The notes beneath the pieces were generated by a model. The model made no database searches. It saw only the letters and a program-made list of their open reading frames with translations, and was not told the origin of the DNA. Both the position numbers and the translations under genes were made by a program. Source: Gammaproteobacteria bacterium (GTDB taxonomy: Bacteria; Pseudomonadota; Gammaproteobacteria; Porifericomitales; Porifericomitaceae). From it: a DNA stretch of 40,735 bases. This document shows, piece by piece, positions 1 to 40,735 of the stretch. How positions within the stretch are numbered: the stretch's first letter is position 1; the number at the start of each line of letters is the position of its first letter. The stretch is taken from the NCBI GenBank assembly GCA_014238615.1, contig JABAAT010000007.1, positions 1 to 40,735 on the forward strand, read 5' to 3'.

Positions 1-363
1 CAAGCACATGCAGCGGGACGCGCGCTTACTCCAGGACCGGGGCCGCGCCGAATCGGGACCGCGTTCCAACGTCTCTCACGATCCGCACGAGTTCCCGCAC
101 CCGCCGCCGCCGCGGCACCTGGCCGATTGCCGTGCGGAGGTCGCGCGCGCTTCCCGGCACAAGCGCCGCGACCACTTGCGCCTTCCGCATCGATCGCTCC
201 CCTTCGATCCGGGCCCTGAATGCCGCAAGCACATGCAGCGGGACGCGCGCTTACTCCAGGACCGGGGCCGCGCCGAATCGGGACCGCGTTCCAACGTCTC
301 TCACGATCCGCACGAGTTCCCGCACCCGCCGCAGGCGCGGCACCTGGCCGATTGCCGTGCGGG
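1..363. repeat. Tandem direct repeat, 225 bp period, at the window edge
   Basis: Bases 1-137 recur at 226-362 with only two mismatches (at 108 and 110 of the first copy). The remaining roughly 88 bases of the unit, 138-225, appear only once here, so one full unit plus a truncated second copy is visible. The array may extend left beyond the window. The period is a multiple of three, so reading frames pass through it in register. It lies directly upstream of speA and ends about 40 bp before its proposed start. Confidence 0.9.
26..190 (-). CDS. Possible small basic protein encoded in the tandem repeat (54 aa)
   Basis: On the minus strand an ATG at 190 follows a GGGGAG Shine-Dalgarno-like sequence at a spacing of 6 and opens a 54-codon arginine-rich frame ending in TAA at 26-28. 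The C-terminal half (from AIGQVP to GAAPVLE) is repeated in the second copy, which ends at 251 but has lost this start. I recognise no family. The alternatives are a decayed gene end copied by the tandem duplication, or a chance ORF in GC-rich DNA. Confidence 0.25.
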   Translation of the reverse strand: MRKAQVVAALVPGSARDLRTAIGQVPRRRRVRELVRIVRDVGTRSRFGAAPVLE

Positions 364-402
364 GTTGCGCGCCGCACATCCCCATCCCCCCGCAGGCGCC
401 GC

Positions 403-2334
403 GTGAACGCCACGCGGCCCCTGCCTGACACCGCCCGGGCGCGGCGGCAGGAAGCACAAAACGCCGCGCTTTATCACCTGGCGGGCTGGGCTGACGGCTA
501 CTTCCAGGTCGGCCGCGGCGGCCGCCTGCTGGCTCACCCCTCCTGCCGCCCGGAGGCCGTCGTCGACCTCTATGAACTGGCGTTGAAACTCGAAGACATC
601 GGCTACCCGCCTCCCGTCCTGGTGCGTTTCACCAACATCCTGGAACACCGCCTGCGGCGCCTGGACGCGGCCTTCGAAGCGGCCCGCAAGCGCCATGCTT
701 ACACGGGAAGCTACCACGCGGTGTATCCGTTGAAGGTGAATCAGCAACATTCGGTGGTTGCCGGCATCCTGCGACATGGGAGCGCGCACACCGGCCTGGA
801 GGCGGGCAGCAAGGCGGAGCTGATGCAACTCCTGGCCCTGGCGGTGCCCGGACAGCCGCTCATCTGCAACGGCTACAAGGATCAGGACTACCTGCGCCTG
901 GTCTGCGCCGGGCTGAGCATGGGCCTGGAACTCTACCTGGTGGCCGACAAGCTCTCCGAACTGCAGCCCACGCTGGAGGCGGCCGCGGAAGCTGGAGTGC
1001 ACCCGTCCCTTGGCCTGCGCGTACGCCTGGCCTCCATCGCCTCCGGCAACTGGCAGAACACCGGCGGCGGCAAATCCAAGTTCGGGCTGACTCCCGGGCA
1101 GGTGCTGGAGGCCCTGCGTCAGCTGCGCGCCGCCGGGCGGCTGCAAGACCTGCGCCTGCTGCACTTCCACATCGGCTCCCAGGTGACCGACGTGCGCTAC
1201 TTTCAGCGCGCCCTGCGCGAAGGCGCCTGTTACTACGCCGAACTGCGGGCCGCCGGCGCGCCCATCGACACCGTGGATGTGGGTGGCGGCCTGGGCATCG
1301 ACTACGAAGGCAATCGCTCCACCGACCCCTGCTCCATGAACTACTCCATGGAGGAATACGCCGAGGTGGTCATCCAGGCGCTGGCCCAGGGCTGCGCGCA
1401 ACACCAACTACCGCAACCCCGGGTCATCACCGAATGCGGACGCGCCATGACCGCCCACCACGCCATGCTGATCACCAATGTCATTAACACCGAGCGCGCC
1501 CCGGAGCATGTGCCGGAGCGCGCGCCCCCGGCGGAAGGCGCCCCACACGCGCAGGCGCTGCTGGAACTGGAACGGCTGCGCGCCGGGCTCAGTCGGGAAA
1601 ACGCTGCCGCCACCTGCTCCGAGGCCGAGTCCTTCTGCGACGAGGCGCAGGAGCTATTCAACCACGGCCTGCTCGGGTTGAACGGCCTGGCCCGGGCGGC
1701 GGCGCTGTACCACGAACTCTGCCGCGCCGCGTTGCCCCTGTTGCCGGAAGACGCTAAAGCGGCGCCGGACCTGCGCCGCCGCCTGGCCGACAAGTACCTA
1801 TGTAACTTCTCCGTGTTCCAGACCATCCCGGACGCCTGGGCGCTCCGCCAATCCTTCCCGGTAGTGCCGCTGCACCGGCTGGACGAAGCGCCCGAACGCC
1901 GCGCCGTGCTACACGACCTCACCTGCGATTCGGACGGCCGCCTGGACCAATATGTCACTGGCGCCGGCGTCGCCGCGCAGTTGCCCCTACACGCACCGCG
2001 CGCCGGCGAAGCCTACCTGCTCGGCATCTTCCTGCTGGGCGCCTACCAGGAAATCCTGGGCGACCAGCACAACCTGTTCGGCGACACCGCCTCGGTCAAC
2101 GTGGAACTGCAATCCAACGGCTCTTACCGGATCAACGAACTGCGCGACGGCGACCTGGCGGCCGACCTGCTGCGCTATATCGGCCTGCCCGCGGAGACCA
2201 TCCTGGAGCGTTGCGCGTCCAAGCTGGACGCGGCCGGCGCGGCCACCGCCGCCAAGACACGCTGCATGGAACTGCTGCGGCGCAACCTGCGCGCCCAGAC
2301 CTATCTTGGGACGCGGCGGCGGGTATCCCCATGA
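403..2334 (+). CDS. speA: Biosynthetic arginine decarboxylase SpeA
   Basis: PLP-dependent decarboxylation of L-arginine to agmatine, the first step of the agmatine route to putrescine. The 643 aa product matches the usual 630-660 aa. It has the fold-III PLP barrel with the Schiff-base lysine in AVYPLKVNQ (about residue 111), the HFHIGSQ and DVGGGLGIDY motifs, the ECGRA motif, and the DLTCDSDG segment carrying the conserved cysteine near the C-terminus. The GTG at 403 is chosen because homology begins shortly after it (GWADGYF) and an AGG lies 6 nt upstream. The frame is open further upstream, but that sequence is the 225 bp repeat and looks unrelated. The stop overlaps the next gene's start (ATGA), so the two are probably translated together. 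Confidence 0.95.
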   Translation: MNATRPLPDTARARRQEAQNAALYHLAGWADGYFQVGRGGRLLAHPSCRPEAVVDLYELALKLEDIGYPPPVLVRFTNILEHRLRRLDAAFEAARKRHAYTGSYHAVYPLKVNQQHSVVAGILRHGSAHTGLEAGSKAELMQLLALAVPGQPLICNGYKDQDYLRLVCAGLSMGLELYLVADKLSELQPTLEAAAEAGVHPSLGLRVRLASIASGNWQNTGGGKSKFGLTPGQVLEALRQLRAAGRLQDLRLLHFHIGSQVTDVRYFQRALREGACYYAELRAAGAPIDTVDVGGGLGIDYEGNRSTDPCSMNYSMEEYAEVVIQALAQGCAQHQLPQPRVITECGRAMTAHHAMLITNVINTERAPEHVPERAPPAEGAPHAQALLELERLRAGLSRENAAATCSEAESFCDEAQELFNHGLLGLNGLARAAALYHELCRAALPLLPEDAKAAPDLRRRLADKYLCNFSVFQTIPDAWALRQSFPVVPLHRLDEAPERRAVLHDLTCDSDGRLDQYVTGAGVAAQLPLHAPRAGEAYLLGIFLLGAYQEILGDQHNLFGDTASVNVELQSNGSYRINELRDGDLAADLLRYIGLPAETILERCASKLDAAGAATAAKTRCMELLRRNLRAQTYLGTRRRVSP

Positions 2335-3197
2335 AGTGCGGCGTCTTAGGACTGGGGGCCATGGGCGCCGGGATGGCCGCGAACCTGCAGCGCGCCGGGC
2401 TGCTTGCGGCCTGCTGGAACCGCGGCCCGGGGCGCACGCGGGGCCTGCCGGGAGTATCGACGCCGGCCGCGGCGGCGCAGCGCTGCGACCTGTTGCTGCT
2501 CAGCGTGTCCCGGGACGCGGATGTGCTGGAGGTGCTGCAAGCCCTGCTGCCGGGCGTACGGCAGGGCCTGGTGGTGGCCGACACCTCCACCGTGAGCGGT
2601 GCAACCTGCGTCAAGGCCGCCGCCCTGCTGGCGGAACGCGGCGCCCATTTCCTGGACTGCCCGGTATCGGGCGGCGTGGAGGGCGCGCGCGCCGGCAGCC
2701 TGGTGATGCTGGTGGGCGGCGACGCGAAGCGCCTGGAGCAGGTCCAGCCTGCCCTGGAAGCGGTGGCCTCCCGCATCTTCCACATGGGGCCCACGGGTGC
2801 CGGGCAGGCCGCCAAGGCCGTGAACCAGCTCATGGCCGCCGGCATCAACCAGGCGGTCACGGAAGCCCTGGCCTTTGGGGAACTGCTGGACCTGGACCTG
2901 GAACGCCTCATCGAAGCGCTGGCCGGCGGCGCCGCGGGCAACTGGTTTCTGAACCACCGCGGCCGCACCATGGCGCGGGGAGAGTTCGAGCCCGGCTTCA
3001 AGCTGGCCCTGCACCACAAGGACCTGGAAATCTGCCGCTCCATGGCCCGCGCGGCCGGCGGCGGCGCCCTGCCGATCCTGGAGATGACCCTGGCGCACTA
3101 TGCCGAGCTGATGCAAGAGGGCGCTGGTGAACTGGACATCTCCTCGCTCTACCGCCTCAAGCGCCGCCGCCTGGCACAAAAGCCGCGCAACGACTAA
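2331..3197 (+). CDS. NAD(P)-dependent beta-hydroxyacid dehydrogenase (3-hydroxyisobutyrate dehydrogenase family)
   Basis: A 288 aa soluble oxidoreductase of the 6-phosphogluconate/3-hydroxyisobutyrate dehydrogenase family. It starts directly with a Rossmann GLGAMGAGMA dinucleotide motif (residues 6-15). The substrate-binding DCPVSGGVEGARAG segment lies near residue 110, the catalytic lysine in GAGQAAKAVNQLM near residue 165, and the HKDLE motif near 230. The family includes 3-hydroxyisobutyrate, tartronate-semialdehyde and succinic/glyoxylic semialdehyde reductases, and sequence alone does not decide the substrate. The ATG overlaps the speA stop (ATGA), indicating an operon. A role in clearing a semialdehyde linked to polyamine metabolism would be inference only. 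Confidence 0.9.
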   Translation: MKCGVLGLGAMGAGMAANLQRAGLLAACWNRGPGRTRGLPGVSTPAAAAQRCDLLLLSVSRDADVLEVLQALLPGVRQGLVVADTSTVSGATCVKAAALLAERGAHFLDCPVSGGVEGARAGSLVMLVGGDAKRLEQVQPALEAVASRIFHMGPTGAGQAAKAVNQLMAAGINQAVTEALAFGELLDLDLERLIEALAGGAAGNWFLNHRGRTMARGEFEPGFKLALHHKDLEICRSMARAAGGGALPILEMTLAHYAELMQEGAGELDISSLYRLKRRRLAQKPRND

Positions 3198-3408
3198 ACC
3201 CACGAAGGACAGTGCCCGAACCGGCGCTTCCGAACACGCCCAAGGCGGAACGGCGACAGAAGCGGGTGGACTTTAAATGCAGATCGTCCCCGGGATTGAA
3301 ACGGAGATGGACACCACCCGCCAGATATGGTTTTCAAAATAGTGGTTGCTTTCTTTCGAACCCGCGAAGGTTTTTGTGACACAACCAAAGACTATGCTAA
3401 ATGGAGGC

Positions 3409-3852
3409 TCAGTGCGATTCATTAGATATGGTCTCTTCAATGTGTTTTTTTACATCTATTGGATCACAAATGTATTCAAGCACCAAATTACTGGAACCTC
3501 TACCGGTGATGATCAAAGTTCCAAATTCAAGTAGACGCCCGAGAATAGATTGCTTGATGCTAATAGTCTCTATAGCAGGCAATAGAATATCTTGGACGTC
3601 TCTGGCAATGATTCCTCTTTTGCGAATGATCCTTTTAGCGGTAATGCCTTGTTCAATTGAATAGTAATATAAAGGCATCATCAAAAAGAAAAATATAATG
3701 CCGCCTATCCCCCAAGAGATATTCCACGAAAGCAAGAATATTGTCATCAAGAGTACCCAGAGCGCCGGCCTAATCAATACAAAAAGGCTTAAAGTGAAAA
3801 TCTTTGAAATAGTTTCGTCCTTTGTGCGTGAAGACTCTATGTAAGACGTCAT
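3409..3852 (-). CDS. PH-like (bPH_2/YdbS-type) membrane protein
   Basis: A 147 aa protein with two adjacent hydrophobic segments (about residues 20-65), then a bacterial PH-like domain. That domain shows the family pattern: 'T.kRIIRKRGIIARDV', 'IETISIKQSILGRLLEFGTLIITG', and a terminal 'DPIDVKKHIEE'. The ATG at 3852 has a clear AAGGAG at a spacing of 7, so the longer open frame upstream is not needed. The gene is AT-rich and uses many A/T-ending codons, unlike its neighbours, and it is flanked by non-conserved DNA. That pattern suggests recent acquisition. Such proteins are usually of unknown function and anchored at the inner membrane. Confidence 0.8.
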   Translation of the reverse strand: MTSYIESSRTKDETISKIFTLSLFVLIRPALWVLLMTIFLLSWNISWGIGGIIFFFLMMPLYYYSIEQGITAKRIIRKRGIIARDVQDILLPAIETISIKQSILGRLLEFGTLIITGRGSSNLVLEYICDPIDVKKHIEETISNESH

Positions 3853-3973
3853 GTTCAAACTCCTTATTAAATGGTAGCAATAATTAACTTTACGTAAGTG
3901 ATCGACCACATGCACCATCTCAGGCAGCACAGGCATGGGCAACTGAGGTAAGTAATCGGGGCATACCTGCCTT

Positions 3974-4078
3974 CTAGACGGCCTTGATGTTGAGGTTATG
4001 GGCTGAGACAGTAGCGGCGGCGGCGGCCTACTGCACCGCATCCTTTCCATCAACACTTAACGTAACGGGTTGACCCAT
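3974..4078 (-). pseudogene. Possible broken small ORF with an in-frame amber codon
   Basis: On the minus strand an ATG at 4078 opens a 16-codon frame (MGQPVTLSVDGKDAVQ) ending in TAG at 4028-4030. The same frame continues past the TAG for 17 more codons (five alanines, then TVSAHNLNIKAV) to a second TAG at 3974-3976. This looks like a short coding segment interrupted by an amber codon, or a gene-end relic. I recognise no family, and chance is possible. Confidence 0.2.
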
Positions 4079-4114
4079 CCGAGAAGCTTAAGATCTTGCT
4101 AAAGATATCATAAA

Positions 4115-4249
4115 ATGGATGGGTCCCGGGAAATCAGCAAATATTTAAAAGTGGATGGATCTAATAAATCCAAAAGCTTCAACGCCTTGATCGAAGGGAT
4201 CAAAGCCTTGGTGCATCTGCTTGAAGAGCCGACAGAAACCGGGGCATAA
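4115..4249 (+). CDS. Possible small hypothetical protein (44 aa)
   Basis: An ATG at 4115 opens a 44-codon frame rich in lysine, serine and glutamate. Its second half (ALIEGIKALVHLLEEPTETGA) could form an amphipathic helix, and a TAA closes it at 4247. The local base composition is AT-rich, like the nearby PH-like gene, and the residue makeup is protein-like rather than the arginine/proline-rich look of chance frames in this genome. No good Shine-Dalgarno is visible. No family recognised. Confidence 0.3.
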   Translation: MDGSREISKYLKVDGSNKSKSFNALIEGIKALVHLLEEPTETGA

Positions 4250-4551
4250 GGCCCGGAAGCACCGCTCCGTGCGCTAAGCGGGCGGTAGGTCTCCGCTGGT
4301 CGATGATGCACTCCGCGGGCTCCAGTCAGCGCATACCCGGCACTTGAGAACACGGGGTGCCGGACGGCGGAAGTGATCGTGGTGTGTCCCCCGGCGGCTG
4401 GGCGGCTGAAGCACCTGGTCGCACAGGCCGGATCCGGCAGGATTTCCAAACCCAGGGCCAAGCCCAGGGCCGCGCCTGGGAGGCCGAGGCGGCGGGCAGT
4501 GCAGGCCAAGGCGGAAGACACCGGGGTGTCGGCCCCGCGCCGCGGGGAGCG
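4250..4551. other. Intergenic stretch without a convincing gene
   Basis: Only GC-driven open frames are seen. One GTG frame, 4373-4555 plus, would encode a 60 aa arginine/proline-rich peptide with many AGG codons, which argues against a real gene. A dyad CCGGCAC...GTGCCGG at 4337-4363 (7 bp stem, 13 nt loop) could form a hairpin. There is no T-run after it. Confidence 0.4.
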
Positions 4552-4881
4552 CTAGTTGACGTGCGCGATCGGCGGGCGGGGCGGCTGCGCCGGTGCCACC
4601 GAGGATTCCAGCTCTTCCAATACCTTGCTCAGGCTGTTCACGGTCTGGCGCAAGCCGTCCAGCGGCATGATGAGGCGCAGGCGCGGGTACAACTGCAGAC
4701 GGCTGTCGCGCACCAGCTGGCCGCTCGGCCCTTCCGGCTGTTCAATGATCCCCAGGTCCACGCGCGCCACCCCGGCATGCACCTGGACCCGCATGAGCAG
4801 GTCGGCGAACACTTCCAAAACCGGATCCTTGGGGGATGCCTTGGGAGGTGGCTGGGGACGCTTGCGGGTTGCTTCTGGCAT
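4552..4881 (-). CDS. Conserved-looking hypothetical protein (109 aa)
   Basis: A 109 aa soluble protein with no signal peptide or membrane segment. The N-terminal 20 residues are lysine/proline-rich. The middle (from VLEVFADLL to GIIEQPEGP) and C-terminal part (LYPRLRLIMPLDGLRQTVNS, then a short helix LSKVLEELES) have the alternating hydrophobic pattern of a folded protein. A GGAG lies 11 nt before the ATG, slightly far. It stands alone, facing the PH-like gene's direction and divergent from the ABC operon. I do not recognise the family, and I infer no function. Confidence 0.6.
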   Translation of the reverse strand: MPEATRKRPQPPPKASPKDPVLEVFADLLMRVQVHAGVARVDLGIIEQPEGPSGQLVRDSRLQLYPRLRLIMPLDGLRQTVNSLSKVLEELESSVAPAQPPRPPIAHVN

Positions 4882-5030
4882 ATTAGGGATATCTCCGGCT
4901 GGGACACGACAGCGCCGACTCGCGGCCTTGGGAATACAAGATCCGCAGGCGCCGTCCCCGGCGCGTCAAGCAGACGGTGGACGCGGGGACGGCCAGGCGC
5001 GGTGTCACAGCCATGTGAGCGCGCGTCGGC

Positions 5031-5057
5031 ACGATAACGTATTGGTAATACGATCGT
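5031..5057. promoter_or_regulatory. Long imperfect palindrome, candidate operator or hairpin
   Basis: The arms are ACGAT-aa-CGTATT and AATACG-ATCGT around a GGT centre, giving 11 matched base pairs with a two-base bulge. It lies about 150 bp upstream of the 109 aa hypothetical gene (minus) and 360 bp upstream of the ABC operon (plus). No T-run follows on either strand, so it is not a classic terminator. Confidence 0.4.
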
Positions 5058-5103
5058 GATTTTAGCACGGGGCGGCGGAGACCATCGGTCGTTCCTCCCC
5101 TAA

Positions 5104-5125
5104 CTCTTGCATCACTCTTGCATCA
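5104..5125. repeat. Perfect 11 bp tandem repeat
   Basis: CTCTTGCATCA occurs twice head to tail. It is one of several short tandem duplications in this window. Confidence 0.85.
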
Positions 5126-5364
5126 AGGCAGCGCTTTCGGCACAATACATCGTCCTCGCCCCTGGAATGGACGGTCCGATCTGGATTGAGTATATTCAGG
5201 GCGGCCCGGCTCCGGCCTCCGGGGTACGGTGTCCGTGCAGCGCCTGCACGGCACCTGTACGGCGCCCCAGGAACCGCCCAGGACATTCCCCTCCCGCGGG
5301 AACCGCCCTAAAGCGGCATGCGGGGTTTTCATTTGTCGCGACACCGCCCGGGCGGGCGCTGTTG

Positions 5365-5392
5365 TTGCGGCATGCACAGACCAAGGCAAAAT
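5365..5392 (+). promoter_or_regulatory. Candidate sigma-70 promoter of the ABC operon
   Basis: TTGCGG and CAAAAT are separated by 16 bp. A start near 5399 would give a very short leader, placing the AGGGAG ribosome site (5401-5406) almost at the 5' end. The elements are imperfect, so this is a suggestion only. Confidence 0.35.
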
Positions 5393-5413
5393 CACACTCC
5401 AGGGAGTTTCAGC

Positions 5414-6223
5414 GTGCCCGAAAACGCTTCCCCTCCAGCCCAGAAGTCAAAGCACGCGCCCGCGGGCGCGGTGGAACAGGTGCGCGTCAGCAACCTGCAC
5501 AAGCGCTTTGGGTCGCTGCATGCGGTACAGGGCATCAGTTTTAAGCTGTACCAGGGCGAGGTGCTGGGCTTCCTCGGGCCGAACGGAGCCGGCAAATCCA
5601 CCACCATGAAAATGATCACGGGCTTCATGGCGCCCTCCGCGGGCGATATCCTGGTCTGTGGCCATGACGTGCAGGAACGGCCCCTGGAAATCAAGCGGCG
5701 CATCGGTTACCTGCCGGAAGGCGCGCCCACCTACGGCGAAATGAAAGTCAACGAGTTCCTACGCTTCATCGGCGCGGTGCGGCGCCTGCGCGGCCCGGCC
5801 CTGCACCAGGCCATCGACCGCACCGTGCGGCTGGTGCACCTGGAGAGCGTCCTGCAGCAAACCATTGAAACCCTCTCCAAGGGCTTCAAGCGCCGCGTCG
5901 GCATGGCCCAGGCCATCCTGCACGACCCGCCGGTGCTGATCATGGACGAACCCACCGACGGCCTGGACCCGAACCAGAAGCACGAAGTACGCGAGCTGAT
6001 CCGCAACATGGCGGAGCACAAGGCCATCATCATCTCCACGCACATCCTGGAAGAGGTGGACGCGGCCTGTACCCGCGCGATGATCATCGCTAACGGGAAA
6101 ATCTGTTTCCAGGGTACTCCCGACGAACTGCGCGCCCGCTCGAAAAACGCCAACCTGGACGAGGCCTTCCGCACCCTGACGCTGGGCCGGGAAGCGCGGA
6201 CCGGCGCGGCGCGGCACTCATGA
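5414..6223 (+). CDS. ABC transporter ATP-binding protein (GldA/CcmA-type, ABC-2 exporter)
   Basis: A 269 aa cytoplasmic ATPase. It has Walker A GPNGAGKST, a Q-loop region around GYLPEGAPTYGEM, a signature-like LSKGFKRRVGMAQAIL, Walker B LIMDEPTDGLDPNQ and the switch histidine in IISTHILEEVDA. The GTG at 5414 is chosen because AGGGAG sits 7 nt upstream and the ABC fold starts soon after a 20-residue tail. It overlaps the permease gene by ATGA. It should energise the ABC-2 permease encoded next, as in GldA-type systems. The substrate is unknown. Confidence 0.92.
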   Translation: MPENASPPAQKSKHAPAGAVEQVRVSNLHKRFGSLHAVQGISFKLYQGEVLGFLGPNGAGKSTTMKMITGFMAPSAGDILVCGHDVQERPLEIKRRIGYLPEGAPTYGEMKVNEFLRFIGAVRRLRGPALHQAIDRTVRLVHLESVLQQTIETLSKGFKRRVGMAQAILHDPPVLIMDEPTDGLDPNQKHEVRELIRNMAEHKAIIISTHILEEVDAACTRAMIIANGKICFQGTPDELRARSKNANLDEAFRTLTLGREARTGAARHS

Positions 6224-6954
6224 ACGCCGTCGGTGCTGTCTTTAGACGCGAACTGGCGAGCTACTTCGCAACGCCGGTGGCCTACGTCTTCATCGGCATC
6301 TTCCTGTTCCTGGCCAACCTCTTCACCTTCTACCTGGGCGCCCTCTACGAAAGCAACCAGGCCAACCTGGAGCCCTTTTTCCGCTTTCATCCATGGTTGT
6401 ACCTGGCGCTCATCCCGTCCATCTCCATGCGTCTCTGGTCGGAAGAGCGGCGCAACGGCTCCATTGAGCTGCTCATGACCCTGCCCGTTTCCACGGCCCA
6501 GGCGGTGTTCGGGAAATTCCTTGCCGCCTGGTGCTTCACCGGCATCGCCCTGGCGCTTACCTTCCCGCTCTGGATCACCGTGAATTACCTGGGCGCCCCG
6601 GACAACGGGATCATCCTGATCGCCTACCTGGGCAGCCTGCTCATGGCCGGCGGCTTCCTCTCGGTCGGCGCCTGTATTTCGGCCTGCACCAAGAACCAGG
6701 TGATCGCCTTCGTGATCAGCGTGATGGTCTGTTTCCTGATCATGCTGAGCGGCTTTCCCCTGGTCCTGGACTTCTTCAGGGGCTGGGTGCCACAGGCGGT
6801 GCTCGAGGTCATCGCCTCCTTCAGCTTCCTGACCCACTTCGATGCCATCCGCAAGGGTGTGCTGGACTTCCGCGACCTGCTCTATTTCTCAACCCTGATC
6901 CTGCTGTGGCTGTACCTGAACGTCGTCGCGGTGGAATTCTGCAAGGATCGATAA
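6220..6954 (+). CDS. ABC-2 type permease (GldF-like)
   Basis: A 244 aa inner-membrane protein with about six hydrophobic segments. It opens with the family start (AVFRRELASYFATPVAYVF) and includes the conserved 'MRLWSEERRNGSIELLMTLPVS' region, described here by its position at residues 67-88. It overlaps the ATPase gene (ATGA) and lies 6 bp before the GldG-like gene. It is the membrane channel of the exporter. GldF of gliding Bacteroidetes is the closest recognised relative, but the family is widespread in non-gliding Proteobacteria. Confidence 0.9.
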   Translation: MNAVGAVFRRELASYFATPVAYVFIGIFLFLANLFTFYLGALYESNQANLEPFFRFHPWLYLALIPSISMRLWSEERRNGSIELLMTLPVSTAQAVFGKFLAAWCFTGIALALTFPLWITVNYLGAPDNGIILIAYLGSLLMAGGFLSVGACISACTKNQVIAFVISVMVCFLIMLSGFPLVLDFFRGWVPQAVLEVIASFSFLTHFDAIRKGVLDFRDLLYFSTLILLWLYLNVVAVEFCKDR

Positions 6955-6960
6955 GCCGCC

Positions 6961-8970
6961 ATGCGCCTTGAACGCCTTCTCTCCGGCGGCAGCGTGCTCC
7001 TCGCGGTGTTGCTGTTCGGCTCCCTGAACCTCATCGGCAACACCCTGGTCACCTCCTGGCGCCTGGACCTTACCTCCAACCGCCTGTTCACCTTGTCCGA
7101 GGGGACGCGCGACCTGCTGCAGGCGATGCGCGAGCGCGACCCCATCGAACTGCGCTTCTACGTGTCGCGCGGCCAGTTGACCAACTTCCCCCGCCTGAAC
7201 AGCTACGCGACACGCGTACAGGACATGCTGCGCGAATACGCCAGCCGCTCCGGCGGCACACTGAGGCTCAGCGTGATCGAGCCCGAGCCTTTCTCCGAGG
7301 AGGAAGACGAAGCCGTGCAGGACGGTATGAACGGCTTCCAGGTGGACAGCGGCGGCAGCCTGGCCTACCTGGGGCTGGTCGGGGTGAATGAAACCGATGA
7401 CCGGGAGGTGCTGCCCTTCCTCTCCCCCGCGCGGGAGGATTCCCTGGAATACGATGTCAGTAAGCTGATCCACAAGCTCTCCAACCCCAGGCGCCTCACG
7501 CTGGGTGTGCTCACCGGACTGCCGATCTTTCCCGGCCTCGGGAACCCCGGCCTCGGGCCCCAGGGCGCCGCGGAAAAACCCTGGACCATCATCAGTCAGC
7601 TGCGCGAATTCATGGAGGTACGGGAGCTGCAGGCCAATCTGCACCACGTTGACCCTGACGACATCGACGTGCTCATGGTGGCACACCCCAAGGGGTTTTC
7701 CGAGCAGCTCGTCTATGCCATCGACCAGTACCTGCTGAACGGCGGCAAACTGCTGCTGCTGCTGGATCCCCTGGCCGAGGCGTCCGCCGCCCAACAGGGC
7801 GCCGCCCAGAGCGTACTCCCCGACTTCGGCTCCAATCTCCCGCGCCTGCTGGAAACCTGGGGGCTGGAAATGCCGGACGACAAGGTGGTGGGCGATCTCA
7901 AGTATGCCATGCGGGTACAGGTCTCCAGCACCCGCAGCCAAAGCGAAAGCCTCTATCCCCCCTGGCTGCGCCTGGACACGGGGCAGCAGGAAGCACAGGA
8001 CGCGGCGGAGGATGCGGAAGACTTCATCCTGAACAGCGGGGACTTCGCTCTTACCGGCATCAAGCTTCTGCAGATGGGCACGGTGGGTGCCCTGCTGCAG
8101 ACTGAGCCCGTGGACGGCCTGGAATTCATCCCCCTGGTGCAAAGCAGCATGCAGTCCGGCCTGCTGGAACGGGATTTGATCCTCCTGCAGCGCGATCCGG
8201 TGTTTCTGCTGCGGAGCCTGCAGAACGCCGACGACCGCTACGTGCTCGCGGCCCGCCTGCGGGGGAACGCGCCCAGCGCCTTCCCTGACGGCCCTCCGCC
8301 CGTGGAACAGGCGGAGGGAGAAGAAGGGGAAGCAGCAGCGAGCGACACGCCCGCGGCGGACCCCGACGCCCACGTGTCCGAAGGCCCGGTACAGGCCGTC
8401 CTGATCGCCGACACCGACCTGCTGCGCGACCTCTTCTGGTACCGGGAGCAATCCCTGGGCACCCTGCGCTTCAACCAGGAAATCGCCGATAACGCCAACT
8501 TCCTGATCAAGGCCGTTGACCATCTCTCCGGCAGCAGCGAGCTGCTCAAGCTGAATCCCCGCCGGGTCTATCCGCGCAACTTTGACCGGGTGGAAGAAAT
8601 CCGCCGCACCGCGGAAAAGAAATACCGCGACGAGGAAGAGCGGCTGCAAAACGCTTTGCAGGAGACCGAACAAAAACTGCGCAACCTGCAGAGTCCGCAA
8701 GGTCCGGATGGCGGCGGCATTCTGAGTGCGGCGCAGGCCCGGGAAATTGAGCAGTTCAAGCGCGAGCAGCTCAAGACCCGCAAACAGCTGCGCGCGGTGC
8801 AACATGAATTGCAGAAAAACATCGAGCGGCTCGGCACCACCCTGAAATTCCTGAACATCGGCCTGTTCCCGGCACTGGTGCTGCTGCTGGCCCTGATCGC
8901 GGGCCACCTGCGCGCGCACCCGCGCCGCCGTACCGCGTCGCGCCGGTCGCGGGATGACGACTCCCCATGA
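6961..8970 (+). CDS. GldG-like ABC auxiliary protein (ABC_transp_aux family)
   Basis: A 669 aa protein with an N-terminal membrane segment (about residues 9-28), followed by SWRLDLTSNRLFTLSEGT, the usual opening of the GldG/ABC-auxiliary domain. A large periplasmic domain runs to about 540 and includes an acidic low-complexity stretch near 445-475. A coiled coil follows (about 545-620), then a C-terminal membrane helix (about 623-645) and a basic tail. It sits between the permease and DUF4340 genes, the normal order of this operon type. It is probably a periplasmic or membrane partner of the exporter, and the substrate is unknown. Confidence 0.9.
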   Translation: MRLERLLSGGSVLLAVLLFGSLNLIGNTLVTSWRLDLTSNRLFTLSEGTRDLLQAMRERDPIELRFYVSRGQLTNFPRLNSYATRVQDMLREYASRSGGTLRLSVIEPEPFSEEEDEAVQDGMNGFQVDSGGSLAYLGLVGVNETDDREVLPFLSPAREDSLEYDVSKLIHKLSNPRRLTLGVLTGLPIFPGLGNPGLGPQGAAEKPWTIISQLREFMEVRELQANLHHVDPDDIDVLMVAHPKGFSEQLVYAIDQYLLNGGKLLLLLDPLAEASAAQQGAAQSVLPDFGSNLPRLLETWGLEMPDDKVVGDLKYAMRVQVSSTRSQSESLYPPWLRLDTGQQEAQDAAEDAEDFILNSGDFALTGIKLLQMGTVGALLQTEPVDGLEFIPLVQSSMQSGLLERDLILLQRDPVFLLRSLQNADDRYVLAARLRGNAPSAFPDGPPPVEQAEGEEGEAAASDTPAADPDAHVSEGPVQAVLIADTDLLRDLFWYREQSLGTLRFNQEIADNANFLIKAVDHLSGSSELLKLNPRRVYPRNFDRVEEIRRTAEKKYRDEEERLQNALQETEQKLRNLQSPQGPDGGGILSAAQAREIEQFKREQLKTRKQLRAVQHELQKNIERLGTTLKFLNIGLFPALVLLLALIAGHLRAHPRRRTASRRSRDDDSP

Positions 8971-10151
8971 GCCGAGGCCAGGCCATCCTGCTGACCCTGG
9001 GCACCACGGCGGCGATCTTCATCGCCTACTTCGCGGTGCAGGCCAGGGCCCCGGTGTCGCTGCCGGAGCGGCAGCCGGTGTTCCCGGGTCTGCTCCAGGA
9101 ACTGAACGACATCGACCGCGTGGAAGTGCGTCAGGGTGCGGAGCAGGTCACCCTCGGCAAGGACGACAATACCTGGCGCATCAGGAGCAGCGGCGACTAC
9201 CCCGCGGACTACTCGAAAGTACGCAATGTCCTGCTGTCGCTGTCCCAGGTCGAGCTCCTGGAATACAAGACGGAAAACCCGGAGAAATACGCAAAGTTGG
9301 GGGTGGAAGATCCCGGGGCGGAAAACTCGCAGAGCATCGGCTTCAAAGCCTTCGCCGGCGAGGAGCCCCTCGTGGAGCTCATCATCGGCCGGGAGCGCGA
9401 GGGCCAGAATCAACGCTTTTACGCCCGCCGCGTGGCTAACCCGCACGCCCTGCTGGTAGCCGGCGTTTTACGCCCGAGCGCCTCGAGCCGCGATTGGCTG
9501 CAGAGCCTGGTTTTAGACATCAGCAAGCAACGCATCAGCGAAGTCACCTTCCAGCCACGCTCGGACCGGGAATGGAGCATGCGACGCGACGATCCCGACC
9601 AGGACTTCGTACTGTTACCCCTTGCGGAAAACCAGGAGCCTCGATCCCAGTCCCTGCTGAACCAGATCGCTGCCGCCCTGGAACAGACCCATGTGGACAA
9701 TTCCATGCAAGCCCCCTCCTTCAAGTTCGGCCCGGAAAGCGCGAGCATTTCCTACCGGACCTTTGATGGACTGCATATTCAGGTCACCACGGAACGCAGG
9801 GCGAACCTCGCCTACGCCGCTTTTCACATCCAGTACGAGGGGCCTTCCGAGGAAGAAGCAGCCGCGACGGAACCGGGCGCGGAAGAAGCCACCATGGAAG
9901 ATCAGGGCGAGACGGTGCGCGCCGAGGCCCGGCGCCTGGAAAAATCCCTGGCGCCATGGGTCTTCGAGATACCGCTCTTCAAGCATCTGAATTTCGCCCG
10001 CGACCTGGACTCCCTGGTCAAGGAAAAGCAGGCGGAAAACGCGACAACGCCGGAGACGGAGAATTTCCCCGAAACAGGTGCGGGGCATTTCCCCGAAACA
10101 GGTGCGGAGCCGCCGCCCTCTCCGGTGCATGAACCAGTTGTGAGCGAGTAA
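8967..10151 (+). CDS. DUF4340 domain protein, fourth member of the ABC operon
   Basis: A 394 aa protein with an N-terminal membrane anchor or signal (residues 7-25) followed by the DUF4340 region. That region includes the recurrent 'V.L.KDDNTWRIRSSGDYPAD' block near residue 65 and 'YAKLGVEDP' near 110. The start overlaps the GldG-like gene (ATGA). DUF4340 proteins commonly accompany GldG-like proteins, and the domain is thought to be periplasmic. The C-terminus carries an in-frame 24 bp tandem duplication (FPETGAGH/FPETGAEP) in a disordered, proline/glutamate-rich tail. Confidence 0.88.
   Translation: MSRGQAILLTLGTTAAIFIAYFAVQARAPVSLPERQPVFPGLLQELNDIDRVEVRQGAEQVTLGKDDNTWRIRSSGDYPADYSKVRNVLLSLSQVELLEYKTENPEKYAKLGVEDPGAENSQSIGFKAFAGEEPLVELIIGREREGQNQRFYARRVANPHALLVAGVLRPSASSRDWLQSLVLDISKQRISEVTFQPRSDREWSMRRDDPDQDFVLLPLAENQEPRSQSLLNQIAAALEQTHVDNSMQAPSFKFGPESASISYRTFDGLHIQVTTERRANLAYAAFHIQYEGPSEEEAAATEPGAEEATMEDQGETVRAEARRLEKSLAPWVFEIPLFKHLNFARDLDSLVKEKQAENATTPETENFPETGAGHFPETGAEPPPSPVHEPVVSE
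10063..10110. repeat. 24 bp tandem duplication inside the DUF4340 gene
   Basis: The two 24 bp units differ at one base and encode FPETGAGH and FPETGAEP near the protein's C-terminus. The frame is kept. Confidence 0.9.
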
Positions 10152-10165
10152 GAATAGGTTATACT
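10138..10165 (+). promoter_or_regulatory. Good sigma-70-like promoter facing the nadA 3' end
   Basis: TTGTGA and TATACT are separated by 16 bp, spanning the DUF4340 stop codon. A start near 10172 would be followed by an ATG at 10176 opening a 57-codon proline/arginine-rich frame (10176-10349), which I do not consider a convincing gene, and a GC-rich dyad at about 10193-10222. Transcription would run antisense into nadA. Confidence 0.4.
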
Positions 10166-10345
10166 AGGCTTTGCAATGAACATGCGTTGCTCTGCGGGGG
10201 GCAACGTCCGATCGCTGCCCCGCGTGCATCCGGCGCTCCCCCGCGCCGGTTCCCCCGCACCATGTGCGCGGGGCAGCACCCTTTTCTCCTGCCCGCCTGC
10301 CGCTCTCCGACGAGTCCCGCTCCCCCTTCCCGGAACGGAGGCGCC

Positions 10346-11428
10346 TTAAGCATCGTTATTGCCGTAAACCTGCAGTTTCCGCTGGGCGGTGAAGCGCAGG
10401 AGACGGCGGATCGGCACCAGGGCGCGCTCGCGCACCGCCGCGTCGAGCCGGATGAGATTCTCGCCCGTCTCCAGCACCCGGGCCACTCCACGCAAGCTGT
10501 TCATGGCCATCCAGGGGCAATAACTGCAGCTGCGGCAAGTGGCCCCCCGACCGCTGGTAGGCGCCGGCAGTAGGGTCTTGCCGGGTGCCGCTTCGCGCAT
10601 CTTGTGAAAGATGCCCTGCTCAGTGGCCACGATAAAACTTTGCGCATCCAACCTGGATACGGCCTGGATGAGGGCCGAGGTGGAACCCACCACGTCGGCC
10701 TGCTCAAGCACTGCGGCCGGCGACTCCGGGTGCACCAGCACCTTGGCCTCGGGATGCAGGGCGCGCATTTCGGCCAACTCCCGACCCTTGAATTCCTCGT
10801 GCACCACGCAGGCGCCGTCCCAGAGCAGCATGTCGGCGCCGCTGCGCAGGCGCACGTAGTCACCCAGGAACTTATCCGGCGCCCACAGGATCTTCTTCCC
10901 GCGGGCGTGCAGGTGGGAGACCACTTCCAAGGCGCTGCCCGAGGTCACCATCCAGTCGGCGCATACCTTCACCGCGGCGCTGGTATTCGCGTAAACCACC
11001 ACCGTGCGCTCCGGGTGCGCGTCGCAAAGGCGCTGAAACTCCCCCGGCGGACACCTTAGATCCAGGGAACATTCGGCATCCAGGTCCGGCATCAACACCC
11101 GTTTCTCCGGGTTCAGAATCTTGGCGGTCTCCCCCATGAAGCGCACGCCGCAAACCACCAAGGTGCGGGCGTCGCTCTCGTGCCCGAAGCGCGCCATATC
11201 CAAAGAATCGGACACACAGCCATGGGTCTCTTCGGCCAGGGTTTGCAGCTCCGCGCTGGTATAGTAATGCGCCACGAGCACAGCGTGACGCTCCCGCAAC
11301 AGGCGCTTGATGCGCTTGCGCAGGTGCAGGCGCTCACCCGGCTCCAGCACTTCCGGGCGCCGCTCCGGCAGCTTCAGCGGTGCCTGGGAGCGGGCGCCGC
11401 GCAGCAGGGTCTGCATTTCCAGGTTCAT
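10346..11428 (-). CDS. nadA: Quinolinate synthase NadA
   Basis: Condenses iminoaspartate with dihydroxyacetone phosphate to quinolinate, a step of de novo NAD synthesis. It uses a [4Fe-4S] cluster. The 360 aa product has the three expected cysteine regions: [17 protein letters not shown] (about residue 110), [13 protein letters not shown] (about 200) and [13 protein letters not shown] (about 300). The HPES motif and the histidine/tyrosine motif AHYYTSAE are present. The ATG at 11428 overlaps the nrtR stop (ATGA) and has GGAG 8 nt upstream. It is second in a two-gene operon with its probable regulator. Confidence 0.95.
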
Positions 11429-12144
11429 TTCCAATACTCCACCGCTCCAGGTACCTGCGCGGTATAAAGACGAGCGGGCCGGTGGCGTCCCCCGGGTGCA
11501 TTCCTTCCGGTGGAACGCAGCAGGCCGCCGGCTGACAAGCGGCGGCGAAAATTACGCTTATCCAGCGGACGCTCCAGGATCGCCTCGTAAACCCGCTGCA
11601 ATTCCGCGAGGGTGAATTCCTTCGGCAAAAACTGCAGGGCGATGGAAGAATACTCCAGCTTGGAGCACAGGCGCCGCCGCGCGGCCTCGATGATCTGGGC
11701 ATGGTCGAAAGCCAGCGCGGGCAGGGCGCGGCAGGCAAACCAGGCCGCCTCGCGCGCATCGGAGGCGGCGGCCCGCGGTGCAACCCACCGCGCTTCCGGC
11801 AACAAGGCATAGTAGGCCACGCTGACCACCCTTCCACGGGGATCTCGATCCGGCCGCCCAAAGCTGTAAAGCTGCTCCAGGTAAACGCCGCGCACCCCCG
11901 TTTCCTCAAGCAGTTCACGCGCGGCGGCATCCCGCAGATCTTCATCCATTTCCACGAACCCCCCGGGCAACGCCCAGTCGGCGCGAAAAGGCGCCTCACC
12001 ACGCCGGATCAGCAACAACTCCAGGCGCTGCTCGTGGATTCGAAAAACCACCACGTCCGTGCTGAGCGCCGGGTACGCATCAGCATGCCCGGCGCGGCCC
12101 CCGGAGGCTGCGACGGGCGACTTCTTGTGCTCCATGTCAAGCAT
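11425..12144 (-). CDS. nrtR: Nudix-related NAD regulator, NrtR type
   Basis: A 239 aa protein with an N-terminal Nudix domain (about residues 28-160) and a C-terminal winged-helix domain (about 170-235: [26 protein letters not shown], then a PARLY segment). This architecture is that of NrtR, a repressor of NAD synthesis genes that senses ADP-ribose. The Nudix box [10 protein letters not shown]...RELLEETGV keeps every catalytic position of GX5EX7REUXEEXGU, so pyrophosphatase activity may be retained, whereas many NrtRs have lost it. It is the first gene of an operon with nadA. The ATG at 12144 lies almost at the predicted transcription start, and ATG 12135 is an alternative. Confidence 0.88.
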
Positions 12145-12152
12145 CAGGGGCT

Positions 12153-12181
12153 ATTATCGTGTTCATATGACACTAAGTCAA
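12153..12181 (-). promoter_or_regulatory. nrtR-nadA promoter with a dyad operator in its spacer
   Basis: Reading the minus strand, TTGACT (12181-12176) and GATAAT (12158-12153) are separated by 17 bp. The spacer and edges carry an interrupted palindrome TTA..GTGT-N7-ACAC..TAA (12154-12176), positioned to block RNA polymerase. Autoregulation by NrtR is the natural reading but is inferred. The predicted start (about 12146-12144) falls on or beside the nrtR ATG, so the mRNA may be leaderless. Confidence 0.55.
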
Positions 12182-12310
12182 ACTCCCGGATTGACGACAC
12201 CCAACTGTCACCTCCCCAAAGGTATAGACACAGGCCGTCACGAGGGTATTGCGGCCAAATCCCCCCGACTGAAGCGCTTCTCGATGCGGCAATCCCGGTG
12301 GCCCGGGCCC

Positions 12311-12442
12311 CGGATCGTCGTCTCCATCCTGGAACCGGCGAACGCGGGCCTCAAGGTAACTGATCTCTACCACGGACACGGCATCATCAGGGCACTACGA
12401 GGAGCCCGGGCAGCCAAGGCCGCGGGAGGGTGCAAATCCTAA
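12311..12442 (+). pseudogene. Relic of an IS3-family transposase OrfA
   Basis: The frame reads RIVVSILEPANAGLKVTDLY, then HGHGIIRALRGARAAKAAGG. This resembles the OrfA helix-turn-helix of IS3/IS407-type elements (pattern 'q.I..iLkEaeaGlkV.dLcR.HGIs...fy.W..kyGG'). The N-terminal start, the recognition helix and all of OrfB are missing or decayed, and no terminal inverted repeats are seen nearby. It marks an old insertion in this gene-poor stretch. Confidence 0.55.
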
Positions 12443-12460
12443 AAAACGGGCAAGCCCGCC
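12440..12460 (-). terminator. Rho-independent terminator (minus strand)
   Basis: On the minus strand GGCGGGCTTGCCCG is followed by TTTTTTA. It forms a 4-5 bp GC stem with a CTTG-type loop and a six-T run. It lies about 155 bp after the small membrane-protein gene at 12613-12828 and would end its transcript. Confidence 0.6.
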
Positions 12461-12612
12461 AAATTTGAGCTGTTCAGCAAAAAGCCCCGGAGAGCTCGCG
12501 GGAGAGCGGCCGGCGACTTGGTCAAGGGGTTGAAGTAGGGCGGCGGGAGCCTTCTTCTGGGGGCGATGACGAGCCCGGCGGCATGGGCTGCTGAGCCACC
12601 GGCCGCGCGGCT

Positions 12613-12828
12613 CTATGCCGGCCAGCGCTGTAGGACGGCGACCGCGGCGACGATGAGCGCTCCCACGCCGACCATGTGCCAGGTCAGGCAGGTCTCCAAG
12701 ACGGCGAGGTCGGCTTTCGTGGCCATCTGTTCGTTAAGCGGGAGGCCGATCGCCGCAGTCCTGGCCTTGCTCGCATCCGCGCCTGCGGAGATGAGCGCAT
12801 CATATAGCTCTGTGTGTAGGGTCGTCAT
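12613..12828 (-). CDS. Small DUF1640-like protein with coiled coil and C-terminal membrane helix (71 aa)
   Basis: The ATG at 12828 follows AAAGGTG at a spacing of about 5. The product has an N-terminal helix (LYDALISAGADASKA), a MATKADLAVLE helix typical of short DUF1640/Bdr-like proteins, and a hydrophobic C-terminal segment (MVGVGALIVAAVAVLQ). The frame is open upstream to 12978, but that extension is proline-rich and lacks a ribosome site. The family is often found in accessory DNA, and its function is unknown. A 16 bp perfect palindrome sits about 20 bp upstream. Confidence 0.65.
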   Translation of the reverse strand: MTTLHTELYDALISAGADASKARTAAIGLPLNEQMATKADLAVLETCLTWHMVGVGALIVAAVAVLQRWPA

Positions 12829-12849
12829 GGTGTCACCTTTAATTGCACC

Positions 12850-12865
12850 AGGCTCCGCGGAGCCT
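12850..12865. promoter_or_regulatory. Perfect 16 bp palindrome upstream of the small membrane-protein gene
   Basis: AGGCTCCGCGGAGCCT is fully self-complementary and lies 22 bp upstream of the ATG at 12828 (minus strand). It could be an operator or a leader hairpin. Chance is less likely than for shorter GC dyads. Confidence 0.4.
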
Positions 12866-13031
12866 TGGCCGGCCTTCTCCGGCCACCCCATCGGCGACGG
12901 CCAGGTCGGCGTGAGGAACTCCGGCATCTTCTCCTCCTGTTCCATGGAGTCAGGTCCTTTGCCGAGGAGTCCCACCATGGCCTCCCTGGAGGCCAGGCCG
13001 GGCGGCGGAAGAGCCCTCTCCGTTCATGTAG

Positions 13032-13103
13032 CCCGAAGCCTGGTTGAATTATTTACTCAACGGGGAGGCTTACAAGCTGTACGAATACCGGGAAAGCGCA
13101 TAA
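13032..13103 (+). pseudogene. Possible 3' fragment of an unknown gene
   Basis: A 23-codon frame (PEAWLNYLLNGEAYKLYEY, then RESA and TAA) directly follows a TAG and has a protein-like aromatic/acidic composition unusual for chance frames here. A competing frame across the same bases (ELFTQRGGLQAVRIPGKRIN) faintly recalls VapB-like antitoxins. Neither can be a whole gene. Confidence 0.2.
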
Positions 13104-13166
13104 ACTAACAGCCTGGCAGCGTGAGCAACCGTCTTGACGGCGGAAAAAACGCAATTGGCACCCCGA

Positions 13167-13337
13167 CTATTGGTACACATGAAAGAGATTGGAATGGGAT
13201 GAAGGACCAGGGAAGCCACCGCCGTGCAGTGGCGCGAAATGAGCGGCGTTTTTGACCAGGTTGATAGAGAAACCCGCCCCAATGCCTGCCAGCGCCCAGA
13301 AGACACAAGACGAGACACAAGACAAGACGCTCTTCAC
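13167..13337 (-). CDS. Doubtful small ORF divergent from the secreted-protein gene (56 aa)
   Basis: A GTG at 13337 opens a 56-codon frame with a hydrophobic start (VSSCVFWALAGIGAGFSINL) ending in TAG at 13167-13169. It would be divergent from the gene at 13341. Only a weak GGA precedes the start. It could be a small membrane peptide or a chance frame. Confidence 0.18.
   Translation of the reverse strand: MKSVLSCVSSCVFWALAGIGAGFSINLVKNAAHFAPLHGGGFPGPSSHSNLFHVYQ
13301..13324. repeat. 12 bp tandem repeat upstream of the secreted-protein gene
   Basis: AGACACAAGACG is followed directly by AGACACAAGACA. The repeat lies 17 bp before the ATG at 13341. Confidence 0.8.
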
Positions 13338-13340
13338 TCC

Positions 13341-13682
13341 ATGATGAATAAAAGTATCCTGATTTTAAGTGGAGTTGTGTTTTTTGCATCATTCGCGATG
13401 GGCCAGCGATATGATTCCCCCCAGGATCAGATTTTGCTGAGTGGAGGCCTGCGCGATCGAATCGTTGAAGGCTGCACCCGGGAGATGATGAAGCAATTTA
13501 ACTTTAATAAGATCAATGTTAGAAGTGATTTGTTACATTTCGGCGACGGACCAAGCTTGAGGAGGGACGGGCATTCCATCGTGTATTCAGGCACTGCTGA
13601 TGTTTCCTGGCAGGTGATAGATTTCAACTGTGTTTACGATTCTGTTACACACTGGATTTCTGTTGAAATCCAACCTCGGTAA
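13341..13682 (+). CDS. Orphan secreted protein (113 aa)
   Basis: The ATG at 13341 (or 13344) starts a Sec signal peptide: MMNKS, a hydrophobic core ILILSGVVFFASF, then AMGQ with probable cleavage after AMG. The mature protein of about 90 aa has two cysteines (one in VEGCTREMM, one in DFNCVYDS), suitable for a disulfide, and a beta-rich C-terminal half. Codon usage is markedly AT-richer than in the flanking housekeeping genes, which suggests acquisition. No family recognised. It lies alone between an IS relic region and gyrA. Confidence 0.7.
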   Translation: MMNKSILILSGVVFFASFAMGQRYDSPQDQILLSGGLRDRIVEGCTREMMKQFNFNKINVRSDLLHFGDGPSLRRDGHSIVYSGTADVSWQVIDFNCVYDSVTHWISVEIQPR

Positions 13683-13693
13683 AGGGTCCTTCA

Positions 13694-13712
13694 TCCTTCA
13701 TAAAGAAGGATA
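13694..13712 (+). terminator. Hairpin just after the secreted-protein gene
   Basis: ATCCTTC-ATAAA-GAAGGAT forms a 7 bp stem with a 5 nt loop, 12 bp after the stop codon. No T-run follows, so it may be a weak terminator or an mRNA-stabilising 3' hairpin. Confidence 0.4.
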
Positions 13713-14179
13713 GAGATACGATCGAAGCAGGATTGTATGCGGACGCAACCAGTCCCTGGCATCACTGATGAAGCCAACCCGCTGAAGAAAGATAAAGCCG
13801 CTGGAAACGGAAGAAACGCGGGGGACATGCGAGAACCGGAACCTGGGGTGCAGCCCAGGCTTTGAACCGAAAGTCCGGGCAGCCGCCGCCTCAAGGAGAT
13901 GAACCGCTGTCAGGCGCTCTGTCAGGCGCTTTAGGCCAGCTCCGCGGGAGCCAGGGCCTATACTCCCCATGCGCTCCTGGTCAAGATTCCGGGCGGGTTG
14001 CAGCATTCGGCCTCAAAATGATTGTTCGCGGCCATTGCTGTTCTGGGTGTGTTTGGAGCGACCGTGGTAGCTGCTGGTTTCGTGGTAGAAAAGGAGATTT
14101 CAGAATCTTTTCGATGCTTTTAATCTCTTTTAGTCTGCTGTTTTCGGTCCTTCCGGGGATGGCCGGGGGCGCGCTGTTG

Positions 14180-14188
14180 TGCTAAAAT
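14180..14188 (+). promoter_or_regulatory. Candidate extended -10 promoter for gyrA
   Basis: TG-C-TAAAAT matches an extended -10 element. There is no good -35 17 bp upstream. A start near 14195 would give a leader of about 218 nt containing the dyad at 14223-14267. Confidence 0.35.
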
Positions 14189-14222
14189 AAGCCTTATTCT
14201 TAAAAGCCCTTTAACCGCCGGG

Positions 14223-14267
14223 GCCGCTCAGGTTGATGATTTTGCGCAGACCTTGGGGCTGAGCGGC
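14223..14267 (+). promoter_or_regulatory. gyrA leader hairpin
   Basis: GCCGCTCAG (14223-14231) and CTGAGCGGC (14259-14267) are perfect 9 bp complements around a 27 nt loop, in the untranslated region before gyrA. Confidence 0.4.
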
Positions 14268-14412
14268 GTGCGCCCGAAAACCGAGGGAGACGGGCGCCAT
14301 ACCAAGAATGCACTCCCCGTTTTGCGATGCGGGCTGTTCTTATCTTATTGCCTCCCCGCACGGGGCGGTCGGCACCGCGTGGCCCTCGGGCGCACTTGCC
14401 TTGTGAGCATCC

Positions 14413-17058
14413 ATGGATACTCCTTTCGCCTTTCAGCTAACCAATATCAATATCGAAGACGAGATGCGGCAGTCCTACCTGGACTACGCCATGAGCGTCA
14501 TCGTGGGTCGTGCCCTGCCGGACGTGCGGGACGGACTGAAGCCCGTGCATCGCCGTGCGCTCTACGCCATGCAGCGCATGGGCAATCACTGGAACCGCGC
14601 GCAGATGAAGTCGGCGCGCGTGGTAGGGGAAATCACCGGTAAGTATCACCCGCACGGGGACAGCGCCGTGTACGAAGCGGTGGTGCGCATGGCGCGGCAT
14701 TTTTCCATGCGCAATCCGCTGGTGGACGGGCAGGGGAATTTTGGTTCCATTGACGGCGACGCGGCGGCGGCGATGCGCTACACCGAGGTGCGCATGGCGC
14801 GCATCGCCCACGAGCTGCTCGCCGACATCGACCGGAACACCATCGACTTCGTGCCGAACTACGACAACTCGGAGCAGGAGCCGACGGTGCTCCCGGCGCG
14901 CTTCCCGAATCTCCTGGTGAACGGTTCCAGCGGAATCGCGGTCGGGATGGCCACCAACATCCCGCCGCACAATCTGCGCGAAGTCATCGACGCGACCATC
15001 GCGCTGCTGAAGCAGCCTGAACTGGGCACGGAGGAACTGCTGCGCTACGTGCATGGGCCGGATTTCCCCACGCGCGGCATCATCAACGGCGCGGCCGGCA
15101 TCCGTGCGGCCTACCGCACCGGGCGCGGGCGCATCCTGGTGCGTGCGCGCACCGAGTTCGAGGAAGCGAAGGGAAGCGCGGGGCCGCGCATCATCATCAG
15201 CGAGCTGCCTTACGAGGTCAACAAAACCCGGCTGCTGCAGAAGATCGTGGAATTGAAACGGGAGAAGCGCCTCACCGGCATCCGCGGGGAGCCGCGCGAC
15301 GAGTCGGACAAGGACGGCATCCGGGTGGTGATCGAGCTCTCCCGGGGGGAAGTCCCGGAGGTGGTGCTGAACAATCTCTACAACCTGACCCAGTTAGAGA
15401 CGGCCTACGGCATGAATATCGTGGCGCTGGAAAACGGGCGCCCGCGCCTGATGCCGCTCAAGGCGATCCTGGAGGCTTTCATCAGGCACCGGCGCACGGT
15501 GGTTTTCCGGCGCAGTGTGCATGACCTGCGCAAGGCGCGGGAGCGGGGGCATATCCTGGAAGGATTGCTGGTCGCGGTGGACGCGGTGGACGCCATGGTG
15601 GAGCTGATCAAGTCCTCCGCGTCGCCGGCCGAGGCGCGCGTTTCCCTCCTGCAGCGCCCTTGGCCGGGGACGGTCATACAGGGACTGCTGCGCGGTGTAG
15701 ATCCAGAATCCCTGCAACTGGAAGATCGGCCGCCCGGCGGCGGCCTGGGCGCGCAAGGCTACGTGCTTTCCGACGCCCAGGCGCAGGCCATCCTGGAACT
15801 GCGGCTGCAGCGTCTCACCGGCCTGGAGCAAGGCAAACTGGTGGAGGAATACCAGGCGTTGGTGAAACAGATCCAGGAGCTGATCGAGATCATCGACCAG
15901 CCGCCGCGCCTGACCCAGGTGGTGCGCGAGGAACTGGAGGAGATTCGCGAGCGCTACGGAGACGAACGCCGCACCGAGATCGTCCAGCAGGGTGAGGAAC
16001 TGGAAATGGAAGACCTCATCGCCGCGGAGAAGCTGGTGGTGATCTTGTCGCGCCGCGGTTATGTCAAGGCACAGCCGGTCTCCGTGTACTGCGCACAGCG
16101 GCGCGGCGGGCGCGGCAAGGCCGCGGCCGGGGTCAAGGAGGAAGATGACATCGATCAGCTGTGCGTGGCGCACAGTCACGACACGCTGCTTTGCTTCTCC
16201 AGCCTGGGCAAGGTCTATTGGCTGCCGCGCGCCTTCAAGCTGCCGAGCGGCAGCCGCACCGCGCATGGGCGGCCTATCGTGAACCTGCTGCCGTTGGCGG
16301 AGGATGAGCACATCCGCACTCTACTGCCGCTCTCCGACCTGCACCAGGAAGACCGCTGGATATTGCTCGCGACCCGGAACGGAACGGTCAAGAAAACCCC
16401 CCTGAACGCCTACAGCCGGCCGCTTCGGTCCGGCATCCGGGCCATCCAGCTGGTGCCCGGGAATCAGCTGGTGGGCGCCGCACTGGTCGGCATCGAAGAC
16501 GAAGTCATACTGTTCTCGGACCTGGGACGGGGCCTGCGCTTCCGAACCTCCGAGGTGCGCTCCATGGGACGCATCAGCCGCGGTGTGCGCGGCCTGCGCA
16601 CGGATGGACAGGTCATCTCCATGCTGCTCCCGGAGCTGCGGGCCACGGTGCTGACGGTCACTGAGCGCGGCTTCGGTAAACGCACTCCGTTCGAGGAGTT
16701 CCCACTCCGGCACCGCGGCGGCATGGGAGTCATCGCCGGCCGCACCGGAAAGCGCAACGGCAAGTTGGTGGGGGCCGTCATCGTACAGGAAAAGGACGAC
16801 ATCTTTCTCATCAACCACCAGGGTCTGCTGATTCGCACGGCGGCGGGGGAAGTGCCGCTGCACAGTCGCAACACCTGGGGTGTGCGGATGATGAGACTGA
16901 AACCGGACGAGCGCCTGGTCGGCGTGGTACGCGTCGCCGATCTGGAAGAACACCTGGGCGGCGCTGCGCCGGCGGCGGACGATGCGGCGCGGGAGGCCGG
17001 GGAAGCCGGATCCAGCCCGGAAACCAGACCGGAAAATCCTGATGGCGGCGCTCGCTGA
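14413..17058 (+). CDS. gyrA: DNA gyrase subunit A
   Basis: The cleavage-rejoining subunit of the A2B2 gyrase that introduces negative supercoils. The 881 aa product is of typical length. The catalytic tyrosine region [10 protein letters not shown] is present, preceded by the quinolone-resistance-determining region [10 protein letters not shown] (the Ser83 equivalent is serine, the Asp87 equivalent is glutamate). The GyrA box QRRGGRG before the C-terminal beta-pinwheel distinguishes it from ParC. The last 35 residues are an acidic, Ala/Glu-rich tail. The ATG at 14413 lacks a strong Shine-Dalgarno but gives the standard N-terminus. It overlaps serC by 17 nt. Confidence 0.97.
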
Positions 17059-18154
17059 ACTCCTTCCAGCCGCCGCGCCGGGCGTGCTCTACAACTACTC
17101 GGCCGGGCCGGGCATGCTGCCGCGCGCATTGCTGGCGGAGACGGCGCGGCGAACGCATCCCGAGGACGGCTCCCTGCCGCTGACCGAGTGGTCACATCGG
17201 GACACCCGCTTCGCCGCGCTCGCCGAGCACCTCGAGGAAGGGTTGCGCGAACTGCTGGAGGCGCCGCGCGGCTATCGCTTCCTGTTCCTGCAGGGCGGCG
17301 CGTCGGCGCAGTTCGCCATGCTGCCCATGAACCTGTTGCGCGGGCGGCAAAGCGCCTGTTACCTGCATGGCGGCTATTGGTCGGGACAGGCCCTGGAGGA
17401 AGCGCGCCGCTACGCCGCGGTGCGCGTCGCGGCGCGCGCCGCCGGGGAACCGTGGCGGCTGCCGCCGCGCGCCGACTGGGAACCGGACGAAGCGGCGTCC
17501 TACTTCTACTACACCGACAATGAGACGGTGGAGGGCCTGGAATTCCCAGGCCCGCCCGATGTCGGCGCCCTGCCCCTGGCGGCTGACCTGACTTCCAATT
17601 TCCTGACCCGGCCCCTGGCGCTGGAACGCTTCGCGCTGGTCTTCGCCGGAGCACAGAAAAACCTCGGCAGCGCCGGCCTGACCGTGGTCATCGTGCGTGA
17701 GGAACTGCTTGGTCGGACCCAACCGGGGACGCCCTCGCTCTATGATTACAGCTTGCTGGCGCGGCGGAGCCCGGCCTTTAATACGCCGGTGCTGCCCGCT
17801 TGGTACCTGGCGGAGCGCATGGTGGACTGGACACGCCGGGAGGGGGGACTCAAGGAGATGGAGGCGCGCTGCCGGCGGCGCGCCCGGGAGTTGTACAAGG
17901 TATTGGATGGAAGCGGTTTTTACCAATGCGCCACGGCGCCGGAATGGCGTTCCCGGGTGAATGCCTGTTTCCGCATCGCCGATCGGAGCCTGGAGGCGGA
18001 ACTGCTGCGCGAGGCGGCCGCCGCCGGTCTCGCCGGCCTGGCCGGTCACCGTAGTCGGGGCGGTCTGCGCGCCTCCCTGTACAACGGCATGCCCATGGCC
18101 GGCGCCCGGGTACTGGCGGAATTCCTGCGCGAGTTCGAGCGGCACCATGGCTAA
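17042..18154 (+). CDS. serC: Phosphoserine aminotransferase SerC
   Basis: PLP enzyme converting 3-phosphohydroxypyruvate to phosphoserine (serine synthesis) and also serving pyridoxal phosphate synthesis. The 370 aa product has the YNYSAGPGMLP start, FLQGGASAQFAM, the Schiff-base lysine in FAGAQKNLGSAGLT (residue 206) and HRSRGGLRASLYNGMP near the end. The usual 'ME.SHR' motif reads TEWSHR and is preceded by an atypical HPEDGSLPL, a divergent active-site approach. The ATG at 17042 overlaps gyrA. The stop is 8 nt inside pheA. Confidence 0.95.
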   Translation: MAALAELLPAAAPGVLYNYSAGPGMLPRALLAETARRTHPEDGSLPLTEWSHRDTRFAALAEHLEEGLRELLEAPRGYRFLFLQGGASAQFAMLPMNLLRGRQSACYLHGGYWSGQALEEARRYAAVRVAARAAGEPWRLPPRADWEPDEAASYFYYTDNETVEGLEFPGPPDVGALPLAADLTSNFLTRPLALERFALVFAGAQKNLGSAGLTVVIVREELLGRTQPGTPSLYDYSLLARRSPAFNTPVLPAWYLAERMVDWTRREGGLKEMEARCRRRARELYKVLDGSGFYQCATAPEWRSRVNACFRIADRSLEAELLREAAAAGLAGLAGHRSRGGLRASLYNGMPMAGARVLAEFLREFERHHG

Positions 18155-19283
18155 ACGCGGAAAACCCTCCCCGAATACTCAAGCTTCCGCTGACGCCGCC
18201 ACCGTGGAGCAGGCCATCGCGGACTTCCGCAAAAACATCGACGACGTCGACGACAAGCTGCTGAAGCTGATAGCCGAGCGCGCCGACCTGGTGCGCAAGG
18301 TCGCCGCCACCAAGCGTGATGCGGGCCTGGAGCTGTTCTACCGCCCGGAGCGCGAGGCGCGCATCCTGCGCCGCGTGCGCGCTGCGGGGAAACGCTGCGG
18401 CCTGGGCGGAGAAGCCATGACGCGGCTGTTCCGAGAGCTGATCTCGGCCTGCATGGCCTTGGAACAAAAACTCCACATCGCCTACCTGGGGCCCGAGGGC
18501 ACCTTCACCCATACCGCGACGCTCAAGCATTTCGGGGCCGCCGCGCACCTGGAGGCCTGTCCCAGCATTGACCAGGTCTTCCGGGAGGTGGAATCGGACA
18601 CCAGCCACTGCGGCGTGGTGCCGGTGGAGAACTCCATCGAAGGAGTGGTAAACCACACCCTGGACATGCTGATCCACTCACCGCTGCACATCTGCGGTGA
18701 GGTGCTGCTGCCGGTGCACCAGCACCTGTTCAGCCGGGAAAACACGCTTTCGGCCGTGACCCAGGTGTATTCGCATGCACAATCGCTGGCCCAGTGCCGC
18801 GGCTGGCTGGACACCCATTTGCCCGAAGCGCGACGCATCCCCGTGAACAGCAACAGCGAAGCGGCGGGCCGCGCCGCCACCGAAAAGCACGCCGCCTGCG
18901 TCGCCGGGGAAGCCGCCGCCGCCCTGCATCATCTGCAACGGCTCGAGACACGCATTGAAGACGATCCGGAGAACACCACCCGCTTCCTGGTGATCGGCCG
19001 CCACAACTGCGAGCCCAGCGATCAGGATAAAACCTCGCTGCTGTTCTCCACCGCCAACAAGCCCGGTGCGCTGTATCGCATGTTGTCCTGTTTTGCCGAG
19101 AGCGGAGTCAGTATGAGCCGCATCGAGTCGCGGCCCTCAAGGCGCAGCATGTGGGACTACCTGTTCTTCGTTGATGTGGAGGGACACCAGGAAGACGAGC
19201 GGGTGGCGACCGCCCTGACCAGCCTGCGCAAGCAGGCCGAGATGGTCAAACTGCTCGGTTCCTACCCGCAAGCGGTGCTTTGA
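18147..19283 (+). CDS. pheA: Bifunctional chorismate mutase/prephenate dehydratase (P-protein)
   Basis: Converts chorismate to prephenate and then phenylpyruvate, the committed branch to phenylalanine. The 378 aa product has an AroQ chorismate mutase domain (about residues 18-108, IDDVDDKLLKLIAERADL). A prephenate dehydratase domain follows (about 110-290, AYLGPEGTFTHTA, the PVENSIEGVV motif and a DDPENTTRFLVI block). The C-terminal ACT domain (about 298-375) contains NKPGALYRML and the RIESRPSR motif that binds phenylalanine for feedback inhibition. It overlaps serC by 8 nt and hisC by TTGA. Confidence 0.96.
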   Translation: MAKRGKPSPNTQASADAATVEQAIADFRKNIDDVDDKLLKLIAERADLVRKVAATKRDAGLELFYRPEREARILRRVRAAGKRCGLGGEAMTRLFRELISACMALEQKLHIAYLGPEGTFTHTATLKHFGAAAHLEACPSIDQVFREVESDTSHCGVVPVENSIEGVVNHTLDMLIHSPLHICGEVLLPVHQHLFSRENTLSAVTQVYSHAQSLAQCRGWLDTHLPEARRIPVNSNSEAAGRAATEKHAACVAGEAAAALHHLQRLETRIEDDPENTTRFLVIGRHNCEPSDQDKTSLLFSTANKPGALYRMLSCFAESGVSMSRIESRPSRRSMWDYLFFVDVEGHQEDERVATALTSLRKQAEMVKLLGSYPQAVL

Positions 19284-20419
19284 ACGATTCCGCGGTGCCT
19301 GCCTCCGACCCGCTGCGCCTGGCCGTGCCCGGCGTCGCCGCCCTGCGTCCCTACCAGCCGGGCCGTCACCTGCGCGAGATCATGCGCGCTTACGGCCTGC
19401 GGGATGTGATCAAGCTGGCTTCCAATGAAAACCCCCTGGGACCCGGGACCCGGGCCAGGGCCGCCCTGGAGAACCTGCCCGAAATAGGGCGCTACCCGGA
19501 CGGCGGCGCCGCGGAATTGCGGGCCGCCCTGGCGGAGCGGCATGACGTCCAGGTTCAGCAGATTACCTTGGGCAATGGTTCCAACGAGGTCCTGGAACTG
19601 GCCGCGCGGGCGGTCGTGAGTCCCGCGCATGAAGTCCTGTTCGCGGCGCATTCCTTCATCGTCTATCAACTCATCACGGCCGCCATCGGCGCCGGTGCGG
19701 TGCAGGTGCCGGTTGCAGCTGACTACGGCTACGAGGTGGAGGCTTTTCTCGCCGCCCTGGGTCCGCGCGCCCGGCTGCTGTTTCTTGCCAATCCGAACAA
19801 TCCCACCGGCGCCTGGCTGAACGCGGAGAGGTTGCGGTGTCTCCTGGCAGCCATCCCGCCGCACCTGGTGGTGGTGCTCGATCAAGCCTACGCCGAATAT
19901 GCCGAGGCTCCCGACTACCCGGACTGCATCCCATGGATCCAGGAATTCCCGAACCTGGTGGTGACCCGAACCTTCTCCAAGATCCACGGCCTGGCCGGTC
20001 TGCGGGTCGGCTACGCGGTATCCCACCCGGATCTGGCCGACCTGATGAACCGGGTGCGACAACCCTTCAACGTGAACAGCCTGGGACAACTCGCGGCCCT
20101 TGAGGCGCTCGGCGACGAAAGCCATGTGCGGCGCAGCCGGGAACTGAACCGGGCCGGCCTGGAACAGTTGCGTGCGGGGCTAAACGAGATGTCCGTGCCC
20201 TGCCTGCCCGCGCGCACGCACCCGCAAGGCAATTTCCTGTGCCTGGATCTGGGTCGCGACGCCGCGCCGACCTCCGAGGCCCTGCTGCGCCGCGGCGTCA
20301 TCGTCCGCCCGATAGCCGAATACGGCCTGCCCGGGCAGTTACGGGTCAGCGTCGGCCTGGAGTCGGAAAATCAGCGTTTCCTGAAGTCCCTGGCGGAAAC
20401 CTTGGAAGATTCCACGTGA
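19280..20419 (+). CDS. hisC: Histidinol-phosphate/aromatic aminotransferase
   Basis: A class I/II PLP aminotransferase of the HisC family, 379 aa. Features are LASNENPLGPG, FLANPNNPTGAWL, the DQAYAEYAE motif, the Schiff-base lysine in TRTFSKIHGLAGLRVGY (residue 234) and RPIAEYGLPGQLRVSVG. Located between pheA and tyrA, it may serve as the phenylpyruvate/hydroxyphenylpyruvate or histidinol-phosphate aminotransferase, or both. Sequence does not separate these. The TTG start at 19280 is inferred from the TTGA overlap with pheA. A GTG at 19295 is the alternative. Confidence 0.92.
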   Translation: MNDSAVPASDPLRLAVPGVAALRPYQPGRHLREIMRAYGLRDVIKLASNENPLGPGTRARAALENLPEIGRYPDGGAAELRAALAERHDVQVQQITLGNGSNEVLELAARAVVSPAHEVLFAAHSFIVYQLITAAIGAGAVQVPVAADYGYEVEAFLAALGPRARLLFLANPNNPTGAWLNAERLRCLLAAIPPHLVVVLDQAYAEYAEAPDYPDCIPWIQEFPNLVVTRTFSKIHGLAGLRVGYAVSHPDLADLMNRVRQPFNVNSLGQLAALEALGDESHVRRSRELNRAGLEQLRAGLNEMSVPCLPARTHPQGNFLCLDLGRDAAPTSEALLRRGVIVRPIAEYGLPGQLRVSVGLESENQRFLKSLAETLEDST

Positions 20420-21336
20420 GCGACGCAACGAACGCCGGGCGCGGCCTGCGCATGGGGTTGCTGGGTGTCGGGATGATCGGCGGCTCGTTGGTCCACGCGC
20501 TGCGCCGCGCGGGAGCGTTATCCTCGGTCAGCGGCTGGGATCCGGATCCCGAGGTGCTGCACTATGCCATGGAGCATGGTCTGCTGGACCATGCCGCGGC
20601 AACGCCCGCGGCAGTGGCGCGGGAAGCCGACCTGGTGGTCCTGGCGGCGCCGCCGGCGGCCTGCGCCGAACTGTTCGAGACCCTGGCGCCGGTACTGCAC
20701 CCCGGACAGTTGCTCACCGACACCGTCAGCGTGAAACGCGCGCCGATCGCCGCGGCACGGGCTTCCCTGGGGGCGCTGTTACCCCGTTATGTGCCCGGCC
20801 ATCCGATAGCCGGCACGGAGCACAACGGCCCGGCGGCCGCCGACCCGGAACTCTTCAAAGGCTGCGCCACGGTACTGACCCCTCTGCCCGAGACCGATGC
20901 CGCGGCGCTCAAGGCCATCGCTGATTTATGGCGCCGCGCCGGGGCGCGCGTGCTGCACATGGAAGCCGCGCGGCACGATGCAATCTTCGCCGCCACCAGT
21001 CACCTGCCGCACTTCCTGGCCTACTCCCTGGTGGATTTTCTCTCCAGCCTGGAAGAGGAGGGGGAGATCTTCAGACACGCCGCCGGCGGCTTCGCCGACT
21101 TTACGCGCATCGCCTCCAGTTCCCCGCGCATGTGGCGCGAGGTGTGCGCTGGCAACCGCGACCTGCTGTTACCGCTGCTGCACCGCTTCGAGACCAGGCT
21201 GGGCGGCTTGCGCAAGCTGCTGGAAGAGCAGGACTGGGAGCATCTGGAGGAGCGCTTCCGACACGCCAAGCAGGAACGCGACGCTTACCTGGAAGACCCA
21301 GGAACGTGGCGCGACGGCTCCTCCGATGGAAACTGA
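20416..21336 (+). CDS. tyrA: Prephenate/arogenate dehydrogenase TyrA
   Basis: Oxidative decarboxylation of prephenate towards tyrosine. The 306 aa product has the nucleotide-binding GLLGVGMIGGSL (about residues 14-25), VSVKRAPI, and the active-site GHPIAGTEHNG (about residue 130). The helical C-terminal domain ends RDAYLEDPGTWRDGSSDGN. There is no ACT domain. The GTG at 20416 overlaps hisC (GTGA). Its last 84 codons are the source of the duplication that lies between it and aroA. The stop lies 11 nt inside the following chimeric frame (ATGGAAACTGA). In Pseudomonas the equivalent genes are fused into one TyrA-AroA protein. Confidence 0.95.
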   Translation: MSDATNAGRGLRMGLLGVGMIGGSLVHALRRAGALSSVSGWDPDPEVLHYAMEHGLLDHAAATPAAVAREADLVVLAAPPAACAELFETLAPVLHPGQLLTDTVSVKRAPIAAARASLGALLPRYVPGHPIAGTEHNGPAAADPELFKGCATVLTPLPETDAAALKAIADLWRRAGARVLHMEAARHDAIFAATSHLPHFLAYSLVDFLSSLEEEGEIFRHAAGGFADFTRIASSSPRMWREVCAGNRDLLLPLLHRFETRLGGLRKLLEEQDWEHLEERFRHAKQERDAYLEDPGTWRDGSSDGN

Positions 21337-21598
21337 GTATCAGGTCGGCGCCGGCGGCTGCGCCGACTTGACGCGCATCGTCTCCCGCTCCCCGCGCATG
21401 GGGCGCAAGGTGGGCGCCGGCCGCCGCTTCGAGACCAGGCCGGGCGGCTTGCGCAAGCTCATGGAAGAGCAGGACCGGGAGCGCCTGGAAGAGCGCTTCC
21501 GACACGCCGGGCGGGAACGCGACGCTTACCTGGAAGACCCAGGAACGTGGCGCGGCGGCTCCTCCGATGGAAACTGAGTATCGGGTCGGCGCCGGCGG
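21083..21598. repeat. Tandem duplication of the tyrA/aroA junction
   Basis: Copy 1 (21083-21350) carries the tyrA 3' end and the first codons of an AroA N-terminus. Copy 2 (21351-21591) repeats it with substitutions and an internal 27 bp deletion. Each boundary falls at the same CCGGCGG microhomology (21083, 21351, 21592). The 70 bp around the stop/start overlap are nearly identical between copies (period 241 bp), while the 5' part is more diverged. Confidence 0.92.
21326..21577 (+). CDS. Chimeric ORF: AroA N-terminus joined to TyrA C-terminus (83 aa)
   Basis: The ATG at 21326 overlaps the tyrA stop by 11 nt. The first 11 residues (METEYQVGAGG) match the AroA start, and the rest aligns with the TyrA C-terminus from ADLTR to the end SSDGN, lacking nine residues (NRDLLLPLL). 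Its own stop overlaps the aroA ATG by the same 11 nt, so it links tyrA to aroA translationally. Many hydrophobic residues of the TyrA domain have become Arg or Gly, so a folded TyrA activity is unlikely, but the frame and overlaps are intact. It may act only as a translational relay, or be an expressed peptide of unknown role. Confidence 0.7.
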   Translation: METEYQVGAGGCADLTRIVSRSPRMGRKVGAGRRFETRPGGLRKLMEEQDRERLEERFRHAGRERDAYLEDPGTWRGGSSDGN

Positions 21599-22970
21599 AC
21601 GCCTGCGCGGGCGCGTAGCAATACCCGGAGACAAGTCCATCTCGCAGCGGGCCCTGCTGCTGGCAGCCGTGGCCGAAGGCGAGAGTGAACTGCAGGGCCT
21701 GCTGGACTCCGAGGATGTGCGCACCACCGCCTCGGCGTTGCGCGCCCTGGGGGTGGACTGGCGCTGGCGCGGCGCGGCGCTGCGGGTGCACGGCACCGGC
21801 CCGGCCGCCCTGCACGCTCCCAGGCAGGCGCTGGATCTCGGTAACTCGGGCACCGGGGTACGCCTGCTGACCGGGTTGCTCTCCGGACTCGGCCTGGCGG
21901 CCACCCTGGACGGCGACGCTTCCCTGCGCCGCCGCCCCATGCGCCGCATCGTTGAACCTCTGCGCTGCATGGGCGTGCGCCTGCAGTGCACCGACGCCGG
22001 CACCCTGCCCCTGCGCCTGGACGGCGGCGCTCAACCCGCCGGTATTCATTACCGACTGCCGGTGCCCAGCGCCCAGCTGAAGTCCTGCCTGCTGCTGGCC
22101 GGCCTGCACGCGCGCGGGCGCACCTGTCTGAAGTGGGAAAAACCCACCCAACTGGGCCACGCCGCGCTGGAAATGCGGGACCACACGGAAAACCTGCTTG
22201 AAGCTTTCGGCGCCGCACCGGAACGCGCCCCGGGCCAAGTCTGCCTGGAGGGCGGAACAGGTCTGCGCGGCGCCCGTATCCCGATACCAGGCGACCTGTC
22301 CTCGGCGGCCTTCTTCCTGGTAGGAGCCTCCATCGCACCCGGTTCAGAACTGCTCATCGAGGGGGTGGGAGTGAATCCCACACGCCGCGCGGTCCTGGAG
22401 ATCCTGCGCGCCATGGGAGCCGATATCGAGGAGCGTCCGCGCCCGGCCTTGCTGCCCGGCGAGCCACTCTGCGATCTGCGCGTACGCACCGCCGCCCTGC
22501 GCGCCGTGCGCGTTGCAGACAACGCCTCCAGCGACGACGTGGCGCGGTTGCCCGTGCAGGTGGTGGCAAACGCCATCGACGAATGGCCGGCCCTGATGAT
22601 CGCCGCCGCCTGCGCGCGCGGGCGCAGCGTGCTGCGGGGGGCCCGGGAACTGCGGTTCAAGGAAAGCGATCGCATTGAGACGCTGGCGGCTGGCCTGGAA
22701 GCCCTGGGCGTAGAGCTGCGGCGGCTGCCGGACGGCCTGGAAATCAACGGCGGCCGCCTGCACGGCGGGGTAGTGGACGGATGCGGCGACCATCGCATCG
22801 CCATGGCCTTTGCCATGGCCGCGGCGGCCGCGGACGGCCCCGTACAGATCTTGAACTGTGCCGGCGTCTCCACCTCTTTCCCCGGCTTTCCGGAAGCCGC
22901 CCGCAAGGCCGGATTGGAGTTGGAAGTGACAGCGGGCGCATCACCCGAAACCGAGGCCCGTGACCGCTGA
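21567..22970 (+). CDS. aroA: 3-phosphoshikimate 1-carboxyvinyltransferase (EPSP synthase)
   Basis: Transfers enolpyruvate from PEP to shikimate-3-phosphate in the shikimate pathway. The 467 aa product is longer than the usual 425-450. It has the first-domain PGDKSISQRALLLAAVAEG (about residues 20-38), DLGNSGTGVRLLTGLLSG (about 90-107), DGDASLRRRPM, and the second-domain RFKESDRIE with GCGDHRIAMAFA near the C-terminus. The ATG at 21567 overlaps the chimeric ORF (ATGGAAACTGA). The stop is 11 nt inside cmk. GNSGTG rather than the E. coli-type GNAGTA is a sub-family difference in the PEP-binding loop. Confidence 0.96.
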   Translation: METEYRVGAGGRLRGRVAIPGDKSISQRALLLAAVAEGESELQGLLDSEDVRTTASALRALGVDWRWRGAALRVHGTGPAALHAPRQALDLGNSGTGVRLLTGLLSGLGLAATLDGDASLRRRPMRRIVEPLRCMGVRLQCTDAGTLPLRLDGGAQPAGIHYRLPVPSAQLKSCLLLAGLHARGRTCLKWEKPTQLGHAALEMRDHTENLLEAFGAAPERAPGQVCLEGGTGLRGARIPIPGDLSSAAFFLVGASIAPGSELLIEGVGVNPTRRAVLEILRAMGADIEERPRPALLPGEPLCDLRVRTAALRAVRVADNASSDDVARLPVQVVANAIDEWPALMIAAACARGRSVLRGARELRFKESDRIETLAAGLEALGVELRRLPDGLEINGGRLHGGVVDGCGDHRIAMAFAMAAAAADGPVQILNCAGVSTSFPGFPEAARKAGLELEVTAGASPETEARDR

Positions 22971-23670
22971 AGTGCCGGTATTGACCCTGGACGGGGCCGG
23001 CGCCACCGGAAAGGGAACCCTGGGCCTGCGCCTGGCCGACTGGCTGGGTTGGCATTTCCTGGACAGCGGCGCGTTCTACCGGGCGCTCGCGCTATGCGCC
23101 CTGGAGGCCGGCCTGAAACCGGGGGACGAGCGGCGCCTGGTTTCACTGGCCGAATCCATGGAGCTTTCCTTCAAGACGCGGGACGGGAGTGCGCGGGTCT
23201 TCCTGGGAACGCGGGAAGTCACCGCGAAGCTGCGGCGCGAAGAGGTGGGGCGGGCGGCTTCCATCAACGCCGCGCAACCAACCGTGCGCGCCGCCCTGCT
23301 GGAAACGCAGCGCACTTTCCTGCGCCCCCCCGGCCTGGTGGCGGATGGCCGCGACATGGGCACGGTGGTGTTTCCCCGCGCCCCCCTTAAGTTCTACCTC
23401 ACCGCGAGCCAGGAACAACGCACCCTGCGCCGCCACCACCAATTGAAAGAAATGGGCCTGGATGCTAGTATGGCCCACATTGGAAGTGCCTTATCCGAAC
23501 GTGACCAGCGCGACGGCACGCGCACCGCCGCACCCATGCGGCCCGCCCCAGACGCGATCTTCATCAACACCACCGAACTCGGTCGGGATGAAGTTTTTGC
23601 GTGTGCGGAACGTTGGGTGCGCAGGCGTTTTCAAGTCCCGGCCACGGAGGAATCCGGTGCGGGAACTTGA
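22960..23670 (+). CDS. cmk: Cytidylate kinase
   Basis: Phosphorylates CMP and dCMP with ATP. The 236 aa product has a P-loop written GAGATGKGTLG (commonly GPSGSGKGT), then DSGAFYRALAL, the VADGRDMGTVVFP motif and a lid around RDQRDGTRT. The start is GTG at 22960, overlapping aroA by 11 nt. The cmk-rpsA neighbourhood is conserved in gammaproteobacteria. Confidence 0.95.
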   Translation: MTAEVPVLTLDGAGATGKGTLGLRLADWLGWHFLDSGAFYRALALCALEAGLKPGDERRLVSLAESMELSFKTRDGSARVFLGTREVTAKLRREEVGRAASINAAQPTVRAALLETQRTFLRPPGLVADGRDMGTVVFPRAPLKFYLTASQEQRTLRRHHQLKEMGLDASMAHIGSALSERDQRDGTRTAAPMRPAPDAIFINTTELGRDEVFACAERWVRRRFQVPATEESGAGT

Positions 23671-23727
23671 TGCATGGATTCAAAGGAAGGCAGCTCTTCC
23701 ATGGGCCCCGCCCCGTTGCATGCGCGT

Positions 23728-23746
23728 CAGCGGTGACACACCGCTG
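23728..23746 (+). promoter_or_regulatory. rpsA leader hairpin
   Basis: CAGCGGTG-ACA-CACCGCTG forms a perfect 8 bp stem with a 3 nt loop, 76 nt before the rpsA ATG. There is no recognisable Shine-Dalgarno before rpsA (the 12 bases before the ATG read AAGTAAATGTTC followed by T). This recalls the structured, Shine-Dalgarno-poor leader through which E. coli S1 represses its own translation. A role here is inferred. Confidence 0.45.
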
Positions 23747-23822
23747 TCCCCCAACCATCCAGACCCCGTGCGGCTCCCCCGTTTCAGGAGCGCGCGCCAA
23801 CCCAGATTGAAGTAAATGTTCT

Positions 23823-25457
23823 ATGAGTGAGAATTTCGCGGAAATGTTCGAACAAAGCGCCGCAGCACGCCCCCTGCGGTCGGGCGACCTTGTACTAGGG
23901 GAAATCATCGCTCTCAACGATGAGGTGGCGGTGGTGAACGCCAACCTGAAGTCCGAAGCCATTATCCCTATCACGCAGTTCGACGACGAGAAAATCGCCA
24001 TCGGCGATCAAGTGGAATTAGCCCTGGACGCGGTGGAGGACGGCACCGGTGAAACCCTGCTGTCACGCGAGCGCGCCAAGCGCATCAAGCTCTGGAAGGA
24101 ACTGGAACTGGAATTCCAGGAAGGCATCAAGATCAAGGGGGTGATCACGGATCGGGTGCGCGGCGGCTACAAGGTCAACGTGCGCGGTGAACGCGCCTTT
24201 CTGCCCGGCTCCCTGGTGGACATCTCGCCGGTGCGCGACCTGTCTTACCTGATCGGCAAGGAGTTGGAGTTCAAGATCATCAAGCTGGACCAACGCCGCC
24301 GCAACCTGGTGTTGTCGCGACGCGCAATCTTCGGAAACCAGGATCGCAAGGAACGTCTGAAGCAGCTTGAAGAAGGGACCGTGATAAAAGGCGTGGTCAA
24401 GAACCTGACCGACTACGGAGCCTTCGTGGACCTGGGCGGCATCGACGGCCTGCTGCATGTCACCGATATCGCCTGGCGCCGCGTGCGCAATCCCGCCGAG
24501 GAAGTGACGGTCGGGGAGGAGTTGGAGGTCAAGCTCCTCAAGGTGGATATTGAGAAGGGGCGAGTCTCACTGGGCAGGAAACAGCTCTGTGAAGATCCCT
24601 GGGTGAGAATTCCGGAGGTTTACAAGAGCGGCATGCGCCTCACCGGCAAGGTGACGCACATCGCCGAATACGGCTGTTTCGTGGAACTGGAGGAAGGCGT
24701 GGAGGGATTGGTGCACATCTCTGAAATGGATTGGACCAACAAGAGCATATCCCCTTCCAAGGTGGTCCAGCAGAACGAGGAGGTGGAGATCAAGGTGCTG
24801 GACATAGACACCAATCGACGCCGCATCTCACTGGGTATCAAGCAATGCCGTACCAACCCCTGGCAGGAATTCGCCGATTCCCACCAACGCGGCGACAAGG
24901 TCAGCGGCAAGATCAAAGCGGTCACCGACTTCGGTCTCTTCCTCGGCCTGGAGCATGGCATTGACGGCCTGCTGCACTGCTCCGACATTTCCTGGAACGG
25001 GGACAATGAGGCCCTGTTAAAGCAGTACGAAGAGCGGCGCGGCGAAGAGCTGGAGACCGTGCTGCTCTCGGTGGATCCGGCGCGCGAGCGCATCTCGCTC
25101 AGCCTGAAACAGATGGAAAAGGATCCACTGGTTGAATATTTCTCCGAACACAAGGTCGGCACCCAGGTGACGGGGGAGATCGTTGAGACCGGTTCCAGGG
25201 TCGTGAAGCTGGCACTGGAAGAAGGCATCTTCGGGATCATCAAGACCAGCGAATTGAACAAGTTGAAAGACGCCGGGGAGGAACTGCCGCCCCTGGAAAA
25301 AGGCCGGCAGATGCAAGGCAGGATCAGCGCGCTGGACCGCAAGAAGCGCCTGGTGGTGATCTCGGTGAAAGAGGACCTGGATCCCGAGCAGAAAGCAATG
25401 CTGGAAGAATACAAAAACGACGGGTCGGGTGGAAGCAAGCTGGGCGAGCATTTTTGA
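23823..25457 (+). CDS. rpsA: 30S ribosomal protein S1
   Basis: A 544 aa mRNA-binding ribosomal protein with six S1 repeats. The first two are degenerate, ribosome-binding repeats (starting at about residues 22 and 108). The later ones carry the classic pattern, for example GVVKNLTDYGAFVDLGGIDG, GKVTHIAEYGCFVELEEGVEG and GKIKAVTDFGLFLGLEHGIDG. It starts MSENFAEMFEQS, the usual N-terminus. It delivers mRNA to the 30S subunit. Upstream lie 152 bp with a hairpin, and ihfB follows after 139 bp. Confidence 0.97.
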   Translation: MSENFAEMFEQSAAARPLRSGDLVLGEIIALNDEVAVVNANLKSEAIIPITQFDDEKIAIGDQVELALDAVEDGTGETLLSRERAKRIKLWKELELEFQEGIKIKGVITDRVRGGYKVNVRGERAFLPGSLVDISPVRDLSYLIGKELEFKIIKLDQRRRNLVLSRRAIFGNQDRKERLKQLEEGTVIKGVVKNLTDYGAFVDLGGIDGLLHVTDIAWRRVRNPAEEVTVGEELEVKLLKVDIEKGRVSLGRKQLCEDPWVRIPEVYKSGMRLTGKVTHIAEYGCFVELEEGVEGLVHISEMDWTNKSISPSKVVQQNEEVEIKVLDIDTNRRRISLGIKQCRTNPWQEFADSHQRGDKVSGKIKAVTDFGLFLGLEHGIDGLLHCSDISWNGDNEALLKQYEERRGEELETVLLSVDPARERISLSLKQMEKDPLVEYFSEHKVGTQVTGEIVETGSRVVKLALEEGIFGIIKTSELNKLKDAGEELPPLEKGRQMQGRISALDRKKRLVVISVKEDLDPEQKAMLEEYKNDGSGGSKLGEHF

Positions 25458-25562
25458 GACCGGCCGACCGGACAGACCAGGTGCTGGCTGGTGCGGGAAA
25501 TGACAGGATCCGTGGTAACGCCTGCACGGGTATCGCGGAAGTGATGGGAGAGGCGGGCGCCG

Positions 25563-25588
25563 CGCCCCGGAAGCATGCATCCGGGGCG
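25563..25588 (+). promoter_or_regulatory. Hairpin overlapping the ihfB ribosome-binding region
   Basis: CGCCCCGG and CCGGGGCG form an 8 bp stem with a 10 nt loop (AAGCATGCAT), ending 8 nt before the GTG at 25597. The only Shine-Dalgarno-like run, GGGG at 25583-25586, is inside the 3' arm, so folding would mask it. Confidence 0.4.
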
Positions 25589-25596
25589 AACATGGC

Positions 25597-25911
25597 GTGA
25601 ACCGCACGGATCTCGTGGCGCGCCTGGCCGCCCGTCACCGGTTGCTGAGTGAAGCGGACTTTGATTTATTGGTGAAAACCATATTGGAAAGCATGAGCAA
25701 CGCCCTGAAAGCCAGGGAGCGCGTGGAAATCCGCGGCTTCGGCAGTTTCTTCGTACGCTACCGCCCGGCGCGCATGGGGCGTGATCCACGCTCCGGGGCG
25801 GCGATCCGGCAGGACGCCATGTACCGACCTTGCTTCAAGGCAGGTAAGCGCTTACGCAACCGAACCAACCAGGCAGGCGGCGCGGCCTCCAGCCCCACGG
25901 GTTCCGCATGA
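25597..25911 (+). CDS. ihfB: Integration host factor subunit beta
   Basis: A 104 aa DNA-bending protein of the HU/IHF family. It has an N-terminal helical dimerisation part (NRTDLVARLAARH...), VEIRGFGSFFVRYRPARMGRDPRSG with the intercalating proline of the beta-arm, and FKAGKRLRNR near the end. Position between rpsA and lapA is the conserved place for the beta subunit. The GTG at 25597 gives the normal N-terminus. The tail from about residue 90 (NQAGGAASSPTGSA) is longer than usual. The stop overlaps lapA (ATGA). Confidence 0.92.
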   Translation: MNRTDLVARLAARHRLLSEADFDLLVKTILESMSNALKARERVEIRGFGSFFVRYRPARMGRDPRSGAAIRQDAMYRPCFKAGKRLRNRTNQAGGAASSPTGSA

Positions 25912-26240
25912 ATGATCTAAGGCGCATTCTTTTCTGGATCGTGCTGATACTTGGGATCGTGGCGGGCGTGTTGCTGCACCAGGGTAACCCTGATCCTGTC
26001 AGCGTGAACCTGTATTTCTACGCTTTCCAGATGCCGCTGTCGGTGCTGATGCTGCTATGCCTGGCCCTGGGTTTTCTGCTCGGCTGGATCTTGCAACTGC
26101 CGCGCCAGTGGCTCTATGCGTGGCAAAACCAAAGATTGCGGCGCCGCATAGAGCGGGTTGCCGAGGTCGTCGCGCCGGGACAGGCGGCGTCCGAGGATGA
26201 GACAGGGGAACCGGTCCGGAACAGCCACACGGGTACCTGA
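25908..26240 (+). CDS. lapA: Lipopolysaccharide assembly protein LapA
   Basis: A 110 aa inner-membrane protein of the LapA/DUF1049 family. It has two membrane helices (about residues 7-24 and 41-64) separated by a short periplasmic loop containing NPDPVSVNLYF, and a cytoplasmic, arginine-rich C-terminal helix. It works with LapB, whose gene follows after 6 bp, in controlling LPS synthesis by steering FtsH degradation of LpxC (known in E. coli). Confidence 0.93.
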   Translation: MNDLRRILFWIVLILGIVAGVLLHQGNPDPVSVNLYFYAFQMPLSVLMLLCLALGFLLGWILQLPRQWLYAWQNQRLRRRIERVAEVVAPGQAASEDETGEPVRNSHTGT

Positions 26241-26246
26241 GCACAG

Positions 26247-27422
26247 GTGGAACAGGCCTTGTCTCCCTGGCTGGACTACCTGCTGCTGTCAGGCTCCGCG
26301 GTGCTGGCCGGATGGTGGCTTGGGCGCTCCACGCGGCCTCCCGAGGCGACTTCGAGCGCCAGGAACATCCGCCCGGAATATTTCAAGGGACTGAACTACG
26401 TCATCAATGAACAGCCCGACAAGGCCATCGAGGTCTTCATCCGCATGTTAGAGGTGGATCAGGACACGGTGGAGACGCACTTCGCGCTCGGGCTGCTCTA
26501 CAGGCGGCGAGGCGAGGTGGAACGCGCCATCCGCATCCACCGCAACCTCATCGCGCGCCCCAACCTGAAACCAGGGCAACACGCCAACGCGCTCCTGGAA
26601 CTGGGACTGGACTACATGCGCTCCGGCCTGCTGGACAGGGCCGAGCAGATCTTCCAGGAAATGTTGAAGGTCAATCCGCGCTCCCACCAGGCCTTGGAGG
26701 AGCTGCTGGATATCTACCAGCAGGAGCGCGCATGGGAACAGGCCGTGGCGGTGGCGCGGCGCCTGAGCAATTCCACCGGCCGCAACCTGGCTCCGACCAT
26801 TGCCCAATTCCATTGCGAACAGGCCGAGGCGCTCTTCCAGCAGGGGAACAAGCGGCAGGCGCTGAAGCTACTCGGCAAGGCCCTGCGCACCGATTCGGGA
26901 TGTGTGCGGGCCGCCCTGCTGCGCGCCGACAGCGTGCGGCGCGACGGCCAGCCGCAGAAAGCCCTGCGCCTCTACCAGCGCGTGAACGACCAGGCGCCGG
27001 GCTTCCTGGCGCTGGTCCTGCCGCACGTCCGCGAATGCTATACTCTGCTCGGCGAAGAGGACAAGTTCAAAGCCTTCCTGCATCACCTCGCCGAGCTGGA
27101 GCATCACGACCTGACGACGCCCCTGCTGTTGGCCCAGCTCCTGACGGAATACGGAGAACGAGCCGCGGCGGTGCATTGCCTGGCCCGCGTGCAGAAGCGC
27201 TCACCGGACCCCTTGCTGGTTGCGCATACCTTGAAACTACTCGATCCTCCCGCCACGGATGATCCCGCCGGACAACGGGAAATGGAGTTGCTGCGAAGCG
27301 GCGCGACGCGGGTGTTGGAAGAATCCCCCGCTTACCAGTGCCGACGCTGCGGCTTCAAGGGGAAAAACCTGCACTGGCAGTGCCTGGGCTGTAAAAACTG
27401 GGGCACGGTCAAGCCCTTGTGA
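26247..27422 (+). CDS. lapB: LapB (YciM), TPR protein controlling LPS synthesis
   Basis: A 391 aa protein with an N-terminal membrane anchor (about residues 8-24), a run of tetratricopeptide repeats (about 45-320) and a C-terminal rubredoxin-like zinc knuckle with CRRCGFKG and CLGCKNWGTVKP. Both CxxC pairs are intact. In E. coli it presents LpxC to FtsH and scaffolds LPS assembly. The start is GTG at 26247. Confidence 0.95.
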   Translation: MEQALSPWLDYLLLSGSAVLAGWWLGRSTRPPEATSSARNIRPEYFKGLNYVINEQPDKAIEVFIRMLEVDQDTVETHFALGLLYRRRGEVERAIRIHRNLIARPNLKPGQHANALLELGLDYMRSGLLDRAEQIFQEMLKVNPRSHQALEELLDIYQQERAWEQAVAVARRLSNSTGRNLAPTIAQFHCEQAEALFQQGNKRQALKLLGKALRTDSGCVRAALLRADSVRRDGQPQKALRLYQRVNDQAPGFLALVLPHVRECYTLLGEEDKFKAFLHHLAELEHHDLTTPLLLAQLLTEYGERAAAVHCLARVQKRSPDPLLVAHTLKLLDPPATDDPAGQREMELLRSGATRVLEESPAYQCRRCGFKGKNLHWQCLGCKNWGTVKPL

Positions 27423-27462
27423 GGCCGTTACCAGGCCTGACCGCGCACCCTCCCGAAATATC

Positions 27463-28173
27463 ATGCACAAGACGCCGGCCCGCATCGTGATCGCCCTGGA
27501 CCACGGCAGCGCGCGTGCCGCCCTGGCCTTCTGCGAAGAACTGGACACCGCAAGGCATGCGGTCAAGCTGGGACCGCGGTTGCTGATGCGCGAGGGGCTG
27601 GCGCTGGTGCGTCGCATCACGCGGCTCGGGTTCCGGGTGTTCCTGGACATGAAATGGCACGATATCCCGCACGTGACCGCCGAGGCCTGCGCCGCGGCCG
27701 CGGACCTGGGCGTGTGGATGGTCAACGTGCACGCGCTCGGAGGTCCCAGGATGCTGGAAGCGGCGCGCTCCGCCCTGCCCAGGTGGGAGGACGGACCCCT
27801 GCTGGTGGCGGTGACCATACTCACCAGCATGGACGCAACGGAGTTCGGGAACATGGGGTGGCGGCAAAGTCTCCCCGGGCAGGTCTCGCTGCTCGCCGCC
27901 CTGGCGCGGGAGAAGGGTCTGGACGGTGTCGTCTGTTCCGCCCGGGAGGCGCCCCGGATACGAGCCGCATGCGGCCCTGATTTTCGCATCGTGAGTCCAG
28001 GTATTCGTTCCCCGCAAACGGCCCGCAACGACCAGCAACGGATCATGACACCGGCCGCGGCGATCGCGAACGGGGTCGATCACCTGGTCATCGGCCGCGC
28101 CGTCACCCAGGCGGCGGACCCGCGCGCCGCCCTGCGGGCGATCGAGGCGGAGCTTGAAACGGCCAACGACTAA
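27463..28173 (+). CDS. pyrF: Orotidine 5'-phosphate decarboxylase
   Basis: Last step of UMP synthesis. The 236 aa TIM barrel has IVIALDHG at the start, the catalytic Asp-x-Lys-x-x-Asp in FLDMKWHDIPHV (the usual phenylalanine after lysine is tryptophan), SPGIRSP, and the phosphate-binding VIGRAVTQAADP. The ATG at 27463 lies 40 bp after lapB, with no strong Shine-Dalgarno. mfd begins 21 bp downstream. Confidence 0.95.
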   Translation: MHKTPARIVIALDHGSARAALAFCEELDTARHAVKLGPRLLMREGLALVRRITRLGFRVFLDMKWHDIPHVTAEACAAAADLGVWMVNVHALGGPRMLEAARSALPRWEDGPLLVAVTILTSMDATEFGNMGWRQSLPGQVSLLAALAREKGLDGVVCSAREAPRIRAACGPDFRIVSPGIRSPQTARNDQQRIMTPAAAIANGVDHLVIGRAVTQAADPRAALRAIEAELETAND

Positions 28174-28194
28174 AGCTCTCCAGGCGGCTTGAAG

Positions 28195-31100
28195 ATGGAT
28201 AGCGCCGGGGAACCCGGCATGCACTCCGCGCCGGGGGCAGGGAACGAAACCCCGCACGGAGCACCGGCCTGCGGTGGCTTGCCGTTACCGACAACGCCCG
28301 GTCGGGAACTGCACTGGGGCGGCCTGTGCGACCTGGGACTGGCCCTGGCAGTGGCGGAAACCGCACAGCGCGTCACGCACGCGCCGCTGCTGCTGGTGCT
28401 GCCGGAAGTGGAAGCGGTGGAACGCGTGTACACGGAACTGGAGTTTTTCCTGGGTGCACGGCGCGCGACGACACCCCTGTGGGTGTTCCCGGATTGGGAG
28501 ACGCTGCCTTACGACGCATGTTCCCCCCATGCCGACATCGTCTCCAGCCGCCTGGAACTGTTGGACGCCCTTCCCCGCCTGCGCCGCGGCATCGTGCTGG
28601 TGGCGGCCGGCACCCTGGCGCACCGCCTGCCGCACGCGCAATACATCGAGGCGCGCGGCTTCGAACTGCGGCGCGGCGCAAACCTGGATCCGCGGGACTT
28701 CCGCCGGCGCCTGGAGCGGGGCGGCTACCGCTTCGTCTCCCAGGTGCGCGAACACGGCGAGGTCGCCATACGTGGTTCCCTGATCGACCTTTTCCCCATG
28801 GGCGCCGCGCGGCCCTGTCGCATCGATCTGGATGATGAACGCATTGACAGCCTGCGCCCCTTTGACCAGGATTCGCAGCGCTCCACCGGCTGCATCGACT
28901 GCTTGCGCCTGCTGCCGGCGCGCGAATACCCACTGGATGAGGAAGCCGTGGAGCGCTTCCGCAGTGCCTGGCGCGAGGCTTTCCCAGGCGATCCGCGCCG
29001 CGTGAATATTTACCGGGAAGTCAGCGCCGGACGCGGCCCTCCCGGCATCGAGTATTACCTGCCGCTGTTCTTTGAAAGCACCGCCCTGCTCTTCGACTAC
29101 CTGCCGCGAAACACCATCGTGCTGACCCATGAAGACGCGGACCGGGCGACGGCGGACTTCCTGGAAAAAGCAAAAGAGCGCTCTGAAGCGAAACACACGG
29201 CGCGGGAACAACCCGTGCTGCCGCCCGAACGCATCTTCGCATCCCTGGAGGAACTGCAGCGCCGCCGCGCCACACACCCTGGGATACGCCTGTGGGAAAG
29301 CAGCGCACGGAAAGCGCACGGGCTGCAAAGCGGCATGCCGCCGCCCGTGGCCCTGAACGCCCAGGCTAATCCCCCCAGTCAGCACCTGCAGGCTTTCCTG
29401 AAAAAGTTTCCCGGACGGGTGTTGTTGACAGCGGGCTCCCCCGGGCGCCGCGAAACCCTGCTGGAGCTGCTGCGCGGCGCCGGACTGCGGCCCGTGGAAT
29501 GCGCCGACTGGCCGGCCTTCCTGGCCTCCGAAGCCCGGCTGGGCGTGGCACCGGCACCCTTGGAACGCGCCCTGTTCCTGCACGATCCCGCCCTGGCCCT
29601 GTTCGGGGAAGTACAGGTCTTCGGCGATCTCAAGCGCCGCCGCCGCGCCCGCCGCCGCGCCGCCGACCTGGAGGAACTGATTCAGAACCTCTCCGAGCTC
29701 CGGACGGGGAGCGCCGTGGTACACCGTGAGCACGGGGTCGGACGTTACCGCGGCCTCGTCACCCTGACACCCGAGAACTACCCCGAGGAATTTCTGCAAC
29801 TGGAATACGCCGGGGGCGATCTGCTCTACGTACCCATTGCGGCCTTAAACGCGGTCAGCCGTTACACCGGCCTGGATCCGGAGCACGCCCCCCTGCACCG
29901 CCTCGGCGGCGACCAATGGGAACGGGCGCGCCGCAAGGCCGCGACCCGTATCCGCGACACCGCCGCCGAACTGCTGGAGTTACAAGCCCAGCGCACCGCC
30001 GGCGGCGGCGCCGCCTTCCGCGTAGACGAGGAGGCCTACCGCAGCTTCGCCGCCTCCTTTCCCTTTGATGAAACCGAAGACCAGGGACGGGCCATCCAGG
30101 AAGTCCTGGAGGATCTGCGCGCCACCACCCCGATGGACCGCCTGGTCTGCGGTGATTCCGGCTTCGGCAAGACCGAGGTGGCGCTGCGCGCCGCCTTCGT
30201 GGCGGTGGACAACGGCTGCCAGGTCGTCCTGCTGGTGCCCACCACGCTGCTTGCACAGCAGCATTACCGCAGTTTTCTGGAACGCTTCGCCGACTGGCCC
30301 GTACGGGTTGAGGCGCTCAGCCGCTTTGAGCAGCGCGGCCCGCAACGCGCCGTGCTGGATGGGCTGGCCGACGGCACGGTGGACATCGTCATCGGCACCC
30401 ACAAACTGCTGCGCGCGGATCTCAAGATAAAACGCCTGGGACTGGTTATTATCGACGAGGAACATCGCTTCGGGGTGCACCAAAAGGAGCGCCTGAAAAA
30501 ACTGCGCGCCAAGGTGAACCTCCTCGCGCTCACCGCCACCCCTATCCCGCGCACGCTCAACCTGTCGCTCGCCGGACTGCGCAGCCTGTCCCTGATCTCC
30601 ACCCCGCCTGCGCGCCGCCTCCCGGTCAAGACCTTTATCTGCGAGTGGAGCGATACCCTGTTGCGCGAGGCCATGCTCCGCGAGATCAACCGTGGCGGCC
30701 AAGTGTTCTTCATCCATAATCGCGTGGAGACCATCGCGCGCAGCCTGGAGGAACTGCGCCGGTTGCTGCCCGAGGCCAACATCGCGCTGGCGCACGGCAA
30801 ACTGCCGAAACGGGAGCTGGAGCGCGTCATGCTGGATTTCCGCGCCGGACGTTGTCACGTCCTGCTCTGCACGACCATCGTGGAAACCGGCCTGGACATT
30901 CCGAACGCCAACACCATCATCATCGACCAGGCGCAACGCCTCGGCCTGGCCCAGATCTACCAACTACGCGGACGCGTCGGACGATCCCATCACAACGCCT
31001 ACGCCTACTTGGTAGCGCCGAGTCGACAGGCCATGAGCGAGACCGCCCAGGCGCGCCTGAGGGCGGTGGCCCAGTTGAACGAGTTGGGAGTCGGCTTCAA

Positions 31101-31698
31101 CCTGGCCGGTCACGACCTGGAAATACGCGGCGCCGGGGAACTCCTCGGCGAAGAGCAGAGCGGCCATGTCCAGGAACTGGGCTTCGGCGCCTACATGGAG
31201 CTGCTGCAACAGGCCGTGCGGGATCTACGCTCCGGCGCGGCACGATACCCGGAACAGGCCGCCCCGGAAGTGGAACTCAACTTCCACCTGCCGGCCCTGT
31301 TCCCGGAAGATTACATCCCCGACCTGCATGAACGCCTGCTGCTCTACCGGCGCCTGGCGACCCTTACCGATGCGGCGCCGCTCGCGGCACTGCGCGAGGA
31401 AGTCATAGACCGCTTCGGCCGCCTGCCGCAAGCCGCCCGGGACCTGTTCCGCCTCGCAGAGCTCAAAGCCCCGGCCCGCGCCGCCGGCATCCTGCATGTC
31501 GAATTCAGGGAACGCGGCGGCTCCCTGCGCTTTCATGAACACAGCCCGGTACCGCCCGCGCGCGTGCTGGAACTGGTGCAAGGCGGTCACGGCGCCTACC
31601 GCTTCCAGGAAGGCAAGGTACTGCGCATCGCAGGCCCCATCCAGGCATCGGAACGCATCCCCCTCGCCGCACGCCTCATCCAGCAGCTAAACGGCTGA
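28195..31698 (+). CDS. mfd: Transcription-repair coupling factor Mfd
   Basis: A DNA translocase that removes stalled RNA polymerase and recruits UvrA. The 1167 aa product has UvrB-like N-terminal modules (about residues 30-340, including FPDWETLPYDACSPH) and a CarD-like RNA polymerase-interaction domain (about 500-570, VVHREHGVGRYRGL). The superfamily II helicase has Walker A CGDSGFGKTEVA, the DEEH box IIDEEHRFGVHQ, TATPIPRTL, and QLRGRVGRS. A TRCF C-terminal domain ends the protein. The ATG at 28195 is preferred because AGGCGG lies about 7 nt upstream. A TTG two codons earlier is possible. Confidence 0.96.
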   Translation: MDSAGEPGMHSAPGAGNETPHGAPACGGLPLPTTPGRELHWGGLCDLGLALAVAETAQRVTHAPLLLVLPEVEAVERVYTELEFFLGARRATTPLWVFPDWETLPYDACSPHADIVSSRLELLDALPRLRRGIVLVAAGTLAHRLPHAQYIEARGFELRRGANLDPRDFRRRLERGGYRFVSQVREHGEVAIRGSLIDLFPMGAARPCRIDLDDERIDSLRPFDQDSQRSTGCIDCLRLLPAREYPLDEEAVERFRSAWREAFPGDPRRVNIYREVSAGRGPPGIEYYLPLFFESTALLFDYLPRNTIVLTHEDADRATADFLEKAKERSEAKHTAREQPVLPPERIFASLEELQRRRATHPGIRLWESSARKAHGLQSGMPPPVALNAQANPPSQHLQAFLKKFPGRVLLTAGSPGRRETLLELLRGAGLRPVECADWPAFLASEARLGVAPAPLERALFLHDPALALFGEVQVFGDLKRRRRARRRAADLEELIQNLSELRTGSAVVHREHGVGRYRGLVTLTPENYPEEFLQLEYAGGDLLYVPIAALNAVSRYTGLDPEHAPLHRLGGDQWERARRKAATRIRDTAAELLELQAQRTAGGGAAFRVDEEAYRSFAASFPFDETEDQGRAIQEVLEDLRATTPMDRLVCGDSGFGKTEVALRAAFVAVDNGCQVVLLVPTTLLAQQHYRSFLERFADWPVRVEALSRFEQRGPQRAVLDGLADGTVDIVIGTHKLLRADLKIKRLGLVIIDEEHRFGVHQKERLKKLRAKVNLLALTATPIPRTLNLSLAGLRSLSLISTPPARRLPVKTFICEWSDTLLREAMLREINRGGQVFFIHNRVETIARSLEELRRLLPEANIALAHGKLPKRELERVMLDFRAGRCHVLLCTTIVETGLDIPNANTIIIDQAQRLGLAQIYQLRGRVGRSHHNAYAYLVAPSRQAMSETAQARLRAVAQLNELGVGFNLAGHDLEIRGAGELLGEEQSGHVQELGFGAYMELLQQAVRDLRSGAARYPEQAAPEVELNFHLPALFPEDYIPDLHERLLLYRRLATLTDAAPLAALREEVIDRFGRLPQAARDLFRLAELKAPARAAGILHVEFRERGGSLRFHEHSPVPPARVLELVQGGHGAYRFQEGKVLRIAGPIQASERIPLAARLIQQLNG

Positions 31699-31819
31699 AT
31701 CCCGGCTCCCGCACGCGGGATGATGCCACCGCCATGGGCTGGAAAATCCGCCTTTCCCTTGCCACGTCCGGCCGTCCAGCGACCGTAAACGCGGCCTTCG
31801 TGCACCGGCGAAAAAGCCG

Positions 31820-32242
31820 CTACTCCAAAGGCTCCTGGATCTCGTAGTCGTGGGTGATCTTAGCGCTCTGGGCCAACATGATCGAAGCCGAGCAGTATTT
31901 TTCCGCGGACAGGCGGATCGCGTGCGCCACCCGGGCGGAACGCAGGCCGCTGCCACGCAGGCGGTAGTGCAGGTGGATGGCGCGGAACACGCGGGGCGGC
32001 TCGGCGGCGCGCTCGGCCTTGATGAGTACCTCCAAACCGGTCACCGACTGGCGCGCCTTACGCAGAATGGTCAGCACGTCGTAGGCCGTGCAACCGCCCA
32101 GGCCGAGCAGCAACAGTTCCATGGGGCGCGGGCCGCGTCCCAGACCGCCGGCCTCCGCGGGGCCGTCCATCAGCACCGTGCCGCCCGCGTCGTTCTCTCC
32201 GGCGAAACAGACTCCGTCCCGCCATTGCACTTTCACCTGCAT
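31820..32242 (-). CDS. OsmC/Ohr family peroxidase-like protein
   Basis: A 140 aa cytoplasmic protein of the OsmC family, thiol-dependent reductases of organic hydroperoxides. Both family cysteines are visible, in GLGGCTAYDVLTIL (about residue 55) and EKYCSASIML (about 115). The ATG at 32242 has a long AAGGGGAAGGG about 6 nt upstream. It is transcribed away from the tRNA-Met gene and converges with mfd. It belongs to the YhfA/OsmC branch rather than Ohr as far as I can judge. Confidence 0.9.
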   Translation of the reverse strand: MQVKVQWRDGVCFAGENDAGGTVLMDGPAEAGGLGRGPRPMELLLLGLGGCTAYDVLTILRKARQSVTGLEVLIKAERAAEPPRVFRAIHLHYRLRGSGLRSARVAHAIRLSAEKYCSASIMLAQSAKITHDYEIQEPLE

Positions 32243-32296
32243 GATATACCCTTCCCCTTGGAAACTTTCGTGGGATGTTTGGAAGCGCCGCCGCAC

Positions 32297-32326
32297 TTGA
32301 CAAGCCCGTGGCGGCGCGCCCAGTAT
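32297..32326 (+). promoter_or_regulatory. Candidate tRNA-Met promoter
   Basis: A perfect TTGACA (32297-32302) is followed after 18 bp by CAGTAT. A start near 32333 would precede the tRNA by about 37 nt. Confidence 0.45.
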
Positions 32327-32369
32327 GTGTCGTGGGTACGTGTCGGGGGCCGGGGGCGCCCGTCCCCAA

Positions 32370-32446
32370 GGCTATGTAGCTCAGCCGGCTAGAGCGCGGC
32401 ACTCATAATGCTGAGGTCGGTGGTTCGAGTCCACCCATAGCCACCA
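32370..32446 (+). tRNA. tRNA-Met (CAT), elongator type
   Basis: A 77 nt cloverleaf: acceptor GGCTATG pairs with CATAGCC, the D-arm is GCTC...GAGC, the anticodon stem CGGCA/TGCTG holds the loop CTCATAA (anticodon CAT), and the T-arm is GGTGG-TTCGAGT-CCACC. CCA is encoded. A normal first pair (G1-C72) and lack of three consecutive G-C pairs in the anticodon stem indicate elongator rather than initiator tRNA. Confidence 0.96.
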
Positions 32447-32460
32447 CTCTTCCACCATCC

Positions 32461-33819
32461 TCAAGACCGCGTCCGGAGACCGTGCCGGGCAGCGAGGGAG
32501 GGCCTGGCTTCCTTCCATGTGCGGTTAAACTCCTCGTGGTTGCGCTGGAAGACCTCCAGCAACCGTGGATCGAAATGGGCTTCCGGGTTGATGCGCTCAT
32601 CACCCCGGGTAATGATGCGCATCGCCTGGGCGTGGCTGAACCCGCGCTTGTAGGGTCGCCTGGCGCGCAGGGCGTCATAGACGTCGACCAGCTGCACGAT
32701 GCGCGCCGCGATCGGGATGTCCTCTCCACGCTTGCCGTTCGGATAACCACTGCCGTCCCATTTCTCATGGTGATTCATGGCGATCTCGGCACCCATCTGC
32801 AAACGCGGGTTGCCGGACAGAATAGCGTGCCCGTAAACGGTATGACGCGACATCTCCTGCTTTTCCCGCCTGTTCAAGGGGCCGGTCTTGTACAGCAGGG
32901 AGGAATCCACGCTCATCTTGCCTACATCGTGCAGTTGGGCGCTGTAGTGGATTTCGCGACACCAGTTATCCGGCATGTTCAGCAGGCGGGCCAGCCTGTA
33001 ACTGTACTCGTTGACCCGCTGAAGGTGGGCGGCGGTTTCCTTGTCGTGCAGTTCAGCGGCGCGCGCAAGTAAACGGATAGAAAGTTGAAAGGCCTCCTCC
33101 GTTGCTTCCTGCAACTCGACGATACGCTGGCGCTGCTGCTGCAGATACTGGTTGTTTTTGCGTAGTTTGCGGGTGCGGGCGGCGATTTTCTCCAGCATCA
33201 GGCGACGTTCCAGCCACTGGCCCACCATCCGGATAATGGGTGGGATCATCTCATCCACCTCGGCCGGGAAGGGGACGGGCCGCTTCCGACCGGGAGCCAG
33301 GGAATTGATGATCTGCACCACCCCGTTTACGCGGCCCTCAAAATCCAGCAGGGGGAAACAAAACATGGAACGGGTCCTGTAGCCGGGGAGTTCGTTGCGT
33401 TCGTCAAACTTGTAAGGGCAGCGCCGGGAAATTTGGTACACATCGTCAATGCGCAGGCTACGCCCGGAAGCGGCCACATAGCCGGCAATGCTCTCCGGCC
33501 CCACCGGAACCAGGAAGGCGCTGCGCCGCACCGGCACCCGATCGTTCTGTACGCAAACCGACTGCAGTTGCCGGCGGGGGCCGCGCCGCTCGCAGATAAA
33601 CAGGGTGCCGGCCTCGGCGTGACATAATTCGCGGCTCTTGCTGAGGATGCGGTCCAACAGGGAGCGCAGGCTTTGCCTGGGCTGGGCTTCAATGAATTCC
33701 AGGAACTCCAGGACCAGGGTGCTGTGGCGCGTGGACACCCGGGTAGCACCACGCCTCTGACCGGTAACCCTCAACCGGCCTCTATCCTTATCCGTGCTGG
33801 ATCGCTTCACCAAATCCAC
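32461..33819 (-). CDS. GAF/HD-GYP domain protein, probable cyclic-di-GMP phosphodiesterase
   Basis: A 452 aa cytoplasmic signalling protein. It has a GAF sensor domain (about residues 45-205), a coiled-coil linker (about 205-245) and an HD-GYP domain (about 255-430) with the metal pair HD in AQLHDVGKM (317-318) and the HHEKWDGSGYPNG motif (GYP 368-370), followed by DVYDAL. An intact HD-GYP domain hydrolyses cyclic di-GMP in characterised members. The GTG at 33819 has GGGAG 6 nt upstream. It lies 14 bp from the tRNA gene (convergent) and downstream of cysS on the same strand. Confidence 0.92.
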   Translation of the reverse strand: MDLVKRSSTDKDRGRLRVTGQRRGATRVSTRHSTLVLEFLEFIEAQPRQSLRSLLDRILSKSRELCHAEAGTLFICERRGPRRQLQSVCVQNDRVPVRRSAFLVPVGPESIAGYVAASGRSLRIDDVYQISRRCPYKFDERNELPGYRTRSMFCFPLLDFEGRVNGVVQIINSLAPGRKRPVPFPAEVDEMIPPIIRMVGQWLERRLMLEKIAARTRKLRKNNQYLQQQRQRIVELQEATEEAFQLSIRLLARAAELHDKETAAHLQRVNEYSYRLARLLNMPDNWCREIHYSAQLHDVGKMSVDSSLLYKTGPLNRREKQEMSRHTVYGHAILSGNPRLQMGAEIAMNHHEKWDGSGYPNGKRGEDIPIAARIVQLVDVYDALRARRPYKRGFSHAQAMRIITRGDERINPEAHFDPRLLEVFQRNHEEFNRTWKEARPSLAARHGLRTRS

Positions 33820-33902
33820 ACATCACTCCCTGCGGATCAGTGTTGTAGCCCTGTTCTTTTCGGTCCTAACCCGCTCCTTGAACTATAACACCCGGAGCCG
33901 GC

Positions 33903-35315
33903 TTATTCTCCACCGTGCTTCAGTCCCCAGGTGGCGTTGCCGTCCGGCTGGTCATATACCCGCACACCCATATCGCTGAGACTGGCACGGATCTCATCGG
34001 CACGACTGTAATCACCGGCCTGACGAGCCTTCCGGCGTGCCTCCAGCAGGACCTCTACAGCCTTCCCGTCCGGCTGCCTGTCAGCCTGTCGCCGGCGCGC
34101 ATCGCCGTCGGCGGGGGCGCGCCAGACCCCGTCCGGATGCTGCAACAGGCCGCACAACGCCCCCGCGGCGCGCAAGCTCGCAACGGCCTTGCGGCGTTCG
34201 GCGCCCGAGCCCGCGGCGGCCTTGCGCGCCAGGGCATGCAGGCAGGTTATCGCCGCGGGGGAGTTCAGATCGTCTTCCAGGCATGCGAGAAAATCCTCCG
34301 GAGGGGTCGCGTCCGGTGCCACCGGGGCAGCGCCTTCAGGCAGGGCGTCGTAGAGCCGCTTCAGGGTGCGCCGCGCCTGGCGCAGACTGTCCGCGCCCCA
34401 TTCCAATGGATGGCGGTAATGGGTAGACAGCAGGGCGCAGCGCAACACTTCACCGGATGCCTCGCGTAGCAGTTCCCGGACCAGCAGCACGTTCCCCTTG
34501 GATTTTGACATCTTCTCGCGCTGCACCCGCACAAAGCCGTTGTGCACCCAGTAGCGGCAAAATTCGCGCCCGGCGCAGCCGGCCACCGCCTGGGCGATCT
34601 CGTTCTCGTGGTGCGGAAAGATCAGATCACGGCCGCCGCCGTGCAGGTCAATGGGGCCGGGCCCCAGGTAGCGCAGGACCATGGCCGAGCACTCGGTATG
34701 CCAGCCCGGCCGGCCCCGTCCCCAGGGGCTGCTCCATCCCGGTTGCTCCGCCGTCGATGGTTTCCAAAGCACAAAATCCATGGGGTCGCGCTTGCAGGAA
34801 GCCGGTTCAACCCGGGCTCCGGCCAGCAATTCCCCAGGGCGGCGGCCCGACAACTCGCCATAACGGGCGTAATCGGCAACACTAAAAAACACATGCCCCT
34901 CGGCCTCGTAGGCGTACCCGAAGTCCAGCAATTTCCCGATCAGTGCCCGCATCTCCTCCAGGTTTTCGGTGGCGCGGGGTTCCAGGGAGGGCGTCAGCAC
35001 GCCCAGTTCCCGCATATCCCGGTGATAGACGTCGGTGTAGCGCGCCGCGATCTGCTCGATGCCCACGCCCTCTTCCCGCGCGGCGGCCTGAATCTTGTCG
35101 TCTATGTCGGTGATATTGCGGGCGTAGAGTACGCGCGGATAGCGGTGGCGCAACAGCCGGTAGAGCAGGTCAAAAACCACCGCGGAGCGAGCATTGCCCA
35201 AGTGCGGCGGGCCGTACACGGTAGGCCCGCATACGTACATGGTGACGCGCCCGGGGTCGGTGGGCTTGAAGACCTGCTTGCGGCCACCCAGCGTGTTGTA
35301 GAGTTGTATCGTCAT
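33903..35315 (-). CDS. cysS: Cysteinyl-tRNA synthetase
   Basis: Charges tRNA-Cys. The 470 aa product has the zinc-binding cysteine in YVCGPTVY (residue 29), the HIGH-type motif PHLGNARS, WHTECSAM and FPHHENEIAQ with the other zinc ligands, and EKMSKSKGN (the KMSKS loop). The ATG at 35315 gives the standard MTIQLYNTL start. The open frame continues 19 codons upstream without a better start. It is divergent from miaB. Confidence 0.96.
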   Translation of the reverse strand: MTIQLYNTLGGRKQVFKPTDPGRVTMYVCGPTVYGPPHLGNARSAVVFDLLYRLLRHRYPRVLYARNITDIDDKIQAAAREEGVGIEQIAARYTDVYHRDMRELGVLTPSLEPRATENLEEMRALIGKLLDFGYAYEAEGHVFFSVADYARYGELSGRRPGELLAGARVEPASCKRDPMDFVLWKPSTAEQPGWSSPWGRGRPGWHTECSAMVLRYLGPGPIDLHGGGRDLIFPHHENEIAQAVAGCAGREFCRYWVHNGFVRVQREKMSKSKGNVLLVRELLREASGEVLRCALLSTHYRHPLEWGADSLRQARRTLKRLYDALPEGAAPVAPDATPPEDFLACLEDDLNSPAAITCLHALARKAAAGSGAERRKAVASLRAAGALCGLLQHPDGVWRAPADGDARRRQADRQPDGKAVEVLLEARRKARQAGDYSRADEIRASLSDMGVRVYDQPDGNATWGLKHGGE

Positions 35316-35648
35316 GGCTGCTGCTCTGCACCGGGAAGACGGGGCAGGGTGCGTGAGACACCGCCGGGGCATGGCACGGCACCCTCATCCGGGAAATACG
35401 GCATTTGGGAAATACGGGATGGGAAGAAACGACCGCTACCGCCCCCTGAAGCAGAGCACGCTTCCCACGGCATTGTAGTGCATCCACGCCGGTCGGCGCA
35501 GACCCTCCCCGGGCATTCCCGCCCCGGGCAACCGGGCACCGCCGGAAAAAGCATCGGGAATCGTAGTAGCTTATGATGCTGGCAGGTTTCGCGCATCCCG
35601 CGCGCCGCACCCAGGGTCTCCGGGACGATCCGTTCCAGGCAATGCAAA
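35316..35648. other. Divergent cysS-miaB intergenic region
   Basis: No gene is seen in 333 bp. GGGAAATACGG occurs twice, at 35391-35401 and 35407-35417 (16 bp spacing, about 1.5 helical turns), 75-100 bp upstream of cysS. Possible -10 elements are TATGAT at 35572-35577 (plus, for miaB) and TACAAT at 35477-35472 (minus, for cysS), both without a convincing -35. Confidence 0.4.
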
Positions 35649-37022
35649 ATGAGTGGAAAAATCTACATCCAAACCTATGGCTGCCAGATGAACGAGTATG
35701 ACTCGGTGCGCATGCTGGACGCCCTGGAAGACAGCCATGGTCTGAAGCCCACGTCGGACCCGGCCGAGGCCGAGGTGCTGCTGATCAACACCTGTTCGAT
35801 ACGGGAGAAAGCCCAAGAGAAGGTGTTCTCCCAGCTGGGTCGCTGGAAACCCTTGAAACGGCGCAATCCGCGCCTGGTGATCGGCGTGGGCGGCTGCGTC
35901 GCCAGCCAGGAAGGCGCGGCCCTGGTGCGGCGTGCGCCGATCGTGGACCTGGTGTTCGGGCCGCAGACTCTGCACCGCTTGCCACAGCTGCTGGAGCAGG
36001 TGCGCCGCACGCGCCGCCCGGTGGTGGATATCTCCTTCCCGGAGATCGAAAAATTCGATCGCCTGCCCGAAGCGCGTGCCCAGGGTGTCACCGCTTTTGT
36101 CTCGATCATGGAAGGTTGCAGCAAATATTGCAGCTTCTGCGTGGTACCCTATACGCGGGGAGAGGAGTTCAGTCGGCCGCTGGACGAAGTGTTGGCCGAG
36201 GTCTGCACGCTGACGAGCCAGGGAGTGCGTGAAGTCACCCTGCTGGGGCAGAATGTGAACGGCTACCGCGGTGCCATGCACGGCGGCGGCCAGGCCGACC
36301 TGGCCACCTTGCTGGAGTTGCTGGCGACCGTGGAGGGTCTTGGACGCATCCGCTATACTACCTCTCATCCTCTGGAAATGAACGACCGCCTGATCGAAGC
36401 ACATCGACGCATCCCGCAATTGGCCGAACATCTGCACCTGCCGGCGCAGAGCGGTTCCGATCGTGTACTCGTGGCCATGAAGCGTGGTTACACGACCTTG
36501 GAATACCGCTCCAAGGTGCGGCGGTTACGCCGGGCGCGGCCGGGGCTCAGCATCTCCTCGGATTTCATCGTGGGCTTCCCCGGGGAAGACGAAGCGGATT
36601 TCGAAGCCACGCTGCGGCTCGTGGAAGCGGTTCGCTTTGACCGCTCCTACAGCTTTATCTACAGCCGCCGTCCCGGTACCCCGGCCGCCTCGTTGCCGGA
36701 CGAAGTCCCCCTTGCGGAAAAAAAGCGGCGTCTGCAGGTACTGCAGGAGTTGCTGGGGCGCCAGGAGCGGGCCTACAGCGAGGCCATGGTCGGCAGCGTG
36801 CAGCGTGTGCTGGTGGAGGGACCGTCGCGCCAGGCGCCCGAAGTGCTGTGCGGGCGCACCGGCAATAACCGGGTGGTGAATTTCACCGCGCAGCGCGCAT
36901 CCCTCGGGAATTTCATGGAAGTACGCATCAGCGAAGTGCTGCCGCATTCGCTGCGTGGTGTGCCGGTGGCGCCGCCCGACCCCGCATTGCTTCCCGGGAA
37001 CACACACCCACTGCCGAGTTGA
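35649..37022 (+). CDS. miaB: tRNA methylthiotransferase MiaB
   Basis: A radical-SAM enzyme that adds the 2-methylthio group to i6A37 of tRNAs. The 457 aa product has the N-terminal auxiliary-cluster cysteines ([19 protein letters not shown] and GVGGCVA, about residues 12, 49 and 83), the radical-SAM triad CSKYCSFC (about residue 157-164) and a C-terminal TRAM domain. It is first gene of the miaB-phoH-ybeY-ybeX operon. The stop overlaps phoH (TTGA). Confidence 0.97.
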
Positions 37023-38038
37023 ACCAGGCCTCCGCAGCGCATATTCCCGAGGCGACGTGCAGCCGGTTGCGGCTGGAGCCGGCCGATAACGAACGCCTGA
37101 ACCGCCTGTGCGGACCGGCCGATCGGCATCTCCGGCAACTGGAACGCTACAGCGGGATTCTCATTGAGAACCGCGGCCACGATTTCCGCCTCAAGGGTCA
37201 TACCACCGCCGTGGCGCGCGTTGAGGCGACCCTGCGCTCCCTGTACGAAAACACCTGCGGCGAAACCATCTCCGCAAGCCAGGTCTTCCTGGCCCTGCGT
37301 GAAAGCGAACTGCACCCGGAATCCCCCCCGAAGGCCGACGCGGAGGCCGATGCGGAAACGGGTGCGGAAGGTCTCCGCGGCACGTGTGGCTGGGTGCAAG
37401 GGCGCACCCACAACCAGCTGTTATACCTGCGGCGCATCCGCCGCCATCACCTGAACTTCGGCGTCGGCCCGGCCGGCACGGGAAAAACTTACCTCGCGGT
37501 GGTCGCGGCCATCACCGCCCTGCGCGAAAGCCGCGTGCGGCGCATCATCCTGGTGCGGCCAGCGGTGGAAGCCGGGGAACACCTGGGGTTCCTGCCAGGC
37601 GACCTGGGACAGAAAGTGGACCCTTACCTGCGCCCCCTGTATGACGCACTGTACGAGCTGCTGGGCGCGGAACAGTGCACACGGCTGCAGGAACAGGGCA
37701 CCATCGAGATAGCCCCGCTGGCTTTCATGCGCGGGCGCACGCTGAGCAACGCCTTCGTCATTCTGGACGAGGCGCAAAACACCACGCACCGGCAGATGAA
37801 GATGTTCCTGACTCGTCTCGGCTTTGGTTCCACGGCGGTCATCACCGGAGACCTGACCCAGGTGGACCTGGCCGATCGGCGTCAGTCCGGCCTGGACCAC
37901 GCCCTGCAGGTACTGCGCAGCCTGGGGCACGTCTCCTTCACTTTTTTCGAGAAACGTGACGTACTGCGCCACCCGCTGGTAACCCAGATCGTCGAGGCCT
38001 ACGAAGGCTGGGAAGGACGGGACACGGCGCATGACTGA
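37019..38038 (+). CDS. ybeZ: PhoH-like ATPase (YbeZ)
   Basis: A 339 aa cytoplasmic NTPase of the PhoH family. An N-terminal KH-like part comes first (about residues 15-85). A low-complexity Ala/Glu linker follows (about 100-118), then the ATPase core with Walker [16 protein letters not shown] (about 147-161), [15 protein letters not shown], and Walker [10 protein letters not shown]. It is a known partner of YbeY in RNA metabolism. The TTG start at 37019 is inferred from the TTGA overlap with miaB. It overlaps ybeY by 8 nt. Confidence 0.94.
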
Positions 38039-38552
38039 GCCAGCACCCCTGGACAGGACCGCGGAGGAACCTCCGTCTCGGCTCCAGGTGGAGCCCAGGG
38101 AGGACGTTCGGGTCGAGGTGCAATACGCCGTGGCGGCGCGGGGACTCTCCGTGCCGCGGCGACTGGCGGCCTGGGCGGCAACCGCGGTGCGCCTGCGCCA
38201 TACACGCGCCGAACTCGTGCTGCGCGTGGTCGGCACCGCCGAAAGCCGCACCCTGAACGAGCGTTGGCGCGGCGGCCGAGGCGCCACCAACGTACTGGCC
38301 TTCCCCTGCACACCCCCACCGCATCCGCCCATCCCGCTGCTCGGCGACGTGCTGATCTGCGCTCCAGTGGCGCAACACGAGGCCCGAACATGGGGTGGGG
38401 GGATAGAGCGACACTGGGCCTACCTGGTCGTCCACGGTACGCTGCACCTGCTCGGCTACGACCACCAACAACCACGCGCCGCCCGAAGCATGCATACCGC
38501 CGAGGCGCGGGTGCTGCGCCGCTTCGGCTGGCGGCACCCGCACCCCGCGTGA
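38031..38552 (+). CDS. ybeY: Endoribonuclease YbeY
   Basis: A metal-dependent single-strand RNase for 16S rRNA maturation and ribosome quality control. The 173 aa product has the zinc motif HGTLHLLGYDH (H3-x-H5 type) near residue 137-147 and the upstream GATNVLAFP and LLGDVLIC segments of the family. A proline-rich loop (PPPHPP) replaces the usual short acidic link. It is translated in overlap with phoH, and its stop overlaps ybeX (GTGA). Confidence 0.94.
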   Translation: MTEPAPLDRTAEEPPSRLQVEPREDVRVEVQYAVAARGLSVPRRLAAWAATAVRLRHTRAELVLRVVGTAESRTLNERWRGGRGATNVLAFPCTPPPHPPIPLLGDVLICAPVAQHEARTWGGGIERHWAYLVVHGTLHLLGYDHQQPRAARSMHTAEARVLRRFGWRHPHPA

Positions 38553-39403
38553 ACCAGGACGGCGAAAAATCCCAGATCGGCGCCGCGTTGCAGCGCCTGC
38601 GCGGCTGGTGGGAAGACAGCCACACGGCGCCGCGCGACCGCCGTATGCTCCATCACCTGCTGCAGAAGGCCGAAAAAAAGAACCTGATCGCACCGGGCAT
38701 CCTGCCCATGGTAAAGGGCGCCATGGACATGTCCGAATTGAAGGTGCGTGATATCATGCTGCCGCGCGCCCAGATGGTGGTGGTACGCGACGATGCCGAG
38801 CTGGAGGATGTCATCCGCGTGGCCCTGGAATCCGGCCACTCGCGCCTGCCGGTGGTGCAGGGCAAAACAGACAGCGTTGTCGGAGTCCTGCTGTCCAAGG
38901 ACCTGCTCAGCGAATCCCGCCACAACAAGCGGTTCCGCCTTGAAGACCTCTTGCGGCCCCCCTACTTCGTCCCGGAGAGCAAGCGTCTGCAAAACCTGCT
39001 GCGCGAATTCCGCAAGCACCGCAGCCACCTGGCGGTAGTGGTAGATGAATACGGCGGCACGGCCGGGCTGGTCACGATCGAGGACATCATCGAGGTCATC
39101 GTCGGCGAGATCGAAGATGAACACGACCTGGTGGAAGAGCACAAGATCGTGCGCCATAACAAGCGTCGCTTCAGCGTCCTGGCCACGACCACCATCGGGG
39201 AATTCAACGAATATTTCCATACCCAGTTCAGTGACGAAAAATACGACACCGTGGGAGGCATGATCCTGCAGGCTTTCGGCCGCCTCCCGGCGCGCGGGGA
39301 AAGCATCGAGCTCCCCGAGTTCAAAGCCAAGGTGCTGCGCGTTGACAAGCGCCGCATCCAGGTCGTGCGCCTGGTCTGGAAGAGGCCGCTCCCGGCCCAG
39401 TAG
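38549..39403 (+). CDS. ybeX: CBS-pair/CorC_HlyC protein (YbeX)
   Basis: A 284 aa cytoplasmic protein with two CBS domains (about residues 66-190, from VRDIMLPRAQMVVV to DEYGGTAGLVTIEDIIEVI) and a C-terminal transporter-associated CorC_HlyC domain. It is linked to magnesium/cobalt resistance and ribosome metabolism in enterics. The GTG at 38549 overlaps the ybeY stop. The usual fifth gene, lnt, is absent: hemE follows on the other strand. The stop lies inside a 19 bp tandem repeat. Confidence 0.93.
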   Translation: MNQDGEKSQIGAALQRLRGWWEDSHTAPRDRRMLHHLLQKAEKKNLIAPGILPMVKGAMDMSELKVRDIMLPRAQMVVVRDDAELEDVIRVALESGHSRLPVVQGKTDSVVGVLLSKDLLSESRHNKRFRLEDLLRPPYFVPESKRLQNLLREFRKHRSHLAVVVDEYGGTAGLVTIEDIIEVIVGEIEDEHDLVEEHKIVRHNKRRFSVLATTTIGEFNEYFHTQFSDEKYDTVGGMILQAFGRLPARGESIELPEFKAKVLRVDKRRIQVVRLVWKRPLPAQ

Positions 39404-39418
39404 GCCGCTCCCGGCCCA
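39383..39418. repeat. 19 bp tandem duplication across the ybeX stop codon
   Basis: AGGCCGCTCCCGGCCCA occurs at 39383-39399 and again at 39402-39418, with a 19 bp period. The ybeX stop TAG (39401-39403) spans the junction. Confidence 0.88.
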
Positions 39419-39433
39419 CGGTACGTCGGCGCT

Positions 39434-40555
39434 TCAAGCCGGTGGCTGGAGCTGGTCCGGTAGCTGGGCGCTGAATTCATGCACCGCGTCCACGAGCACC
39501 GCCACCGCGTCCGGGTCGGTATCCGGGCGCACCCCGTGCCCCAGGTTGAAAATGTGGCCGCCGCCCGCGCCGTGGGAAGCGAGAATGCGGGCCACCTCCC
39601 GGCGCAGCAGCTCCGGGGGCGCACACAGGGCCAGGGGATCCAGGTTGCCCTGCAGGGCGACCTTGTCTCCCACCCGGCGCCGCGCCACGCTCAAATCCAT
39701 GCTCCAATCCAGGCTAAGCGCGTCACAGCCGCAGTCCGCGAGCTGCTCCAGGTGCGCACCCGCGCCCTTGCTGAACAATATCACCGGGCAGTGCGCCGCA
39801 GTCTCGCTGCCCCGTAAACGCTCGATCACCCGCGCCATGTAGCGCAGGGAAAATTCGCGGTAAGCGGCCCCGGGCAACAGTCCGCCCCAGGTGTCAAACA
39901 GCATCAGCGCCTGTGCGCCGGCGGCCGCCTGCGCGGCCAGGCAGCCGGCCACCGCACACGTCAAGCGCTCCAGCAGGAGATGGAGCACGGCCGGCTGCTG
40001 ATAGCACATCCCGCGCGGCAGGGCGAACTCCGCGTCGCCCTGGCCCTGCACCATGTAGCAGGCCAGGGTCCAGGGGCTGCCCGCGAAACCAATGAGGGCG
40101 ACCTCCGGGTCCAGGGCCTCCCGTACCCGGCGCAGGGTTTCGCCCACGTAGGCCAGTTCCGACTCCGGCTCCGGCACACGCAACGCGCGCACATCCGCCT
40201 CCGAGCGCAGCACGCGGCCGAGACGCGGCCCGCGCCCTTCAATGATCGAAAGCTCCAGCCCCATGGCGTCCGGAATGGTCAGGATATCGGAGAACAGGAT
40301 GGCGGCGTCCAGGGGGAAGCGGCGGAGCGGCTGCAGGGTCGCTTCGCAGGCCAGCTCCGGGGTTTTGCAAAGCGTCAGGAAGTCACCCGCGCGGGCGCGC
40401 AGGGTGCGATATTCAGGCAGGTAGCGCCCGGCCTGGCGCATCAGCCAGACCGGCGTGCGATCCGGGCGGCGACCACGCAAGGCTTGCAACAAACGGTTCC
40501 CGGGGGGCCCGGAAGCAGGTGGTGCGGCGCTTTCAGGTGCCGCGGTTTCAGACAC
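39434..40555 (-). CDS. hemE: Uroporphyrinogen decarboxylase
   Basis: Converts uroporphyrinogen III to coproporphyrinogen III in heme synthesis. The 373 aa product has PVWLMRQAGRYLPEYR (about residue 35-50), the catalytic-site FSDILTIPDAMGL, GFAGSPWTLACYMVQG and GNLDPLAL, and the GHGVRPDTDPD motif near the C-terminus. The GTG at 40555 overlaps the gltD stop by 8 nt and adds about 20 residues (Ala/Pro-rich) before the family start NRLLQAL. Confidence 0.95.
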   Translation of the reverse strand: MSETAAPESAAPPASGPPGNRLLQALRGRRPDRTPVWLMRQAGRYLPEYRTLRARAGDFLTLCKTPELACEATLQPLRRFPLDAAILFSDILTIPDAMGLELSIIEGRGPRLGRVLRSEADVRALRVPEPESELAYVGETLRRVREALDPEVALIGFAGSPWTLACYMVQGQGDAEFALPRGMCYQQPAVLHLLLERLTCAVAGCLAAQAAAGAQALMLFDTWGGLLPGAAYREFSLRYMARVIERLRGSETAAHCPVILFSKGAGAHLEQLADCGCDALSLDWSMDLSVARRRVGDKVALQGNLDPLALCAPPELLRREVARILASHGAGGGHIFNLGHGVRPDTDPDAVAVLVDAVHEFSAQLPDQLQPPA

Positions 40556-40735
40556 CCAGGTAACCCAGGATTCCCTGCGCCGCACGGCGGCCGTCATAGA
40601 CCGCGCTCACCACCAGGTCCGCGCCGCGCACCATGTCGCCCCCGGCAAACACGCCGGTCCGCGTGGTTTGCAGGGGGTAAGCACCCTCCTCCGGGGCCAG
40701 CACGCGCCCCCACGTATCCTTCGAAATCCCGGACT
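40548..40735 (-). CDS. gltD: Glutamate synthase small subunit, 3' end (partial)
   Basis: The last 62 codons of a gene that continues beyond the window edge. The frame reads GVFAGGDMVRGADLVVSAV, then YDGRRAAQGILGYLGV and TGA. This is the conserved C-terminal FAD-binding end of GltD (NADPH-dependent glutamate synthase beta chain). It overlaps hemE, so gltD and hemE form one transcription unit. Confidence 0.88.
   Translation of the reverse strand, partial: SGISKDTWGRVLAPEEGAYPLQTTRTGVFAGGDMVRGADLVVSAVYDGRRAAQGILGYLGV

Follow-up and report, generated by a model that had tools for sequence, protein, structure and literature searches.

A 225-base tandem repeat upstream of speA at a contig end of a gammaproteobacterial genome

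The window (the whole stretch of 40,735 bases analysed here) opens within a repeat with a period of 225 bases that lies directly before speA. This repeat is probably a local, minisatellite-like tandem duplication of intergenic DNA. The genome to which it belongs is small, and its contigs break at a large number of tandem arrays that are unrelated to one another, which is more notable than the repeat beside speA itself.

The repeat at the left end of the window

Self-comparison of the window showed that bases 226–362 are a copy of bases 1–137, with mismatches at positions 108 and 110 only (135 of the 137 comparable bases identical, 98.5%). The longest exact block within 1–600 was 107 bases, compared with a maximum of 12 bases in 100 dinucleotide shuffles, and the identity at a lag of 225 stopped sharply after 137/362. 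The G+C content of the array was 0.72, versus 0.65 for the window. Head-to-tail copies of a single unit, the mark of a tandem-repeat locus, were therefore seen, and 1.6 copies are visible. Tandem Repeats Finder run with a minimum score of 40 did not report the 225-base pair, presumably because just these 1.6 copies are present. Since the right boundary of the repeat sits at 362, positions 138–362 were taken as the natural unit (Table 1).

Base 1 of the window is also base 1 of contig C63 (123,519 bases), one of the 75 contigs of this genome (G000), and the left side of the repeat is therefore cut by the assembly. The first-pass annotation had described a recurrence of bases 1–137 with two mismatches and a window opening inside a unit, and both observations were borne out. 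Its statement that the rightmost copy lacks its 5' part hinges on the start chosen for the unit; with 138–362 as the unit, the right copy is complete, and it is the left copy that the contig end truncates.

Table 1. Features of the speA-proximal end of the window (positions in the window)
Feature	Position	Strand	Basis
Complete 225-base unit, naturally phased to finish where the repeat stops on the right	138..362	.	Sharp stop of lag-225 identity
Right-hand portion of the adjacent copy, truncated at the contig start	1..137	.	135/137 bases equal to 226–362
Part of the unit comparable with 1–137	226..362	.	Self-comparison
54-codon frame from its ATG through the last codon, not considered a gene	29..190	-	No family, weak codon score, chance length
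132-codon open frame across both copies, judged not a gene	8..406	+	Open in 1148/2000 shuffled arrays
speA, arginine decarboxylase, with its probable start	403..2334	+	Three Pfam domains above cut-off; alignment with two relatives

The repeat sits exactly at a contig end, as might be expected if the cell held a single copy that the assembly had doubled. This explanation is highly improbable, however, because two bases distinguish the copies and the stretch that links them, 138–225, has no second copy. In addition, the exact block of 107 bases falls short of the 141 bases by which ten pairs of contig termini overlap (see below), so that an assembler with k near 141, as these overlaps suggest, could have kept the copies apart, and a fully assembled tandem duplication is present inside the same window.

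Coding capacity of the unit and the junction with speA

The frame 220–2334 carries three arginine decarboxylase-type Pfam domains. Because its alignment with two family relatives (54–55% identity) starts only near residues 61–67, the start of speA was placed at about the GTG at 403, which is the probable start on these alignments and leaves 40 bases between it and the end of the repeat. No sigma-70-type promoter and no intrinsic terminator were found. An RNA element was rejected, since Rfam gave no family match in 1–900 at E ≤ 1 and folding was near the level of shuffled sequences: two short pieces folded somewhat better (138–225 on the plus strand, z −1.87; 340–440, z −1.60), and 1–402 as a whole folded no better (z 1.34).

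One of three possibilities raised by the first-pass annotation was a duplicated small gene on the minus strand, in which the unit would carry a translated protein of 54 residues with a GGGGAG ribosome-binding site. The ATG frame of 54 codons is indeed there, a GGGGAG motif precedes its ATG, and across the codon positions it shows a gene-like base composition (0.81, 0.56, 0.83). However, its codon score was 0.08 bits per codon, below both the 5th percentile of 237 gene windows (0.19, with a median of 0.49; the same windows trained the table) and the 95th percentile of 420 wrong-frame windows (0.22). The best of the six frames of the unit 138–362 scored 0.13, whereas held-out windows never fell under 0.29 in speA (23 windows) or under 0.27 in aroA (16 windows); the lowest of the 12 windows of the tyrA frame, whose 5' end may be over-extended, scored −0.08. 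The peptide had no family match in Pfam or PHROGs and was conserved in none of the genomes searched, the best foreign matches being at E 0.13 in three other genomes of the family and at E 0.009, in two genomes, among 273 other genomes of the class. Moreover, 348 of 500 shuffles of 1–450 contained an ATG frame as long or longer. The peptide is thus without a credible relative, the codon signal is weak and the length of the frame is that expected by chance, so that a duplicated small gene is very unlikely. Neither sign of a small protein gene, a conserved peptide or known family on the one hand and a codon usage typical of this genome on the other, was found in the unit, and we infer that it encodes no protein. 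These results caution against annotating a 54-residue gene in the repeat.

Two plus-strand frames are open through 1–402, and the TGA of one of them, the 132-codon frame, overlaps the inferred start of speA as GTGA (403–406). In shuffled arrays of the same layout, the GTGA-ending frame was open in the number given in Table 1, and two or more frames were open in 1238 of 2000. The GTGA-ending frame gave weak matches (E 0.0014–0.008) in 6 of 142 other genomes and one Pfam match under the cut-off. Scored as an array at a contig terminus, the speA repeat had open frames and a low codon score (0.04).

A second tandem duplication, with a period of 241 bases, was found fully assembled at 21183–21598, where it lies across the tyrA/aroA junction (gene families by profile search). 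Its copies agree at 163 of 175 bases, the aroA-side copy being a tyrA 3' end that has diverged. From an ATG overlapping the tyrA stop, an 83-codon frame (21326–21577) extends to a TGA overlapping the aroA start. It resembles the speA repeat in its similar period, its two copies and its position directly before a gene, whereas the copied piece is here plainly a gene end and the duplication is older. Duplications of about this size evidently arise and age in this genome.

The tyrA/aroA parallel lends some weight to the second possibility in the first-pass annotation, a decaying gene end, in which case the speA repeat would be the duplicated 3' end of a neighbouring gene. A plus-strand frame does terminate on speA as GTGA, and the left neighbour lies unseen beyond the contig start. 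Nevertheless, the highest codon score among the six frames of 138–362 was 0.13, whereas the duplicated tyrA piece still scored 0.37; the GTGA frame is open in more than half of the shuffles, and its matches are the weak ones described above. Furthermore, in a genome of the sister genus (G003) the gene to the left of speA stops about 230 bases short of it. A decaying gene end is therefore unlikely. The third possibility, a non-coding repeat, fits best among the three. The unit may nevertheless have a coding origin: 225 is divisible by three, two plus frames are open, and periods divisible by three occur in 17 of the 28 terminal arrays described below, some of which are plainly coding.

Distribution of the unit and of tandem arrays at contig termini

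No second long copy was found on the other contigs of the genome, and the unit was not found in 55 relatives at E 0.001; a long copy was likewise absent from 273 other genomes of the class, and searches of phage and plasmid collections were without a match at E 0.01. At E ≤ 0.01 the unit had matches in 30 of 274 genomes, its own included; among those listed, the foreign matches were short (≤50 bases) and were read as an effect of composition. Weak matches within the genome itself, of 48 bases at 79% on C67, close to the start of a presumed ribosomal protein L25 gene, and of 27 bases on C45, were dropped, foreign matches of the same kind being short and attributed to composition. A dispersed or mobile repeat was rejected because the genome has no other long copy and the phage and plasmid collections were empty at this threshold. 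The lack of a further long copy in all of these sets indicates that the repeat is local and not dispersed. A literature search gave no title concerned with this repeat locus, although such arrays may still have been reported.

A different repeat was found before speA in the sister genus. In G003, a 15-base repeat of 3.7 copies (locus L016, 3740–3795) ends 29 bases before the probable ATG of speA, and in a second genome, G002 (L017), 30 bases of this repeat are missing between flanks nearly identical to those of G003. This difference shows that the length of a repeat before speA can change and is silent on function. The 15-base repeat is, like the 225-base repeat, tandem and upstream of speA; unlike it, it has another unit length and sequence, and the 225-base unit had no match in these two genomes. 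The gene to the left of speA in G003, and by near-identical DNA in G002, is presumably thioredoxin-like; its best match in the genome of the window is a relative at 28% identity inside C47, which does not place the left flank of the repeat. Other arrays were observed near speA in the sister genus: units of about 100 bases at L016 350–1358 and L017 5408–6352, which we take to be ankyrin-type repeat proteins. L017 also has, at 7322–7418, a 19-base unit that includes GTCATTCCGGC, in five copies that are 97% alike.

The copy number of the 225-base repeat may vary and may alter the leader of speA, with a possible effect on the gene. A stronger proposal is that the array is a length-variable leader, in which a unit whose length is a multiple of three would keep the plus frame open through any number of copies, GTGA would deliver ribosomes to speA, and polyamine synthesis would be adjusted by how many units are present; the 15-base repeat of the sister genus, with its difference of two units, would then be a convergent case. 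We regard this proposal, including the convergent case, as most improbable.

The contig termini of the genome were read for tandem arrays at 137 sites (75 starts and 62 ends; loci L102–L236), of which 11 masked ones were dropped. A tandem array touched 28 of the 126 readable termini, with shortest lags of 27–315 bases. In other genomes, 1 of 38 termini touched a repeat (Fisher p 0.003 against G000, where the 28 are not all independent because ten pairs share an array); these 38 termini came from 30 records near speA genes, built by various assemblers, and are not a random sample. When any repeat of 40 bases was counted, the numbers were 36 of 126 in G000 and 4 of 38 in the control. Only 1 of 310 (overlapping) interior positions of G000 touched a tandem array. 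An array touched 1 of 19 readable contig starts in two relatives and none of six further termini of the family, which are too few to judge whether the excess is shared.

Ten arrays were seen from both sides, with facing pairs of termini carrying the same array: C70/C75 (266), the starts of C18/C39 (309–315), the starts of C52/C68 (60), C5/C56 and six other pairs. At its far end, C63 itself runs into a different array, with a period of 253. Exact overlaps between pairs of termini measured 141 bases in ten pairs and 131 in two, and single pairs overlapped by 140, 111, 88, 81, 75 and 56 bases. These overlaps suggest an assembler based on k-mers, with k close to 141.

Both repeat proteins and non-coding arrays are represented among the 28 terminal arrays: eight have a gene-like open frame by codon score and seven have no open frame. 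Periods that are multiples of three were found in 17 of the 28 (p 0.004, with pairs counted twice). Loci listed with terminal arrays are L106, L157, L189, L221, L129, L220, L152, L206 and L208. L106 and L157 look non-coding, with lags of 31/62 bases, and some of the terminal arrays give repeat proteins with lysine-rich (KKAGKKKVTRK), KDTAEAAP, TKEPKA or cysteine/glycine-rich units.

Because ten arrays of the same assembly are seen from both sides, it is plausible, by analogy, that the speA repeat is likewise part of a longer array extending to the left. Tandem repeats generally originate by slippage or unequal recombination, and the copies before speA would have arisen in one of these ways. 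Further near-identical copies to the left would then have halted a short-read assembler, and the repeat would account for the stop of the contig at base 1. Long reads would make whole arrays visible and would allow cells to be compared for the length of the repeats that precede speA and other genes.

Comparison with known repeat classes

The MIRU elements of mycobacteria are one class with which the repeat can be compared. According to a published account (PMC12548453), the MIRU unit contains an ORF coupled to the next gene with a spacing of −4 nt, and MIRUs are interspersed and appear mobile. A possible likeness lies in the plus-strand frame whose TGA would overlap the inferred start of speA within GTGA, and the difference in the open frame being expected by chance and in the unit having no second genomic site, whereas MIRU-like repeats have copies at several places in the genome.

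Bacterial minisatellites, or VNTR loci, are the closer counterpart. They share with the speA repeat near-identical head-to-tail units that are intergenic and private to one locus; the unit here is long for the class (225 bases), and the contig begins inside the array. The repeat before speA thus looks like an ordinary further case of a known repeat type.
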